Shown: positions 1-64,000 of the stretch, piece by piece
Layout of the letters: each line of letters begins with the position of its first letter
Position numbering within the stretch: position 1 is the stretch's first letter
Source: Hyphomicrobiales bacterium
GTDB lineage: Bacteria > Pseudomonadota > Alphaproteobacteria > Rhizobiales > RI-29
Assembly: GCA_016125495.1 (NCBI GenBank)
Contig: WGLQ01000006.1
Span: 1 to 64,000, forward strand
DNA: 64,000 nucleotides
Direction: 5' to 3'
Position numbers and translations under genes: made by a program
Notes under the pieces: generated by a model
Database searches by the model: none
Seen by the model: the letters and a program-made list of their open reading frames with translations, nothing else
Told to the model about the DNA's origin: nothing

Positions 1-1
1 C

Positions 2-376
2 TATTCGACCCTCATCGTCCTCTTCTGGAAGCAGGAGGCCGACGAACTGGGGCGCGTTCTCGACGAGAAGCTCCCCGCCGTGCACACCGTCCTCACCTTC
101 GCGATGGACCGCTATGTCCGGCTGCTGGACCGACGCCAGCAACTCGCCAAGCCACAACCCATCCTGACCGGCCCCGAGCGCGTTCTTTCCGACAAGGAGC
201 GCGAGGTGTTGACATGGATCGGTCGAGGTCTCACGGCCTCCGGGGCCGCCGATAAAATGAACGTCGCCTTGACGACCGTGCGATCGCACATTCGCTCCAC
301 TCTTCACAAATTGAACGCATCGAATGTCACACACGCCGTGGCAATTGCCTCGTCCTCGGATTTGCTCGATTTCTAA
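2..376 (+). CDS. LuxR-type HTH regulator, 3' part only
   Basis: The reading frame is open from the left window edge, so the 5' part of the gene lies outside. The last 60 residues form a LuxR/FixJ-type helix-turn-helix: VLSDKEREVLTWIGRGLTA followed by AADKMNVALTTVRSHIRST. This is the usual DNA-binding tail of response regulators and autoinducer regulators. The visible N-terminal stretch has no recognisable domain. A GTG at position 80 could be read as a start, but the frame continues upstream with normal coding character, so I treat the gene as truncated by the window. What it regulates cannot be told. Confidence 0.75.
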   Translation, partial: YSTLIVLFWKQEADELGRVLDEKLPAVHTVLTFAMDRYVRLLDRRQQLAKPQPILTGPERVLSDKEREVLTWIGRGLTASGAADKMNVALTTVRSHIRSTLHKLNASNVTHAVAIASSSDLLDF

Positions 377-909
377 GGGACGTGACGTGTTCGGATTTGC
401 GCTTTCTCTAGGGTGAACCGCCCCGACTTCTCTGGGGTTGACCTGCCCCAGAACCTTCATCCTGCCGTGGACAGAGTCCTCCTGGCTGATACGCTGTCGT
501 CTGAATGGTTCGTATGGGCCGGGCTGCGGAGGCCTCGCAAACCGCAGCAGACTGCCCCGGTGCGGCGGTCAAGGTGGGCCCCAGTGTCGTCCCGAACGCA
601 GCCGGTGTCCCGTAGCCGAGCACGCAGTGAGGCCGCTCGGTGTTTCGATCGGAGACCCACCCGGCGATCTCGGTGCGAGCGGGGCCGAGTGCGAAGATCA
701 GTCTTTCGTGCAACAGCACCGCATAGATCGATAGGTTCACGTGAGACAAGCGCTGCCGCGGCCAGCTACAACGTGCTTCATCCGCGCTTTGGCGCCGTGA
801 GCACCCGCGACATGGCCGCAACAGTTCGCGAATAGCCGCCCCAGTCCGCGACCGGTGTTGGCGCGGCCAGAGTAAACAGCGAAATTATGCAATTGTATCA
901 ATGGTAATC
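377..909. other. Non-coding stretch with transposase debris
   Basis: About 530 bases between the regulator and the tRNA. Apart from the decayed transposase fragment annotated separately I find no intact gene. It lies on the 3' side of the tRNA-Ser gene, where integrating elements typically insert, so it may be the scar of an excised or decayed element (inference). Confidence 0.5.
457..720 (-). pseudogene. IS3-family transposase (OrfB) C-terminal remnant
   Basis: The reverse strand encodes LLHERLIFALGPARTEIAGW followed by the motif NTERPHCVLGYGTPAAF. This is the hallmark end of IS3-family integrase-type transposases (consensus YN..RPHSSLGY.TPA.F), with the usual Tyr replaced (DRNTERPH) and Ser replaced by Cys. 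After about residue 100 the homologous reading continues in another frame, which ends ..LSTAG before a stop at 457, implying a frameshift. No catalytic DDE core and no terminal inverted repeats are visible. It is a dead fragment, probably of an old insertion next to the tRNA gene. Confidence 0.65.
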
Positions 910-1000
910 TGGCGGAGAGGATGGGATTCGAACCCACGATACGCTTTTGGCGTATACTCCCTTAGCAGGGGAGCGCCTTCGACCACTCGGCCACCTCTCC
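910..1000 (-). tRNA. tRNA-Ser(GCT)
   Basis: On the reverse strand a 91-nt cloverleaf can be folded: acceptor GGAGAGG pairs with CCTCTCC, followed by discriminator G and an encoded CCA. The D arm begins TGGCCGAGTGG, the anticodon loop CTGCTAA carries GCT, a long variable arm typical of class II tRNAs follows (TATACGCC...), and the T arm has GGTTCGAATCC. It reads AGC/AGU serine codons. Confidence 0.95.
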
Positions 1001-1391
1001 GGGAGGGTCTCGGGTAGCGCGCCCTACCGGCAAACTCAAGCCGAATGTGACGCGCCCGGTGTCGGGGGCCGCGGCGATCAACCGCCTCGGGCCCGCGCGC
1101 GCCACTCGGATGCCGCAACATGGCCGTTCGGCACGATCCGCGCAAGGCGTGAGTGGCCATGCGCGAGTGCGTCGGTGTCGCGACAAGGATCACGCGTCGC
1201 CCCGAGGGTAAGGGTTCCTTAAGGACGCTGATGCACTGGCCAGTCGCGACCCGGGACGATGGTAACCCGGCTCGGTCCTTGCAAGGTCGATGCGATCAGT
1301 CCGGATCGGCTCCGTTGCGTGCGATCCGGCCCGAAATGCGACGGCTACCAGTCAAAAACACGCCCCAGAGCGATACAATCGGACCCTGGCC
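1001..1391. other. Intergenic region upstream of the flippase gene
   Basis: About 390 bases between the tRNA and the flippase start. No ORF with recognisable protein character is seen on either strand. It should contain the tRNA promoter (reverse strand) and the promoter of the polysaccharide genes (forward strand), but no box pair stands out. Confidence 0.4.
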
Positions 1392-2720
1392 ATGACCGCT
1401 GCCTCCTCGATTCCCGCCACGCAGCACATCCAGGGCGTGGTCGCACTCGTCTCGCGGGTCCTCGGCTCCGTGCACAACCGCTCGATGGCCTGGTCGGTCG
1501 CCGACCAGTTCCTGGTCAGCGCCGCCAATTTCGCCATCGGCATCGTCGCGGCGCGGCTCCTTGGCGTTGCCTCCTTCGGCCAGTTCACCCTGACCTTGAT
1601 GCTGGCGGCGCTCGCGGCCGTGTTCGTCGAATACATCTTCTGCGCGCCCATGATGACGCTCGCCGGCCGACGTGCGCGGCGCTCCGGGTCCTACTTCGCA
1701 GCCGTCGCCGTGCTCGGCATCGCATCGGCGGTCGCCGGTGGCCTGGCCGTGGCGTTCGTCAAGGCGACGATGCTCTTTGCGCGCGACGGCTCTCTCGACT
1801 GGCTGCTCATGGGATCGGCCTTTGCCGTCACCTTCGGCCACGTCGTGCACACGGTGGCGCGCCGAATCCTCTTTGCGCGCCGCCGCTCACGCGGGGCGCT
1901 CGCGGTGGACGTGGCCCGTTACGGCCTCTTTGCCCTGTTCGTTGCCGGTCTGCTCGCATTCGAGGTGACCCCGAGCGCAGAGGTCCTGCTGGTCATCCTC
2001 GGGGGCACCGGGGTGCTGGCGACGCTCACCACCTATGCGGGGCTGCTGGCGAGCCGGGTGCGTCTCAAACTGCTGCGCGCCGTCGTCGATCGCCACTGGC
2101 CGATCGCGAGCTGGCTCGTGCTGATGGTGGTCGTGGCGATGGGCCAGGAGCAGTTGGTCTGGCTGATCGTCGGGGGAACGCTCGGCGATGCGGCGGTCGG
2201 GGGCCTCAGAGCCGGCCAGTACCTTCTCGGGGTCACGCATTTCATCATGCTGGCGCTCGAGAACTTCGTGCCGCGCGGCGCGTCCGATGCCTACAGTGAG
2301 GGCGGTGTCGAGGGGCTCGGCCGCTTCCTGACGCGCCAGATGTTCATCCTCGGCATTCCGACGTTCGGGCTCATCATCCTCGTGGCGGCACCGGCCCACT
2401 TCTGGCTCGGCACCCTCTTCGGGCCGGAATACGCACAGTTCGCGCCCATCCTCTGGGTGTGGTCGCTCGCCTACGCCATCGTCTTCGTGCGCGAGATGTG
2501 GGTCTATTACCTGCGCACGATCGAGCAGACGCGCGGCACATTCCACGCCTTCGCGCTGAGTTCCGCGGCGGCGCTGGTGCTGATCTATCCCGCTATCATG
2601 ACGCTCGGCGTGATCGGTGCGGCGATGGTGGTGTGCCTCGCCCACCTCATCTCGATGGTCTACGTGCTGCGCCTCGTGCGCCGCCATGCGCGCCAGCATC
2701 GTGCCATGGCGGCCGCTTAG
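1392..2720 (+). CDS. Wzx-like polysaccharide flippase
   Basis: A 442-residue, strongly hydrophobic protein with about 12 predicted membrane segments and short charged loops, beginning with the layout common to MOP-superfamily oligosaccharide flippases (SVADQFLVSAANFAIGIVAA, then LLGVASFGQFTLTLML). Such proteins move lipid-linked repeat units across the inner membrane. I prefer the ATG at 1392 over the in-frame ATG at 1290 because the extra 34 residues are polar and not family-like. The neighbouring co-polymerase supports a role in surface polysaccharide export. No glycosyltransferase or Wzy polymerase is adjacent, so the substrate is unknown. Confidence 0.8.
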   Translation: MTAASSIPATQHIQGVVALVSRVLGSVHNRSMAWSVADQFLVSAANFAIGIVAARLLGVASFGQFTLTLMLAALAAVFVEYIFCAPMMTLAGRRARRSGSYFAAVAVLGIASAVAGGLAVAFVKATMLFARDGSLDWLLMGSAFAVTFGHVVHTVARRILFARRRSRGALAVDVARYGLFALFVAGLLAFEVTPSAEVLLVILGGTGVLATLTTYAGLLASRVRLKLLRAVVDRHWPIASWLVLMVVVAMGQEQLVWLIVGGTLGDAAVGGLRAGQYLLGVTHFIMLALENFVPRGASDAYSEGGVEGLGRFLTRQMFILGIPTFGLIILVAAPAHFWLGTLFGPEYAQFAPILWVWSLAYAIVFVREMWVYYLRTIEQTRGTFHAFALSSAAALVLIYPAIMTLGVIGAAMVVCLAHLISMVYVLRLVRRHARQHRAMAAA

Positions 2721-3033
2721 ACGGACGGCGCACCAGTAGTCGGCGCGGGGCTGGCGGCCCGCTGAAGCGTCGTTCCGCGTACCGATGAAGGAAGGTCGAG
2801 CGCACCCGGCTCGGCCTGCTTTCGCTCGTTCGGGCCTACGGCAAGCACCGGTCTTTACCATCTGCGCGCATCGCGTTCCCCCGCCAACAGCCACCCGCAA
2901 CCCAGCGTCGATCCGGCCCACTTCTTGCGTTGATGCCCAGTGAATGGCCGCGGACAGCGCTCCGGACGGCCAGAAACCGAAGGGGCGAGCGGCGCGGCTA
3001 TCACCACGCGCTCACAGCGGGAACGGGTGTCTC
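2721..3033. other. Gap between flippase and co-polymerase genes
   Basis: About 310 bases without a convincing gene or hairpin. The spacing suggests that the co-polymerase gene may have its own promoter rather than being strictly co-transcribed with the flippase. Confidence 0.35.
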
Positions 3034-5220
3034 ATGTATCAGTATCGTCACGACGGCTCGGACGCGGGCCTTGCGATCGCCGGCGCGCGGCGGGCCGACG
3101 GCTTCGAAATCGAGCCCATCACGCCGGACATCATGGCGCTGCTGGCGACGCTCTGGCGGCGCAAGCTCTGGATGGTGGCGCTCGCTGGCATCCTCGGACT
3201 GGTCGCGCTCGCCGTTTATCTCGCCGTGCCACCGCGCTTCGATGCGACAGCGAGCGTGCTGATCGATCCGCGCGGTCTGCAGGTGGTCGAAAACGAAGTG
3301 ACGCCACGCAGCGCGACATCGGAGTCGAACGGCGCGATCGTCGAGAGCCAGAAGCGCGTCATGATCTCCGATCCCGTGCTGACCCAGGTGGTGCTGCGCG
3401 AAGGGCTGGCCGAGGACAGCGATTTCGGCGCGCGCGAACCGGGCCTGCTCGCCAGCATCAAGCAGGCCGTCAAGGGACTCCTCGGCGGCTCGAGCAAGCC
3501 GACGGACCCGGCCGTCAAGGCGCTGCGCATCCTGCGCCAGTCGGTGCGCACGCAGCGCGTCGTCGGCTCGTTCGTGATCGACCTCACGGTGCGCGCCAGC
3601 TCACCCGACAAGGCGGCCCGGATCGCCAATGCCATCGCGGCGGTCTATCTGCAGTCCGAGTTCGCGAGCCATGGCGACATGGCGCGGCGCACGTCGGCGG
3701 CGCTCGAGGCGCGGCTCGATGAACTGCGCCGCAGCGTGCAGATCGCCGAAGACAAGATCGAGGCCTTCAAGGCCGAGAACAACATCGTCGGCGTCGGCGG
3801 ACGGTTGGTCGGCGAACAGCAGCTCTCGGAAGCCAATACCCAGCTGACCCAGGCCCGCACCGCCGCCGCCCGCGCCCAGAGCCGCTACGATCAGGTCCGG
3901 TTGCTCAAGCAGACCGGTGCCAGCGCCGACGCGATCGCGGAGGCCGTGCAATCGGCAACGATCCGCCAGCTCCGCGCGAGGCTCGCGGCCGCGAACCAGA
4001 GCGCGGTCGCCCTCGCATCGCAACTGCGCTCCGGCCATCCGCGCATGGCAGCCGCCAATGCGGAGGTCGCCGATCTCAAGCGCGAACTCGCCGCCGAACT
4101 CGGCCGCATCGAGCGCACGGCCGCGCTCGAACTGGAGCGCGCCAACGCCGATGCCAAACGCCTGCAGGCCGACCTCGACCGGCTGACGGATCGCGCCGTC
4201 GAGACCAGCGGGGCGATGGTTCAGATGCGCGAACTGGAGCGCGAGGCGGCCGCGGCCCGTCAGGTCTATCAGACGTTCCTCGTGCGGGCCCGCGAGATCA
4301 GCGAGCAGCAGGGTCTCGACACCTCGCTGACGCGCATCATCTCGCCGGCCGTGCCGCCGAGCGAGCGCTCCGGTGCCTCCCTGGCGATGCTGCTCGGGGG
4401 CGCGCTGTTCGTCGGGCTCGGGCTCGGGGCCGTGCTGGCACTCATCCGCGAGTATGCCGATCGCACGGTGCGTTCGCCCAAGCGCCTCGTGCGGGCGATG
4501 GACCTGCCGCTGCTCAGCGTCGTGCCGGGCATGGTCGACCTCGGCGTACCCGGCGCCCCGGCAGGTGTGGCGGGCGTCAACGGTCCGATCCCGGACCACA
4601 TGCCGGCGGTCGTGGAACGCGGCGGCGATAATGCGCAGTCGCGCGCTTTCGCTCAGCTGCGCACCCAGCTCGTGCAAATGAACCCCGGGGCGAAGGGGGC
4701 CCGCAAGGTGCTGGTGACGGCCGCAGGGCCCGAGCAGGGCAAGTCAACCGTGGCGCTCAACCTGGCGCTGTCGGCGGCCCGTGAGAACGAGCGCGTCGTG
4801 CTGGTCGACGGCGATCCCGTGCGCCGCTACATGAGCCGCATCCTGATGCCGGGCGCGCCGACGGGTCTTGCCGAATTGTCGGCAGGCGCCGTCGAGGCCG
4901 CCAATGCCCGGTTCCATGACGAGGAGAACGGCATCTGGTTCGTCGCGGCCCAGTCCGGTGACCGCAAGTTCACGCAGCGCCTCACCCTCATGGGCCTCGG
5001 CAAGGCGCTCTCCAGCCTCGAGCAGGATTGCGACCTCATCGTCATTGATGGTGGTGTTCCCGGGGTCGATGCCTCGCTGCACATGCTGGCCGATCTGGTC
5101 GACGACATCGTCGTGGTGACGCGCGAGGGTGTGACCGATCTCGACGAACTGACTCGGGCAACGGGTGCCCTCGCCAGCCGGCGGGACCGCATTCGCGGGC
5201 TGGTGCTGCTGGCCTCCTGA
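3034..5220 (+). CDS. Wzc/GumC-like polysaccharide co-polymerase with BY-kinase-type ATPase domain
   Basis: A 728-residue inner-membrane protein. Residues about 40-60 form the first membrane segment within a Wzz domain, followed by a long coiled coil (about 220-430), a second membrane segment (about 450-470), and a cytoplasmic P-loop domain. The Walker A motif is AAGPEQGKSTVAL (Lys570), the A' motif VVLVDGDPVRR, and the Walker B motif DLIVIDGG (Asp672). Proteins of this type control chain length and export of exopolysaccharide. The C terminus stops at VLLAS without the tyrosine-rich tail of classical Wzc kinases. Start: ATG 3034 is preceded by GGGAACGGG; an in-frame start at 2944 would add a non-conserved polar stretch. 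Confidence 0.85.
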   Translation: MYQYRHDGSDAGLAIAGARRADGFEIEPITPDIMALLATLWRRKLWMVALAGILGLVALAVYLAVPPRFDATASVLIDPRGLQVVENEVTPRSATSESNGAIVESQKRVMISDPVLTQVVLREGLAEDSDFGAREPGLLASIKQAVKGLLGGSSKPTDPAVKALRILRQSVRTQRVVGSFVIDLTVRASSPDKAARIANAIAAVYLQSEFASHGDMARRTSAALEARLDELRRSVQIAEDKIEAFKAENNIVGVGGRLVGEQQLSEANTQLTQARTAAARAQSRYDQVRLLKQTGASADAIAEAVQSATIRQLRARLAAANQSAVALASQLRSGHPRMAAANAEVADLKRELAAELGRIERTAALELERANADAKRLQADLDRLTDRAVETSGAMVQMRELEREAAAARQVYQTFLVRAREISEQQGLDTSLTRIISPAVPPSERSGASLAMLLGGALFVGLGLGAVLALIREYADRTVRSPKRLVRAMDLPLLSVVPGMVDLGVPGAPAGVAGVNGPIPDHMPAVVERGGDNAQSRAFAQLRTQLVQMNPGAKGARKVLVTAAGPEQGKSTVALNLALSAARENERVVLVDGDPVRRYMSRILMPGAPTGLAELSAGAVEAANARFHDEENGIWFVAAQSGDRKFTQRLTLMGLGKALSSLEQDCDLIVIDGGVPGVDASLHMLADLVDDIVVVTREGVTDLDELTRATGALASRRDRIRGLVLLAS

Positions 5221-5235
5221 GCCGGTGGTAAGGTG

Positions 5236-5279
5236 GGCGGCCTGGCGCGCGCGACGGGCGCGCCCATCGGCCGGCCGCC
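5236..5279. terminator. Nested hairpin between convergent genes
   Basis: Between the co-polymerase stop (5220) and the azlD stop (5283) an outer stem GGCGGCC (5236-5242) pairs with GGCCGCC (5273-5279) and encloses an inner stem GGCGCGC (5244-5250) with GCGCGCC (5258-5264). There is no T tract, but the position between two convergent genes fits a bidirectional terminator. Confidence 0.5.
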
Positions 5280-5282
5280 TCC

Positions 5283-5588
5283 TCAGGCTCCGAGCAGGCG
5301 GCGCAGCACGACCACCGAGACGATGCCGACGGCGAACGTCGCAAAGAGCGGGAGCCGAAAGCCCGCGATCGCGGTCGCCAGGGCCGCCAGCCAGGTCGCC
5401 GGGCCCGCACTCGCAATGCTCGGCGCGATGACGGAGGTCAGAATGGCGACCGGCAGGGCGTCGAGAGCAGCCTGCAGCACGCGACCCGGGCGAATGCGAC
5501 TGAGCAGCAATACGCCGGCGCTGCGCGTCGCGTAGGTGGCAAGGCCCATGGCGAGGATCGCGAGCAGAGAGTCCGGCGTGACGGTCAC
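5283..5588 (-). CDS. azlD: AzlD-family membrane protein
   Basis: A 101-residue protein with about four hydrophobic segments and the AzlD pattern (YATRSAGVLLLSR near the N terminus and ALDALPVAILTSVIAP). AzlD works with AzlC as a two-part exporter of branched-chain amino acids or related compounds. The GTG start at 5588 overlaps the azlC stop codon by four bases (GTGA), so the two are translationally coupled. A longer open frame reaches 6014, but the extra part is antisense-like and overlaps azlC in another frame. Confidence 0.85.
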   Translation of the reverse strand: MTVTPDSLLAILAMGLATYATRSAGVLLLSRIRPGRVLQAALDALPVAILTSVIAPSIASAGPATWLAALATAIAGFRLPLFATFAVGIVSVVVLRRLLGA

Positions 5589-6322
5589 GGTCCGTCCTCC
5601 TCGATCGGCGTCGCGTTGGCCGCCGGTGACGCGGTGGAGACCCGCCAGGCGAGCAGCGCGGCAACGCTCATGCCGGCAGCCGCGCCCGCGATGATGTACC
5701 AGGTGCCCTCGACGTGGTGCTCGACGACGATGGCCGCGAGCGCTGAAGCGAGCACGACCAGCCCCGTTTCGCGCCCCTTCCAGAAGCCGACGATGAGGCC
5801 GATGAAGAGCGCGGCGAAGGCGAAGTCGAAACCGAAGCGCGCCGGGTCGGACAGCAGGTTGCCGACGAGCGCCCCGATCAGCGTGAAGACGTTCCAGTTG
5901 ACGTAGAGCGAGAGGGCGAGCCCGAAATAGTAGGCGGTCGTCAGGGGCGCGAGGCGCGCCCTTCGCTCGGCCAGCGCCCAGGTTTCGTCGGTCAGCAGGA
6001 ACAACCCCGACCAACGGGCACGCGGCCCGAAGCGGCCGAGGGAGCGCGCGAGCGACGCCCCCATCATGACATGGCGCAGGTTGATGACCAGCGCGGTTGC
6101 CGCGAGCGTCAGCCAGGGAGCAGGCTCGCGCCAGATTTCGATGGCGACGAACTGGGCGCTACCAGCAAAGACGATGGCGCTCATGAGTACCGTTTCGAGC
6201 GGCGTTAGCCCCTTCTGGACGGCGAGCGCGCCAAAGAGCAGCCCGATCGGCGCGGCCGCGGCCAGCACCGGCAGCTGATCGCGAACGCCAAGGAGGAATT
6301 CGTCACGCGACGTGCCGGTCAT
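5585..6322 (-). CDS. azlC: AzlC-family transporter, large subunit
   Basis: A 245-residue polytopic membrane protein with the AzlC signature in its first third (AAAPIGLLFGALAVQKGL, then MSAIVFAGSAQFVAIEIW) and NLRHVMMGASLA. It is the permease part of the AzlCD branched-chain amino-acid exporter. It overlaps azlD by four bases. It lies 81 nt downstream of ligA on the same strand, so partial read-through from the dcw cluster is possible. The exported substrate is not shown by the sequence. Confidence 0.88.
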   Translation of the reverse strand: MTGTSRDEFLLGVRDQLPVLAAAAPIGLLFGALAVQKGLTPLETVLMSAIVFAGSAQFVAIEIWREPAPWLTLAATALVINLRHVMMGASLARSLGRFGPRARWSGLFLLTDETWALAERRARLAPLTTAYYFGLALSLYVNWNVFTLIGALVGNLLSDPARFGFDFAFAALFIGLIVGFWKGRETGLVVLASALAAIVVEHHVEGTWYIIAGAAAGMSVAALLAWRVSTASPAANATPIEEDGP

Positions 6323-6403
6323 CGTCGATGAGATCCGTGATCGAAAAAGGGACGGGAGCAGAGGGGGACGGGGCGCGGCAGCGGCGCCACCGTCGGCCGC
6401 TTA

Positions 6404-8626
<2,223 letters not shown>

Positions 8627-8743
8627 CTAAGGCGAAACGAACCTGCTGTCCAGGACGTCGCCGCAAACGGCGCCCTCATAGCGCAGACAAAACCCTGCAG
8701 ATGCGAGGAACGGCGCGGCGACAGATCAGCACACTCTGAAACG

Positions 8744-9592
8744 TCAGAAGGGATTGATCGCCGCGATGGTGCTCGACCAAGCGCGGCTGATCCAGGAGCC
8801 CGAACTCTCGTTCGGCTGATAGCCCTCGTTGCCGAGCAAGGCATAGGCGTCGCGGTACCACTTGCTCTCGGGGAAGTTGTGGCCGAGCACGGCTGCGGCC
8901 GTCTGCGCCTCGTTCACGATCCCGAGCGCGAGATAGGCCTCCGTCAGTCGGTAGAGCGCCTCCTCGACGTGTGCGGTGGTCTGGTAGTCCGTGACGACCG
9001 TACGGAAGCGGCTGATCGCGCCTTCATACTGTTGCTTCTTCAGATAGAAGCGCCCGACGTTCATTTCCGATGCCGCGAGCACGTCCTGCGTGATCCGGAT
9101 GCGATTCTGGGCTTCCTCGGCATACTTGCTGTCGGGATAGCGCCGAACCAGCGTCTGCAGTTCCTCGAGCGCGAGCTTGGTCTTGCTCTGGTCACGCGCC
9201 GGATCGTTGATCTGGCGGAAGTAGGAGGAGGCGATGATGTGGTGGGCGAGCGCGGCATCGCTGGTGCCAGGATGCAGCGTGGTGTAGCGCTTGGCGGAAG
9301 AGATCGCCTCGTCGTAAAGCTCCGCCCGGAAATAGGAATAGGCCGCCATGACGAGCGCGCGGCGGGCCTCGGCCGCGTAGGGATGATCGCGGTCCACGTC
9401 CTCGAAACGCTTAGCAGCAGCTTCGTAGCTGCCCGAGCCGAGCATGCGGTCGGCATCGGAATAGATAGCGCCGGCCGGCTCGACAATGCCCGGCGCAGCG
9501 GCTTCGTCGCCACCGAACATGGAGCAACCGGCACTCGTGAGCGCCGCGCAAAGCGCAAGGGGAGTCATTGCCTTACGCCAGCTGTGCCTCAT
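8744..9592 (-). CDS. bamD: Outer-membrane assembly lipoprotein BamD
   Basis: A 282-residue lipoprotein precursor. The N terminus MRHSWRKAMTPLALCAALTS is followed by a lipobox ending in AGC, so the mature protein would be lipidated on that Cys and held in the outer membrane. The rest is a chain of TPR-like helices (YEAAAKRFEDVDRDHPYAAE, LVRRYPDSKYAEEA, YEGAISRFRTVVTDYQTT), as in BamD/ComL. It joins BamA in folding beta-barrel proteins. I chose ATG 9592, which places the signal peptide correctly; an upstream start at 9640 would add 16 residues before it. Confidence 0.95.
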   Translation of the reverse strand: MRHSWRKAMTPLALCAALTSAGCSMFGGDEAAAPGIVEPAGAIYSDADRMLGSGSYEAAAKRFEDVDRDHPYAAEARRALVMAAYSYFRAELYDEAISSAKRYTTLHPGTSDAALAHHIIASSYFRQINDPARDQSKTKLALEELQTLVRRYPDSKYAEEAQNRIRITQDVLAASEMNVGRFYLKKQQYEGAISRFRTVVTDYQTTAHVEEALYRLTEAYLALGIVNEAQTAAAVLGHNFPESKWYRDAYALLGNEGYQPNESSGSWISRAWSSTIAAINPF

Positions 9593-10027
9593 CGTGTCCC
9601 CCAACCCGAGCCGACGTTCCCGACTCGCCACGCGAGCCATGCCGCTTCGATCGGTGCCCGATGACCCACGGCAGTGTCAAGACGGCGCGCCCGCTCGCCA
9701 CTGGAAACTCGTTCAAAGCCAACGGCTTGTCCAGCAGGAACGCGCCAAGTCACGCTCTTGCACGAGGACTGTGGTGTTTTGTGGTCGAAGCCGGCCGTCA
9801 CGCACGCTCGAATTGGGTCGCAGCGGTCGCGGCAAGTGTGTTCGATGAAACGCAGGAGGTGTTCAGGACAGTCGACACGCCGCGCCAATCAGTCGGAACG
9901 ACATCCGCGCGAATTACGGGGTTGGATCGCAAGCATGAGCGATCGCACCAACACCGAATTACCCTGACCAGCGATCAACCAACCGAACGGGCAACGGGTC
10001 ATCGACCCGACAGTCGACCGCCTACGC
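9593..10027. other. Intergenic region between lpxC and bamD
   Basis: About 435 bases without a recognisable gene. Reading the reverse strand, a perfect -35 hexamer TTGACA occurs at 9680-9675, about 85 nt before the bamD start, but the -10 position downstream is poor. The length of this gap within an otherwise compact cluster suggests that bamD has its own promoter. Confidence 0.4.
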
Positions 10028-10990
10028 TCAGCTGCGATCGGCTGCAAAATTGGCCGCCATCGCGCCAACCTGGTGCCCTGCGCGAGCGACGTCACGGCGA
10101 CGGGGCGCATGTACCATGGTCCAAGCGTCGCGGTCGGCAAAGAGCGCCTTGAGCATGTTGGTGTTCAGGCGATGTCCACCCCGATAGGAGCGATAGGCAC
10201 AAAGCAGCGGGGCACCAGCGAGGGCCAGATCGCCGACTGCGTCCAGCATCTTGTGACGGACGAACTCGTCCGAATAGCGCAGTCCTTCCGGGTTCAGGAT
10301 GCGGTCGTCACCGAGCGCGACGGTGTTGTCGAGGGAAGCGCCGAGAGCCAGATTTTTGCGCCACAAGCCCTCGACGTCCTTCATGAAACCGAAGGTGCGG
10401 GCCCGGGACAGCTCAGCCCGGAAGGCGCCCGGATTGAGTTCGAGATGGCGGCGCTGGCGGCCGATGAGCGGTGTTTCGAAGTCGATCTCGACGTCGAGAT
10501 GGAAGCCCGTATGCGGTGCGAGTTCGCCCCAGCAATCGCCTTCCTCGACACGGATCGGCTTCAAGACCTTGATGAACTTGCGGGGAGCGTCCAGCTCGGC
10601 CACGCCGACCTCGTCGATCGCGGCGACGAATGCGGAAGAGCTGCCATCCATGATCGGAATTTCGCCGCTGTCGACCTCGATAACGACGTTGTCGACGCTG
10701 AGGCCACGAAGGGCGGCGAGGAGGTGTTCGACCGTCGCGATGACTGCGGTGTCAGGATGACCGATGACGGTACAGAGGGTGGCGTTGCAGACCTGGGAGA
10801 AGTCGGCAGGAATGTCCGCGACGATCCGGCCTTCACGCAGCGCCACGAAGCGAATTCCGACGTCGGCTTCCGCCGGATGGAGAACCATGCTGACCGGCGC
10901 GCCGCTGTGCACGCCATTGCCCGACAGCACGATCTCGCGCGTCAATGTGGTCTGGCTCGAGCCGATGAACCCTCTGGCCGTATGCGGCAT
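10028..10990 (-). CDS. lpxC: UDP-3-O-acyl-N-acetylglucosamine deacetylase LpxC
   Basis: A 320-residue protein of normal LpxC length. It catalyses the committed zinc-dependent step of lipid A synthesis in the cytoplasm. Zinc and catalytic residues are visible in VEHLLAAL, RHKMLDAVGDLALAG and the late His of SYRGGHRLN. The N terminus (TLTREIVLSGNGVHSG) is typical. It follows ftsZ after 207 nt, the common alphaproteobacterial order. Confidence 0.97.
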   Translation of the reverse strand: MPHTARGFIGSSQTTLTREIVLSGNGVHSGAPVSMVLHPAEADVGIRFVALREGRIVADIPADFSQVCNATLCTVIGHPDTAVIATVEHLLAALRGLSVDNVVIEVDSGEIPIMDGSSSAFVAAIDEVGVAELDAPRKFIKVLKPIRVEEGDCWGELAPHTGFHLDVEIDFETPLIGRQRRHLELNPGAFRAELSRARTFGFMKDVEGLWRKNLALGASLDNTVALGDDRILNPEGLRYSDEFVRHKMLDAVGDLALAGAPLLCAYRSYRGGHRLNTNMLKALFADRDAWTMVHAPRRRDVARAGHQVGAMAANFAADRS

Positions 10991-11123
10991 GTCAGGTCGT
11001 CCCCCTGCAGACCCGGCGCTGCTGGTTCGCAGCGCCCTAGGTCACCCCATGTCGCCATTCGCCCGGTTACTTCTGCACAGGATATCCACAGTTGGAGTGG
11101 ATCCGGTTCGGATGACAACGTGA

Positions 11124-11152
11124 CATTAGCGTGCGTCGCCGAGTGTCACCAA
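11124..11152 (-). promoter_or_regulatory. Possible sigma-70-type promoter of lpxC
   Basis: On the reverse strand TTGGTG is separated by 17 nt from CTAATG in the 207-nt gap between ftsZ and lpxC. It is a plausible but imperfect housekeeping promoter; no experimental support. Confidence 0.3.
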
Positions 11153-11197
11153 ATCACGCCTTGTTACGGACTGTTACCTTTAACGCGGCGGTTCGCC

Positions 11198-12997
11198 TCA
11201 ACTGTTCCCGCCACCGCCCTGCCGGCGGAAAAAAGACGGTATTTCCGTATCCTTAGCCGCAGGCCGTCCGGTCGCCTCCCGCTGGTGATTGGGAGTGGAC
11301 GAGTGAGGCGCGGCGTTCGGTGACGCGTTGTGTGTTGCGGAATGGCCACTTCCTTGAGGCTGTCCCGGCGCCACGGGCGCGCGCGATTCGACGGGCTCGC
11401 TGTCGCCATCGCCGCGACCGGTCAGGCGCTCGAACAGGCTGGCGCGTTTGCGCTGCACCGGGGCCTCGGGCTGCTGACCCTCGGATTTGGCCCGATACTC
11501 GCGTTGGGCGTGAGCCGGGAACGCCTCGAGATCCGGCATGCGGGACGGAGCGGAGCGGATCTCGGCCGGTGCCTGGGGCCGGAACGCACCGCCCTGGGTG
11601 CCGGTCGTGGAGGTTGGCGTGGCGCTCTCGGGGCGAGGCTCGGGCTGGCGCTCGCCACCGGCGGCCGGACGCGCGTAGGTGGACGCGATGCTGCGCGGTG
11701 GCCCGAGTTCGATCGTGACGTCGTCCTCGACCACCATGGCCTGTCGCGGGGCTTGGCCTGCCGGGGCCCCGGCGGGGGCGCCAGCGAGCGGCGATGACGG
11801 ACGGTCGGCGGCCGGCGCATTCGGCCGCTGTGGCTGCGGCGGGGCCGATGCGGCGGCGGGCGGGTTCGCCGGCTGCGCTTGGGTAGCGCTCGTCTGCGCA
11901 ACGGTCGGAGCGGGTTTCGCCTGAGGCGAAGGCGTCGACGCGGTCTGCCCCGCGGCAACCGCGGAAGCGGCATGAGGGGAGGCGACCGCGCCGCGCGGCA
12001 TCTCGGGTTGTGGCGGACGGACGGCCTGCGACTTCGATGCGAGACCCGATGCGACGATCGAGACGCGAATCTTTTCGCCGAGCGAGTCGTCGAACGTGGC
12101 ACCGACGATGATGTTGGCCTCCGGGTCGACTTCCTCACGCACGCGGCTCGCTGCCTCGTCGACCTCATAGAGCGTCATGGCCGTCGAGCCGGTGATGCTG
12201 ACGAGCAGGCCCTTGGCCCCCTTCATCGTGATCTCGTCGAGCAGCGGATTGGCGATCGCGAGTTCGGCTGCCTCGAGGGCACGGCGCTCGCCAGCCGCTT
12301 CGCCGGTCCCCATCATGGCTGTGCCCATGTTGAGCATGATGGCCCGGACGTCGGCGAAATCGAGGTTGATCAGGCCCTCGCGCACGATGAGATCGGTGAT
12401 GCAGGCGATGCCGGAGTGCAGCACCTGGTCGGCCATCACGAAGGCCTCGGCGAAGGTCGTCTTCTCGTTGGCGATGCGAAAGAGGTTCTGGTTTGGGATG
12501 ACGATGAGGGTGTCGACCTGCTTGCCGAGTTCGGCGATGCCGGCCTCGGCGACGCGCATGCGCCGATTGCCCTCGAAGTGGAACGGCTTGGTGACCACAC
12601 CGACCGTCAAGATGCCCATCTCGTGCGCCGCGCGCGCCACCACCGGCGCTGCGCCCGTGCCGGTGCCGCCACCCATGCCGGCGGCGACGAACACCATGTG
12701 GCAGCCCGAAATGTGCGAGCGGATCTCGTCGATTGCCTCCTCGGCCGCGCTCTCTCCGATCTCGGGGCGTGCGCCGGCGCCGAGCCCCTCGGTGAGGTTG
12801 GTGCCAAGCTGGACGACGATGTCCGCGCTCGACATGGCCAGCGCCTGGGCATCCGTGTTGGCGACGATGAAGTCGACACCCGTGACGCCAGCCGCAATCA
12901 TGTTGTTGATCGCGTTGCCGCCGGCGCCACCGACACCGATCACGCAGATCCGTGGCTTGAGCTCAGTGATATTGGGAAGCGAAAGCCTGATGCCCAT
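11198..12997 (-). CDS. ftsZ: Cell-division GTPase FtsZ
   Basis: A 599-residue FtsZ. The tubulin-type GTPase core occupies residues 1 to about 320, with [11 protein letters not shown], the signature GGGTGTG (109-115) and the T7 loop NLDFADV (211-217). A Pro/Ala/Gln-rich linker of more than 200 residues follows, far longer than in E. coli but usual for Hyphomicrobiales. The C-terminal peptide EIPSFFRRQ binds FtsA and other partners. It polymerises into the division ring at midcell. ATG 12997 is preceded by GAGGAGGGTGGG; the frame extends upstream, but the added residues are not conserved. Confidence 0.98.
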
Positions 12998-13155
12998 GCC
13001 GATCCCACCCTCCTCGACGGTGCGCCGGAGCGAACTCCGATGCACGGTTTGCCTCGGGAGCGACGGCGACCGCCATCGTTCCCCGCAACGCAACCCAACC
13101 AACGCCGTCACGAGGCGGTATCACCGCCCGGCGCCCGACACGGCGCCAAGTCCCT

Positions 13156-14481
13156 TCAAGCTCCGCGAGCCAAACTCGGCTCCTCGTCCCAGAAGCTCTC
13201 CTTGAACCATTGCCCGACGCGCCCGAGGTAGCCTCGCGGCGTGCGTGTGCCCTGGCCCTCGCCGGCAACGCCGATGCCCCGCGGCATGGCGCGCGCGTGC
13301 AACAAGCCGACGACGGTCGAAAAGCCCGGCGCGCGGACGTTCTCGGGCAGGCCGGCGAACGGTTGCGGCCGACCGATGCGGACCGGTCTGGCGAACACCT
13401 GCGCCGCATACGCCCCTACCCCCGTCAACTGGCTGGCTCCCCCCGTCAGCACGATGCGGTCCCCGGCGAACTCGGCAAAGCCACTCCCCTCGAGCCGCCT
13501 TGCGACGAGTTCCAGGGTCTCGTGAACCCGTCCCTGGATGATCTCCCGAATGTCGGCGCGCGTGACCTGGTGCAACCCGGCATCCTCGTCCTGGCCGACG
13601 AGCGGATAGGAGATGACCTCGTGGGCGTCCGAAGCCGCCCCGATGATTGTGCCATAAAGCGTCTTGATTCGCTCGGCCTCGGCAAGCGGCGCAGAGAGCT
13701 GGCGCGCGATATCGTATGTGACGTGATGCCCGCCGAGCGCGACCGCGTCGGTGTAGACGAATTGGCCCTCGGCGAAGATCGAGAGCGTCGTGGTGCCGCC
13801 ACCCATGTCGATGCAGGCGACGCCGAGCCTCGCTTCCTCGGCGCTGAGTACGGCGAGGGCGCTTGCATAGGGCGTCGGAACCAGCCCCTCGATGTCGAGG
13901 TGACAACGATCGAGCAGGCCGACGATGGCATCGAGTGGGGAGCCCTCGGCGGTCACGACGTGCACTTCGGCGGCGAGTTCCGAGGCCGGGCGCCCGCGCG
14001 GATCGACGATGCCGGGGGTGCCGTCCACCTGATAGGAGAGCGCGCCGAGATGGAGGGCGACGCGCTCGTCCTTCTCGGCGAAGCGACGGGCGGTTTGCAG
14101 CAGGTGGTCGATGTCGCCATCCGTCACACGCTCGCCCGGCAAGCGGCGGCGGGCCGTGAAATTGGTGCTGCGCAAGCGCCCGCACGAGACCGAAACGACG
14201 ACGTCCTCGACGGTGACGCCCGCCATCTGCTCGGCCCGGCCGATCACGGCGCGGACCGCCTCCTCGGCATCGTTCATGTCGACGATCACGCCGGACTTGA
14301 TGCCGCGGGCCTGCTTGGTCGCCACGGCCAGGAGTCGCGCCTTCAGCGGTTTGCCGATGGCGTGGTTGCTGCCTGCCCAGGGCGCCAGAGCCGCGATCAT
14401 GCAGCAGACCTTGGAGGATCCGATGTCGAGCACGGTCACGATACGCTCCGCGCCCCGTCGTTTGTCGAACGCACTCAGCAC
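13156..14481 (-). CDS. ftsA: Cell-division protein FtsA
   Basis: A 441-residue actin-like ATPase that anchors FtsZ to the membrane. Visible are phosphate 1 (VTVLDIGSSKVCCMIAAL), a second phosphate loop (CIDMGGGTTTLSIFAEG) and the adenosine motif (IVLTGGASQLTGV). The end GRVGQWFKESFWDE is the amphipathic membrane-targeting helix. I prefer the GTG start at 14481 because AGAGGAG lies 9 nt upstream; a GTG at 14520 in the same frame would add 13 residues across that ribosome-binding site. Confidence 0.96.
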   Translation of the reverse strand: MLSAFDKRRGAERIVTVLDIGSSKVCCMIAALAPWAGSNHAIGKPLKARLLAVATKQARGIKSGVIVDMNDAEEAVRAVIGRAEQMAGVTVEDVVVSVSCGRLRSTNFTARRRLPGERVTDGDIDHLLQTARRFAEKDERVALHLGALSYQVDGTPGIVDPRGRPASELAAEVHVVTAEGSPLDAIVGLLDRCHLDIEGLVPTPYASALAVLSAEEARLGVACIDMGGGTTTLSIFAEGQFVYTDAVALGGHHVTYDIARQLSAPLAEAERIKTLYGTIIGAASDAHEVISYPLVGQDEDAGLHQVTRADIREIIQGRVHETLELVARRLEGSGFAEFAGDRIVLTGGASQLTGVGAYAAQVFARPVRIGRPQPFAGLPENVRAPGFSTVVGLLHARAMPRGIGVAGEGQGTRTPRGYLGRVGQWFKESFWDEEPSLARGA

Positions 14482-14544
14482 GATATTCCACTCCTCTCGT
14501 ACATACGGGCGAAACGACACGCGCTCGCCTCGGAACCGATGGCT

Positions 14545-15459
14545 TCAGCCACCCCGGCGCACGCTGCCGGTCGCCTCGCTCACGCGGCGTCCGACGAGCA
14601 GCAGCGGCTCGTCCGGCACGCGGAGATCGATCTCGGAAACACCGCCCTCGAGCCGGGGATCGTCCAGAAGACGGCGGGCAGTGGCGAGCGAGGCCGCGAG
14701 CATCGCCCGCTCGCCGCCCGCGATGTCGTCACGGGCAGCCGGCAGATGGATGCTGCGACCGTCGCGCAACTCGAGCGTCCAGCGGCGCTCGGCAACGCGA
14801 ACATAGGCGCGCACCTCATCGGCGAGCGCGCCATGCGCCGCGATCACATCGAAGAGGTCGCGGGCAGCCTCGGGCGCGCCCTCGCCGACGATGAGAGGCA
14901 ACTGCGTGAAGGCGGTCGGGGCAACCGGCTCGAGGATGTGGCCGGCGCCGTCGACGAGAAAGAGCATGCCGCGGTTCTGCCAGACGAGGCCCGGTGTGCG
15001 CTCGGTGACTTCGACCATCAGGGTATCGGGCAGGATGTAGACCAGCCGCGTGCTCTCGACCCAGGCGAGCCGAGCGAGGCGTTCACGCGCCGCCACCCCG
15101 GAAAAGCCGAGGAACGTGGCACGCTCATCGAGCCCCAGGGCAGAATAAATTTCCCCGTCACTCGTGTGACGATGACCTACGACGGCGACATGTGAGATGT
15201 CGAGATCGAGGGCGACGCCGAGGCGATCGGCGAGCATGGCGAGGTCGGCGAGACCGGTCGGAAGGCGGCCCTGCCAGGCAAGTGCCGCCGCCGCCGGGAC
15301 GGCGAGCATGACGGCGATCACGGCGAATGCGGCCAGCCGGCGAAGGCCCGCCGCCCAGCGCCCGAGCGCCCTCTGGCCGCGATTGCGCCCGCGGCGGGCC
15401 TCTTGGGCGGCTCGCCGTACGACGCGGGGCAGGTCGCCGGTCGCATCGACCGCAGGCAT
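14545..15459 (-). CDS. ftsQ: Cell-division protein FtsQ
   Basis: A 304-residue bitopic protein: a basic cytoplasmic N terminus, one membrane segment (about 42-62), then a POTRA domain (ISHVAVVGHRHTSDGEIYSA) and the FtsQ domain (WVESTRLVYILPDTLMVEVT, then LVWQNRGMLFLVDGAGHIL). It links the early and late divisome in the periplasm. It lies 50 nt after ddl and 63 nt before ftsA, the standard ddl-ftsQ-ftsA-ftsZ order. ATG 15459 gives a family-like N terminus; longer in-frame starts run into ddl. Confidence 0.95.
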   Translation of the reverse strand: MPAVDATGDLPRVVRRAAQEARRGRNRGQRALGRWAAGLRRLAAFAVIAVMLAVPAAAALAWQGRLPTGLADLAMLADRLGVALDLDISHVAVVGHRHTSDGEIYSALGLDERATFLGFSGVAARERLARLAWVESTRLVYILPDTLMVEVTERTPGLVWQNRGMLFLVDGAGHILEPVAPTAFTQLPLIVGEGAPEAARDLFDVIAAHGALADEVRAYVRVAERRWTLELRDGRSIHLPAARDDIAGGERAMLAASLATARRLLDDPRLEGGVSEIDLRVPDEPLLLVGRRVSEATGSVRRGG

Positions 15460-15509
15460 GCGCGAGCCGCCGATGTCACCACCGGAAAAATGCGGCTCAC
15501 GATGCCTGC

Positions 15510-16451
15510 TCAGCGGTTGCAACTCGCGTCCTCCACCATCCAATGCACCAACTCGGCGAGCGGCATGCCCTTGTGCGCCGCCTGCTCGGGGACCAGCGAG
15601 GTCGCGGTCATGCCCGGCTGCGTGTTCACTTCGAGGCAGATCAGCTCGAACGATCCGTCGGCACGCTCGTCGAGGCGGAAATCCGAACGCGAGACGCCGC
15701 GGCATCCGAGTGCCTGATGGGCCGCTAACGACAGTCTCTCAATGGAACGGTAAATATCCGGTGAAATTCGCGCCGGAATGACATGGCGGGAGCCTCCGGC
15801 GGCATACTTGGCCTCGTAATCGTAGAACGCGAGGTTCTCGGCCGGCAGAATCTCCGTCACCCCGAGAGGGGTTTCGCCCATGACGGCGCAGGTCAATTCG
15901 AGCCCCGGCACATAGCGCTCGGCCATCCAGCGGTAGCGGCGCAGCTTGGAGTCGGCGAGGATGACGTCCGGATTGAAATTGGAATCCTCGCGCACGAGGA
16001 AGACGCCGACGCTCGAGCCCTCGGCGACCGGCTTCAAGACGAAGGGGCGGGCGATCGACTCCTCGCCGGCCGCAAGGCGGGACATGTCCACGACACGGCT
16101 CTCGGCGACCGGCACGCCGACCGCCTTCATGACGATCTTGGCGCGCTCCTTGTCCATGGCGAGGGCGGAGGCGAGCACGCCCGAGTGGGTGTAGGGGATC
16201 TCCAGCATCTCGAGGATGGCCTGCATGCCGCCGTCCTCGCCGAAGTGACCATGGAGGATATTGAAGCAGACGTCCGGCTTCAGCGCCTGGAGCGTTGCAA
16301 CGATATCGCGGTCGACGTCCACCTCGGTGACCTCGTAGCCGGCCTCGCGCAGCGCCGCCGCGCAGCATGCCCCCGAAGCAAGGCTCACCTCGCGCTCGGC
16401 CGACCAGCCGCCGAGCAGCACTGCGACGTGGTTGTATTTGCGTTCGGGCAT
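15510..16451 (-). CDS. ddl: D-alanine--D-alanine ligase
   Basis: A 313-residue ATP-grasp ligase making the D-Ala-D-Ala dipeptide for peptidoglycan. Recognisable parts are the N-terminal VAVLLGGWSAEREVSLASG, the LHGHFGEDG loop, the ATP-grasp segment PFVLKPVAEGSSVGVFLV, SRSDFRLD, and the C-terminal CLEVNTQPGMT with the metal-binding Glu and Asn. ATG 16451 (MPERKYN) is preceded by GGAGGAG at ideal spacing, so I choose it over an upstream start at 16478. Confidence 0.97.
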   Translation of the reverse strand: MPERKYNHVAVLLGGWSAEREVSLASGACCAAALREAGYEVTEVDVDRDIVATLQALKPDVCFNILHGHFGEDGGMQAILEMLEIPYTHSGVLASALAMDKERAKIVMKAVGVPVAESRVVDMSRLAAGEESIARPFVLKPVAEGSSVGVFLVREDSNFNPDVILADSKLRRYRWMAERYVPGLELTCAVMGETPLGVTEILPAENLAFYDYEAKYAAGGSRHVIPARISPDIYRSIERLSLAAHQALGCRGVSRSDFRLDERADGSFELICLEVNTQPGMTATSLVPEQAAHKGMPLAELVHWMVEDASCNR

Positions 16452-16565
16452 CGGGGTGGCTCCTCCAGCTTCGGGCATGAAGTTGCGAGGATAGCCGATT
16501 CCAGTGGTGGCGGGATGGCGGAGGCGCCGGGGCGGTGCTGCCAGGGAGTGACGCGAACGGCCACC

Positions 16566-17513
16566 CTAACCCGCCAGGGCCTCGCCGGTGGCGTGGCCCG
16601 GCAGGGCGTTGCCGATGCGCTTGATCTCCCATTCGAGGGTGATGCCGCTCGCCGCCAGAACGCGCGCGCGCACCGTCTCGCCGAGCCGCTCGATGTCCTC
16701 GGCGCTGGCCCCACCCGTATTGATCAGGAAGTTGCAGTGCTTTTGCGAGACCATCGCGCCGCCGATCACGAGGCCACGGCAGCCGGCCGCGTCGATCAGT
16801 TTCCAGGCACTCTCGCCCGGTGGATTCTTGAACGTGGAGCCCCCCGTGCGCTCGCGCGTCGGCTGATGCTCCTCGCGGTAGGCGGCGACCTCCTCGTTGG
16901 CCGCCTCGATCTCGGCGGGATCGCCGGGCCGGCCAGCAAAGAGTGCCTCGGTGAAGATGAGTTCCTCGGGGGCGGCGCAATGGCGGTAGGTGTAGCCGAG
17001 GTCGGCGTTGCTCAAGGTGACGATCCGCCCATCGCGGCCAACGGCGCGGGCCTCCACCAGAACGTCCTTGGTCTCGGAGCCATGGGCACCAGCGTTCATG
17101 CGGATGGCGCCGCCGATCGAGCCCGGGATGCCCCGGTAGAACGAGAGCCCAGCGATGCCCGCCTCGGCGGCGGCACGCGCGACCTTGACGTCCGGCACCG
17201 CGGCCCCGGCCCGCAAGCGGCTCGCCGGCTCTATCGCGACGTCCGAAAAGCCCCGCGCGAGACGCACCACGACGCCGGAAACGCCGCCGTCGCGGATCAG
17301 CAGATTGGAGGACAGCCCGATCACCGTGACCGGTGTGGCCGGGTCGAGACCCGCGAGGAGGGCGGCCAGATCGGCCTCGTCGGCGGGCGTGAAGAGCGCC
17401 TCGACCGGGCCACCCACCCGAAACCACGTCATATCGGCAATCGAGGCACCGGCGACGAGACGGCCCCGCAATCCCGGGACATCGGCACGAATGCGCTCGA
17501 CGAGATCCGCCAT
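16566..17513 (-). CDS. murB: UDP-N-acetylenolpyruvoylglucosamine reductase MurB
   Basis: A 315-residue FAD enzyme that reduces UDP-GlcNAc-enolpyruvate to UDP-MurNAc. The FAD-binding part shows TWFRVGGPVEALFTPAD, IGLSSNLLIRDGG and FYRGIPGSIGGAIRMNAGAH. The catalytic region has the Ser of GGSTFKNP (GGSTFKNPPGESAWKLIDAA) and the C-terminal Glu in GITLEWEIKRIG. It follows murC by 14 nt. ATG 17513 gives a normal-length protein. Confidence 0.97.
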   Translation of the reverse strand: MADLVERIRADVPGLRGRLVAGASIADMTWFRVGGPVEALFTPADEADLAALLAGLDPATPVTVIGLSSNLLIRDGGVSGVVVRLARGFSDVAIEPASRLRAGAAVPDVKVARAAAEAGIAGLSFYRGIPGSIGGAIRMNAGAHGSETKDVLVEARAVGRDGRIVTLSNADLGYTYRHCAAPEELIFTEALFAGRPGDPAEIEAANEEVAAYREEHQPTRERTGGSTFKNPPGESAWKLIDAAGCRGLVIGGAMVSQKHCNFLINTGGASAEDIERLGETVRARVLAASGITLEWEIKRIGNALPGHATGEALAG

Positions 17514-17527
17514 GGTCCGGCTCCCGC

Positions 17528-18961
17528 TCAGGCGGCGCCACCAGCGGCGCGGCGCATCGCGGCAAGCTCCGTCGGCAGGCCGTGGGACCAATCCGTCACG
17601 GTGCCCGCGCCGATGCCGATCACGAGGTCGCCGGGCTTGGCATAGCGCACGAGGATCGGCGCCAGCTCCCGCTCGCTCTCGACCGCGATGGCATCGCACC
17701 CGCCGCGTGCCTTGATGGCGTGGGCGAGCGTGCGGTGATCGCGCCCGGGGATCGGCTCCTCGCCGGCGGCATAGACCGGGGCGACCAGCACGGCGTCCGC
17801 ATCGCCAAAGCAGCCGCAGAACTCCTCGAAGAGATCATTCAGACGGGAGAAGCGGTGCGGCTGCATGATGGCGATGACGCGGCCGGAGGTCGCCCGGCGT
17901 GCCGCGCTCAGCACCGCCGCGATCTCCACGGGATGGTGCGCATAGTCGTCGTAGAACGAGACCCCGTTCCAGGTGCCGGTCGGCGTGAAGCGTCGCTTGA
18001 CGCCGCCGAAGCTCGCGAGCCCTTCGCGGATGCGCGCGTCGGGAATGCCGACCTCGGAGGCGACCGCGATCGCAGCCAGCGCATTGAGCACGTTGTGGCG
18101 CCCCGGCACGGGGATCATCAGGTCGCCGAGGCGGCGCGCGCCACCGGTCGTACGGTCACTCAATTCGGCGTCGAAGCGCATCATCGCGCCCTGCTGGGCC
18201 ATGCCGGCGATGCGCAGATCGGAATCGTCCGCCTCGCCATAGGTCAGCACCCGGCGACGCTTCTCGCGCCCGAGTTCCTCGACGAGGCGGCGGACCACGG
18301 GATGGTCGATGCCGGCGACACAGGTTCCATAGAACGGGATGTTGTTGAAGAACGTCTTGAAGGCGAGTTGCATCGCCTCGACGCTGCCGTAGTAGTCGAG
18401 GTGCTCGGGATCGATGTTGGTGACGACGCCGATCTGCGTCGGCAGCGCGATGAAGGTGCCGTCCGACTCGTCGGCTTCGACCACCATCCATTCACCCTTG
18501 CCGTGACGGGCGTTGCTGCCCCAGTCGTTGATGATGCCACCCGACATGGCGGTGGCATCGAGCCCGCCGACGTCGAACAGGTGAGCGATCATCGAGGTGG
18601 TCGTGGTCTTGCCGTGCGTGCCGGTGACGGCGACGGTCGAATGGAAGCGCATCAGCTCGGCGAGCATCTCGGCACGGCGGATGATCGGGATGCCGCGCGC
18701 CCGCGCCGCCTCGAGCTCCGGGTTGCCGGGCTTGACGGCGCTCGAAATGACGACATAGCGCGCCCCGATCAGATTGACCGGGTCATGGCCGACGAACACG
18801 CGCGCGCCACGCTCGCGCAGCCGCTTGATGTTGGCGCCGTCGCGCTGGTCGCTGCCCTGGACCGTATAGCCCAGCTCCATCAGGATCTCGGCGATGGCGC
18901 TCATGCCAATGCCACCGATGCCGATGATATGGAACGGGCCGAGGCCAGGTGGAATGCGCAT
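17528..18961 (-). CDS. murC: UDP-N-acetylmuramate--L-alanine ligase MurC
   Basis: A 477-residue Mur ligase. The N-terminal Rossmann motif is HIIGIGGIGMSAIAEIL, the ATP P-loop TGTHGKTTTTSMIAHL, and DPEHLDYYGS and DDYAHHPVEIAAVL are further signatures. It adds L-Ala to UDP-MurNAc. ATG 18961 is placed 6 nt after GAGGAG; the two in-frame ATG/GTG starts just upstream leave no room for a ribosome-binding site. murG precedes it by 87 nt. Confidence 0.97.
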   Translation of the reverse strand: MRIPPGLGPFHIIGIGGIGMSAIAEILMELGYTVQGSDQRDGANIKRLRERGARVFVGHDPVNLIGARYVVISSAVKPGNPELEAARARGIPIIRRAEMLAELMRFHSTVAVTGTHGKTTTTSMIAHLFDVGGLDATAMSGGIINDWGSNARHGKGEWMVVEADESDGTFIALPTQIGVVTNIDPEHLDYYGSVEAMQLAFKTFFNNIPFYGTCVAGIDHPVVRRLVEELGREKRRRVLTYGEADDSDLRIAGMAQQGAMMRFDAELSDRTTGGARRLGDLMIPVPGRHNVLNALAAIAVASEVGIPDARIREGLASFGGVKRRFTPTGTWNGVSFYDDYAHHPVEIAAVLSAARRATSGRVIAIMQPHRFSRLNDLFEEFCGCFGDADAVLVAPVYAAGEEPIPGRDHRTLAHAIKARGGCDAIAVESERELAPILVRYAKPGDLVIGIGAGTVTDWSHGLPTELAAMRRAAGGAA

Positions 18962-19048
18962 CCTCATCTCCTCAAGAACGCTGAAGGTCGCCCAATACGT
19001 GCCCGTCACATGGTCGGCACGCGACCATCGCCGGTGCAGCCTGCGGTG

Positions 19049-20158
19049 TCACGAGCCGGCCCTTGCCGCGCCAAGCTCCACGACGAGATCAGCAAGGGCA
19101 GAAACCGCCGCCGGACGGCCGACGGCCCGCGCCCTGGCTGCGGCTTCGGCCAATCGGACCGGCGCCGACAGCAAGCCTTCTAGCTCGCGCGCCAGGCGAT
19201 TCGAATCAAGTGCCGATTGCTCTATGCACCAGGCGCCCCCCGCCTCGGCCAGCCGAGTTGCGTTGAGGAGCTGGTCGTTGTCAAGGGCGTGGGGCAAGGG
19301 CACCAGGATCGCCGGACGCCCCAGCACGGCGAGTTCGGCGACGGTCGAGGCGCCGGACCGCGCAATGACGAGGTGGGCGTCCGCGAGCCTTGCGGGCAGG
19401 TCCGAAAAGAACGTCGCCAGCTCGCAGCGGATGCCGGCGCGTGCGTAGGCCTCCTCGACCGCCCCGACGTCCTCCTCGCGCGCCTGCTGCACGACGAGGA
19501 GGCGCTGGCGCAGGGCGTCGGGCAGCAATGCCAGCGCCGGGGGCACGGCCTCGGAGAAATAGCGCGCACCCTGGCTGCCACCGAAGACGGCAAGACGGAG
19601 TGGCCCGTCCGGCCGTGGCTCCTGGTAGGGACGTCCGGATGCGGCAACGACCAGATCGCGCACCGGATTGCCGGTGACACGCGTCTTGGCGAGGAGATCG
19701 CCTTCAACGTGGCCGGTCGTGGTGAACGACGTGGCGATGGCGGTCACGCGGCCGGCGAGCATGCGGTTCGCGCGCCCCATCACGGCGTTGGCCTCGTGAA
19801 TAGCGGTCGGAATGCCGCGCAGGCGGGCGGCAACGAGAGGCGGAAACGTCGGGTAGCCGCCAAAGCCCATGACCGCCGCAGGCTGAAGCTGGCCGAGGAG
19901 GCGGTGGGCGCTCGCGATGCCGCGCGAAAGCGCGATCGCGGTCTTGAACATGGCGCCGGGCGAGCGGCCGGCGAGCGTCGCCGAGGGGATTTCGTGAACG
20001 GAGCGGGCGGGAAAATCGCCACCGTAGCGCTGCGCCCGGTGGTCGGTGACGAGATCGACCGCGACGCCACGCCGGCCGAGTTCCTCGGCAAGGGCGAAGG
20101 CCGGAAAGAGGTGACCTCCGGTGCCACCCGCCGCCAGGACGACATTCATCGAGGTCAT
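19049..20158 (-). CDS. murG: Lipid II synthase MurG
   Basis: A 369-residue GT28 glycosyltransferase acting on the inner face of the cytoplasmic membrane, adding GlcNAc to lipid I. Signatures are VVLAAGGTGGHLFPAFALAE at the N terminus, MGFGGYPTFPP, IHEANAVMGRANRMLA and the C-domain nucleotide site IARSGASTVAELAVLGRPAI. ATG 20158 (MTSMNVV) places the first glycine loop as usual; GGAAGGGAA lies just upstream. Confidence 0.97.
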   Translation of the reverse strand: MTSMNVVLAAGGTGGHLFPAFALAEELGRRGVAVDLVTDHRAQRYGGDFPARSVHEIPSATLAGRSPGAMFKTAIALSRGIASAHRLLGQLQPAAVMGFGGYPTFPPLVAARLRGIPTAIHEANAVMGRANRMLAGRVTAIATSFTTTGHVEGDLLAKTRVTGNPVRDLVVAASGRPYQEPRPDGPLRLAVFGGSQGARYFSEAVPPALALLPDALRQRLLVVQQAREEDVGAVEEAYARAGIRCELATFFSDLPARLADAHLVIARSGASTVAELAVLGRPAILVPLPHALDNDQLLNATRLAEAGGAWCIEQSALDSNRLARELEGLLSAPVRLAEAAARARAVGRPAAVSALADLVVELGAARAGS

Positions 20159-20245
20159 CGCGTTCCCTTCCCGAGGAGAGGCGCGGCCAACGCCCGCCAT
20201 CCGCCTCGCTCCACCGGGGCCGGCACAGTGCCCCTCGAAACTCGC

Positions 20246-21412
20246 TCAGCGCGCGGGCAATCCCGGCTCCTCCGACGACACGAACATGGTCTTTTTCAGA
20301 CGCGCCGCGCCAGGTCTGCGCCGTGTGACCGCCACCAGGAGCCCCATCGCCACGGCGTTCCCAACGAGGGACGAGCCGCCATAGGAGAGGAACGGCAGCG
20401 TCATGCCCTTGGCCGGGGCGAGGCCGACGTTGACCGCCATATTGATGAGCGTCTGGAACGAGAACAGCATCACCAGGCCGGCGCAGGCATTGCGCACGAA
20501 GGCGTCCTCCTCCGACCAGACATGGGCCAGCGCGCGCACGGCAACGAATACGAAGAGGCCAATCAGAACGAGGCATGCGACGATGCCATACTCCTCGGCG
20601 ATCACGGCGAGGACGAAATCGGTGTGGGCATCCGGCAGCAGCGATTTGACGCGCCCCTCGCCCGGTCCCTGACCGAACCAGCCCCCCTCGACGAAGGACT
20701 GCCGCGCGCGGTCGAGCTGGTACGTCTCGGCGCTGTCGGGAAAAAAGAACGCGTCGAAGCGACGCTTGACGTACGGCATCGTGAAATAGGCGGCCGCCAG
20801 ACCAGCGACAGACGCCGTCCCCAGTGCCAGCAACCAGCGCAGCGAGACCCCCGCCACGAACAGCATTCCTCCCCACACCAGCGTGACCAGGACCGTCTGG
20901 CCGATATCAGGTTGCAGGACGAGGAGTCCGGCCAGGAGCGCCCAGGCCGAAACGGCGATCGCCATGGCCGGCACATCCGGACGGCGCAGGCGCTCGGCGA
21001 GCAGCCAGGCGGTCAGAATGACGAAGGCCGGCTTGGTGAGTTCGGAGGGCTGCAGCGACTGGCCGAGGATGCGCACCCAGCGCCGCGCGCCGTTGATCTC
21101 CTCGCCGAAGAGAACCGCCGCGACCATGAGCAGCAAACCGCCGATGAAGAGAACGAGGCTGAAACGCCTGACGAGCGCACGACCGGCGAACGACAATGCG
21201 AGTACGATGGCGAGGCCGGCGAGCGCAAAGAGCGCATGCCGCTCGACGAAGTAATAGGTCGCAAGGCCCTTCTTGCCTGCAACGGTCGGCCCGGCGGCAA
21301 GCGAGACGACCACGCCGGTCAGCACCAGAGCCACGATCGCGGCAACGAGCTGGCGGTCGACCGTGAACCACCAGGACGCAAAGGCACCGCGATCGGCGCG
21401 TGAGGGGGTCAT
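20246..21412 (-). CDS. ftsW: Septal glycan polymerase FtsW
   Basis: A 388-residue SEDS-family membrane protein with about ten membrane segments. Visible SEDS signatures include GARRWVRILGQSLQPSELTK, GPGEGRVKSLLPDAHTDFVL and GMTLPFLSYGGSSLVGNAVA. FtsW polymerises septal glycan together with FtsI, which is not encoded in this window. Its start overlaps the murD stop by four bases (ATGA). Confidence 0.96.
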   Translation of the reverse strand: MTPSRADRGAFASWWFTVDRQLVAAIVALVLTGVVVSLAAGPTVAGKKGLATYYFVERHALFALAGLAIVLALSFAGRALVRRFSLVLFIGGLLLMVAAVLFGEEINGARRWVRILGQSLQPSELTKPAFVILTAWLLAERLRRPDVPAMAIAVSAWALLAGLLVLQPDIGQTVLVTLVWGGMLFVAGVSLRWLLALGTASVAGLAAAYFTMPYVKRRFDAFFFPDSAETYQLDRARQSFVEGGWFGQGPGEGRVKSLLPDAHTDFVLAVIAEEYGIVACLVLIGLFVFVAVRALAHVWSEEDAFVRNACAGLVMLFSFQTLINMAVNVGLAPAKGMTLPFLSYGGSSLVGNAVAMGLLVAVTRRRPGAARLKKTMFVSSEEPGLPAR

Positions 21413-22830
21413 CGCGGGCCTCGCGGCTGGTCGGCGCCGATCGGCTCGGCACCCGGGACGGCGAGCGAGGCAGCAACGAAGGCGCGGCCACGCGCCTCGA
21501 AGTCTGGGAACTGGTCGAAGGAGGCGCAGGCCGGCGAGAGCAGAACCACGGGTTCGTCGAGACCGGAGGCGGCGGCGTCGCGTGCCGCCTCGCCGACGGC
21601 GGCCTCGATGGTGCCGGACATGGCGCGCTCCAACCCGGCCGGAAGCTGGGCCGCGAGCATCGCTGCCGCCTCACCGACGAGGTAGACCTTGCGCACCGGA
21701 GCGAGCAGGGGCAGGAGGCTCGCGATGCCGCCTTCCTTGGCGCGCCCACCGATGATCCAGAATATCTCCGGAAAGGCCTTGAGGGCGTGCGCGGCGGCGT
21801 CGGCGTTGGTCGCCTTGCTGTCGTTGACGAAAAGCACCCGACCGGCGCGCGCGACCGCCTGCATCCGGTGGGCGAGTCCCGGAAAGCTCGCCATACCGGC
21901 GGCGACCTCGTTTCGCTCGAGGCCGAGCGCGGCCACCAGCTCCCAGGCGATGGCGGCATTCTGCCAGTTGTGCGCGCCGCGCAACGAGATGATGCCGGCA
22001 AGGTCGATCTCGGCCTCGCAAACCCCCTCGCGCATGCGGCAGAGGCGCCCGTCGGCAGCGAAGGTGCCGTCGGCAACCGGGCCGAGCACCGAGACCCGGC
22101 GCACGATCGCTGCCGGGCGAACGCGATCGGCAATCGCACGGCAGTGCGCATCGTCGATGCCGACGACCGCCGTGTCGCCGGCGCCCTGGCGCGCGAACAT
22201 GCGCTCCTTGACCGCCGCATAGTTTTCGAGCGTGCCGTGGCGATCGAGGTGATCCGGGGTGATGTTGGTGAGGGCCCCCGCAGCAGGCTCGAGGCCCGGC
22301 GTCAGGTCGATCTGGTACGACGAGAACTCAATGACGTAGGTGCGATCGTCGGCGAGTGGGGCCAGAGAAAGGATCGGCTCGCCGATGTTGCCACCGAGGC
22401 TCGTCGGTCGGCCCGCCGAGGCGAGGAGGTGCGCAGTGAGGGCCGTCGTCGTCGACTTGCCGTTCGTGCCGGTGATGGCAACGAGGCGTGCCTTGGAGCC
22501 CCGAGCGGCGATTTCGCGCACGAAGAGTTCGGTGTCGCCGATCACCTCGACGCCGGCGGTCTTGGCCCGCCCGACCGTCCAATGCGGCACGGGATGGGTC
22601 AGCGGCACGCCCGGCGCCAGGACGAGGGCGGCAAAGCGCGACCAGTCGGCAGCCGCGAGATCGCGGGGAGCGATCCCAATGGCGGAGAGCCGCGCGCGCC
22701 CGGCTTCGCTGTCGTCCCAGGCCCAGACCTCGGCGCCGCCGGCCGCGAGCGCCGCGACGGTCGCGAGCCCCGAGCGCGCCAGCCCGAATACGGCGACCGG
22801 CCGTCCGGCGAATGTCGTGATCTCGATCAT
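21409..22830 (-). CDS. murD: UDP-N-acetylmuramoylalanine--D-glutamate ligase MurD
   Basis: A 473-residue Mur ligase with N-terminal VAVFGLARSGLATVAALA, P-loop ITGTNGKSTTTALTAHLL, NITPDHLDRHG, and LFVNDSKATNADAAAHALKA near the C-terminal domain. It adds D-Glu to UDP-MurNAc-L-Ala. It is separated from mraY, its usual upstream neighbour, by the three lut genes; the gap to lutC is 64 nt. ATG 22830 gives the family N terminus; the frame extends upstream inside lutC and that part is spurious. Confidence 0.97.
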   Translation of the reverse strand: MIEITTFAGRPVAVFGLARSGLATVAALAAGGAEVWAWDDSEAGRARLSAIGIAPRDLAAADWSRFAALVLAPGVPLTHPVPHWTVGRAKTAGVEVIGDTELFVREIAARGSKARLVAITGTNGKSTTTALTAHLLASAGRPTSLGGNIGEPILSLAPLADDRTYVIEFSSYQIDLTPGLEPAAGALTNITPDHLDRHGTLENYAAVKERMFARQGAGDTAVVGIDDAHCRAIADRVRPAAIVRRVSVLGPVADGTFAADGRLCRMREGVCEAEIDLAGIISLRGAHNWQNAAIAWELVAALGLERNEVAAGMASFPGLAHRMQAVARAGRVLFVNDSKATNADAAAHALKAFPEIFWIIGGRAKEGGIASLLPLLAPVRKVYLVGEAAAMLAAQLPAGLERAMSGTIEAAVGEAARDAAASGLDEPVVLLSPACASFDQFPDFEARGRAFVAASLAVPGAEPIGADQPRGPR

Positions 22831-22894
22831 GGCGGCAGAATACCGTGATTCAGGGGCGGGCGCTTGCGGGCGTTGATCGGGTCCGACAGCGCGC

Positions 22895-23551
22895 TCAGCC
22901 GACGAGGACGATGTGCATGTAGCGGGGGCCGTGGGCGCCACGGATGTTGCGCGCCTCGATGTCGGCGGTTCCACTCGTACCGGTGATGAGGTTGATCGAG
23001 CGCGGTGGCGGAGCGGCGGCCGTTCGAACCAGGGCCCAATAGTCCTCCATGTGCCCCAGAACAGTGCCGCCAAGCACGATCGCGACATGGTGCAGAGGCA
23101 GGAAATTGAAGAGCGTCGGGGTTGCGGGGCCCGAGGTGAAGACGAGACTTCCCGTCTCGGCGATCGCCCATTCGGCGTGCGTTACGGCGACCGGCTCGTC
23201 CGGGGCAAGGGTCTCGCGCAGCGCGATGCCCGACCAGTCCAGGGCCAGCAGGCGCGGATCCGGCGGCAGAGCGATCGAGGGGGCGAGGCCGGCGCGCGCG
23301 AGGTAGGCCGAGACCGCGACGGGGACATCGGCGAGGCTCGCAACCTCGGCGACGGTGGCGGTCAACCGCTCCGAAGTCGCCTGGGCAATGAAGCGCGCAC
23401 GTGCATCGCCGCCCGGGATCTGCGGGCGCAGGCGCTCGGGACGGGCGAGGAGTGCAGCCGCCTCGGCGACGATGGCAGCCGCATCGAGCGGCTCTCTACG
23501 CCCCAGCGCCGTGCGCACACGGTCCAGAATTTCCTCGCGGGCCCGCTTCAT
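22895..23551 (-). CDS. lutC: L-lactate utilization protein LutC (LUD domain)
   Basis: A 218-residue LUD-domain protein. The characteristic core is VAVTHAEWAIAETGSLVFTS, followed by LPLHHVAIVLGGTVLGHM and, near the end, LITGTSGTADIEARNIRGAH. LutC is the third subunit of the LutABC iron-sulfur lactate-oxidising complex. It overlaps lutB by four bases (ATGA), and murD follows after 64 nt. Its position inside a cell-wall gene cluster is unusual (see findings). Confidence 0.93.
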   Translation of the reverse strand: MKRAREEILDRVRTALGRREPLDAAAIVAEAAALLARPERLRPQIPGGDARARFIAQATSERLTATVAEVASLADVPVAVSAYLARAGLAPSIALPPDPRLLALDWSGIALRETLAPDEPVAVTHAEWAIAETGSLVFTSGPATPTLFNFLPLHHVAIVLGGTVLGHMEDYWALVRTAAAPPPRSINLITGTSGTADIEARNIRGAHGPRYMHIVLVG

Positions 23552-24957
23552 CGCCGCCGCCCCGCTCGATACTGATCCATGAATGTACCGCGCTGCGGGG
23601 AAGGCAGATCGCGGTGGCGTGTCCAGCCGCCAGCGAGCGGAAATGCCCCGATGCGTCCGGCCCGCCAGCCGACGAGGCGGAGGGAAAAGACGGCAAGACG
23701 GGTGGCGAGGCGGTAAAGCCCGGGCCGGCGCGCCAGTGTGCCCCAGAGGCCCAATCCGCTGCGCACCACGCGCGGCGTCAGCCCACGGCTCCACTGCTCC
23801 TCGCGCAGCCGGCGCATGAGATCGGGCAGCGGAATGTCGACGGGGCAAACCTCCCGGCAGCGGCCATTCAGGGTACAGGCGTTCGGCAGGTCGCCCGCCA
23901 CCGCGAGATTCGACATGGCTGGCGTGAGAATGGCGCCCATCGGTCCCGGATAAACGGCGCCGTAGGCATGGCCGCCGACCGCACCATAGACCGGGCAATG
24001 GTTCATGCAGGCGCCGCAGCGGATGCAGCGCAGCATCGGGCGCAGGAATCCGGCCAGCATGTCCGTGCGCCTGTTATCGACGAGAACGATGTGCATTTCG
24101 CGCGGTCCATCGCGGTCGCTCTCGCGGCGGGGGCCGTTGTAGAAGGTGGTGTACTGGGTGAACTCCGTGCCGATGGCCGAGCGCGAGAGGAGCCGCAACA
24201 GAACGGTTGCATGCTCGACCGTCGGAACCAGTTTTTCGATCCCTGCATTGACGATGTGGACACGTGGCGGCGTCGTCGTCAGTTCGCCGTTGCCTTCGTT
24301 GGTCACGGTGACGACGGAGCCGGTGTCGGCGATAAGGAAATTCGCCCCCGAGATACCGACGTCTGCGGAGAGGAATTTTTCCCTGAGTTCGCGGCGCGCG
24401 CTCTCGACGAGACTGGCGACATCGAGGGCATCGGGCGCGCGGCGGTGCTTGCGCGAGAACAGCTCCGCCACCTCCTCGTGCGTCTTGTGCATTGCCGGCA
24501 TGACGATGTGGGAGGGGGGATCGCCGGCAAGCTGGATGATGTGCTCGGCGAGATCGGTCTCGACGCGCTCGATGCCGGCCGCCGCCAGCGCCTCGCCGAT
24601 GCCGATCTCTTCGCCCAGCATCGACTTGACGCGCGTGGCCGTGCGCGCGCCGGCTTGCCGGCAGATGCGCACGATGATGTCGGTCGCCTCGTCGGGCGTG
24701 CGCGCCCAGTGCACTTTCGCTCCCGAAGCGATGGCGTTCCGCTCGAACATCTCGAGATAGTGGTCGAGGTGCGCGATGGTGTGGTCCTTGATGCGGGCGG
24801 CCGTACCGCGGACCTCGGCGAACTCCGGAAAGGCGGCGACGACAGCCGCGCGGCGCGTGCGCAGGAGCGTCGTCGTGCGATCGAGGGCGACGCGCAGCGT
24901 CGACGAGGCGAGGGCGCGCTCGGCGTTCTCCTTGAAGCGGTGCGAGGTTTGCTCCAT
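23548..24957 (-). CDS. lutB: L-lactate utilization iron-sulfur protein LutB
   Basis: A 469-residue protein: LUD domain first (about 70-300, with GISGANFLIADTGSVVTVTN), then a dicluster ferredoxin region and a C-terminal domain. The first cluster motif is complete: CIRCGACMNHCPVYG (Cys 311, 314, 317, 321). The second reads ACTLNGRCREVCP (Cys 361, 367, 371). Compared with the LCGAC pattern I remember for LutB, the first Cys seems moved three places, with Asn364 where a Cys would be expected; I cannot tell whether this is a lineage norm. It lies 4 nt after lutA and overlaps lutC. Confidence 0.93.
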   Translation of the reverse strand: MEQTSHRFKENAERALASSTLRVALDRTTTLLRTRRAAVVAAFPEFAEVRGTAARIKDHTIAHLDHYLEMFERNAIASGAKVHWARTPDEATDIIVRICRQAGARTATRVKSMLGEEIGIGEALAAAGIERVETDLAEHIIQLAGDPPSHIVMPAMHKTHEEVAELFSRKHRRAPDALDVASLVESARRELREKFLSADVGISGANFLIADTGSVVTVTNEGNGELTTTPPRVHIVNAGIEKLVPTVEHATVLLRLLSRSAIGTEFTQYTTFYNGPRRESDRDGPREMHIVLVDNRRTDMLAGFLRPMLRCIRCGACMNHCPVYGAVGGHAYGAVYPGPMGAILTPAMSNLAVAGDLPNACTLNGRCREVCPVDIPLPDLMRRLREEQWSRGLTPRVVRSGLGLWGTLARRPGLYRLATRLAVFSLRLVGWRAGRIGAFPLAGGWTRHRDLPSPQRGTFMDQYRAGRRR

Positions 24958-24961
24958 GGGC

Positions 24962-25759
24962 CTACTCCGAACGACAGAGGGCGGGCTCGTCGTCCATGCC
25001 CGCCAGCACTTCGACAGCGTGACGCACCTCTACCGGGCTCGCCTCGCGGCTCAACTTGCCGGCCATGTTCATGAGGCAGCCGAGGTCCCCGCCAAGGAGG
25101 AGGCCGGCGCCGCTCGCGCCGACCTGGCGCGCCTTCTCGGCGACGATGGCGTTCGAGATGGAGGGATATTTGACGCAGAACGTGCCGCCGAAACCGCAGC
25201 AGACGTCGTTGCCCTCGAGCGGGACGAGTTCGAGGCCGTCGACGGCGGCAAGGAGCGCGCGCGGTTCGTCGTGGATGGCAAGCTCGCGCAGGCCCGAGCA
25301 GCTGTCGTGGTACGTCGCGCGCCCCGGCCAGGCAACGCCCGAGGGACGGTAATCCATGACGCGCACGAGAAAGCTCATGATCTCGTAGGTGCGATCGGCG
25401 AGCGCACTGTGGCGAGCTGCCCAATCGGGCTCGCCCGCGAACAAATCCCCGCCGTGACACTTGAGCATTCCCGCGCAGGAGCCCGAGGGCACCACGACAT
25501 AATCGTAGCCCTCGAACGCTTCGATCCAGCCCACGACGAGATCGCGGGCAATGGCGTTGTCGCCGGAATTGAAGCCGGGCTGGCCGCAGCAGGTCTGGCG
25601 CGCCGGAACCTCTACGATGCAGCCGGCATCCTCGAGGAGCTTCAGGCTGGCAAAACCGATCGAGGGGCGGATCGCATCGACGAGACACGTGACGAAGAGG
25701 CCGACCCGCGGCGCCGAGCCATGCCTGCCGACCGCGCCGCCCTTGCCTTCCTCGCCCAT
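24962..25759 (-). CDS. lutA: L-lactate utilization Fe-S subunit LutA
   Basis: A 265-residue protein built from two CCG (cysteine-rich) domains, as in LutA and GlcF-like oxidoreductases. The first carries TCCGQPGFNSG (Cys57, 58) and PSGSCAGMLK (Cys95); the second has HDSCSGLREL and DVCCGFGGTFCVKYP. The domains bind a non-canonical 4Fe-4S cluster of heterodisulfide-reductase type. With LutB and LutC it oxidises L-lactate to pyruvate. ATG 25759 is chosen over 25879, which would overlap mraY. It starts 32 nt after the mraY stop, so it is probably on the same transcript. Confidence 0.94.
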   Translation of the reverse strand: MGEEGKGGAVGRHGSAPRVGLFVTCLVDAIRPSIGFASLKLLEDAGCIVEVPARQTCCGQPGFNSGDNAIARDLVVGWIEAFEGYDYVVVPSGSCAGMLKCHGGDLFAGEPDWAARHSALADRTYEIMSFLVRVMDYRPSGVAWPGRATYHDSCSGLRELAIHDEPRALLAAVDGLELVPLEGNDVCCGFGGTFCVKYPSISNAIVAEKARQVGASGAGLLLGGDLGCLMNMAGKLSREASPVEVRHAVEVLAGMDDEPALCRSE

Positions 25760-25791
25760 CGCCCGATCCCCCTTGCGGTGCCGCAGCCCCC

Positions 25792-26955
25792 TCAGCGCAG
25801 CTTGAGTGTGGCAAGACCGATCAGTGCCAGGACCACGGAGATGATCCAGAACCGGATGACGACGGTCTGCTCCTGCCACCCCTTCTGCTCGAAGTGGTGG
25901 TGGATCGGCGCCATTCGGAACACGCGCTTGCCTGTGAGCTTGAAGGAGACGACCTGCACGATCACCGAGACGGTCTCCAGAACGAAGAGGCCGCCGACGA
26001 TCGCGAGCACCAGTTCGTGCTTGACGGCGACGGCGATCGCCCCGAGCGCGCCGCCGAGTGCCAGAGAACCGGTGTCACCCATGAAGATCATCGCGGGCGG
26101 AGCGTTGAACCAGAGGAAGCCGAGGCCGGCCCCGAGCAGCGCGCCGCAGAAGATCGCGAGTTCACCAGTGCCCGCGACGTAGTGAATCTGCAGGTACGTG
26201 GCGAACTTGAAGTTGCCGGAGAGGTAGGCGATGAGGCCGAAGGTGCTGGCCGCGATCATGACCGGCACGATGGCGAGACCATCGAGGCCGTCGGTGAGGT
26301 TCACGGCATTGCCTGCGCCCGCGATCACGAAGACGCCCAACAGCAGGAACAGCGGCCCGAGATAGAGCAGAACGTCCTTGAAGAACGGCACGGTGAGCGA
26401 ACAGGCGAAATGGTGCTTGGCGGTCGGTGCCTCATCGCCCACCAGCGGCAGGTTGGTGAAACACTCCATCGGCACGCCACCGGCCTGATGGACGCCGACG
26501 CGGATCATGAAATAGGTGGCGAGGCCGGCGACGAGAATCTCGATCGCGAGCTTGATGCGGCCGGAAAAGAAATGCGAGGTGCGCTGCTTGGTCACCTTGA
26601 GGTAGTCGTCGTAGAAGCCGATGGCGCCGAAAGCGAGCGTTACGCCGAGGACGATCCAGACGTAGGCGTTCGACCAGTTCGACCAGAGGAGCGTTGCCAC
26701 CGTCACGCCCGCCAGGATCATGAGGCCGCCCATGGTCGGCGTGCCCTGCTTCTTGACGACGTGCGTCTGCGGGCCGTCGGCGCGGATCGGCTGGCCCTTG
26801 CCCTGACGCACGCGCAAGAGGCGGATCAGGCCGGGGCCGAACAGGAACACGAACAAAAGCGCCGTGACGATCGCACCGCCCGTGCGGAACGTGATGTAGC
26901 GAAAGACGTTCAGAACGCTGATCTGATCGCTGTAGTTGACGAGCTCGTAGAGCAT
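25792..26955 (-). CDS. mraY: Phospho-MurNAc-pentapeptide transferase MraY
   Basis: A 387-residue polytopic membrane enzyme making lipid I. Catalytic and family motifs are present: [16 protein letters not shown], the Asp pair in [47 protein letters not shown] and [13 protein letters not shown]. It follows murF by 43 nt and precedes lutA by 32 nt instead of murD. Confidence 0.98.
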
Positions 26956-26998
26956 TCACCGTTCCCCTCGACCGCGCGACAACCAGGCCGAGCCGTGG

Positions 26999-28489
26999 TC
27001 AGCGCTTTGCCCCCACTTCGTTGCCGGCGGGGTGCGCCGACGAAGCCGCTGCTGGATAGGCCGCACGCAGCGCCTCGACAAGGGGCGCCATGCGGGTCCC
27101 GAGCGAGCCCTTGATCATGACCGCGTCCCCTGCCCCGACGCTCGCCACGAGACGCTCGACCAATTCCTCGGACTTCGGCGCATAAGCGCCCCGGCGCCCT
27201 TCGGGCGTCGCGGCCCAAAGTTCGGCCATATGGGGACCACACGCAAAGAGGAGATCGACGCCGGCCGCCTCGAGGGGGCCAGCCAGCTCACGATGGAGAC
27301 GCGGTGCGTCCTCACCCAATTCGCGCATGTCGCCGAGCACGGCGATCCGCCGGCCGACGGTTTCGCGCGTCAACTGGCCGAGCGCCGCGAGGGCGGCACG
27401 CATCGAGGCGGGATTGGCGTTGTAGCTCTCGTCGATCAGCAGGATCTCGCCACCCTCGGCGGCGAGCCTGGTGCGGGCACCGCGCCCCTGCTCGGCCGAA
27501 ACGCCGGCGAGGCGGGCGGCCGCACGAGCCGGATCGACCCCGAGCGCCGACACCGCAGCGAGCACGGCAAGCGCATTCTGAACCAGGTGGCGGCCCGGCG
27601 CGCCGAGGCGCACGTCCAGCGTGCCGCCCGCGATGGCAACACGAAACGAGGAGCCATCCGCATCGAGTGCGCAATCGAGGAGGCGAACATCGGCCTCGGG
27701 GTGCTCACCGAACGAGACGATGCGGGCACCGGCCCCGCTCGCTGCGGCCTCGAGGCGCCGGAAGTGGGCGTTGTCGCGATTGATGATGGCGGTGCCGCCC
27801 GGCAGCAGCCCAGAGAAAATCTCCGCCTTGGCGTCGGCGATCGCCTCGACCGAGGGAAAGAACTCGAGGTGCACGGGCTCGACGGTGGTGACGATGGCGA
27901 CGTGCGGGCGCACCATCTTGACGAGTGGTGTGATCTCGCCGGCATGGTTCATGCCGATCTCGAAGACGCCATACTCCGTTTCGCGCGGCATGCGGGCGAG
28001 CGTCAGGGGGACACCCCAATGGTTGTTGAAAGACTTGACCGCGGCATGGGTCGCTCCCTCCGGCTCGAGGCAGCGGCGCAGCATCTCCTTGGTGCCGGTC
28101 TTGCCGACGCTTCCGGTGACGGCGACGATCCGGGCCTCGGTGCGGGCGCGGGCGACGCGTGCGAGGAGGCCGAGCGCGGCGAGCGTGTCGTGGACGCCGA
28201 CGAGCGGCGCGGCGAGGTCGAACGGCGAGGCGACGCCCGCGCGGCTCGCATCGTAGGCTCCCTTCTCGACGAGCGCGGCGCCGGCACCGCGCGCCAGGGC
28301 GGCCGCGACATAGTCGTGGCCATCGAGGTGATCGCCCTTCAGCGCCACGAACAGGTCGCCCGGCTGGAGCGTGCGGCTGTCGATCGATACACCCGTCAAG
28401 GGGTGCCATGGGCCAACGTGCGGCCCGACGAGTTCGCCAGTGGTCGTGAGGACGACGTCGGTCAGGATCCAGAGCGGCTCGTCGTTCAT
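26999..28489 (-). CDS. murF: UDP-MurNAc-tripeptide--D-Ala-D-Ala ligase MurF
   Basis: A 496-residue Mur ligase that completes the pentapeptide precursor. Signatures: the N-terminal GVSIDSRTLQPGDLFVALKG, P-loop AVTGSVGKTGTKEMLRRC, SFNNHWGVPLTLARMP and LIDESYNANPASMRAAL. The start overlaps the murE stop by four bases (ATGA), indicating translational coupling. The length is slightly above that of E. coli MurF. Confidence 0.97.
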   Translation of the reverse strand: MNDEPLWILTDVVLTTTGELVGPHVGPWHPLTGVSIDSRTLQPGDLFVALKGDHLDGHDYVAAALARGAGAALVEKGAYDASRAGVASPFDLAAPLVGVHDTLAALGLLARVARARTEARIVAVTGSVGKTGTKEMLRRCLEPEGATHAAVKSFNNHWGVPLTLARMPRETEYGVFEIGMNHAGEITPLVKMVRPHVAIVTTVEPVHLEFFPSVEAIADAKAEIFSGLLPGGTAIINRDNAHFRRLEAAASGAGARIVSFGEHPEADVRLLDCALDADGSSFRVAIAGGTLDVRLGAPGRHLVQNALAVLAAVSALGVDPARAAARLAGVSAEQGRGARTRLAAEGGEILLIDESYNANPASMRAALAALGQLTRETVGRRIAVLGDMRELGEDAPRLHRELAGPLEAAGVDLLFACGPHMAELWAATPEGRRGAYAPKSEELVERLVASVGAGDAVMIKGSLGTRMAPLVEALRAAYPAAASSAHPAGNEVGAKR

Positions 28490-29949
28490 TTCGCCCCCAT
28501 CGCCGCAATCGCCTCGGCCACCACGTCCTGATCGGAGAATGGCAACACCTTGTCGCCGACGATCTGGCCCGTCTCGTGGCCCTTTCCAGCGATCAACAGG
28601 ACATCCCCGGGTTGCAGCATTTCGACGCCGGCGCGAATTGCGGCCCCCCGGTCCCCGATCTCGATGGCGCCGGGGGCGCCGGCAAGAATTTCGCTGCGGA
28701 TCGCGGCGGGTTCCTCGGTGCGGGGATTGTCGTCGGTGACGATGGTGACGCCCGCCAGTCGGGTCGATATGCCCCCCATCACCGGGCGCTTGGCGCGATC
28801 GCGGTCGCCGCCGCAGCCGAATACGCAGATGAGGCGACCGGTGACGAACGGGCGAAGGGCCTCGAGCGCGGCGGCGAGCGCGTCGGGCTTGTGGGCATAG
28901 TCGACCACCGCGACGCCGCCGTTTCGGTTTCCGATCACCTCCAGGCGGCCCTTGACGCCGCGTAGGCCACCAATGGCCGCGACCGCGCGTTCGGTGTCGA
29001 CGCCAGCGGCCACGGCTAGGCCGGCTGCAACGAGGGCGTTGGTTGCCTGATAGGTTCCGATGAGATCGAGCGTCACGGGCACGAGGCCGCCTGCATGGCG
29101 CACCTCGAGGTGCTGGCGAAAGCCCTCGCGGCGGGTGCGCTCGAGGCGCAAGTCGGCCCCGGCGATCCCGACGGTCATGACGGCGAGACCATTGCCGCGG
29201 GCGGCGCGGACCACATCCGCACTGCGCGCACCGTCGGCGCAGACCACCGCCGTCTGGCCGGCCGAAAGCAGGGTGTCGAAAAGCCGCAGCTTGGCCGCGA
29301 GGTAGTCCTCGATGCTCGGATGGTAGTCGAGATGATCATGGCCGAGGTTGGTATAGCCGGCCGCCGTCAGGCGCACACCGTCGAGGCGGCGCTGGTCGAG
29401 GCCGTGGGAGGATGCCTCGAACGCGAGATGCGTCACCCCGTCGCGCGCGAGGTCGGCGAGCGTCCGGTGCAAGGTGACGGGGTCCGGCGTCGTCAGCGAG
29501 CCGTAGACCGTTCCATCGGCGCGGGCGACGCCGAGGGTGCCGAGGGAGGCGGCCTCGAAGCCAGCGGCAGTGAAAATCTGCCGTGTGAAGTCGGCGACCG
29601 ACGACTTGCCGCTGGTGCCGGTGACGGCGACCGTGACCTCGGGCTGGCCGTAGTGGAAGCAGGCGGCGGCACGCGCCAAGAGGCGGCGGGGGTCCTTGGA
29701 ACGAATGAACGCGAAGGGGCGCGGAGGCGGCGGCGGCAACTGGGCGTCGGGCCCGTGAATGACAGCGGACGCGCCGGCGGCGATGGCATCGGGAATGAAG
29801 CGGGCGCCGTCAGCCTTGCTGCCCGGCACCGCGACGAAGAGCCAGCCCGGTTTCACTTGACGGCTGTCGGCGGTGAGGCCGGCGATCTCGATGCCGGCCG
29901 TCTCGGGGGCCAACTGGGTGTAGGTGCCCACGACCTCGGCGAGCTTCAT
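28486..29949 (-). CDS. murE: UDP-MurNAc-dipeptide--diaminopimelate ligase MurE
   Basis: A 487-residue Mur ligase with P-loop AVTGTSGKSSVADFTRQI and, in the C-terminal domain, DNPRTEEP. The Asn-Pro-Arg of that DNPR motif marks enzymes that add meso-diaminopimelate rather than lysine. It is the first gene of the cluster here. In most alphaproteobacteria ftsI precedes it; here a 175-nt gap with two stem-loops separates it from alaS. Confidence 0.97.
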   Translation of the reverse strand: MKLAEVVGTYTQLAPETAGIEIAGLTADSRQVKPGWLFVAVPGSKADGARFIPDAIAAGASAVIHGPDAQLPPPPPRPFAFIRSKDPRRLLARAAACFHYGQPEVTVAVTGTSGKSSVADFTRQIFTAAGFEAASLGTLGVARADGTVYGSLTTPDPVTLHRTLADLARDGVTHLAFEASSHGLDQRRLDGVRLTAAGYTNLGHDHLDYHPSIEDYLAAKLRLFDTLLSAGQTAVVCADGARSADVVRAARGNGLAVMTVGIAGADLRLERTRREGFRQHLEVRHAGGLVPVTLDLIGTYQATNALVAAGLAVAAGVDTERAVAAIGGLRGVKGRLEVIGNRNGGVAVVDYAHKPDALAAALEALRPFVTGRLICVFGCGGDRDRAKRPVMGGISTRLAGVTIVTDDNPRTEEPAAIRSEILAGAPGAIEIGDRGAAIRAGVEMLQPGDVLLIAGKGHETGQIVGDKVLPFSDQDVVAEAIAAMGAK

Positions 29950-29982
29950 CTCGGATCATTCCCCTCGGCAGGCGGTCGCCAC

Positions 29983-30027
29983 GGGCCCGGGCGGTGGGCC
30001 CATGCACGCATGCGTTCATATGCGTGC
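29983..30027 (-). promoter_or_regulatory. Two stem-loops between alaS and murE
   Basis: Upstream of murE, GCACGCAT (30004-30011) pairs perfectly with ATGCGTGC (30020-30027) around an 8-nt loop. Next to it GGGCCC (29983-29988) pairs with GGGCCC (29996-30001). No T tract follows. They could end most alaS transcripts, bind a regulator of murE, or do neither; the sequence alone does not decide. Confidence 0.35.
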
Positions 30028-30124
30028 GCCCGCCCACCGGTCAAACGCTGGCAATCGTCACACACAGCAATGCGCGCGTCCGACCGGGTGCCAGGGCGAC
30101 CGAGGCCTGCTCGCTCAAATCCAC

Positions 30125-32851
30125 TCAGGCCGCAGGGGCGATCCGGTGCTCGACGGCCGCAAGTGCCGCTTCCGCCTTGGTGCCATCCGGGCCGCCGGCC
30201 TGGGCGAGGTCGGGGCGGCCGCCGCCGCCCTTGCCGCCGAGCGCCTCGGCGCCGACGCGCACGAGGTCGACCGCGCTGAAGCGGCCGGTGAGGTCGGCCG
30301 TCACGCCCACCACGATTCCGGCCTTGCCCTCGTCGCTGACGCCGACCACGACGGCGATGCCGGAGCCGACCTGCGCCTTGGCCTCGTCGACGATGCCACG
30401 CAGGTCCTTGGGATCGACGCCACGCAGGACGCGGGCAAAGAGCTTGACGTCACCGACCGATCTGATGGCCGCTTCACCCGTCGCCGAGGCCGGCCCGGTC
30501 GCCCCGCCGCCGCCGAGCGCGATCTGGCGCTTGGCGTCGGACAACTGGCGCTCGAGGCGCTTGCGCTCGTCGAGGAGGGCAGCGATCCGCTCGACGACCT
30601 CCTCCGGTCGGGCGCGCAGGATGTCAGCCGCGGCGCGCACGCGGCCGTCCTGGGTCGCCAGGTAATCGCGCGCGGCCGTCCCGGTCAGCGCCTCGATGCG
30701 CCGGACGCCGGCCGCGACCGCACTCTCGGCGAGGACGCGCAGCAGGCCGATGTCACCCGTCCGGCGCACGTGCGTTCCGCCGCAAAGCTCGACGGAATAG
30801 GCGCGGCCCGCCTTGGCCCCCTCCTCTGCGTGCCCCATGGAGACGACACGCACCTCGTCGCCGTATTTCTCGCCAAAGAGGGCCATCGCGCCGGTCGCCA
30901 TGGCGCTCTCGATGTCCATGAGCCGGGTCTCGACCTCGGAATTCTGCAGGATCATGGCGTTGGCGAGCCGCTCGATGTTGGCCAGTTCCTCGGCGCTGAT
31001 CGGCTTGGGGTGGGAAAAATCGAAGCGCAGGCGGTCGGGAGCGACGAGCGAGCCCTTCTGGGCAACGTGCTCGCCGAGCACCTGGCGGAGCGCCTCGTGC
31101 AGCAGATGCGTGCCAGAGTGGTTGGCGCGCGTCGCCGAGCGGCGGGCGTGGTCGACCTCCAGCTCAACGGCCTCGCCCGGCCGGAACGGCCCCTTTTCGA
31201 CGGTGCCGAAGTGGACGAAGAGGTCGCCCGCCTTCTTCTGGGTGTCGGTGACGTGGAAAACGGCGCCAGTGGCAGTGCGGATGACGCCCCGGTCGCCGAC
31301 CTGGCCACCCGACTCGCCATAGAACGGCGTCTGGTTGACGACGATGGCCGCCTCGTCGCCCTTCTTGAGCTGCTTCAACTCCTTGCCGTCGCGCACGATC
31401 GCCCGAATCTGGCCCTCCGCGCGCTCGGTGTCGTAGCCGAGGAACTCGGTCGCCCCGAGCCGCTCGCGCAACTCCAGCCAATGGCCCTCGGTGGCCGCCT
31501 CGCCCGAGCCCGCCCAGCTCTTACGCGCCTCGGCCTTCTGGCGCGCCATGGCGGCGGAAAACCCGTCGGTATCGACCTCGATGCCCCGGCGGCGCAATGC
31601 GTCCTGCGTCAGGTCGAGAGGAAAGCCGTAGGTGTCGTAGAGTTTGAAGGCGACCTCGCCGGAGAGCGTATCACCCACCCCGAGCTCATCCGACTCGGCC
31701 TCCAGGAGCGAAAGGCCCTTTTCCAGCGTGCGCTTGAAGCGGTTCTCCTCGAGCTTCAGCGTCTCGGTGACCAGGCTGCGGGCGCGGACCAGCTCGGGAT
31801 AGGCCTCGCCCATTTCGGCAACCAGCGAGCCGACGAGCCGGTACATCAACGGCTCCTTGCAGCCGAGCTGGTGGGCGTAGCGCATGGCGCGGCGCATGAT
31901 CCGCCGCAGCACGTAGCCGCGCCCCTCGTTGGACGGCAGCACACCGTCGGCAATGAGGAAGCTCGTGGCCCTGAGGTGGTCGGCGATGACCTTGTAGGGC
32001 GCCTTCTCCGCAGTCTGCCCTTTGGTAACCGCACCGATCTTCTCGGATTCTTCCTTGATCTTGGCAATGAGCGCGCGAAAGAGGTCGATGTCGTAGTTGT
32101 CGTGAACGCCCTGCAAGACGGCGGCGATCCGCTCGATGCCCATGCCCGTGTCGATGGAGGGCTTGGGCAAGGGTACGCGCCCGCCATCGTCGAGGGTGCC
32201 GCCGGCGACGCGCTGCTCGTACTGCATGAAGACGAGGTTCCAGATCTCGACGTAACGCTCGCCGAAGAGGTCGCGTCCCTCGGCATCGAGCGCCCATTTC
32301 CCTTCGCCGACGCCGTGGTCGAAGAAGATCTCCGAGCAGGGCCCGCATGGTCCGGTGTCGCCCATCGCCCAGAAGTTGTCCGACGTCGGGACCCGCAGGA
32401 TGCGCGCTTCGGGCAGGCCCGCGATCTTGCGCCAGAGATCGAACGCCTCGTCGTCGGTGTGATAAACGGTCACGCCGAGCCGGTCGGCCGGCAGCCCGTA
32501 GACCTTCGTGATCAGCTCCCAGGCGCGCTCGATCGCCTCGGCCTTGAAATAGTCTCCGAACGAGAAGTTGCCGAGCATCTCGAAGAAGGTGTGATGGCGC
32601 GCGGTGTAGCCGACGTTGTCGAGGTCGTTGTGCTTGCCACCGGCGCGCACGCACTTCTGGGCCGTCGTGGCACGCACGTAGTCGCGCTTCTCGGCTCCCG
32701 TGAAGACGTTCTTGAACTGGACCATGCCCGAGTTCGCGAACATCAGCGTCGGGTCGTTGCGCGGCACCAAGGGGCTCGAGGCGACCACGGCATGACCGTG
32801 CCGCGCGAAGTAGTCGAGGAACGTCCGCCTGATCTCATTGACGCCGCTCAT
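30125..32851 (-). CDS. alaS: Alanyl-tRNA synthetase
   Basis: A 908-residue class II synthetase with normal AlaS order. The catalytic core starts [19 protein letters not shown] and [20 protein letters not shown]; the editing domain has the zinc-binding motifs [13 protein letters not shown] and [15 protein letters not shown]; the C-terminal oligomerisation (C-Ala) domain ends with [20 protein letters not shown] and a Gly-rich segment. It charges tRNA-Ala and clears mischarged Ser and Gly. ATG 32851 matches the conserved MSGVNEIRR start. The open frame continues 104 codons upstream without family similarity. alaS is commonly near recA in alphaproteobacteria, not before murE. Confidence 0.98.
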
Positions 32852-32958
32852 TCGTCGCCTGTCCTTGGTATTGGGCAGCCGGGCACGGAGCGCCGGCGCG
32901 CGCGAAACATCGTTGTCGCGATCTCTAATTGCGACGCCGTGGACTGTCCACCGCCACA

Positions 32959-32979
32959 CCCGGCGCGGTTTGCGCCGGG
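32959..32979. other. 8-bp hairpin upstream of alaS
   Basis: CCCGGCGC (32959-32966) and GCGCCGGG (32972-32979) form a perfect stem with a 5-nt loop. It lies close to the stronger hairpin at 32997-33020. With no T tract its role is uncertain. Confidence 0.35.
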
Positions 32980-32996
32980 AGGTTCCAAAAACGCAG

Positions 32997-33020
32997 AAGG
33001 GCGCCGCCAGGGCGCCCTTT
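32997..33020 (-). terminator. Hairpin terminator after the four-TM protein gene
   Basis: AAGGGCGCC (32997-33005) pairs perfectly with GGCGCCCTT (33011-33019) around a 5-nt loop. On the reverse strand it lies 28 nt after the stop codon at 33048 and is followed within 7 nt by a run of five T. It should separate that gene from alaS. Confidence 0.65.
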
Positions 33021-33047
33021 GCAGTTTCGTTGGGCTTGCGAGGTCGG

Positions 33048-34292
33048 CTAGCCGACTGCGAGCTTGGGCTCGACCAGCGGTGCGACCTCCTCGTCGGCCC
33101 GTCCCGAGTTGAGGCGGATGCCGATGTAGCGGATGCGACCGGCGATCTTGGCCTTGTGGACACCGAGTTCGCCGAATTGACGCCCGAAGGTCGGCAGCGC
33201 CAGCGGCTCCTTGCTCAGTTCCTCGCACCAGTCGCAGTAGTCCTCGTAGAGGGCCGTCGCGGTGAGGCTGCAGCCTTCGGCCTGACCGACACGCTCCTTG
33301 TAGAAGCGCTCGATGTCGTTCTCGGGCGCAAGCAGCTTCTGTGGGGCCACCTTGGTCTCGACAGCGAGCGGTGCAGCCGTGTTGGCGGCAGCCGTGGCGC
33401 GCTGGGCGATCTGCGGCACGGCGGCAACCTGAGGCAGCGCATCGAGGAGGCCGCTCGCGTTGTCGTTGGCGCCCTCCTTGGTGCGAGGCCGGGCGACGAC
33501 GACGGCGGGACGCTGGTCGTAGATGCGCCACTGGCCGAGAGCCACGTAGAAGCCGAGCGAGGAGCCCAACTCGACGAGGATCGCCACCAGGATGACCAGA
33601 CCGATCTGAACCGCCTCGATGGTGTGACCCGAGAGGAAGGAGAGGGTCTCGGCCTGCGGGTCGGCCTTCGTCTCGGCGAAGTCGGCCGGGGCGGCGGCAA
33701 GCTGCGACTTGAGCGCGGCGATCTGCGTCTCGATCTGGCTGGCCTCGACGGCCGCGACATGCTCGGCACCGAGCTTGTAGTAGCTCTGGCAGAACTCGAT
33801 GCTCTTGGAGGCCGTGGCGTTCGTGCAACCACCCGTCGCGGACCAGCGCCGGTTCTGCTTGATGCCTTCGATATCGGCCGCAACGGCAGCCGCCGGGCGA
33901 TGCTCGGGAATCCAGTTCAGCCGCTCACGCAGGCGGTCGAGCTCCACGCGCACGTCCTTGTAGGACTGCACCTGCGCCGCGCGCGCGCCGGTCGTGTCGG
34001 AGCGGTTGAGCGAAGCAAATCCGAGCGCGGAGGTCAGCGAGAACGCCAGGGTTACGACCCAAAGTGTTCCCGAAGCGAGCGCGACGGACCATTTCCGATC
34101 CTTGATAGCGGCGAACAGGAAGAACGGAAGAAGCGCCTTCAAGCAGTCAGACGCCGCGCTCGCCAATCCGAGCACGGTGGAATCGAACTCCGTCTTGCCG
34201 AGCTGGTAGCCGAACTGCCAGTTCATGGCGGCCGAAACCAGAAGCAGAACGGCAGCAGCCGCAACCCCCAGCAAACCTAGAGCATGTTTCAT
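33048..34292 (-). CDS. Four-TM coiled-coil protein with winged-helix-like C-terminal domain
   Basis: A 414-residue protein of unknown function. Three hydrophobic segments (about 5-24, 43-63, 71-92) are followed by a helical, coiled-coil-like region (100-210) that contains [10 protein letters not shown] and Cys156 and Cys168. A fourth membrane segment (225-252) and a low-complexity Ala/Pro linker follow. Residues 323-394 form a separate domain with the pattern [20 protein letters not shown], then [10 protein letters not shown] and IRYIGIRL. That pattern resembles the C-terminal winged-helix tails I know from phage/plasmid P4-type primases. I recall similar whole proteins in other Hyphomicrobiales, all uncharacterised. 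ATG 34292 has GGAGGGGG just upstream. Function: not known. Confidence 0.75.
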
Positions 34293-35115
34293 ATTGCCCC
34301 CTCCAATCATCAGCCCACCACGGTTCCGCGAGCTGCGGAGGGCATGTGGTGGACCCAACATCACAAGCGGGACGAGCTCGTTCGCACCGGCACCTGATGG
34401 AAAAGGGAACACGCGTTGCGGGTCGCACCGGCTGCGGTGCAACTCAGCGTGACGCACGGTCGATTTTCCACCCCCAAGGGCCTCAAGCCCGCCACGCCGT
34501 GTCCGCGCTGATTGTTCTCAGTTGTGCGCACACTGTGGACGAGATTGTGCGAGCGTACGCGGCACGATTGCCCCCCTCGATGCCGGCAACCGTAGGCGAT
34601 TCGAGACGAGAAATGAATCGTTAACGGATTCAGACCCGTAGCCGGGGCCGGCCGAGGTCGACCGAGTTGTATGGCAGCCCGATGGCAGCAATCCTGGCCG
34701 GTGGACAACCTGGGGACAAAGAACGCACAACCCAAAGCGTGCACCCTGAACCCCGCCCCACTAGATGTTGATGTTCTTGAAAAGTTTTCCTGCCGGCATT
34801 GAAGCGCCTTCCAGGACCCTCGCAGCGGGCCTCGCGGGCTCCCATTCGTCTGCGGACGGGTCCGGACGGTGGCGTTGGCCGCCTGCCGTGAACGGTAGCG
34901 CGCCGCCTGAAAAAGTGTTACTGCTTTCCTAATGACTTCAGTGAGTTGCCATTAACCATTCAAAGCGTGTACGGCACGCGACACGGCAATTGGCGAAGGC
35001 TGTGAATTGCCGGTTCTGGGCGTGCTGGCGCCGGTCGGCCGGTAATTGGGCCCGTGTCGTGCATGGAAGTGCGGCAAGTTGGCAACGCTCTGTGTCATTC
35101 TGGGATGAATTCGTC
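34293..35115. other. Long non-coding region (823 nt)
   Basis: No gene is recognisable on either strand. It contains two AT-richer patches (about 34765-34800 and 34905-34970), the likely promoter zones. CATTAACCATTC at 34951-34962 resembles half of a CtrA-type site (TTAACCAT) before the secreted protein gene at 35116. Several GTGGAC motifs (34348, 34534, 34700) weakly resemble DnaA boxes. Confidence 0.4.
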
Positions 35116-36030
35116 ATGTTGCGCGCGGTGATCGCCACTCTCGTTCTCGCCTCACTCTCGGCGGCAGCCATCTCGCGAGGGGCCGATCACGAGGCCGAGC
35201 GGCTCAATGCCCTCACCGCGATCGCCATCGCAGGCAGTCCGGAGGTCGTTTCGATCGCTGGTGGCACGCACGGGGGCGAGCGCCTTCTGGCGGGTGCCGC
35301 CGAAAATGTCGGCGGCACCTGGGCGGCGGCTGCGACAGCGCACCAGCAGGTCATCGCGCTCGAAGCGGGGCGCCAGATCCTGAGAACGGCGGCGCTCGAT
35401 AGCGGTCTCGCTCAGGCGCCTCGGTCGGGCATGCCGGCCGCCGCGCAGGACGCCACCCATGCCCCTCTCGCCGATGGTGACGAAGGCCCTGCTCGGGCCC
35501 TTCCAGCCGACTGGGCCAGTGATCTCGCGGCGCTCGGCGGGGATACGAAGACCTTGGTGCGGGGGCTCCAGACCCATCTTGCCGCGCTCGGGTGCTATCG
35601 GGCGCGGGTCGACGGCGATTGGGGGCCAGCCTCCCGCGCCGCGTTCCGGCGCGCGTTCGGGGCAGTCGCAACGCCGAACCGATCGGGCGAGATCACGACC
35701 GACCTGGTGCTCCTGCTGGGCACCGAGCGGGCGAGCGCGTGTGCCAACATTCCTGGTGCCAATCCGCAGATCGGCGGGACCATCGTCGCCGCCAACGGTG
35801 CGGCCGGTGACGCCCAGCCGGCGGCGCGCTCGACAAGGCGCACGCGCGTCGTCCGGCTCAGTGCACGGCGCACCAGCAACGTTCAAATCGTTCGGGTAAC
35901 GCGGGCGACGCGATATGGCTTAGGAGCCGGCAACCTACGCCCGGCGGCAAGAACGCGTGTCGCTCAGACCAGTTCGGCACCGCGGTCGGCGTCGAACTGG
36001 ATGGCCCGCGCCTTCCGCGCCGCGAACTGA
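35116..36030 (+). CDS. Secreted protein with peptidoglycan-binding-like domain and Arg-rich tail
   Basis: A 304-residue protein. MLRAVIATLVLASLSAAA looks like a signal peptide. A low-complexity Ala/Gly region follows, then residues 146-200 match the helical peptidoglycan-binding (PG_binding_1) pattern: VRGLQTHLAALGCYRARVDG, then DWGPASRAAFRRAF. The last 80 residues are rich in Arg, Thr and Ala and probably disordered. I infer an envelope protein that touches peptidoglycan; no catalytic domain is seen. The longer open frame starting at 34990 lacks a signal peptide at its N terminus, so ATG 35116 is preferred. Confidence 0.65.
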   Translation: MLRAVIATLVLASLSAAAISRGADHEAERLNALTAIAIAGSPEVVSIAGGTHGGERLLAGAAENVGGTWAAAATAHQQVIALEAGRQILRTAALDSGLAQAPRSGMPAAAQDATHAPLADGDEGPARALPADWASDLAALGGDTKTLVRGLQTHLAALGCYRARVDGDWGPASRAAFRRAFGAVATPNRSGEITTDLVLLLGTERASACANIPGANPQIGGTIVAANGAAGDAQPAARSTRRTRVVRLSARRTSNVQIVRVTRATRYGLGAGNLRPAARTRVAQTSSAPRSASNWMARAFRAAN

Positions 36031-36064
36031 GGCCGCCTCCCCAACCCCGATCGGGGCCAGCGCT

Positions 36065-37381
36065 TCAGGTCGCACGCTTCGGCCGGCCGATCCCGCGATA
36101 AACGAGCCCCGCCGCCTCGGCGTCCTCGGGCTGGAAGATGTTGCGCATGTCCACCAGTTGGCGCCCGCGCATCCGTCGCTTCATCTCCGCGAGGCCGAGG
36201 GCGCGGAATTCGTTCCATTCCGTCAGCACGACGACGGCATCCGCCTCGTCGGCGACCTCCATGGCACTCGCGCACCATTCGACGCCTTCGATGAGTTGCT
36301 CGGCGTGGGCACGGCCTTGCGGGTCGTAGGCGCGAACGAGGGCGCCAGCGTCGACCAGGCTCGGCAGGACGACGAGGCTCGGCGCCTCGCGCATGTCGTC
36401 GGTATTGGGCTTGAACGTGACCCCGAGCACTCCGATGCGCTTGCCGCGCACCGAGCCGCCGAGGGCGCGGGTGATGCGCGCGACCATGGCGATCTTGCGC
36501 TCGTCGTTGACGAGTTGGACCTGCTCGACGAGCGAGAGGCGCGAACGGTGCTCGCGGGCGATGCGGATGAGGGCGGAGACGTCCTTGGGAAAACACGAGC
36601 CGCCGTAGCCGGGGCCGGGATGCAGGAACTTGTTGCCGATCCGCCCGTCGGCGCCAATGGCCTGGGCGACTTGCTGCACATCCGCCCCCACCTCCTCGCA
36701 AAGGTCCGCGATCTCGTTGATGAAGCTGATCTTCATGGCGAGGAAGGCATTGGCGGCATATTTCGCGAGTTCAGCGGACTCGCGATCGACGAAAATGACA
36801 GGGGCACTGCGCAGGGCGAGCGGCTTGTAGACCCGACGCATGACCGCGCGGGCACGCTCGTCGTCGGCGCCCACCAGCACCCGGTCGGGATGTGTGAAGT
36901 CCTGGATCGCCGAGCCTTCACGCAGGAATTCGGGATTGGAGCAGACCGAGAAATCGGCGTCGGGACGCAAGGCCCGAAGCCGCAGCTCGATTTCGCGGCT
37001 CGTCCCGACGGGCACCGTCGACTTGGTGGTGATCACCTTGTAGCCGGCGAGATGGGGGGCCAACTCCTCGATGGCGGCAAAGACGTAGCTGAGGTCGGCA
37101 TGCCCGTCACCGCGGCGCATCGGCGTGCCCACCGCGACGAAGACGAGTTCGGCGTCCGCGACACCGGCGGCCATTTCGGCGGTGAACGACAGGCGCCCCG
37201 CCGCCGTGTTCCGGGCCAGCAAGGCGTCGAGCCCCGGCTCGTAGATCGGCACCTCACCACGCAGCAGCATGGCAAGGCGCGCCGGGTCCTTTTCGACGCA
37301 AACGACGTTCCAGCCGAACTCGGAGAAACACGCCGCCGAGACGAGGCCGACATAGCCGGCGCCGATCATGCAGATCTTCAT
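36065..37381 (-). CDS. ugd: UDP-glucose 6-dehydrogenase
   Basis: A 438-residue NAD enzyme oxidising UDP-glucose to UDP-glucuronate. The Rossmann start is MKICMIGAGYVGLVSAACFS, the catalytic Cys263 lies in GYGGSCFPKD, and FLHPGPG and GVTFKPNTDDMREAPSL are further family motifs. UDP-glucuronate feeds acidic exopolysaccharide or lipid A decoration, so it may serve the flippase/co-polymerase locus at 1392-5220 (inference). ATG 37381 is family-like; the frame extends upstream but is not conserved. It converges with the secreted PG-binding-like gene, 34 nt away. Confidence 0.95.
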   Translation of the reverse strand: MKICMIGAGYVGLVSAACFSEFGWNVVCVEKDPARLAMLLRGEVPIYEPGLDALLARNTAAGRLSFTAEMAAGVADAELVFVAVGTPMRRGDGHADLSYVFAAIEELAPHLAGYKVITTKSTVPVGTSREIELRLRALRPDADFSVCSNPEFLREGSAIQDFTHPDRVLVGADDERARAVMRRVYKPLALRSAPVIFVDRESAELAKYAANAFLAMKISFINEIADLCEEVGADVQQVAQAIGADGRIGNKFLHPGPGYGGSCFPKDVSALIRIAREHRSRLSLVEQVQLVNDERKIAMVARITRALGGSVRGKRIGVLGVTFKPNTDDMREAPSLVVLPSLVDAGALVRAYDPQGRAHAEQLIEGVEWCASAMEVADEADAVVVLTEWNEFRALGLAEMKRRMRGRQLVDMRNIFQPEDAEAAGLVYRGIGRPKRAT

Positions 37382-37611
37382 GCGCTCCTCCGCCGTACCG
37401 CGAGGAAAGGGCCTTGCGCCTCGCGCTCGCGAATAGGCCAAGCGGAGAGCGATTCCGCAAGTCGCGGGCGTGGCAATGCGGACGCGGCCGCCCCACCTGT
37501 TGCAGCAAGAGCCCGCCGGCGACATGAACGCGCTGGCCAGCTCGCGCGCAAAACCGCTAGTAGTGGAGCGCGCCTCACTGCTCGTTCCACTCCGCAACGG
37601 AACTGCCGATC

Positions 37612-38001
37612 ATGCCCGAAGCCGTCAAGCTCACGCTGCTTGCCATCGCGTATCTGTCGTTCAAGCATGCGATCGCCGACTTCGTTCTGCAGATCGGCTA
37701 CATGCACCGCAACAAGGGGCGATACGGTCACCCCGGCGGCATCCTGCACGCGTTCGTGCATGCCCTGCTCACCGCTCCCGTCTTCCTCATCGTACCGGCG
37801 AGCCAAGAGCTGATGGGGGCGATCCTGGCCGGCGAGTTCGTGCTCCACTACCACCTCGATTGGATGAAGGAGCAGATCACGAAGGGGGCCGGATGGACCC
37901 CGGTCGACGCGCCCTTCTGGTATGCGATCGGCGTCGACCAGTTCCTCCACATGCTGACCTACATCGCCATCACCGGACTGCTGATCGCCCCGCCACTCTG
38001 A
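37612..38001 (+). CDS. DUF3307 membrane protein
   Basis: A 129-residue protein with three to four hydrophobic segments. FKHAIADFVLQIGYMHRNKG and ILHAFVHALLTAP match the DUF3307 family, whose conserved His and Asp residues in membrane helices are seen here (HAIAD, HAFVHA, HYHLDWMKEQ, DQFLHM). The function of the family is not known. The gene is divergent from ugd (230-nt gap) and convergent with the SulP gene. Confidence 0.8.
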   Translation: MPEAVKLTLLAIAYLSFKHAIADFVLQIGYMHRNKGRYGHPGGILHAFVHALLTAPVFLIVPASQELMGAILAGEFVLHYHLDWMKEQITKGAGWTPVDAPFWYAIGVDQFLHMLTYIAITGLLIAPPL

Positions 38002-38036
38002 TCGCCGAGGCCGACCGGCCGACCGGCCGTGTTGCG

Positions 38037-40337
38037 TCAAAGGAGCGCGGCGACCTCGCGATTGGCCGTGTCGAGGCGGTCCGCGAGAACGCGAACGATG
38101 AACTCGAGAAACGCGATCGCCAGTGCGGGCGACGTCTGGCGCATCGCCTCGAACCGCTCGCGGGCGAGCGTGTAGACCAGCGTCTCCTCTTCCGCGACGA
38201 CCGTGGCCGCACGCGGGCTGGAGCGAAAGAAGCCCATTTCGCCAACCACCGTCCAACCGGACATCCGCTTCAGCCTGACGAGACGGCCGTCCGAGTCGCG
38301 AATCACGATCGCCACGCGACCCGAGACGACGAAGTCGATGCTCTCGGCCGGGTCGCCCTCTTCATAGAGGACCGTTCCGGCCGCGATTTCCCGGCGCTCG
38401 AGGTGCTCGACGAGGCCGCTGTCCGGGCCGGCTCCGAGTTGCAAGGCCAGCCAGTCGAGGAAGGCACCCGGCGCGTGCGGCGCGATCGATAGCGACTTCA
38501 ACAGTTCGTCCTCGCACCACTCGATCGCCTCGTTGCGGCTCTGCATGGCGCGGTGGCGTTCGCCCGCGGCAAAGAAGCCGGCGCGCTTCATGGTCGCCTC
38601 GACGGCCGCGCTCATGCCGGCAAAGACCAATGTCACCCGGGCCTTGTCGGCATGGTTGCGCAGCTTCTTGAGTGACAGCAGCGCCGAGCTGTCGAAGCCG
38701 GCCACGCCCCGGCAGTCGAGCACCACGAAACGCAGGTTCGGCTCGCGCTGGTTGTCGATCATCTTGCGAATGGCCTCGAAGACGCGGTTCGAGGAACCAA
38801 AGAAGATGAAACCGTCCAGCCAGAAGACGTGGATCGCACGCCCGTGATTGTGCAGCGCCTGTGCTTCGGCCTCGGAACGCTCGACGTTCGAGGAGAGTTC
38901 GGCGCGGGTCAGGTGACGGCGCACGACCCCGATGCGGCTGTAGCTGACCGCAAAGAGCAGCGTCGCCCCGACCAGGCCGGCCACCACGCCGACCAGATAG
39001 CCGAACCAGACGATGACCGACATGATCAGGAGCGTCAGAACGAAATCCGTCCAGGTGCGCTCGCCCGGAGCCGCGCGGAAGGCCTGAGCCAGGATGACCA
39101 GGCCGAGATAAACGAGGAGCCCGGCAAGCACAGGGGTCGGCACGATGCTGGCGACGTCGAGGCCGGAGACGACGTCGAGCAGCAGTGTCACAGCCGCCAC
39201 CAGCCCCGAGAGGCGGGTGCGCCCCCCCGCCTCCTCGATGAGAACGCTCGCCTGCAGCGAGAGATTGCCCGCTACGCCACCGAACAGTGCCGCGACCCCG
39301 TTGGCGAGGCCGTTGCTGCGGTATTCCCGATCGAGATCCGCGCTTTGGGCACGCGCCACCTCGAGGCTCGTCACATCGAGCAGCAGCGCCACGGCCGTCA
39401 CCCCGGCAACCGCCATGATCTCGACCCCGGCGCCGGCGAGGACCAGCCAATCGATTTCACCGCCGGCCACGGCGAGTATGGGCCACCATCCCGAGCCACC
39501 CGTTCCCGAGGAGAGGAACCAGGCGTCGCGATCGATGCCGGGCAGCAACGCCAGGACGACATGCAAGAGCGCCGTCAGGGCAAAGAAGACCGCGGGGAGT
39601 ACGAACTGACTGTCGAAACGCAAGCGCGCGGCAACGAGCAAGCCCGCCACGAGAAGCGAGACGAGCAACTGCAGGCCACCCGAGGTCAGGGGCGGCAGTC
39701 CGGACTCGAGCTCGCGCCCCGTCGCCACCTCGATCGCACCGACCACCATGAGGAGACCCGAGGCGGCGAGAAAGCCGCCGATCACCGGGTAGGGAACGAA
39801 ACGAAGGGTCTGTCCGAGGCGCAGGCCGCCAATGAGATAAAACACCGCGCCTGAGATGAGCGTGCTGAGCGTGATCGCCATCATCACGTTGGCGATGACC
39901 GAGGGCTGCCCGAGGCCAGCGGCAAAAAGCGGCGCGGCCACGGTGGCCGCGAGCACGCTCATGACGGCAACGGCGGGCGTATCCGGGCCGGCGTCGGCCG
40001 GCGGCAGACTGGTCGTGAGCGCAACGATGGCGCCGACGATGGCGGAGCCGACCAGGAGCGCAGTCAAGCCCATGCCAAGGCCGGAGATCAGTGGTCCTTG
40101 GAAAATCAAAGCGCTGAAGGAAATGCAATAGGCCACCGTGACCAGCGCGGAGATCATGCCGGCAATGCCATCGCGCAGCCCGAGGTCCGGCGGCAACGCG
40201 GCGAGCCGCTCGCTGAGGTGGAGGCGTTGAGGCACCTGATCGCCCTGTGTGGTGAGCGCAAGACCGGGACGCGGACCGGAACCGGCAGGTCGTGCACCGG
40301 GACGCGCCTTCCTGCCACGCCCCCCGGCGCCTGCCAA
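38037..40337 (-). CDS. SulP-family transporter fused to STAS and cyclic-nucleotide-binding domains
   Basis: A 766-residue inner-membrane protein. Residues about 50-460 are a SulP-type anion transporter core with ten or more membrane segments (GLRDGIAGMISALVTVAYCI, FVPYPVIGGFLAASGLLMVV). About 490-600 is a STAS domain (FVVLDCRGVAGFDSSALLSL). About 630-760 is a cNMP-binding domain with the phosphate-cassette region (GTVLYEEGDPAESIDFVVSG, then GEMGFFRSSPRAATVVAEEE). Relatives of this three-part architecture exist in bacteria and are usually not tested for substrate. The cassette Arg is present. The start at 40337 is the longest possible; an internal start near residue 40 cannot be excluded. Confidence 0.88.
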   Translation of the reverse strand: MAGAGGRGRKARPGARPAGSGPRPGLALTTQGDQVPQRLHLSERLAALPPDLGLRDGIAGMISALVTVAYCISFSALIFQGPLISGLGMGLTALLVGSAIVGAIVALTTSLPPADAGPDTPAVAVMSVLAATVAAPLFAAGLGQPSVIANVMMAITLSTLISGAVFYLIGGLRLGQTLRFVPYPVIGGFLAASGLLMVVGAIEVATGRELESGLPPLTSGGLQLLVSLLVAGLLVAARLRFDSQFVLPAVFFALTALLHVVLALLPGIDRDAWFLSSGTGGSGWWPILAVAGGEIDWLVLAGAGVEIMAVAGVTAVALLLDVTSLEVARAQSADLDREYRSNGLANGVAALFGGVAGNLSLQASVLIEEAGGRTRLSGLVAAVTLLLDVVSGLDVASIVPTPVLAGLLVYLGLVILAQAFRAAPGERTWTDFVLTLLIMSVIVWFGYLVGVVAGLVGATLLFAVSYSRIGVVRRHLTRAELSSNVERSEAEAQALHNHGRAIHVFWLDGFIFFGSSNRVFEAIRKMIDNQREPNLRFVVLDCRGVAGFDSSALLSLKKLRNHADKARVTLVFAGMSAAVEATMKRAGFFAAGERHRAMQSRNEAIEWCEDELLKSLSIAPHAPGAFLDWLALQLGAGPDSGLVEHLERREIAAGTVLYEEGDPAESIDFVVSGRVAIVIRDSDGRLVRLKRMSGWTVVGEMGFFRSSPRAATVVAEEETLVYTLARERFEAMRQTSPALAIAFLEFIVRVLADRLDTANREVAALL

Positions 40338-40376
40338 GGTGGCAGCGCTTGGCTCGCAAGGGGTGCGCCGGCTGGC

Positions 40377-41282
40377 TCAGGCCAGGCCGTTGCGGCGACG
40401 CAACTGCCTCCATGCCGCATTGTGGTCGAGTTCGCCGTCGCCCTCGGCGACGAGATCGCGATAGAGGGAAAGCGCCTCGCCCGCCATCGGCAGCCGTAGG
40501 GAAAGCCGGTCGGCGAGCGCGCGAACGGTCTCGAGGTCCTTCAGCTGGATCCGCGAAGGGCCACCGGCGCGAAAATCGCCAGAGACCATGCGTCGACCAT
40601 GGTTCTGGAGAATGGGGGAATCGGCAAAGCCTCCCGCCAACGCATCGACGAGCGCATCCGGCCGTCCGCCGCCCTTCTCGACGAGGAGGAGCGCCTCGGC
40701 GACCGTCGCGATGGTGGCGCCGACGATGAGCTGGTTGGCGAGCTTTGCCAGGGAGCCCGCGCCTGCCGGCCCCATGTGGGTCGGGCGGCCGAGCACCTCG
40801 AGCACAGGACGGGCGGCAGCGAAACCCTCCGCGCTCCCGCCCGCCATGATGACGAGGCGTCCGTCCCGAGCGCCGGGTTCACCACCCGAGACCGGGGCGT
40901 CGAGATAGGCCATGGCCTTCTGCGCACAGAGCCTCGCCTGACGCTCGGCGGTCTCGACGGGGATCGAACTCATGACCACAACCAGAGCTGGTGGGCGAGC
41001 GGCGGAAAAGACCGTGCCTGGACCGGCAGCAGCCGCACCGCCGGTGCCGAGAACCTCGTCGCTCGCCGGCCCGTCGCTCACCATGACGATCACGAGGTCG
41101 GCGCCATCGGCGGCGGCGGCCGGGGTTGCGGCGGGCGCGACAGCGTGCGCAGCGAGCGGCGCGAGCTTGTCGGGGGTCCGGTTCCAGGCACGCACGCGAT
41201 GGCCGGCCGTCGCCAGCCGCCGGGCGATGTGCCCGCCCATGATCCCGGTGCCGATCAGACCAATTGTGCGCGTGGCAGCCAT
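40377..41282 (-). CDS. 3-hydroxyisobutyrate-dehydrogenase-family oxidoreductase
   Basis: A 301-residue beta-hydroxyacid dehydrogenase. The NAD(P) Rossmann motif is [20 protein letters not shown]. The substrate signature reads FLDAPVSGG-like ([20 protein letters not shown]), and the catalytic Lys lies in [13 protein letters not shown]. Members reduce or oxidise tartronate semialdehyde, 3-hydroxyisobutyrate or succinic semialdehyde; the exact substrate cannot be told. ATG 41282 has GGGAGGAG upstream. It lies 39 nt before the SulP gene on the same strand and is divergent from nadK. Confidence 0.9.
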
Positions 41283-41427
41283 CGATGTCTCCTCCCGGTG
41301 CGCCTCGTGGTGGAGACGGGTGCGCCATCGCGGCACTTTCACCCGTTCCACGCTTGGCCTAGACCATACGCGCAAGCGAGGCCCGGCGGGAGCGGCCAGT
41401 CGGGTCCACGGCTCCGGAGTGCGCGTT

Positions 41428-42198
41428 GTGGCGAAATTCGACAAGCTGGCCTTCGTCGCCAGCCAGGCTCCCGATGCCGAGGAGAGCCGGCGACGCCTCG
41501 TTGCGCGCTACGGCGAGGTGCCCGCCCGCGAAGCCGATGTGATCGTCGCGCTCGGCGGCGACGGCCTCATGCTGCAGACGCTGCACGCCACCATGCAATC
41601 GGGGATCCCGATCTACGGTATGAACCGCGGCTCGGTCGGCTTCCTGATGAACGACTACGACGAGGAAAACCTGCGGGAGCGCCTCGAGCAGGCGGACAAG
41701 AGCATCATCCATCCGCTGCGCATGCGCGCGATCGATGGCGGCGGCACACACCATGAAGCACTCGCCATCAACGAGGTTTCACTGTTCCGCCAGACCTATC
41801 AGGCGGCAAAGCTGCGCATCTCCATCGACGGAAAGGTGCGGATGAGCGAACTCGTCTGCGACGGGGTGCTGGTTGCAACGCCCGCCGGCAGCACGGCCTA
41901 CAATCTCTCGGCGCACGGCCCGATCCTGCCGATCACGGCACCGCTGCTCGCCCTCACCCCGATCAGCCCGTTTCGGCCGCGGCGCTGGCGCGGCGCGATC
42001 CTGGCGAACCGCGCACGCATCTCCATCGACGTCATAGAGGCCGAGAAGCGGCCGGTGAGCGCGGTGGCGGACCATTCCGAATTCCGCTCGATCGAGCGGG
42101 TGGAGGTCGCCGAGGACGGCTCGATCGAGTTGCCGATGCTCTTCGATACGGGGCACGCCCTCGAAGAGCGCATCCTGACCGAGCAATTCCAATACTGA
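41428..42198 (+). CDS. nadK: NAD kinase
   Basis: A 256-residue kinase making NADP from NAD. The GGDG motif (43-46, in [19 protein letters not shown]), AINEVSLFR, and the NAD-binding segment [20 protein letters not shown] are intact. The short form without an N-terminal extension is typical of alphaproteobacteria. GTG 41428 follows GGAG by 8 nt; a GTG nine bases earlier would overlap that site. Confidence 0.95.
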
Positions 42199-42225
42199 GG
42201 CGGTCGTCGGCCGGTCTCGGCGTCT

Positions 42226-43179
42226 TCAATTCAGAGCGGCGCGAAGGTTGACGGCGGTCACGCTCGCCTCGCTGGCGAGACCGAGACCATTGCGCAGGAG
42301 CGAGCCGAGGGTATCGCCGGCCGGCCGCGTGGCGGGGTGGGCCGTACCGCGGCCGACGAGGGCAGCGGCGGAAGTGACCTTCGAAGTCCCTTCGGGGCTC
42401 GCTTCGGCGGGCTTGCGCAGCGGCGCTGGCGGCGTTGGCGCGCGGACGGCGAGGCGGCGGACATAGCGGTTCGCGTTGCCGGGCTTGGTGGACTCTGTGC
42501 CCGATGCCGGCAGGTGATTGAGGATGATCGTGCGCCAAGCACCGCCGGTCCCGCCCCGGGCGCCGGGCTTGCCGGTGCCATCGTAGCGATGCACGAGCAG
42601 ATGATAGACCTCGGCAAGCGAGCGGGCACGACCCTCATCGTAGAAGATCGAGGGGTTGGCTTTGGCAGCCTGAGGAAAGGCCCGGTCGGCACGCTGGGCG
42701 GGGCGCGCGCTCTTCATCTGGACGAGGCGGATCGCATCGTGTGGCCCGAGGAAGTGGGCGACGTAGAGTTCGCCCGCCGTCGGCTTGCGGCCGATGCCGT
42801 CAGCGAGGGTTTCGGCGTTGCGCCGGGTGTAGGCGCCAGCGAGCAGGGCGGAAATCCGCGGGTCGTTGCGCAGGTCGAGGATGCGCTGGCGCTCGCGCGC
42901 CTCGGGTACGTAGTAGCGGCCGTTGCTGGTCTTGAAGATCCCGGCGGCGATGTCGCCGAGGCCGAGGCTCGGCCCATCCTCCTTGAGCGTCATCAACCAG
43001 GTCTCTTCGATGAACTGGAAGAGTCCCCGCGCGCTCGACGTCCTGGCGGCCGCCCGGGCCTCGAAATTGCTCTCGCGGGCCGCGGTCATCAGGAGATAAT
43101 CATAGTCGGCGCCGGTCGCGCTCGCGGCTATCGAAAGCGCCATCGCGATCTGGTAGGGAACTTCGAGAACTGACGACAC
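42226..43179 (-). CDS. Lytic transglycosylase-like protein (SLT domain)
   Basis: A 317-residue protein. YDYLLMTAARESNFEARAAA carries the catalytic Glu of the SLT fold, and SSARGLFQFIEETWL is the usual following motif. AELYVAHFLGPHDAIRLV is also family-like. The C-terminal 130 residues are Pro/Ala-rich and of unknown role. No clear signal peptide is seen with this start, so export may be non-Sec or the start may lie elsewhere. I choose GTG 43179 because AGGAGG lies 10 nt upstream; the frame is open to 43224. It converges with nadK. Confidence 0.8.
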   Translation of the reverse strand: MSSVLEVPYQIAMALSIAASATGADYDYLLMTAARESNFEARAAARTSSARGLFQFIEETWLMTLKEDGPSLGLGDIAAGIFKTSNGRYYVPEARERQRILDLRNDPRISALLAGAYTRRNAETLADGIGRKPTAGELYVAHFLGPHDAIRLVQMKSARPAQRADRAFPQAAKANPSIFYDEGRARSLAEVYHLLVHRYDGTGKPGARGGTGGAWRTIILNHLPASGTESTKPGNANRYVRRLAVRAPTPPAPLRKPAEASPEGTSKVTSAAALVGRGTAHPATRPAGDTLGSLLRNGLGLASEASVTAVNLRAALN

Positions 43180-43360
43180 GACGACGAGGCCTCCTGAACC
43201 CACCGGCAACGAGCACGCGCGCAAGTCACCGAATTTCGGCGCTCTCGCTTGACCGTTACCCTAAGGGCACATCCTTACCAGCTGCTTAAACGGTGTCCGA
43301 ATTCGGCACACCCGCTGGTCAGGACCGGGTGCGCCCGCCAACAGCGATGGAGCACACAGC

Positions 43361-43822
43361 ATGAAGGGCCTACATTTCGAGGAGTTCGAGGTCGGGCAGA
43401 TCATCGAGCATGGCATTCGGCGGACGGTCACGGAAATGGACAACACCCTCTTTTCCGCGCTGACCCACAATCCGCAGCCGCTGCACATCGATCGTCACTT
43501 CTGCGAGACGCAGACCGAGTTCGGCCAACCGCTGATGAACTCCTTCTTCACGCTCGGGCTGATGGTGGGCATTTCGGTCAACGACACGACCATGGGGACC
43601 ACGATCGCCAATCTCGGCATGACGGACGTGAAGTTTCCGGCGCCACTCTTTCACGGCGATACGGTGCACGTGACGACCGAGGTGGCCGGCAAGCGCGAAA
43701 GCCGCTCGCGGCCCGACGCCGGCATCGTCGACTTGATCCACCGGGCCTACAAGCAGGACGGCACGCTGGTTGCCCAGTGCACGCGCCAGGCCTTCATGCG
43801 TCGCCGCCCGCCCGCCGCCTGA
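43361..43822 (+). CDS. MaoC-like (hot-dog) dehydratase
   Basis: A 153-residue single hot-dog domain. The segment NTLFSALTHNPQPLHIDRHF corresponds to the hydratase motif (usually D.NP.H), with His replacing the catalytic Asp as in some mesaconyl-CoA-hydratase-type relatives. It probably acts on a 2-enoyl-CoA. It stands 50 nt before a CitE-like gene, and the pair looks like an operon. A TTGACC box at 43249-43254 with a weak -10 at 43272 could be the promoter. Confidence 0.85.
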   Translation: MKGLHFEEFEVGQIIEHGIRRTVTEMDNTLFSALTHNPQPLHIDRHFCETQTEFGQPLMNSFFTLGLMVGISVNDTTMGTTIANLGMTDVKFPAPLFHGDTVHVTTEVAGKRESRSRPDAGIVDLIHRAYKQDGTLVAQCTRQAFMRRRPPAA

Positions 43823-43872
43823 GGCGCAACAGCGGGTCGAGGTCAGCGTTCACAACAAGCGAGGATCGAGCG

Positions 43873-44781
43873 ATGCGATCACTGCTCTTCGTGCCGGCAG
43901 ACAGTGAGCGCAAGCTCGCCAAAGCGCTTTCGAGCGGGCCGGACGCGCTCATTCTGGACCTCGAGGATTCGGTCGCCACCGCGCGCAAGGCCGAGGCGCG
44001 AACGATTGCGGCCGAATGGCTCGCCGGTGCCGGGACAGGATGCGAGGGAACGTGCCTGCTCGTGCGCATCAACGCGCTCGACACGCCGTTCTGGCAAGGC
44101 GATCTCGACCGGTTCGTAAGGTTGGGCGCGGGCGGCGGTGGGCGAGGGGCCATCGAGGGGATCATGGTGCCAAAGGTGCGGGCGGCGGCGGACCTCGGCC
44201 TCCTGTCGGACACGCTCGCGACGCTCGAGCGCGAGCGGGGGCTCGAGATCGGGACCACCCGGCTCCTGGCGCTGGTCACCGAAACGCCCGGCGCGGTGCT
44301 CGCCATGCCGGGGTTCACGGACCTGCCAGACCGCGTCTCGGGTCTGACGTGGGGGGCGGAGGATCTGAGCGCGGCCGTCGGTGCGACGACGGCGCGCAAA
44401 CCGGACGGCACCTGGACGTCGCCGTTCCAACTGGCCCGCGATCTGACGCTCTTTGCCGCGGCTGCTGCCGGGCGGCCTGCCTACGACACGGTCTTCACCC
44501 AATACCGCGACGAGGCCGGCCTTCAGCGCGAGGCCGAGGAGGCGGCGCGCGACGGCTTTTCCGGAAAGCTCGCCATCCATCCGGCGCAGGTGCCGATCAT
44601 CAATGCCGCTTTCACGCCGTCGCGGGGCGTGATCGAGCAGTCGCGCCGTATCGTCGAGGCCTTTCAGGCGGTCGACAACCTCGGCGTCGCCAGCCTCGAT
44701 GGTGAGATGATCGACGTGCCGCACCTCAGGCGGGCCGAGCGCATTCTGGAGCGCGCACGGCTCGCCGGTCTCGGCGACTGA
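43873..44781 (+). CDS. CitE-like CoA-ester lyase/thioesterase
   Basis: A 302-residue TIM-barrel protein of the HpcH/HpaI and CitE family: MRSLLFVPADSERKLAKALS, ALILDLEDSVA, the Arg of LLVRINALDTPFW, GIMVPKVRAAADL, and LTWGAEDLSAAVGA near the metal site. Members cleave or hydrolyse citryl-, malyl- or methylmalyl-CoA. With the MaoC-like neighbour it suggests hydration of an enoyl-CoA followed by C-C cleavage or thioester hydrolysis (inference). The frame is open far upstream, but ATG 43873 begins the conserved domain. Confidence 0.88.
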   Translation: MRSLLFVPADSERKLAKALSSGPDALILDLEDSVATARKAEARTIAAEWLAGAGTGCEGTCLLVRINALDTPFWQGDLDRFVRLGAGGGGRGAIEGIMVPKVRAAADLGLLSDTLATLERERGLEIGTTRLLALVTETPGAVLAMPGFTDLPDRVSGLTWGAEDLSAAVGATTARKPDGTWTSPFQLARDLTLFAAAAAGRPAYDTVFTQYRDEAGLQREAEEAARDGFSGKLAIHPAQVPIINAAFTPSRGVIEQSRRIVEAFQAVDNLGVASLDGEMIDVPHLRRAERILERARLAGLGD

Positions 44782-44794
44782 TACGACCGTCCTT

Positions 44795-45424
44795 TCAGGA
44801 GCCGTATTTCACGGAGCAACCGTACGGACGCGTGACAGCCGGGTCGGGTGCGGCGCCGGACGCCATCGAGCGCAGCGCGTCGCGCACGTAATTGCGCGCA
44901 CCGGCAACGTCGGACGTGCGCGTCGTCGGCTTGTCGTCGATGGCGCCCATGTAGGTGAGCGTGCCATCGGGCGAGATGACGAACATCTGCGGCGTGGTGC
45001 GGGCATCGTAGAGGCGGCCGACCTTGCCCGTCGGATCGAGGAGGACGGCGGTCGGGGCGGCCTTGCGCGATGCGGTCAATTCGTCCGCCTCGAGGCCGGC
45101 GACGTAGCCCTGTGTGCCGGGTGCGGAGGAAATCACGGTGAGCCAGACGGAACCCTCGCCGACCGCATCACGCTGCAGGTCCTGCATGTTGCCGGAGTTG
45201 TAGTGCTTGCGGACGTAGGGGCAGTCGTGATTGCTCCACTCGAGGATGACATTGCGGCCACGGTAGTCCTCGAGACGCACGGCCTTGCCGGCGCTGTCGA
45301 GGAGTTCGAAGGCGGGCGCCGGGCGGCCAACTTCCGGTGCGGCCGTAGCCGAGGCGCTGGCGAGGACGAGAAAGCCAGCGGCGGACAGCGCAGCCCTGGT
45401 GAAGAACCTCACGGATTCCAGCAT
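44795..45424 (-). CDS. Periplasmic redoxin (thioredoxin-like fold)
   Basis: A 209-residue secreted protein. The signal peptide ends near ASASATAA. The thioredoxin-like core has APAFELLDSAGKAVRLEDYR and the motif EWSNHDCPYVRKHYNSGNMQ. Only one Cys is in the active-site position, as in the PRX-like2 group; another Cys is close to the C terminus (PYGCSVKYG). It follows the DsbD/ScsB-like gene with no gap, so the two are likely translated together and the reductase may feed it electrons (inference). ATG 45424 has AGGAG 8 nt upstream. Confidence 0.85.
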   Translation of the reverse strand: MLESVRFFTRAALSAAGFLVLASASATAAPEVGRPAPAFELLDSAGKAVRLEDYRGRNVILEWSNHDCPYVRKHYNSGNMQDLQRDAVGEGSVWLTVISSAPGTQGYVAGLEADELTASRKAAPTAVLLDPTGKVGRLYDARTTPQMFVISPDGTLTYMGAIDDKPTTRTSDVAGARNYVRDALRSMASGAAPDPAVTRPYGCSVKYGS

Positions 45425-45429
45425 GGTGA

Positions 45430-47772
45430 TCACTCCTGTTGCTCCGTCGACGGTCCCTTGCCGAGCCGGAGGCGACCGTCGGCGGCGGTCGAGGCCGCGA
45501 TACGCTCGAGAAGCATCTGCTCGGTCAGGATTTGGGGGAGGACGTCCGGCACACCCGCCGAACCTCTTGGAAAGAAAAGATAGAGGGGCACGCCGGCCCG
45601 GCCGTGGCGCTGGAGAACCTCGGTTATGGCCCGATCCTGCCGCGTCCAGTCACCCTTGAGATAGACGACGCCGGCATCCGCGAAGGCACGCGCGACACGC
45701 TCCGAGGAGAGCGCGACGAGTTCGTTCACCTTGCAGGTGATGCACCAGGCGGCGGTGAAGTTCACGAAAACGGGGCGGCCTTCGGCAAGGAGGGCTTCGA
45801 GGCGGGCGCTCGAATAGGGCTCGGCGAGGGGGCCGGACGTGCTCGCGCCGCCCGGGCGCCCGGCAACGACCGCGCCAGGGCCGCCGGCAAGCTCGCCGCC
45901 ACTGCCCTCGACCAGCGTGGCGCCCGCGAAAAGGCTCGCCGCGATCAGCACAACGGGGGCCGTGCGCCAGACACGGGCGGCCTCGCCGAGCCGGCCGTGG
46001 AGCCAAGCCGCAAGAGCGACGGTGACGAGCACGACGGCGGCCGCGATGACCCCCTCGCTACCCGCCTGGATGCTGAGGACCCAGACCAGCCAGCCGACGG
46101 AGGCATAAAGCGGGAAAGCGAGTGCCTGCTTCAACGTTTCCATCCAGGCCCCAGGACGCGGCAGCAACCGCGCGAGGCGGGACGAAAACCCGAGCGCCAC
46201 GATGGGCAGGGCGAACCCGACGCCGAGCGCAAGGAGAATGACGAGCGCCTCGATCGCCGGGCGGGTCAGCGCATAGCCGAGCGCGGCGCCCATGAAGGGT
46301 GCGGTGCAGGGCGTCGAGGCCACGCTCGCCAGGACACCGGTGAAAAAGGACCCGGACAGCCCGGGGCGCGCGGCAAGGCCGGAGCCGAGACCGACGAGCG
46401 AGCCGCCCACCGTGAAAACGCCCGAGAGGCTGAGGCCGAGCGCCATGAAAAGTGCCGCCATGGCGAGGACGAAAAACGGGGACTGGAACTGGAAGCCCCA
46501 GCCGAGCGCGAGGCCGGCCGCCCGCAGCACGAGGAGGAGAACTCCGAGAGCGGCGAATGTCGCCAGTACACCAGCGCCATAGGCGAGTGCCTGGCGACGG
46601 CGCTCGCCGGTGCCGTGGCCGGCCTTGCCCGCGAGCGAGAGGGCCTTGAGCGAGAGGACGGGAAAGACGCAGGGCATCAGGTTCAGCAGCACCCCGCCGA
46701 GCACCGCCAGAAGCACCGCTTCGACCATGGCGATGAAGCCGCCGGCGGCATAGCCCGAGCCGGCGGCCGGGCCCCGGGCCGGTCCGAGTGCCAGAGGCGC
46801 GGCATTCGCCGAGGCCGAGAGCGTGAAGCCGTGCCGCGCCGTCGTTTCCCCGGCGCCGGCGGACGCCGGGCCGGCGAGACGCTCGGTGACGACGAGGAGC
46901 CCTGCGAGGCCGTCGAGCGCCTCACCCTTCAGATCGCCCCGCGCCAGGGTCAACCTGAAGCCACCCTCGTGCCAAGCGAGGCGCTGGCTGGCCGGGTGGG
47001 AGATCAGACCCCAGCGATCAGGAAAGAAATAGAGGTCGGTGATCCGGCCAGGGTCCAATTCGGTGGCGGCGACGGAGAGCGCGACGGTCTCGGGGCCGAC
47101 CTCGATCGCGGTCGCCCAGGGCAACGGCGTCGGCAGTTGCCGGCGGGCAGTGTCGAGAATGCGCGAAGCCTCGGCGACCGGGACGCCGCCCTCGACGACG
47201 TGGCCACCGCCCGCGCGCGAGCGGAACTCGAGGGCCGCCTCGCCGGCCTCCGGAATGCAGATCTCCTCGCAGACCAGGTATTCGGCCTGGACGGAAACCG
47301 TGAAGCGATCAGGCAGCGCCCCGGCCGCCGGCGTCACCTCGACCAGGAGAACGGCCTCGTCCTTGTAGCCGAAATTCACCAACGGACCGACAGGTACGGC
47401 ATGAGGCAGCGGCCAGTGGATGTCGCTCGCCGAAAAGCCTTCGGGCAAGCTCCACTCGAGCCGCGTCGGCTCGCCGCTGTCGCCGGGATTGCTCCAATAG
47501 GTGTGCCAGCCGGGATCGATGCGCTGGCGCACGGCGAGCCAGAACGGGCGGCCCGGCGCCACCTCGGTGCCGTCGGCGACGAGATCGATGGCGACGCGGC
47601 GCGGCGGGGCATCAGCGTCGGCCGCCGCGCCAGCTCCAGAGGCGCCCAGCGCGAGCAGTGACAGCAAACCGAGCAGCGCCAGGGCCCCGGCAACGAGCGC
47701 GCGCGCACCAGTGATCCAGCTCTCGGCCCGATGGCTCGCCCGTCCGGTCTCTCGCGCCAGTCGACTTGACAT
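45430..47772 (-). CDS. DsbD/ScsB-like thiol:disulfide reductase
   Basis: A 780-residue three-part electron conduit. An N-terminal periplasmic domain carries YLVCEEICIPE, as in ScsB and DsbD-alpha relatives. A membrane domain with eight or more helices has NLMPCVFPVLSLKALSL and STPCTAPFMGAALGYAL, each with its essential Cys. The C-terminal thioredoxin domain contains FTAAWCITCKVNE (CxxC). It moves reducing power from cytoplasmic thioredoxin to periplasmic clients. ATG 47772 is preceded by GAGAGGG. The redoxin gene follows immediately. Confidence 0.92.
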   Translation of the reverse strand: MSSRLARETGRASHRAESWITGARALVAGALALLGLLSLLALGASGAGAAADADAPPRRVAIDLVADGTEVAPGRPFWLAVRQRIDPGWHTYWSNPGDSGEPTRLEWSLPEGFSASDIHWPLPHAVPVGPLVNFGYKDEAVLLVEVTPAAGALPDRFTVSVQAEYLVCEEICIPEAGEAALEFRSRAGGGHVVEGGVPVAEASRILDTARRQLPTPLPWATAIEVGPETVALSVAATELDPGRITDLYFFPDRWGLISHPASQRLAWHEGGFRLTLARGDLKGEALDGLAGLLVVTERLAGPASAGAGETTARHGFTLSASANAAPLALGPARGPAAGSGYAAGGFIAMVEAVLLAVLGGVLLNLMPCVFPVLSLKALSLAGKAGHGTGERRRQALAYGAGVLATFAALGVLLLVLRAAGLALGWGFQFQSPFFVLAMAALFMALGLSLSGVFTVGGSLVGLGSGLAARPGLSGSFFTGVLASVASTPCTAPFMGAALGYALTRPAIEALVILLALGVGFALPIVALGFSSRLARLLPRPGAWMETLKQALAFPLYASVGWLVWVLSIQAGSEGVIAAAVVLVTVALAAWLHGRLGEAARVWRTAPVVLIAASLFAGATLVEGSGGELAGGPGAVVAGRPGGASTSGPLAEPYSSARLEALLAEGRPVFVNFTAAWCITCKVNELVALSSERVARAFADAGVVYLKGDWTRQDRAITEVLQRHGRAGVPLYLFFPRGSAGVPDVLPQILTEQMLLERIAASTAADGRLRLGKGPSTEQQE

Positions 47773-47914
47773 GAACCCTCTCGCTCGCTCCGCCGCGATC
47801 GATGACGACGCCAATCGGCGACCTGCCGGAGCCCGCTTTACATAGCCGACCGAGGCCGCGATCGGCAGGGGCCCTCACGACGTCTTGATGGCGATGGCAT
47901 GCGCCGTCGGCGGG

Positions 47915-48514
47915 TCAGGAGCCCGGGCGCACCATGCTGAAGACCTCATCGACCACGGTGTAGTCGTGATAGCCGAGCCGGGCGATCGGGCGAGCGCGCT
48001 CGATCACGACCCTGCCGGCCTCCAACAGACCGTCGTCGATGTGGATGCCGACGACCTTGCCGATCACCATGGCATAGGGCATCGCGGACCCTTCGGCGGG
48101 GAGTTCCACCGTGCGCTCATAGACACATTCGAGGGCGACGGGGCTCTCGGCGACGCGCGGCGGGCGAACGAGGCGCGAGGGGGCGGGCGTCAGGCCGGCC
48201 AGCTCGAACTCGTCGACCTCGGGCGGCACGCTCGCCGACGAAACGTTCATGGCCTCGCGCAATGCCCACGTCGCGAGCGAACAGACGAATTCGCCGGTCT
48301 CCTCGCAGTTGCGCTGGCTGTCCTTGCGGCCGGCCGAGGCGAACATGACGTAGTGCGGCCGATCGCCGACCGCATTGAAGAAGCTGTAGGGTGCGAGATT
48401 GCGGGTGCCATCGGTTGCGAGGCTCGAAATCCAGCCGATGGGACGTGGCACCACCAACGCCTTGAAGGGGTCGTGCGCCAGCCCATGGTCGTTGCGGATC
48501 GCGTCGTAGAACAT
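47915..48514 (-). CDS. Flavin reductase-like FMN-binding protein
   Basis: A 199-residue member of the flavin reductase/FMN-binding split-barrel family: VVPRPIGWISSLATDGTRNL, then APYSFFNAVGDRPHYVMFAS, and GEFVCSLATWALREAMN. It probably binds FMN and may reduce it with NAD(P)H. It lies 37 nt after the nitroreductase gene on the same strand, so the two may form a flavin-linked pair. ATG 48514 starts the conserved domain; the longer frame overlaps the neighbour. Confidence 0.87.
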   Translation of the reverse strand: MFYDAIRNDHGLAHDPFKALVVPRPIGWISSLATDGTRNLAPYSFFNAVGDRPHYVMFASAGRKDSQRNCEETGEFVCSLATWALREAMNVSSASVPPEVDEFELAGLTPAPSRLVRPPRVAESPVALECVYERTVELPAEGSAMPYAMVIGKVVGIHIDDGLLEAGRVVIERARPIARLGYHDYTVVDEVFSMVRPGS

Positions 48515-48551
48515 CCAAAGCCCCCTCGTCGGCTCGCGCTCGCAGCGCCTT

Positions 48552-49148
48552 TCAATCACCCACGGCCACCTGCGGCGCACGCCAGAGCGTGACCTTTCGC
48601 TCGAGATCGGGGCGCGGCCGGTCGATCGGCCGCTCCGATGGGGTGCCGACATAGATGAACCCGGCGACGCGCTCGTGCGATGCAAGACCAAGCAATATCC
48701 CGGCTGCCTCGCTGTAGCTCAACCATTCCGTCACCCACTGCGCGCCGAAGCCGAGCGCGGTCGCCGCGAGCAGGATGTTCTGGCAGACCGCGCCCGCCGA
48801 AAGGGTCTGCTCCCAGAGCGGGACCGGGGCATCCTGCACCGGTGAGGAAACCACGCAGATGACCGTCGGCGCCCGCAAGAGGCGGCCAGCGTCCTCTTCC
48901 AGCGATTTCGCCTCGCGACCACGCGATTCCTCGAGAGCCGCGATGCCGGCCAGCAACTCGCCGAACTGGCGACGCGCCTCGCCCTCGAAAACGATGAAGC
49001 GCCACGGCTCGAGCTTCTTGTGGTCCGGCACTCGCGCCGCCGCGGTCAGGATGATTTCGAGCGCCTCGTCGCCGGGTCCCGGCTCGCCCAGCCATTTGGT
49101 CGAGACCGAGCGGCGCGTCAGCAAGAGCTCGATGGCGTCTTGGTTCAT
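48552..49148 (-). CDS. Nitroreductase-family protein
   Basis: A 198-residue FMN-dependent oxidoreductase: LLLTRRSVSTKW at the N terminus, AARVPDHKKLEPWRFIVFEG, and LSAGAVCQNILLAATALGFG. The short form with VPDHKKLEPWR resembles the YdjA group. Substrate unknown. The start at 49148 is divergent from the VWA gene at 49269; the 120-nt gap contains TATATGAT at about 49202, a possible -10. Confidence 0.88.
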   Translation of the reverse strand: MNQDAIELLLTRRSVSTKWLGEPGPGDEALEIILTAAARVPDHKKLEPWRFIVFEGEARRQFGELLAGIAALEESRGREAKSLEEDAGRLLRAPTVICVVSSPVQDAPVPLWEQTLSAGAVCQNILLAATALGFGAQWVTEWLSYSEAAGILLGLASHERVAGFIYVGTPSERPIDRPRPDLERKVTLWRAPQVAVGD

Positions 49149-49268
49149 GTCGAACTCCAGGGAAAGCGGGGCTTGCCGGCTTCGCTTGTGGCGTTTGCGT
49201 GGATATATGATGGTGCACCGGAACTCGACCGGAAAGTGTCGAGCCAGCAATGCGGGAGCGGACGAAGG

Positions 49269-51473
49269 ATGCGTGTTTCGCCGAACCTCGAGCCAGACCG
49301 CAGGGCACCCGCCCCTGCCCGCAACTGCCGTCGCGCTCGATCGCCACGGTTCGGCTGGCGCCGGGCGACTGGCCTGCTGCTCGCATGGGGCTTGGTGGCG
49401 GCCTCGTCGGTCGTGTCCGGAACCCCGGCCCAAGCTCAGCGGGACCAGAGCCGACCGGCGACCGTGATCGTTTTCGATGGCTCCGGCTCGATGTGGGGTG
49501 AGTTGGACGGCGTGAACAAAGTCGGGGCCGCGCGGGCCTCGATCATCGAGCGCCTTCCCGCCGCGGCCCGCCGGCTGGATCTCGGACTGGTTGCCTTTGG
49601 TCACCGGCGCAAGTCCGACTGCAGCGATGCCGAATTGCTGCGCCCGATCGCCCCGGGGGGCGCCGACGAACTCGGCCAGCTGCTGGCAGGCGTCAGCCCG
49701 CGCGGCAGAACGCCACTCGCGACAGCGCTCGATGTGGCCGGGCAGGCGCTCGAAGACCGAGGGGCGATCGGCGAGGAAACGGCCACAGCCGGTGGCGATG
49801 GCGACGACGCCCAGGGGCCACGCAGCGAGCTGATCCTGCTGGTTGTCGATGGCTTCGAGAATTGCAAGCGCGACCCCTGCGAAACGGCCAGCGAGCTGCT
49901 CGAGCAGCGCGCGGGGCTGCGCATAGAAGCGCTAGCGCTCAACCCCAAGGACGCCGAACTCGAAGGCCTCGCCTGTTTCGGACGTGGCGAGCGCAGCCGG
50001 CTGACGGTGGTGCGCTCGCGCGGCGATCTCGAGGAAGGGCTCGACCGGGTCCTGAAGTCACCGCAAGACGAGGTTCGCCCGGTCGCCGTTCCCGTCACAC
50101 CGCCAGCACGGCCAACGGGTCCGCCCCGTCTCGTGCTGTCGGCCGTGCTTGCCCCCGACAACATGCCGATCGACGAGCCGGTGCAATGGCGTGTCGTGGC
50201 GCTCGACCAGGAAACCCGTGAGCGGATGGTGGAAGCGAGACGGCTCGGCCGGCAGGCGAACCAAGCCGCGCCGGCCGGCTCGCGGCGGAACGGAGCCGAT
50301 CAGGGCCCCGACAGCGACGTGCTCTTCGCCGGCACGGCCATCAACCCGGTGCTCGATGCGCCCCCCGGGCGCTACCGTGTCGAGATCGGTCATGGCCTTG
50401 CGACCGCCGGCATCGAGGTGGAGGTCGCGGAACTCGGCGATACGCGTATCGAGGCGGCGATCGAGGCGGCAAAACTGGCGCTGGTTGCACACGCCAACCC
50501 GGGCAGCCCGCTGCTCGACGGTGTCTTCTTTACCCTCCACGGCGCGCCGGACAGCGAGACGAGCGAAATTTTCACCATGAGCCGCGAGGTTCAACCGCAA
50601 TACGTCCTGCCACCGGGCTCCTATCAGGTGAGTGCCCAATACGGCCTCTCACGCACCGAGACCACGGTCAGTCTGTCGCCGGGCGACGATCGGCACGTCG
50701 AACTCTACCTCTATGTCGGGGCGCTCGCCGTCAGTGCGGACGACGGCAATGGCGGAACCCTTGGAAATGTCCTCTTCATCGTCGAGGAAGACGATCCGGG
50801 CGCGGCGAGCGGACGGCGCGAAGTGGCACGATCGGCGGCGCCGAGCCCGGTCTTCACCCTTCCCGCCAATGTCTATCACGTGACGGCGACGCGCGGCCTC
50901 GCGCAGGTGCGCCGGACCTTCACCGTCCAGCCGGGCCAAGTGACGCGGCGGCGCCTCGAACTGGCCGCGGCGACCATCGACGCTGCCGCCCGCCTCGGAA
51001 GTGAAGGCGCTCCCCTCGTCACGGGCGTGACATATCGGGTCTACCGCGAGGGTGAGGCCACCGATGGCGAAACGTTCACGCCCGTGCTGACCACGGCGCG
51101 ACCGAAGGCGACCCTCGAGCTCACACCCGGACGCTACCGGATCGTCGGAACACTGACGCCGGGCAATGCGCTGGCGACGACGAGCGTCCGGCTCGGCCCG
51201 GGTGACCATGCCGACATCACGCTCGTCTATGAAGCCGGCGAGGTAGCCCTTGCGCTCAGCGACCCCAACGGCCTCAAGATCGTCCGGGACGTCTACTGGC
51301 GCGTCGTCGATGCGCAGGGCCGTCCCGTCTGGCAATCGGGTAGCCTCGAGCCACGGGCGTTCCTGGCGCCCGGCCGGTACACTGTCACGGCCGAGCACCG
51401 TGACCGGGCGGTGACCGCGGACATCACGGTGGCCGCCGGCGAAGCCAAGGAGATCGCCCTGACTTGGCGATGA
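49269..51473 (+). CDS. Secreted VWA protein with five PGxYxV repeats
   Basis: A 734-residue protein. A basic N terminus and a hydrophobic core (ATGLLLAWGLVAASSVV) ending near AQAQ form a signal peptide. Residues about 65-260 are a von Willebrand A domain with an intact MIDAS start DGSGSM (Asp70, Ser72, Ser74), a Thr in RGRTPLATALD and VDGFENCKRD. The remaining 470 residues contain at least five beta-type repeats with the core PGxYxV, e.g. LPPGSYQVSAQYG and LAPGRYTVTAEHR. The repeats resemble carboxypeptidase-regulatory or Ig-like folds. I recall similar proteins in Hyphomicrobiales, without known role. It is followed by a paralogue. Confidence 0.8.
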   Translation: MRVSPNLEPDRRAPAPARNCRRARSPRFGWRRATGLLLAWGLVAASSVVSGTPAQAQRDQSRPATVIVFDGSGSMWGELDGVNKVGAARASIIERLPAAARRLDLGLVAFGHRRKSDCSDAELLRPIAPGGADELGQLLAGVSPRGRTPLATALDVAGQALEDRGAIGEETATAGGDGDDAQGPRSELILLVVDGFENCKRDPCETASELLEQRAGLRIEALALNPKDAELEGLACFGRGERSRLTVVRSRGDLEEGLDRVLKSPQDEVRPVAVPVTPPARPTGPPRLVLSAVLAPDNMPIDEPVQWRVVALDQETRERMVEARRLGRQANQAAPAGSRRNGADQGPDSDVLFAGTAINPVLDAPPGRYRVEIGHGLATAGIEVEVAELGDTRIEAAIEAAKLALVAHANPGSPLLDGVFFTLHGAPDSETSEIFTMSREVQPQYVLPPGSYQVSAQYGLSRTETTVSLSPGDDRHVELYLYVGALAVSADDGNGGTLGNVLFIVEEDDPGAASGRREVARSAAPSPVFTLPANVYHVTATRGLAQVRRTFTVQPGQVTRRRLELAAATIDAAARLGSEGAPLVTGVTYRVYREGEATDGETFTPVLTTARPKATLELTPGRYRIVGTLTPGNALATTSVRLGPGDHADITLVYEAGEVALALSDPNGLKIVRDVYWRVVDAQGRPVWQSGSLEPRAFLAPGRYTVTAEHRDRAVTADITVAAGEAKEIALTWR

Positions 51474-51720
51474 TCGCAACCGGACGGTCGGGCCTTACGG
51501 CAGCAAGTCCCGCAAACACGGGCAATGCACGCGAAGGAGGAATCTGGCAGGCTCTTGCGGACGTGATTTCGCCATCCCGGACTGGCATGCCGAGCCGGCA
51601 CTGGCTGGCGAATCGCGACCCGAACCATCTCGGCTGCCAGCCATGGCGGAGGCGGTCGGGGGCGGGGCGGCACGAGGCTGCAGTCGCAGCGCAGTCGAGG
51701 CGGCCGACGAACGCCAGCCA

Positions 51721-53391
51721 ATGGAACAACTTCAACCCGGCCGAAACTCCGTGACAGCGCACCCCTCAGACCAATCAGAGCATCGCGCCGGAGCCACCGG
51801 GACGGCACAACTGCGTCCATCGGCGAAGCTCGGCGCCGCCATCCTGGTTGGCCTGATCGCAGCCGTGGTCGCGCTCGGCACTGTCGCCGGCCCGCTCGCC
51901 GCGCAGGTTGCGACCGAGAGGGCCCGCGCGATCCTCGTCATCGAGTCCAGCGAGAGCATGGCGAACGATCTTTCGGGCGTGCGCGCCTTCGTTGCCATGG
52001 GCAACGCGCTGGCGGCGAATTTCGTGACGTTCGACGGCTCCATCGACATGGGGCTCGACGTGATGGGGCAGGACGCCTGCACCGAACCGCGCACGATGCG
52101 CCCGGTCGGGCCGCTCGAGGCGCTTGCATTCGCCAAGCCCGTCAGTGCGCTGCGGCCGGCGGGGCAGGCGGCGCTGACGCCGGCGCTGCTGGCGGCTGCA
52201 AGGCGGCTCGGGGGGGAAGCCGCCGGATCACGCAGTCTCATCGTGATCGGGACGGGGGCCGATTCGTGCTCGCCGACGCCCTGCGCCGTGTCCGATGAAC
52301 TGGCGCGGGACCATCCTGGCCTCGAGGTTCATACGATCGCATTTCCGAGCGGAGGCGCGGACAATACCGCCCTCGCCTGCATTGCTCGGGCGACAGGTGG
52401 CCTCTATCGGGCAGCTGGCACGCAGAGCGAACTCGCCGCCGCGCTCAATGCGGTTTTCACGCGCGCGCTGGCGCGCCGAGACGACGAAAGCGCGGCCAGT
52501 GCCGCATGGGGCACGGCCGTCGTTGCGCCGCCCAAGAGCGCGGCGGCCAACTGGGACGTGCGCACCAATCAGACCGCAACCGAGCCGGTTCCGCAGGCCC
52601 CCGCCACGCCAGCGGCAGCGCCGGCCCGCACCCTGCAATTGCGCGCGATCCTCAACGAAGGCGGGCCGCAGATTCCTTCCGGCCTCGTCTGGCGGGTGTT
52701 TTCGGCTGGCAGCAATGCCAGTGCGCTCAATCTGGTGGCGACGGCCAAGGAAGCGACCCCACGGTTCGCTCTTCCGCCGGGCGACTACCTGGTGAATGCT
52801 TCCTATGGGCGGGCACACGTGACCAAGCCACTGAAGGTCGCGCTCGCGGACGGCAGCCCACTGGAACTCGAACTCGTACTCAATGCCGGTGGCTTGCGGG
52901 TCAACGCGGTCGCCACCGACGGAAAGCCGATCCGCGAACGGCGCATGACGTTCGATGTCTACCTCGACGAGCGCAACCAGTCGGGTGAACGGCCGCTGTT
53001 GCTCTCCGACGTCGCCGGTGGGCTGATCGTCAGGCTCAACTCCGGACTCTATCACGTGGTCAGCAGGCTCGGGGATGCCAACGCCACCGTCGCCGCCGAC
53101 GTTTCGGTCGAGGCCGGTAAGCTGACGGAGGTCACGTTCTCACACAACGGCGGACGGATCACATTCAAGCTGGTGCAGACTCCGGGAGGCGAAGCGCTCG
53201 CCGATACCCGGTGGCGGATCGTCGATGCGGCCGGTGAACTCGTCAAGGAAACGGCCGGGGCACTACCCACGCACATCCTTGCGCCCGGGAGCTATACCGT
53301 GACCGCGATCCGTGGCGAGCAGAGTTATCAGCGCACCTTCACGGTCGCTGCCGATGCCGTCGGCGAGGTCGAGGTCGTCGCCAGCCAGTGA
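51721..53391 (+). CDS. Second secreted VWA-like protein, altered MIDAS
   Basis: A 556-residue paralogue of the preceding gene. A hydrophobic segment (about 37-62) may be a signal peptide or signal anchor. The VWA domain begins ILVIESSESM: Glu75 replaces the MIDAS Asp while Ser77 and Ser79 remain. Later segments correspond (RPAGQAALTPALLAAARRLG, LIVIGTGADSCSPTPC). Three PGxYxV-type repeats follow (LPPGDYLVNASYG, LNSGLYHVVSRLG, LAPGSYTVTAIRG). It starts about 250 nt after the first VWA gene, on the same strand. The start could be ATG 51721 or GTG 51751. Confidence 0.75.
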   Translation: MEQLQPGRNSVTAHPSDQSEHRAGATGTAQLRPSAKLGAAILVGLIAAVVALGTVAGPLAAQVATERARAILVIESSESMANDLSGVRAFVAMGNALAANFVTFDGSIDMGLDVMGQDACTEPRTMRPVGPLEALAFAKPVSALRPAGQAALTPALLAAARRLGGEAAGSRSLIVIGTGADSCSPTPCAVSDELARDHPGLEVHTIAFPSGGADNTALACIARATGGLYRAAGTQSELAAALNAVFTRALARRDDESAASAAWGTAVVAPPKSAAANWDVRTNQTATEPVPQAPATPAAAPARTLQLRAILNEGGPQIPSGLVWRVFSAGSNASALNLVATAKEATPRFALPPGDYLVNASYGRAHVTKPLKVALADGSPLELELVLNAGGLRVNAVATDGKPIRERRMTFDVYLDERNQSGERPLLLSDVAGGLIVRLNSGLYHVVSRLGDANATVAADVSVEAGKLTEVTFSHNGGRITFKLVQTPGGEALADTRWRIVDAAGELVKETAGALPTHILAPGSYTVTAIRGEQSYQRTFTVAADAVGEVEVVASQ

Positions 53392-53447
53392 GCGCCGCAA
53401 GCCGGGCAGGAAACACGGCCACGCGCATCACGGCGCCGATCCGGAAC

Positions 53448-54194
53448 CTAGAAATCGTCCAACACCCAGTCCGTCGGGCATTGTACGCGGCGCATGCGCG
53501 CATCGGCGATCCGCTCGGCGTCGGGTCGGCCGGCACCGGAAAACAGGCGGCGGGCGAGTTGCCAATGCTCGCATGCGCTGGTCAGATCACCATCGCGCTC
53601 GGCGAGATCGCCGAGATTGAGGCGGGCGAGGGCCTCGAGTTCGGGGTCACGGAGAGCGTGGCACACGACGAGGGCGCGCTGGAGGGCGTCTCGGGCCGGT
53701 ACCAGTTGGCCACCCGCCAGATATTCCTCACCCTGCTCGATGAGGAGACGCGCGAGGGTCGGTGAGTCGCCGAGGCGCTCGGCCCGCTCGAGAGCGGTTT
53801 CGGCGTGCTGGGCCTTCGTGCGAGCAGGCAGGGGCTGCTCGTCGGGCTCCCCCGGCGATGGAACCTCGTCGGGCTTGCCTGGCGCCTCATCCCCGTCGCC
53901 CGGAATCTGGATCTCGTCGATCTGGCGCTCGCGCCGTGGCCCGGGCCTCGCGGCGACCGGTCTTGCGACCGCCGGCGCGCCATTGCCGACCTCGAAGCCC
54001 ACGCCTCCGCCGTTCGCGACGGCGCCGTTACCGTCCAACGGCTCGCCGGGCACGACCGTCCCGTCCGGCTGCGACGCGGTGCGATCCGGCGTTTTCTCGT
54101 CCTCGGCTCGCGGCTCACGCACCCGGCGCGTGCGGCCCGCTGTCAGAACGACGACGAGCAGCACGACGACCAATGCGACGATGAGGATGGACAT
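53448..54194 (-). CDS. Membrane-anchored TPR-like protein
   Basis: A 248-residue protein. MSILIVALVVVLLVVVLTAG is a single membrane anchor. An acidic, Pro/Gly-rich linker follows (about 25-150), then TPR-like helices (about 155-240: HAETALERAERLGDSPTLAR, LVPARDALQRALVVCHALRD, LARLNLGDLAERDGDLTSAC). It is probably anchored in the inner membrane; which side the TPR faces is unclear. It is convergent with the second VWA gene (57-nt gap). TPR domains bind protein partners, so it may belong with the VWA pair (inference). Confidence 0.7.
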   Translation of the reverse strand: MSILIVALVVVLLVVVLTAGRTRRVREPRAEDEKTPDRTASQPDGTVVPGEPLDGNGAVANGGGVGFEVGNGAPAVARPVAARPGPRRERQIDEIQIPGDGDEAPGKPDEVPSPGEPDEQPLPARTKAQHAETALERAERLGDSPTLARLLIEQGEEYLAGGQLVPARDALQRALVVCHALRDPELEALARLNLGDLAERDGDLTSACEHWQLARRLFSGAGRPDAERIADARMRRVQCPTDWVLDDF

Positions 54195-54314
54195 CGGGGG
54201 CACCTTGCGGTTCGCGAGCTTGCATTTGAGACCGGGGGGACGCGCGAAGCAAGGTGGCGGGGCGGGCGCCGGCAGGTCGCGCCGCCCCGGACATTGGATG
54301 ATACAGACCAGCGA

Positions 54315-54357
54315 CGATGAGGCCCCGTCGCGCCTCGGGGGCGACGGGGCCTCGTCG
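54315..54357 (-). terminator. Long stem-loop between the CARDB and TPR genes
   Basis: GAGGCCCCGTCGC (54319-54331) pairs perfectly with GCGACGGGGCCTC (54341-54353). Four more pairs, one of them G-T, extend the stem to 17 bp. It lies about 50 nt after the stop of the CARDB-like gene. No T tract, so it may be a terminator or an mRNA-stabilising hairpin. Confidence 0.5.
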
Positions 54358-54367
54358 ATCATGCCTT

Positions 54368-54399
54368 GCGATCAGGTCTGGCGATCAGGTCTGGCGATC
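54368..54399. repeat. 13-bp tandem repeat, about 2.5 copies
   Basis: GCGATCAGGTCTG is repeated exactly at 54368-54380 and 54381-54393, followed by GCGATC. It stands immediately after the stop codon of the CARDB-like gene. Probably replication slippage. Confidence 0.8.
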
Positions 54400-54403
54400 G
54401 CTG

Positions 54404-54877
54404 TCACGTGCAGCGCGTGCGCACGCGCACCGTCAGCGCGTTGTTCAACTCGTTGGCCTCCTCGATCCGGTTGCGCGGATCGGCGATGACGCGCAGGCGC
54501 CGCGAGCCATCGTAGTCGACCTTGCTGCGCAGGGTCCCGATGTTGACCCGGATCGAGATGGATTCGCCCGGATCGAGCGCCTTGATGCGAACCTCGGCAT
54601 CCTTGAAGCCGGCGTCCGCGAGGTCCTGGACGCGCAGGATCGGCGAAATCCAGAGGGCCTTGGAACGGGTATGGCCACGGTTCTTGATGACGACGTCACC
54701 CACGATGGCGGGCGAGAGGGCGTTGCAGCGATCGGTCGAATAGAGTTCGACCGACTGGATCACGAGATCGGGCCGCAGGTCGTGGCGGGGCCTGGCCTCG
54801 GCCGTGGCGACAGTGGCGAGGGCGCCACCAGCGGCAACGAATGCGGCGAGTGCAAGGGTGGTGATGGGCTTCGACAT
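54404..54877 (-). CDS. Secreted CARDB-like protein
   Basis: A 157-residue protein with a signal peptide (MSKPITTLALAAFVAAGGAL, cleavage near AEARP). The rest is one beta-sandwich of CARDB type: DLVIQSVELYSTDRCNALSP, VGDVVIKNRGHTRSK, GESISIRVNIG and the typical end IEEANELNNALTVRVR. CARDB domains are usually adhesion or binding modules. Two Cys (in TDRCN and the last RTRCT) may form a disulfide. Partner unknown. Confidence 0.75.
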   Translation of the reverse strand: MSKPITTLALAAFVAAGGALATVATAEARPRHDLRPDLVIQSVELYSTDRCNALSPAIVGDVVIKNRGHTRSKALWISPILRVQDLADAGFKDAEVRIKALDPGESISIRVNIGTLRSKVDYDGSRRLRVIADPRNRIEEANELNNALTVRVRTRCT

Positions 54878-55136
54878 GTGCTGACCTCCTGTTGGATCGA
54901 GACGGGGAGGGGGGCCTTGCGGCTCGGCGCGCCACCTCGTCTCAACGTGAAGTCAGTTCTGCCGCCTGCGGGCTGAATGGTGGTTGAACGAACCTGGGCG
55001 GCAATGCGGCGGGCGGTCACGGGTGAGTGAGGCGGCGCAAGCGAAAGGTGCCCAGGAAACGGAGGGCAGGGCCGGCAATCGCGTTGTGCGAACGGCGACT
55101 CGCCGCCAGTCTGGGGGCTGATCGGTGGAGGCTGCC

Positions 55137-56084
55137 ATGCTCGAAACGATTCCGCGCTCAAGCTTCAGGACGGTGCTCGCCGATCCGCCGTGGCAGTTCC
55201 AGAACCGAACCGGAAAGATAGCGCCCGAGCACCGTCGCTTGTCGCGCTACGGCACGATGAGTCTCGACGAAGTGCTGGCGATGCCGGTCGCCGACATAGC
55301 CGATACCCCGGCACATCTCTACCTCTGGGTTCCCAACGCCCTCCTGCCCGAGGGGTTGCGCGTCATGGCCGCGTGGGGCTTCGACTACAAGAGCAACATC
55401 GTCTGGCACAAGATCAGGAAGGACGGCGGTCCGGATGGGCGCGGTGTCGGCTTCTACTTTCGCAACACGACCGAACTGGTGCTGTTCGGCGTGCGCGGCA
55501 AGAACGCTCGCACTCGCCAAGCCGGACGACGGCAAGTCAACATCATCAAGACCCAGAAGCGGGAGCACTCTCGCAAGCCCGACGAACTCTACGACCTGAT
55601 CGAGGCGTGCAGCCAAGGGCCATTCCTGGAGCTGTTTGCTCGCGGCCCGCGGGCGGGCTGGACCGTCTGGGGCGATCAGGCCGAGGACTATGCGCCGAGT
55701 TGGGCGACCTATGCGAACCACTCGGCCGCCGGTTCGGACCTCGGCGAGCGCACCGGATCGAATGTCGTCATCCCGAGCGCAGCACAGGGCGGGCGGGTGG
55801 TGCGCTCGCTGGAGGAATCCGAGATCATACGAAAGCGCACCGTCGCCAATTGCCTGGAGCCGGAGGAATTCATCGGCACGGCTCTCCGACAGGCCCCCGG
55901 AAACGCGGTCACGGCCATCGATGCCCTGGCGGCCTATCGAACGACATGCTCGGCCAGGGGGCTCAATCCGGTTCCGCAACTCGCGTTCTGGAGGTCGCTC
56001 AGCGCCAAGGCGCCCCTGCTCGGTGCCGTCAAGGTGACGCGTGACGGCCGGGTGACGTACGTCGGGGTGGGACTCGCTGCCTAG
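55137..56084 (+). CDS. MT-A70-family adenine methyltransferase with extra C-terminal domain
   Basis: A 315-residue protein. The catalytic DPPW lies at 16-19 (TVLADPPWQFQNRTGK), followed by MSLDEVLAMPVADIADTPAH, LYLWVPNALLPEGLRVMAAW and the SAM-pocket segment FLELFARGPRAGWTVWGDQ. It should methylate N6 of adenine in DNA. No restriction enzyme is adjacent. Residues 225-313 are an extra domain (DALAAYRTTCSARGLNPVPQ, then GRVTYVGVGL) that resembles the tail of the four-TM protein at 33048. ATG 55137 has GGTGGAGG 5 nt upstream. Such solitary MTases are common on mobile elements. Confidence 0.88.
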   Translation: MLETIPRSSFRTVLADPPWQFQNRTGKIAPEHRRLSRYGTMSLDEVLAMPVADIADTPAHLYLWVPNALLPEGLRVMAAWGFDYKSNIVWHKIRKDGGPDGRGVGFYFRNTTELVLFGVRGKNARTRQAGRRQVNIIKTQKREHSRKPDELYDLIEACSQGPFLELFARGPRAGWTVWGDQAEDYAPSWATYANHSAAGSDLGERTGSNVVIPSAAQGGRVVRSLEESEIIRKRTVANCLEPEEFIGTALRQAPGNAVTAIDALAAYRTTCSARGLNPVPQLAFWRSLSAKAPLLGAVKVTRDGRVTYVGVGLAA

Positions 56085-56108
56085 TTGGCACGCTTGGCGA
56101 GGGTGGTG

Positions 56109-57200
56109 TCACGCCGCGTCGCGGTCGTCACCACCGTCACTCTTGCCCTTGATGCGGCGCACGCCGCGCTGGATGCGGTCGGCGACTTCGTGGCGTTCCG
56201 GAATGGCGTCGACCGCTTTTTCCTTCAAGCGCTTGACCTTTTCGACCTGGTCCCTGGCCTTGCGCTTGATGTCCTCGCGGTCGGGGATCAACTCGCTCGC
56301 CTTGCGGCGGATACGGCGGATCGCCTTGATGGTCTTGAGGCGGCGGCCGCCGCGCTCCTCGACGACCTCGTTCGTCACCTCGAGTTCGCCGAGCGCGTGA
56401 ACGCGATCGTAGAGCTCCTGCATCAGCTCCTTGCGGTCGTCCTTGTGGGTGAGTTCGTCGAAGGGGACCACGTCGCCAATGCGAACCTTGCACACCGAGC
56501 CGGCGAAGCGGCGGAATTCCGAAACGAGCAGGGAGAGCCGAAGTGTGAGGCTGAAGCGGCTGACGAGGTGGAAGATCCAGCTGTTCTGGCCCTCGAAGTA
56601 GACCGGCAGCACGGCGGCCTTGGCCGACATGATCATGCGCGCCGTGAACATCTTCCAGGGCAACTCCTCGGCCTTGCCCCAGGGGGTGTGCGCCGTCGCC
56701 ACGCCACCGCCCGGGAAAACCACGATCGTCCAGCCCTTGGCGAGGAGGTCGAGCGCCTCCTTGCGGGTTTCGATGTTGAATTTCATCGCCTCCTTCGATT
56801 CCTCGAAGTCGACGGCGAGCGAATAGGGCAGGATCTCCGGCACCTTGGTGAGGTCGCGGTTGAGCAGGACCTTGTAGGGCCGGCCGAGCTGCTCGGCGAT
56901 AGCGAGCGCGGCGATGCCGTCGCCGATGCCGAACGGGTGGTTGGCGACGATGACGAGGGGCACGTCGGGCGCGATGACCGGCGGCCAGTGACCGGACTTG
57001 ATCGCCAGCTCGACGTTGATGAGCTTCAGAAGGTCGCCCATCACACGATCGGAGTGGCCGACGATTTCGGTGCGCCAGATCTGATAGAGCGGGAGGAATC
57101 GGTGCCGGCCGGACAGCGCCTCGATGGTCTCGACCATCTTGCGCTTCCACCAGGGGTCCTTCGGATTCGCGTAGCTCAGCTCACGGAACTTCGTCACCAT
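56109..57200 (-). CDS. PlsC-like lysophospholipid acyltransferase with basic helical tail
   Basis: A 363-residue protein. The acyltransferase core shows VIVANHPFGIGDGIAALA (catalytic His and Asp), LLNRDLTKVPEILPY, and a substrate-binding motif VVFPGGGVATAHTPWGK. This is the hemolysin-like PlsC subgroup, which often acylates lyso-ornithine lipids or lysophospholipids at the inner membrane. Residues about 275-355 form a highly charged helical tail with a repeated IPxR motif (ELIPDREDIKRKAR and DAIPERHEVADRIQ). The tail is not part of the usual domain. It converges with the MT-A70 gene, 24 nt apart. Confidence 0.85.
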   Translation of the reverse strand: MVTKFRELSYANPKDPWWKRKMVETIEALSGRHRFLPLYQIWRTEIVGHSDRVMGDLLKLINVELAIKSGHWPPVIAPDVPLVIVANHPFGIGDGIAALAIAEQLGRPYKVLLNRDLTKVPEILPYSLAVDFEESKEAMKFNIETRKEALDLLAKGWTIVVFPGGGVATAHTPWGKAEELPWKMFTARMIMSAKAAVLPVYFEGQNSWIFHLVSRFSLTLRLSLLVSEFRRFAGSVCKVRIGDVVPFDELTHKDDRKELMQELYDRVHALGELEVTNEVVEERGGRRLKTIKAIRRIRRKASELIPDREDIKRKARDQVEKVKRLKEKAVDAIPERHEVADRIQRGVRRIKGKSDGGDDRDAA

Positions 57201-57368
57201 CGCCCCACCTCTCAGCAGGCACGGCCACTCGCCGCTCGTAACACAGTGCCCTCAAGTTGCGGCCCGTCGTCGCCACCGCAGGCTGAAAGACGGCATCCGA
57301 GCACCGAATCCCCGAGAGAGCAAGCGTTCTGACGTGGTTGCATCGGCCGACCAGCCATGCCGTCCGGT

Positions 57369-59987
57369 TCAGAATGCCGGTACGGTCTGGCGTCGGCGCT
57401 GCGCAAGAATCACGATCAGGAGCAGCAGAAAGGCCGGAATGTAGAAGACCTGCCTCGGCATGCGCTCGGCCGGCGTTTCGATGCGCGTGATCTCGACCGG
57501 GTTGTCGCCGTAGAAGTCGAAGCCCTGGAGCGACTGGAAATAGCGCGAGCCGGGCAACGGCTCGTCGAGCAGCGCCTTGCCGGCTTCCTCGCGCACCAGG
57601 AGTCCGGCCTGGGCGAGCCGTTCGGAGCCCGACCCCGCCGCGCCGAGGGCGACGATGAAGGTCTTGGTAGTTTGTTCGTCGGGCCGGTCGAAGTCCGGGC
57701 CTTCGATCACGAGGCGCAGGCTTTCACCAGCGCCGGCCGCACCCGCCAGGCGAACGACCTCGGCACCCGGCCGGGCATCGAAGGGGGCGGCGATCTGGTC
57801 GAGCCAGAAGCCCGGGCGAAAGAGCGTGAAGGCGACCAACAGGAGTGCGAGCGTCTCCCAGAGGCGGCTGCGGGCGAAGAAGTAGCCCTGCGTCGCGGCC
57901 GCGAACACCATCATGGCAACGGTCGCAACCACGAAGACGACGAGGCCCTCCAAGAACGTGACATCGATCAGGAGGAGATCGGTGTTGAAGATGAAGAGGA
58001 AGGGCAGGAGAGCGGTGCGGATGTCGTAGGCAAAGCCCTGGAGGCCCGTGCGGATCGGGTCGCCCCCCGAGATGGCGGCGGCTGCGAATGCGGCAAGCCC
58101 GACAGGCGGCGTATCGTCGGCGAGAATGCCGAAATAGAAGACGAAGAGATGGACCGCGACGAGTGGTACGATGAGACCGGACTGGGCGCCGAGGGAGACG
58201 ATCACCGGCGCCATCAGCGAGGAGACGACAATGTAGTTGGCCGTCGTCGGCAGACCCATGCCGAGCACGAGGCTCATGACGGCGACCAGCAGCAACATCG
58301 CCATGAGGCTGCCGCCGGAGAGGTATTCGACGAACTCGCCGATCACCTGATGGGCGCCGGTGAGCGAGACCGTGCCGATGATGACACCGGCAACGGCCGT
58401 CGCAACGCCGATGCCGATCATGTTGCGGGCCCCGGCCACCATGCCGGAAACGAAATCCGACCACCCCTGGCGGACCCCGATGGCAAGGCCGCCCTCGCCG
58501 CGCAGAATCCGCTTCAGGCTGTGCTGCGTCAACACGATGAAGATCATCGCCATCGCCGCCCAATACGCCGAGAGGGTCGGGGACAGCCGCTCGACCAGGA
58601 CGCACCAGAGCAGGATGACGATCGGCAGCACGAAGTGAAAGCCGGTGACGGCGACCTCCCAAGGCCTCGGCAGGGCGAGCAGCGGGGCGTTGGGATCATC
58701 CATCTCGAGATCGGGATGGCGGGCGGCGAGCCAGAGACAGACGAGATAGGCAAGGAGGAAAAGAATGGCGACGGTGGCGAGCGTCAGGCCGGGCACCGCC
58801 GTCTTGATCCAACCGAGCCCGTAATAGACCACGACGGCGAGGACCATCATGGCGAGGAAGCCGAAGAGCACGCTCGAAAGACGCGCGGCGAGGGTGCCGA
58901 GCGGGGTCGGGCGCTCGAGGCCCTTGAGGCCCATCTTCAGCGCCTCGATGTGCACGATGTAGACGAGGGCGATGTAGGAGATCACCGCCGGCAGGAAGGC
59001 GTGCTTGATGAGTTCGGAATAGGCGACGCCCGTGAACTCGGAAATGAGGAACGCCGCCGCGCCCATGACGGGTGGCATGAGCTGGCCGTTGGTCGAGGAG
59101 GCAACCTCGACGGCACCGGCTTTTTCCGCCTTGAATCCGGTGCGCTTCATGAGGGGGATGGTGAAAGTCCCGGTGGTCACGACGTTGGCGATCGAGGAGC
59201 CGGAATACACACCCGAGAGTGCCGAGGCGACGACGGCGGCCTTGGCGGGACCGCCGCGCAAGTGGCCGAGAAGCGCGAACGCAAGCTTGATGAAGTAGTT
59301 GCCAGCGCCGGCCTTCTCGAGCAGCGCGCCAAAGAGCACGAAGAGGAAGATCATCGAGGCCGAGACGCCGAGCGCGACGCCGAAGACACCCTCGGTCTGC
59401 ATCCAGAAATGCCACAACGCCTTGCCGAAGGACGCCCCTTTCCACTGGATCGCCTCCGGCAGGAACGACATGTGTCCGAAAAAGACATAGAGGACGAAAA
59501 CTCCAGCGACGATGACGAGCGGGAGACCGAGGGACCGAAAGACCGCGATCGCGATCGAGATCATGCCGATCGTCGAGATCGCGAGGTCGGCCGTGGTCGG
59601 CAGGCCGGCACGGCGCCCGATCTCCTCGCGCAGCACGAAGAGATAAAGGCACGAGAGCGCCCCAGCCGCCGCGAGCAGCCAGTCGTACCAGGGAACGTGC
59701 TGGCGCGGACTGGAGCGAAAAAGCGGATAGGCCAGCATCGCCAGAACGAGCGCGAAGGCGAGGTGGATCTGGCGTGCCTCCTGGTTGTTGAAGACGACGT
59801 TGAGGCCGGTCGCCTCGCTCAGCCAGAAGGGAACCGCCGATGCGATGTAGAGCTGGAAGAGAGACCAGACGAATGCCAGGACCAGAATGACCGATCGGGT
59901 CAGGCCGCGCGGTTCACGTCCGCCCGTGTCGACCTCGGAAGCGATGCGTTCGGCCTCATCGATGGATCGGGTCTCGGCTTGGCTCAT
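57369..59987 (-). CDS. TRAP transporter fused permease (DctQM, TAXI type)
   Basis: An 872-residue membrane protein uniting the small (DctQ-like) and large (DctM-like) TRAP permease parts with more than 15 hydrophobic segments. DctM signatures include ASALSGVYSGSSIANVVTTG, then TFTIPLMKRTGFKAEKAGAV, MPPVMGAAAFLISEFTG and GMGLPTTANYIVVSSLMAPV. It imports organic acids using an ion gradient, with the binding protein encoded just upstream at 60254-61219. The C-terminal 130 residues carry a soluble part before a last membrane segment. The start is uncertain between ATG 59987 and GTG 59996. Confidence 0.93.
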   Translation of the reverse strand: MSQAETRSIDEAERIASEVDTGGREPRGLTRSVILVLAFVWSLFQLYIASAVPFWLSEATGLNVVFNNQEARQIHLAFALVLAMLAYPLFRSSPRQHVPWYDWLLAAAGALSCLYLFVLREEIGRRAGLPTTADLAISTIGMISIAIAVFRSLGLPLVIVAGVFVLYVFFGHMSFLPEAIQWKGASFGKALWHFWMQTEGVFGVALGVSASMIFLFVLFGALLEKAGAGNYFIKLAFALLGHLRGGPAKAAVVASALSGVYSGSSIANVVTTGTFTIPLMKRTGFKAEKAGAVEVASSTNGQLMPPVMGAAAFLISEFTGVAYSELIKHAFLPAVISYIALVYIVHIEALKMGLKGLERPTPLGTLAARLSSVLFGFLAMMVLAVVVYYGLGWIKTAVPGLTLATVAILFLLAYLVCLWLAARHPDLEMDDPNAPLLALPRPWEVAVTGFHFVLPIVILLWCVLVERLSPTLSAYWAAMAMIFIVLTQHSLKRILRGEGGLAIGVRQGWSDFVSGMVAGARNMIGIGVATAVAGVIIGTVSLTGAHQVIGEFVEYLSGGSLMAMLLLVAVMSLVLGMGLPTTANYIVVSSLMAPVIVSLGAQSGLIVPLVAVHLFVFYFGILADDTPPVGLAAFAAAAISGGDPIRTGLQGFAYDIRTALLPFLFIFNTDLLLIDVTFLEGLVVFVVATVAMMVFAAATQGYFFARSRLWETLALLLVAFTLFRPGFWLDQIAAPFDARPGAEVVRLAGAAGAGESLRLVIEGPDFDRPDEQTTKTFIVALGAAGSGSERLAQAGLLVREEAGKALLDEPLPGSRYFQSLQGFDFYGDNPVEITRIETPAERMPRQVFYIPAFLLLLIVILAQRRRQTVPAF

Positions 59988-60216
59988 CGCGGTCACTCAT
60001 GGCTGGAAGGCGGCCGGCCCTCGAGAGCCGACGCAATGGCTGGCTCAGGACCCGAGCCCGTGCGCCGGATTCACCACCGGAGGGATGCACGAGAGTCGCC
60101 GCCGCGGGAGGCCGGGCCGAGCTGGGCGGCAACCCGTCGATCGGGCACTCCGAAGTTGGACGAATTGGGGTTGCTCGCCGACGAACAGAAGCCGGCGAGC
60201 ATGGCGAACTCGCTAG

Positions 60217-60244
60217 GGATGGCCGGGCAGCAACCCGGCCATCC
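60217..60244 (-). promoter_or_regulatory. Perfect hairpin between TAXI and permease genes
   Basis: GGATGGCCGGG (60217-60227) pairs without mismatch with CCCGGCCATCC (60234-60244) around a 6-nt loop. It starts 9 nt after the stop of the binding-protein gene. There is no T tract; it may stabilise or attenuate the transcript so that more binding protein than permease is made. Confidence 0.55.
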
Positions 60245-60253
60245 GCCGACGGA

Positions 60254-61219
60254 TTACATCCAGCCGCGCTCCTTGTAGTAGCGCGCGGCGCCCGGGTGCA
60301 GAGGCACCGAGAGACCATCCTTGATCATCTCGGCCTCCTTGAGGGCCGAAAACGCCGGATGGAGACCCTTGAAGTCCGCGAAGTTGTCGAAGACGGCCTT
60401 CACCAGCGTATAGACCACTTCCTCCGGCACATCGGCTGAACTGACCAAGGTCGCGCCGACGCCGAAGGTCGTCACGTCCTGCGGGTTGCCGGTGTAGGTG
60501 CCGCCCGGGATCGTGGCGGACCGGTAGTAGCCGTTCTCGGCGATCAGCTTGTCGATCGGGGCGCCCGTCACGTCGACGAGCTGGACGGCGCACGTGGTGG
60601 CCGCTTCGGTGATCGCGGCCGCCGGGTGGCCGACCGTGTAGATCATCGCGTCGATCTTGCCGTCACAGAGGGCCTGGGCCATCTCCGAACCCTTCAGTTC
60701 GGCCGCGAGCGAGAGATCGGACATGGCGATGCCGAAGGCCTCCATGACGACTTCCATGGTCGCGCGCTGACCGGAGCCGGGATTGCCGACGTTGACCTTC
60801 TTGCCCTTGATGTCCTCGAACTTGGCGATGCCGGAATCGGGACGCACGATCAGCGTGAAGGGCTCCGGGTGGATCGAAAAGACCGCCCTCAGGCCCTCGA
60901 AGGCGCCCTGCTCCTGGAATTTCGAGGTGCCGCGATAGGCATGATACTGCCAGTCGGACTGGGCGACGCCGAACTCCAGCTCGCCGGTGCGAACCGTGTT
61001 GATGTTGTAGACCGAGCCACCCGTCGATTCGGCCGAACAGCGGATGCCGTGGGTCTTGCGGTCCTTGTTGACCAGCCGGCAAATGGCACCGCCAGCCGGA
61101 TAGTAGACGCCGGTGACGCCGCCGGTGCCGATCGAAACGAACTTCTGCTCGGCTGCCGCGGGCAGCTGACTCATGGCAACGATCGCCGTGGCCGCCACCA
61201 GTCTCATTACAAGCTGCAT
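60254..61219 (-). CDS. TAXI-family TRAP solute-binding protein
   Basis: A 321-residue periplasmic protein with signal peptide ([20 protein letters not shown], cleavage after AAA). TAXI family features are [20 protein letters not shown], then [40 protein letters not shown] and [14 protein letters not shown]. It delivers a substrate, in known cases dicarboxylates or amino acids, to the fused permease. The ATG at 61219 has GGGAGGAC upstream. Divergent from the EamA gene. Confidence 0.93.
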
Positions 61220-61461
61220 ACCTGTCCTCCCTGCAAGCTTCTGTTCAGGTGGCCACAAGATGTGCACACATGTCGGCGGATGTCACGGCCAAATGCCCGA
61301 ATGGGCGGGTCGCTGTGGCTCGCGCGGATGCCTGTCGGGCGACTCTCGGAATGTCGGAACGGGACGCGCACGCAGACCACGAGAGGCGCTAGTTTCGAGG
61401 CTTCGAGCGCGGCTGGCGGTGCCCGCCGAGGCCGGCCAGTCGACGGGAAGAAGACCAGACC

Positions 61462-62379
61462 ATGACGATCGCCGTGAATGCCGGTGCGCCCGATGCATCC
61501 TATCGCAGGGGCGTCCTGCTCGTGCTGCTGGCCGGCACCTGCTGGTCGATCATGGGCGTCACCATCCGCTTCATGGAGGAGGCGACGGCGGCGCAGATCC
61601 TCTTCTACCGCTCCCTGGCGCTGGCGCCGGTGCTGCTGGTGATCATGGCGGTCAAGTCGGGCGGCAATCCGCTCGCGCAGGTCGCCCGTTCGAGCAGCGC
61701 CGCCGTGCTCGGCGGGCTGTCGCTGGTGGTCGCCTCGGCCGGCGGCGTTGCCGCGATCCAGCTGACAACCGTGGCCAACGCACTCTTCCTCTTCGCCTCG
61801 GCCCCGTTCTTTGCCGCCATCATCGCGCGCGTGGTGCTCGGCGAGCGCCAGCGCATGGCGACCTGGATCGCGCTCACGTTCGCCCTGTTCGGCATCACGA
61901 TGATGGTCGGCGAGGGAATTTCGATCGGCCATCTCGAGGGCAACCTCATGGCCGCCCTCTCGGCGCTCGGGTTCGCCGTGTTCACGGTGGCGTTGCGGTC
62001 GGAGCGGCATGTCGACAGCCTGGCGACGGTGTTTCTCGGCGCGATCTTTTCGCTGGTGGCGACGGGGGCGTTCTGCATGGCTTCCGGGATCGGCCTGGCG
62101 CTCTCGATGAACGACCTCCTGCTCAGCCTCGGGCTCGGCATCTTCCAGATGGGCGCAGGGCTGACGCTCTATTCGCTCGGCTCGCGCAGCGTGCCGGCCG
62201 GTGAACTGGCCCTCCTTTCGATGAGCGAGGTGGCGCTCGGCGTGCTCTGGGCCTGGCTGCTGCTCGGGGAGTCCGGCGGCTTTTTCACCATGCTGGGTGG
62301 CGGCCTGCTGATGGCGGCGATCGCCGGCAATGCGCTCTCGGGAATGCGGCGCCGGCCGGTGCCGACCGGAATCCGCTGA
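61462..62379 (+). CDS. EamA/DMT-family transporter
   Basis: A 305-residue protein with ten hydrophobic segments in two EamA halves. The first half includes GVTIRFMEEATAAQILFYRS and FFAAIIARVVLGERQRMATW; the second includes GAGLTLYSLGSRSVPAGELA and ALLSMSEVALGVLWAWLLLG. Such transporters usually export metabolites or amino acids. Substrate unknown. Divergent from the TAXI gene; the 242-nt gap should hold both promoters. Confidence 0.92.
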   Translation: MTIAVNAGAPDASYRRGVLLVLLAGTCWSIMGVTIRFMEEATAAQILFYRSLALAPVLLVIMAVKSGGNPLAQVARSSSAAVLGGLSLVVASAGGVAAIQLTTVANALFLFASAPFFAAIIARVVLGERQRMATWIALTFALFGITMMVGEGISIGHLEGNLMAALSALGFAVFTVALRSERHVDSLATVFLGAIFSLVATGAFCMASGIGLALSMNDLLLSLGLGIFQMGAGLTLYSLGSRSVPAGELALLSMSEVALGVLWAWLLLGESGGFFTMLGGGLLMAAIAGNALSGMRRRPVPTGIR

Positions 62380-62409
62380 GCGTCGGCGGAAGGCCTGTCC
62401 TCCCGGCGG

Positions 62410-62423
62410 TTGACCTGGATCAA
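62410..62423 (+). promoter_or_regulatory. FNR/FixK-type anaerobox upstream of hsp20
   Basis: TTGACCTGGATCAA is one base away from the perfect FNR/FixK palindrome TTGAT-N4-ATCAA. Its centre lies 32 nt before the centre of the -10-like GATGAT (62446-62451), exactly the class II activator spacing (-41.5). Predicted transcription start is near 62458, about 60 nt before the ATG. Confidence 0.75.
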
Positions 62424-62445
62424 TGCCCCCGCGACCCCTCCTCGC

Positions 62446-62451
62446 GATGAT
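62446..62451 (+). promoter_or_regulatory. -10 box of the hsp20 promoter
   Basis: GATGAT at the distance expected from the anaerobox of a class II FNR/FixK-activated promoter. Confidence 0.5.
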
Positions 62452-62517
62452 CATGGCAGGCCGCGCTCCCCCCGCGCGCGCCGAATTCCCAAAGCGACAA
62501 CGCAAGAGAGCAAGCAC

Positions 62518-63018
62518 ATGGCACAAGAGATCAAGAAGTCCGAGCCGGCTGCACCTGCAGCTCGCGCAACAGTCGACCCCTTCACCGCCATGCGGGCGGA
62601 AATGGACCGGGTCTTCGACAGCTTCCTCGGCCGCGGATGGGGCGCCATGCCCACCGTGTTCCAAGACTTTCCGCGCGCGAACGGCACGATGCCGAGCGTC
62701 GATATCCGTGACGACGAAAAGGAAATCGTCGTCGAAGCCGAGTTGCCGGGCATCGCCGAGAAGGATATCGACGTGACGCTGCGCGATGGCGTGCTCACGA
62801 TCCGCGGCGAGAAAAAGGGCGTACGCGAGGAAAAGAAAGACGACTACCATCTCAGCGAGCGCAGCTACGGCAGCTTCCAGCGCTCGTTCCGGCTGCCGGA
62901 CTCGATCGACGAGGAAAAGATCGCGGCAAAGCTCGAGAGCGGCGTCCTGAGAATTGCGCTCCCGAAACGTCCGGAGGCCGTCAAGGCGGAAAAGCGGATC
63001 TCGATCGCCAGCAAGTGA
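62518..63018 (+). CDS. Hsp20/alpha-crystallin small heat-shock protein
   Basis: A 166-residue chaperone. An N-terminal arm (DPFTAMRAEMDRVFDSFLGR) is followed by the alpha-crystallin domain (about 55-150: VDIRDDEKEIVVEAELPGI, then DVTLRDGVLTIRGEKK and YGSFQRSFRLPDSIDEEKI) and the assembly motif LRIALPKRPEA. It holds unfolding proteins in soluble oligomers. The promoter carries an FNR/FixK box, so expression is probably induced at low oxygen rather than only by heat. Confidence 0.95.
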   Translation: MAQEIKKSEPAAPAARATVDPFTAMRAEMDRVFDSFLGRGWGAMPTVFQDFPRANGTMPSVDIRDDEKEIVVEAELPGIAEKDIDVTLRDGVLTIRGEKKGVREEKKDDYHLSERSYGSFQRSFRLPDSIDEEKIAAKLESGVLRIALPKRPEAVKAEKRISIASK

Positions 63019-63078
63019 GAGACACTGACGGCGCATGATCCGGAGCACCAGACCGGAGATCCCGGCAGGCATCGGGGC

Positions 63079-63112
63079 GGTCGACGGACAGGCTGAAAAT
63101 CGTCTGTCGACC
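63079..63112 (+). terminator. Stem-loop after hsp20
   Basis: GGTCGACGGAC (63079-63089) pairs with GTCTGTCGACC (63102-63112), 11 bp with one G-T pair and a 12-nt loop. It is about 60 nt after the hsp20 stop and before the convergent gene. No T tract. Confidence 0.4.
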
Positions 63113-63147
63113 GTTCGTCGATCATTGCGACCGAGTTGCGCCCAAGT

Positions 63148-63213
63148 GCGCTGCTATTGCCCTTCGGCTTCGCCGAAGCGCGCTGCTATTGTCCTTCGGC
63201 TTCGCCGAAGCGC
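63148..63213. repeat. 32-bp tandem duplication at the 3' end of the small membrane protein gene
   Basis: Two direct copies with period 32 differ at one position (C at 63160, T at 63192). Each copy contains the palindrome CTTCGGC-TTC-GCCGAAG and, on the reverse strand, the codons for the last residues GEAEGQ and the stop TAG. The copy nearer the gene supplies the real stop at 63186; the other lies beyond it and makes a second hairpin, together a likely terminator. Confidence 0.85.
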
Positions 63214-63602
63214 AGGGCCCGGAATTCCTCGATGCGCGCACGGACCACGTTGCGCGACCCGTCGAAGCCGATACGCTCCATTGCGGCACTCCAATGGCCC
63301 GCCTGCACGAGCAGTTCCTCGGCCAGCGTCGAGCCACTGTAGTTTGCGATGTAGCGCTCGAGGGCGCTGGCATTGAAGAGCGCCAGCACGATCAACATGA
63401 CGAGCATGGCGGCCGCACCACGCCTCACGGTGGTGCGGGTGACGTGGGCGGTGACCTCGACGGGCAGATCGGGGTCGGAGGGCGAGCGGCGCACCGAGCG
63501 AAGGCTCGCGCTCGGCGGGACCTGGGAGCGTGGCACCTGCGAGCGAGGGACCTCGCCGCGCGGCCCGACATGGCCGGTTCTCGGTGGGTCGTTGCGGGAC
63601 AT
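63186..63602 (-). CDS. Small single-TM protein, unknown function
   Basis: A 138-residue protein. A basic, Ser/Arg/Pro-rich N-terminal part (with the repeat PRSQVPRSQVPPS) precedes one membrane segment (GAAAMLVMLIVLALFNASAL). A C-terminal helical part follows (TLAEELLVQAGHWSAAMERI, then RIEEFRALRFGEAEGQ), presumably periplasmic. No family is recognised. ATG 63602 has GAGAGGAG upstream, so I prefer it to longer frames open to 63812. The end of the gene is tandemly duplicated (see repeat). Confidence 0.7.
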   Translation of the reverse strand: MSRNDPPRTGHVGPRGEVPRSQVPRSQVPPSASLRSVRRSPSDPDLPVEVTAHVTRTTVRRGAAAMLVMLIVLALFNASALERYIANYSGSTLAEELLVQAGHWSAAMERIGFDGSRNVVRARIEEFRALRFGEAEGQ

Positions 63603-64000
63603 CGCAGTCGTCTCCTCTCTCGTGCGCGCCCGAGGGGGCCGGCGCGCCCGTCGCCTGCGGTTCGCGAACCGTGGCCTGCGATGTGCCAGCCACCCGACCA
63701 CGACAATTGGCGAGCACATTGCGCTGTTTCGCGGGACTTGTGAACATGTGCATCGCCACCCTGCCGCGTTGCCGCTGGCCGGCGACGGTCGATGCGTGTC
63801 GATTGTATGCACTTCGATATTGAAGTTGTATTTTTATTGTGTACATTCTGGCGTCCAGATGATCGGATGTTGGCTGCCGCTCGAAGAGGGGCGCCATCGG
63901 ATCACATGGGACGCAGCGCCCACTGCAGGATGCGCGACCAGCAAGAAGAGCCGGGGGAGGTTCCCGCGCGCCGCTTGCGGTTCCGCGGGAGTTGCATCGA
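63603..64000. other. Right-edge intergenic region with AT-rich palindrome
   Basis: No convincing gene. The stretch 63800-63850 is strikingly AT-rich for this genome and contains the inverted repeat ACTTC-GATATT-GAAGT (63811-63826), so it is a probable promoter/operator zone. From ATG 63904 a forward frame stays open to the window edge (MGRSAHCRMRDQQEE), but 32 codons are too few to call a gene. Confidence 0.45.

Follow-up and report, generated by a model that had tools for sequence, protein, structure and literature searches.

A Pox_D5/RFX-type winged helix common to an MT-A70 methyltransferase and a four-TM membrane protein of a Hyphomicrobiales bacterium

In the 64,000-nucleotide stretch of contig WGLQ01000006.1 analysed here (the window), two otherwise unrelated proteins, an MT-A70 methyltransferase and a membrane protein with four transmembrane segments (four-TM protein), end in similar tails, their genes lying about 21 kb apart. 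This locus raises the question of whether the two tails represent one module, and what such a module may do on a modification enzyme. The features concerned are the following.

55137..56084, forward strand: MT-A70-family methyltransferase of the N6-adenine type, ending in a winged-helix tail (315 aa counted from ATG; a GTG start at 55125 is also possible)
55164..55679, forward strand: MT-A70 catalytic domain with the DPPW motif (PF05063, E 2.8e-29)
55704..55838, forward strand: flexible linker from the catalytic domain to the tail (pLDDT below 50, model residues 190-234)
55842..56081, forward strand: predicted C-terminal RFX/Pox_D5-type winged helix of the methyltransferase
55977..56021, forward strand: third helix, containing F-W-R, the putative recognition helix (DSSP on the model)
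56028..56075, forward strand: basic beta-hairpin wing ending in G-R-V-x-Y-x-G (DSSP on the model)
33048..34292, reverse strand: four-TM protein (414 aa from ATG), with homologues in the order
33108..33314, reverse strand: predicted C-terminal RFX/Pox_D5-type winged helix of the four-TM protein

The initial annotation had placed similar tails on these two proteins and described a common spacing of motifs. Both ORFs were located there, and within the window exactly these two carried the pattern Y...C - P - F[WG]R - R..Y.G..L. The leading [LI]xxxY element of the proposed spacing did not hold for the methyltransferase, in which the sequence is A-L-A-A-Y with L at position -3. Among 17,970 ORFs from all fetched loci the same pattern occurred 13 times, always in a homologue of the methyltransferase or the four-TM protein, and it was absent from shuffled ORFs across five rounds. 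Pairwise identity of the two tails is 27-29%, with a four-residue insertion in the methyltransferase after the FWR helix. A profile-profile comparison, the check proposed together with the annotation, was performed with hhalign. Alignment of 22 four-TM tails (A2) with two methyltransferase tails (A3) gave E 1.1e-8, and with five methyltransferase tails (A6) the score was 59.5 (E 2.8e-11), against a maximum of 17.9 over 300 column shuffles and 10.1 for the reversed alignment. The first four-TM tail profile held a spurious internal match, and a rebuilt profile was used. By the HMM of four-TM tails, the two methyltransferase tails scored above all 40,000 shuffles of themselves; in the opposite direction, the methyltransferase-tail HMM detected the four-TM tail of the window with a domain E of 4e-6 among about 18,000 ORFs. 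On the genome of the window, the HMM of five methyltransferase tails matched at two places and no others, with E 2.9e-45 for the methyltransferase and 5.5e-7 for the four-TM protein, and across 397 genomes of the order it matched mostly four-TM homologues. The proposal of one module on two unrelated proteins was thus borne out by profile matches in both directions, and the last ~80 residues of the two proteins are, as judged from these comparisons, homologous.

The initial annotation had taken the module for a winged helix, perhaps borrowed from phage or plasmid primases and targeting particular DNA. A set of 33 module copies comprised two methyltransferase tails together with copies from four-TM and other proteins; of these, 31 matched Pox_D5 PF03288 (best 8.2e-9) and 31 matched RFX PF02257 (best 1.4e-5), and against PDB sequences the family profile hit best the RFX1 DNA-binding domain (1dp7, E 2e-4). 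A Pfam scan with the methyltransferase tail alone gave no winged-helix match, and its PhnI match (0.006) was taken as chance. The tailed enzyme of genome G030 was the only one whose tail matched PF03288 and PF02257 at all, at E 0.087 and 0.17, below the cut-off. No relevant match was found with the methyltransferase-tail profile among PDB sequences. Scans of the sequence collections with this tail alone gave nothing, but full-length scans did find relatives. The methyltransferase tail would therefore be a distant relative of Pox_D5/RFX rather than a Pfam member, tied to the family via profile-profile comparison.

As this tail lay below Pfam detection, it was modelled without any four-TM sequence. 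The model reached pLDDT 89 alone and 91-97 inside the full protein, after the disordered linker at residues 190-234. By DSSP the elements were H12-19, E20-29, H30-43, H51-65, E68-72 and E75-83, which is the winged-helix topology (helix 1, strand, helix 2, helix 3 and two-stranded wing). Foldseek in PDB ranked RFX5 (8zjr) and RFX1 (1dp7) best, with probability 1.00, TM about 0.6 and modest E values of 0.006 and 0.03; Cdc6/Orc1 winged helices and ASFV PrimPol followed at lower ranks. In a viral structure library the named matches were dominated by D5/P4-type primases and helicases. For the four-TM tail, family membership was judged by a Pox_D5, RFX or primase profile match, and was indicated by RFX PF02257 (E 0.017, below cut-off) and by PHROG 1156, DNA primase (E 7.7e-6, residues 369-454); its better tblastn matches in phages were largely annotated as DNA primase/helicase. 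From the profiles and the predicted model together, the domain common to both proteins is a Pox_D5/RFX-type winged helix, and among phage proteins this winged helix is most often found at the C-terminus of D5/P4-type primase-helicases. A resemblance to RFX1 has been described for both the vaccinia D5 Pox_D5 domain and the ASFV C962R tail (PMC9611036, PMC10516667). With this likeness and the matches of the tail, the suggested kinship with P4 primases can be made more exact, and should be read as one with the Pox_D5-type C-terminal winged helix of D5_N/P4-family primase-helicases.

The two window proteins differ from known Pox_D5 proteins (PF03288; vaccinia D5, ASFV C962R, phage primases) in that the domain, of the same sequence family in 31 of the 33 copies and of the same predicted fold in the methyltransferase tail, is here carried by a methyltransferase or by a membrane protein, neither with a primase/helicase domain, with the methyltransferase tails below the Pfam cut-off. 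By domain scan, D5_N/SF3 helicase and Prim-Pol domains were absent from both; besides the tail, only the MT-A70 domain or the membrane segments were found. Likewise, RFX DNA-binding domains (PF02257; RFX1 1dp7, RFX5 8zjr) gave the best PDB matches of the tail model and of the family profile, but the tail is only about 16-19% identical to them and falls below the Pfam RFX cut-off, and its binding to DNA is putative.

A search for further proteins with the module, also suggested initially, detected Prim-Pol plus D5_N primase-helicases, primases in annotated phages, small proteins and a Bro-N antirepressor-like protein (L130:2174-2974, forward), the C-terminal end of which is the same winged helix. 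In genome G030, an integrated element bounded by tRNA-Lys and an integrase (L129:1417-18914) contains a module-bearing membrane protein, a Prim-Pol, a terminase small subunit, two radical SAM proteins and a tailed methyltransferase. Genome G155, at two loci, and genome G109 encode another MT-A70 methyltransferase whose gene overlaps the ORF for a membrane protein carrying a degenerate module (L135:2379-3919, reverse; L021:1453-3029, forward; L025:521-2031, reverse), and a Replic_Relax gene (PF13814) comes next after the overlap in G155 and G109. By this overlap, enzyme and membrane/winged-helix protein also form an apparent operon.

The four-TM protein consists of three N-terminal membrane segments, a soluble cysteine-bearing segment of ~130 residues, a fourth membrane segment, a linker and the winged-helix tail. 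Hydropathy of the window protein gave three clear membrane segments, with the fourth (residues ~41-62) under threshold, and several relatives show four. Given four segments, with a positively charged loop linking the second to the third, the tail would lie in the cytoplasm, a location that fits DNA binding. Homologues in the order (about 40-68% identity) are conserved along most of the length, and a match was present in 36 of 199 sampled genomes. No match was found in the plasmid collection, and a pattern scan of viral contigs found no relative. Two more four-TM paralogues occur in the same genome (G000:C34:19895-20656 and G000:C7:430168-430878; L139, L140), the tail match being weak in the L139 paralogue.

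The methyltransferase belongs to the MT-A70 family, with 102.7 bits for PF05063 against a cut-off of 23.9 and with the DPPW motif present; D16, P17 and W19 of this motif are invariant among 51 homologues. It matched also the PADLOC type II methyltransferase profile PDLC03221 at E 1.5e-88. As to the origin of METHYLTRANSFERASE, five tailed methyltransferases were found: that of the window, L147, L148, L149 (Henriciella) and that of G030. L147 and L148 come from two Hyphomicrobiaceae MAGs, and their enzymes are 74-75% identical to the window methyltransferase over full length. Nearly all other close homologues, phage ones included, end shortly past the catalytic domain, indicating that the tail is not needed for basic activity.

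The surroundings of the relatives point to a restriction-modification origin. Directly upstream of the tailed enzyme and on the same strand, a BglII-family (PF09195) endonuclease was found in L148 (5108-5950, forward; E 9.7e-22) and in L149 (1589-2377, forward; E 2.1e-20), so that both have the neighbouring endonuclease expected of a type II restriction-modification system. Of the 123 close methyltransferase homologues, a set that includes tail-less enzymes and consists nearly entirely of them, 84 have a BglII-family endonuclease no more than 800 bp away (61 upstream on the same strand, 22 downstream and convergent). In L147, a fragment of a BglII-family endonuclease (5780-5974, forward), 66% identical to the C-terminus of the L149 enzyme, was found directly upstream of the tailed methyltransferase; by its sequence, this locus is a decayed restriction-modification system. 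Beside the window methyltransferase neither an endonuclease nor a remnant was detected by tblastn and upstream search, and PF09195 had no match in the whole genome; the adjacent cognate endonuclease of a type II system is thus missing at this locus. Its neighbours are a CARDB protein and an opposite-strand acyltransferase, neither of them a phage gene, and among the neighbouring genes checked no recognisable phage element was found. The pairing of the relatives with endonucleases and the type II profile, together with the absence of an endonuclease here, indicate that the window gene belongs to a type II restriction-modification lineage and now stands alone. The likeness to BglII-family systems (PF09195) resides in the catalytic-domain clade, which pairs with such endonucleases; the window copy differs in having none in its genome.

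One member of this clade, L016 (1402-2256, reverse, and 688-1383, forward), has a different C-terminal tail, HTH_58 (E 5.4e-9), and a convergent BglII-family endonuclease; the start of its methyltransferase gene is closely preceded by two AGATCT sites. Enrichment of BglII-like sites upstream of methyltransferase genes was unconvincing, AT-rich palindromes being raised generally.

In the domain tree, which has long branches, the methyltransferase tails group together (100/98) to the exclusion of every other copy. This separation indicates no recent exchange between the two window genes, and with such branches the tree names no donor. Borrowing from primases and the targeting of particular DNA, both suggested initially, are conjectural. 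In the catalytic-domain tree four tailed enzymes lie near each other and that of G030 elsewhere, which fits one or two tail gains. Between the window and L148 enzymes, identity is 58% in the tail and 87% in the catalytic domain, and pN/pS is 0.37 and 0.16, respectively, with synonymous sites near saturation. On these substitution measures the tail is faster-evolving than the catalytic domain yet constrained.

What the winged helix may do is suggested by its surface and by its attachment. F of the third helix is invariant in the tailed enzymes and R is kept in four of the five, while GRV.Y.G of the wing is invariant across all five tails; the net charge of third helix plus wing is positive (+4 and +6 in two methyltransferases). 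The winged helix probably lets the methyltransferase and the four-TM protein each hold DNA. Our preferred reading, to which we give a probability of about 0.72, is that one mobile winged helix would act as an added DNA-binding domain of a type II modification enzyme and as a cytoplasmic, membrane-tied DNA-binding domain on the four-TM protein. Connected through a flexible linker to an MT-A70 domain of type II restriction-modification descent, the tail would bind DNA through the third helix and the basic wing and so add a second DNA contact to the methyltransferase. This contact would most likely act in one of two modes, as operator binding by which the enzyme controls its own restriction-modification genes, or as a tether raising the affinity for target DNA. 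In the four-TM protein, the cytoplasmic winged helix after the fourth membrane segment would either keep DNA at the membrane or relay a signal from there to DNA. That a single clade carries two unrelated DNA-binding tails, RFX/Pox_D5 and HTH_58, favours a DNA role. Against the preferred reading stand the faster evolution of the tail and two related domains: in vaccinia D5 the DNA-facing helix is oriented otherwise than in RFX1 (PMC9611036), and in ASFV C962R it is unclear whether the domain binds DNA directly (PMC10516667).

A precedent for the operator mode is given by other type II methyltransferases, in which N-terminal helix-turn-helix extensions control the cognate restriction-modification genes (PMC3874152). 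The window enzyme resembles these self-repressors in combining a modification enzyme with an extra, putatively DNA-binding domain, but here the domain is C-terminal and of RFX/Pox_D5 type, the catalytic family is MT-A70, and no operator was found. Upstream of the five tailed methyltransferase genes, which are few and divergent sequences, no shared operator-like or inverted repeat was detected, leaving self-regulation unsupported in detail, and the window copy, having no endonuclease to regulate, counts against it. A bolder extension supposes that the BglII-type methyltransferase lineage gained C-terminal DNA-binding modules more than once, so becoming its own transcriptional regulator and persisting as a solitary epigenetic regulator after endonuclease loss, while the same winged helix ties DNA to the membrane via the membrane protein. 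This we regard as doubtful, though worth entertaining.

Among the alternatives to DNA binding, a role mainly in protein-protein contact would have the tail pair two methyltransferases or dock the enzyme on a phage replication complex bearing the same domain. According to work cited in PMC10516667, the origin-binding winged helix of phage P4 is regulated by homo- and heterodimerisation, and in G030 a stretch of about 16 kb takes in the tailed methyltransferase, the module-bearing membrane protein and a Prim-Pol primase. We judge this role unlikely, as the third helix and the wing are basic and the window copy lies outside any recognisable phage element. Somewhat less probable still is that the tail steers the methyltransferase to RNA, as a guide fused in cis. 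MT-A70 enzymes often require a partner subunit, and the prophage enzyme M.EcoPA8orf6770P, which methylates 16S rRNA and prefers RNA, needs the separate winged-HTH protein PNB-2 (PMC10810198). This pair shares with the window protein an MT-A70 methyltransferase working with a winged helix, and differs in that PNB-2 is a separate subunit and the substrate is rRNA. Against an RNA guide, the closest relatives have a DNA restriction endonuclease as their partner, the window enzyme matches type II DNA methyltransferase profiles, and the best matches of its tail are dsDNA-binding RFX domains. We give slightly less weight again to a functionless relic, a fusion merely kept in frame; the absence of the tail from nearly all close homologues, its faster evolution and the fact that the window gene stands alone would suit it, but the tail is intact in five lineages with fold and GRV.Y.G wing conserved, its pN/pS is below 1 and its model is confidently folded. 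Chance convergence of short motifs, to which a comparison of two sequences at 27-29% identity by itself would leave room, has a negligible probability and is refuted by the profile tests in both directions and the fold test.

The domain and the enzyme family are each already known, and no paper describing the combination of this winged helix with an MT-A70 methyltransferase was found in a partial literature search. Winged helices of the RFX type are familiar chiefly from transcription factors of animals and from the tails of poxvirus and phage helicase-primases. The present analysis assigns a specific restriction-modification ancestry to a solitary bacterial MT-A70 methyltransferase, and offers in the window methyltransferase a compact protein for testing winged helix and MT-A70 enzyme together. 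That one winged-helix family occurs both on modification enzymes of bacteria and on a membrane protein that is widely conserved shows the domain to be mobile and in use far outside replication.

Follow-up and report, generated by a model that had tools for sequence, protein, structure and literature searches.

Small heat-shock genes are often placed under the control of RpoH or of an RNA thermosensor, and the question raised by the hsp20 gene in the stretch of Hyphomicrobiales DNA analysed here (64 kb, hereafter the window) is whether its transcription answers to heat or to oxygen. An initial annotation had proposed that the gene lies behind a class II promoter of the FNR/FixK kind and that its product is an oxygen-limitation protein. 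As developed below, it is very likely that hsp20 is an oxygen-repressed small-chaperone gene, activated by a predicted FnrL through a box centred at -41.5, and the gene is probably switched on as oxygen runs out; the proposed low-oxygen role of the Hsp20 protein is thus supported as likely.

The product belongs to the Hsp20/alpha-crystallin family of small heat-shock proteins, with a PF00011 score of 95.2 bits against a cut-off of 20.8, and is not a class A (IbpA/IbpB) member, scoring 29.2 bits with the IbpA model (cut-off 212) and 25 bits with the IbpB equivalog (cut-off 207). The listed reading frame begins at 62410, a position that had to be given up as the gene start: the TTG found there opens a merely mechanical frame that crosses the operator, while the ATG at 62518 is backed by the codon score and by a relative with 61% identity that aligns from residue 1. 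Upstream and on the same strand lies a gene for an EamA transporter (61462-62379); downstream, the ORF predicted next is encoded by the opposite strand. A terminator scan found none 3' of hsp20. The interval between hsp20 and the opposite-strand ORF also holds two tandem 32-nt copies containing CTTCGGCTTCGCCGAAG-like sequence (63139-63202), which are 91% alike and were not called as a terminator.

The box itself, TTGAC-CTGG-ATCAA or TTGACCTGGATCAA, conforms to the FNR class II operator pattern TTGAY-N4-RTCAA. It is the sole match to TTGAYNNNNRTCAA in the window; dinucleotide shuffles yield a mean of 0.06 matches, with at least one match in 6 of 100. In class II FNR promoters the operator is centred at about -41.5, that is, with 22 nt between the box and the -10 element. 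Both the box and the 32-nt distance described in the initial annotation proved correct, the box ending 22 nt before a -10-like GATGAT whose centre lies at 62448.5. Because 32 nt separate the two centres, setting the hexamer at -12 to -7 would place the centre of the box at -41.5 and the transcription start at A62458. This -10 is weak, agreeing with TATAAT at 4/6 positions and carrying a G at -12; a match of at least 4/6 at one fixed position has a chance of about 0.8% at the composition of the window, and 0.5% of the window positions reach it. The exact -10 is uncertain because a second 4/6 hexamer, GATCAT, follows 3 nt downstream.

Table 1. Features of the hsp20 promoter and gene, in window coordinates.
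Feature	Position	Strand	Remarks
FNR/FnrL operator TTGACCTGGATCAA (predicted)	62410..62423	+	centre 62416.5, putatively at -41.5; similar box before relatives' genes
-10-like hexamer GATGAT	62446..62451	+	same offset as the -10 peak of 44 boxed relatives
Transcription start A (putative)	62458..62458	+	class II geometry
5' leader (putative), 60 nt	62458..62517	+	no thermosensor seen (Rfam, fold z-score)
hsp20, encoding a 166-aa small heat-shock protein that does not score as IbpA-like	62518..63018	+	PF00011 E 2.9e-27

The scan for further boxes that the initial annotation had called for revealed a genome-wide enrichment, with 26 FNR-type boxes in the 4.05-Mb genome versus 4 matches to the reversed pattern and 1 to the pattern with an N5 spacer, one base longer. 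The identical 14-mer occurs at one other place (C25:54954). As judged with a simple codon-score gene caller, the midpoints of 18 of the 26 boxes fall outside predicted ORFs and those of 8 inside. Among the adjoining genes are ccoN, for a subunit of the cbb3 oxidase, and bchE, each scoring above the cut-off of its model (TIGR00780 and TIGR02026, respectively); bchE is next to pufM, and its box suggests FnrL control of anaerobic bacteriochlorophyll synthesis. The remaining neighbours include two Usp and two DUF2189 genes and those for a cytochrome c, a bacterial globin, a hemerythrin, a pyridine-nucleotide reductase, an acetyl-CoA synthetase-like protein, an amino-acid permease and a sulphur transporter. 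The cbb3 oxidase and UspA form part of the published FNR regulon in the available text of a comparative study of the FNR, FixK and DNR regulons (PMC2908626). The box between pufM and bchE has the sequence TTGATCTGGATCAA (positions 1503-1516 of locus L064, contig C28) and stands 52 nt before the bchE start. When 19 box-gene arrangements of this genome were examined for a -10 element, hsp20 alone had a 4/6 match at offset 22, the offset being counted from the end of the box; none of the other 18 reached 4/6 there, six had 3/6, and bchE had a 4/6 match at offset 21. Class II geometry is therefore no clear rule in this genome.

The box is conserved well beyond it. Among the best 80 Hsp20 loci of a scan, in which the box was sought in the 250 nt that precede the start chosen for each gene, TTGA-N6-TCAA precedes 40, and each of eight control patterns, including those with N4, N5, N7 and N8 spacers, precedes 0 or 1 of the same 80. 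By record titles, the boxed loci comprise 40 of the 67 proteobacterial loci and 0 of the 13 others among these best 80, so that a perfect box is absent within 250 nt in 27 of the 67. The distance from box start to start codon is 66-120 nt in 31 of the 40 boxed loci and 108 nt in the window; in some (L086, L088, L114, L122) the sole box lies nearly 200 nt or more upstream. Additionally, 57 order-level relatives have an Hsp20 match; loci were taken from 29 of them, and the box was sought up to 320 nt upstream of the match. It precedes 13 of the 25 genes of the higher-scoring Hsp20 kind (L026-L050), two of which (L042, L046) come without upstream sequence, and none of the four lower-scoring ones (L051-L054). 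It was likewise found before 0 of 20 chosen lower-scoring Hsp20 paralogues, one of them from this genome. The spacing is conserved as well: in 44 non-redundant boxed promoters, the window excluded, the match to TATAAT was followed offset by offset and peaks at offset 22 (mean 2.50/6), where 10 of the 44 reach at least 4/6, as compared with 0-2 of 44 at each of the offsets 0-18. The GATGAT of the window occupies exactly this offset.

These data bear on two readings in which the box would play little or no part. The TTGAC half-site could be the mere -35 of an ordinary sigma-70 promoter, and TTGACC does look like a -35 hexamer; however, at spacers of 15-19 nt from it the downstream hexamers share just 0-1 of their 6 positions with TATAAT, a promoter scan of 62340-63300 found none, and the relatives repeat the whole palindrome TTGA-N6-TCAA with its exact gap. 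We regard this reading as extremely improbable. Alternatively, hsp20 could be controlled chiefly by heat, through an RpoH promoter or an RNA thermosensor, with the box in a secondary role, as heat control is common for genes of this family. Against this, Rfam returned for 62300-62700 one chance-level match and none over the gathering score, the predicted fold of the leader (z-score 0.27) is no better than that of shuffles, and an RpoH pattern has no match in 62380-62517. Each of these scans is weak evidence of absence, and chief control by heat is judged very unlikely.

A third reading accepts the box and assigns it to a different CRP/FNR protein, of the FixK type, and it turns on the regulators that the genome encodes. 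FNR-type recognition helices carry the motif E-x-x-S-R. The HTH_Crp_2 profile gave ten matches in the genome, six of them over cut-off, and all six were inspected. One, a 250-aa protein encoded on contig C4, scores 323.6 bits with the NCBIfam FnrL model and 122.5 with the FixK model (cut-off 300 for each); it has cysteines at residues 25, 28, 36, 39 and 124, supplying the four ligands for a predicted cluster, and the helix TIETVSRQ. Of the other five, two CRP/FNR-like proteins, those of C35 and C2, have no ETVSR helix and stay below every FNR/FixK cut-off, two matches (L005, L006) are GntR-family regulators, and the last (L007) is a 181-aa frame in which no cNMP-binding domain was found. Two of the four sub-cut-off stretches were read (L008, L009), both without the helix motif. 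The Crp model PF00325 matched the C4 place only, and the FnrL model matched C4 and, at 20.9 bits, C35, and nothing else in the genome.

By its sequence, then, the one FNR-type regulator of this genome is FnrL, and the regulator foreseen in the initial annotation as FixK or FNR was found in its FNR form, and none of the six HTH_Crp_2 matches that exceed the cut-off looks like a FixK-type protein. Among solved structures the C4 protein comes closest to FixK2 (100.9 bits) and next to FNR (67.8 bits), which alone would suggest a FixK; but the protein keeps cysteine ligands, one or more of the four being absent from the otherwise FNR-like FixK proteins as defined in the available text of PMC2908626. 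The same source favours a FixK reader in that the Bradyrhizobium homologue of hsp20 is under FixK2 and the FNR and FixK sites are very similar. Against it stands the finding that the C4 protein alone, among the six matches, combines the ETVSR helix with an FNR-group score. Because the assembly is 99.35% complete, an overlooked FixK is possible but unlikely, and we consider a FixK-type reader here highly improbable.

Across the relatives, a strong FnrL match and the box do not track one another. Of 25 relatives, the box is present in 7 of 14 with a strong FnrL match (at least 195 bits) and in 6 of 11 without, and an association between the two was accordingly rejected; such independence would be expected if FixK-type proteins also read the box. 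One boxed relative (G024) has no regulator match above 35 bits. Four of the 25 have hsp20 and a match to the CRP/FNR family no more than about 4 kb apart (L030 in G002 C337, L035 in G049 C1, L036 in G057 C1 and L042 in G056 C421), that of G056 being weak at 38.6 bits.

The lifestyle that the initial annotation had drawn from the box, microaerobic or denitrifying, stood in its first part: microaerobic life is supported because ccoN adjoins a box. Denitrification found no support in a search for NirK, NarG, NapA, NirS and one NosZ model, in which nothing came over cut-off. The genome has no match to the NirS domain (Cytochrom_D1), and its NirK, NarG and NapA matches, all below the curated cut-offs, are probably other multicopper and molybdopterin enzymes. 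The NosZ model had no match either, and it came over cut-off in 0 of 14 control genomes, so this result has no positive control. The genome also holds two photosynthetic reaction-centre genes, one of which scores as pufM, and from these the organism would be an anoxygenic phototroph.

We propose the following course of events. As oxygen falls, FnrL would assemble a [4Fe-4S] cluster and dimerise; the dimer would bind TTGACCTGGATCAA at -41.5 and recruit sigma-70 RNA polymerase to the weak GATGAT, turning hsp20 on. The 166-aa chaperone may then hold proteins that are unfolding while the cell lives microaerobically or by anaerobic phototrophy, or upon the return of oxygen.

Such an arrangement of a small heat-shock gene is already known, since the rlv_1399/FnrN and blr4637/FixK2 cases have been published (PMC11784457, PMC2908626). 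As given in the available text of PMC11784457, a reporter of the Rhizobium leguminosarum UPM791 gene rlv_1399 rises about 50-fold at 1% oxygen and is merely basal in an fnrN double mutant, and its box, TTGA-N6-TCAA, is centred at -87.5 from the start codon. Both loci thus place a small heat-shock gene behind this palindrome in a genome with an FNR-family regulator. They differ in that RLV_1399 has two boxes, one of them imperfect, and the window has one, centred 101.5 nt from the ATG; furthermore, its host is a root-nodule symbiont, whereas the present genome bears reaction-centre genes. Paired boxes resembling the two of R. leguminosarum, 33-54 nt apart, were observed upstream of four gammaproteobacterial hsp20 genes (L083, L108, L126, L131). 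In Bradyrhizobium japonicum, blr4637 is FixK2-dependent, and Hsp20 ortholog set 1551 belongs to the predicted alphaproteobacterial FixK regulon in the available text of PMC2908626. There too, an Hsp20 is assigned to a CRP/FNR regulon that serves at low oxygen, and the site is very similar; the regulator in that case is of the FixK group, which lacks one or more cysteine ligands, and here it is FnrL. The same text describes a Rhodobacter sphaeroides regulon in which, as here, FnrL is joined to cbb3 oxidase and UspA gene targets; the Hsp20 set is placed there under FixK, without an R. sphaeroides locus.

Published relatives thus respond as predicted. The present analysis adds a genome that combines FnrL with reaction-centre genes and in which no FixK was seen, together with a wide footprint of the box and its -10 spacing, for which we make no claim that it is unpublished. 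A broader reading, towards which we lean slightly, is that the non-IbpA small heat-shock protein is an old and widely shared proteobacterial chaperone for oxygen limitation, whose box and -10 spacing were retained through changes of regulator (FnrL, FnrN, FixK2 and, presumably, a pseudomonad FNR homologue), and which here may serve an anoxygenic phototroph with bchE and a cbb3 oxidase. Genes for small heat-shock proteins can answer to oxygen and not to heat; a similar box precedes the genes of many proteobacterial relatives beyond the root nodule, and hsp20 is a clear candidate for studying the action of a chaperone in shifts to or from low oxygen.
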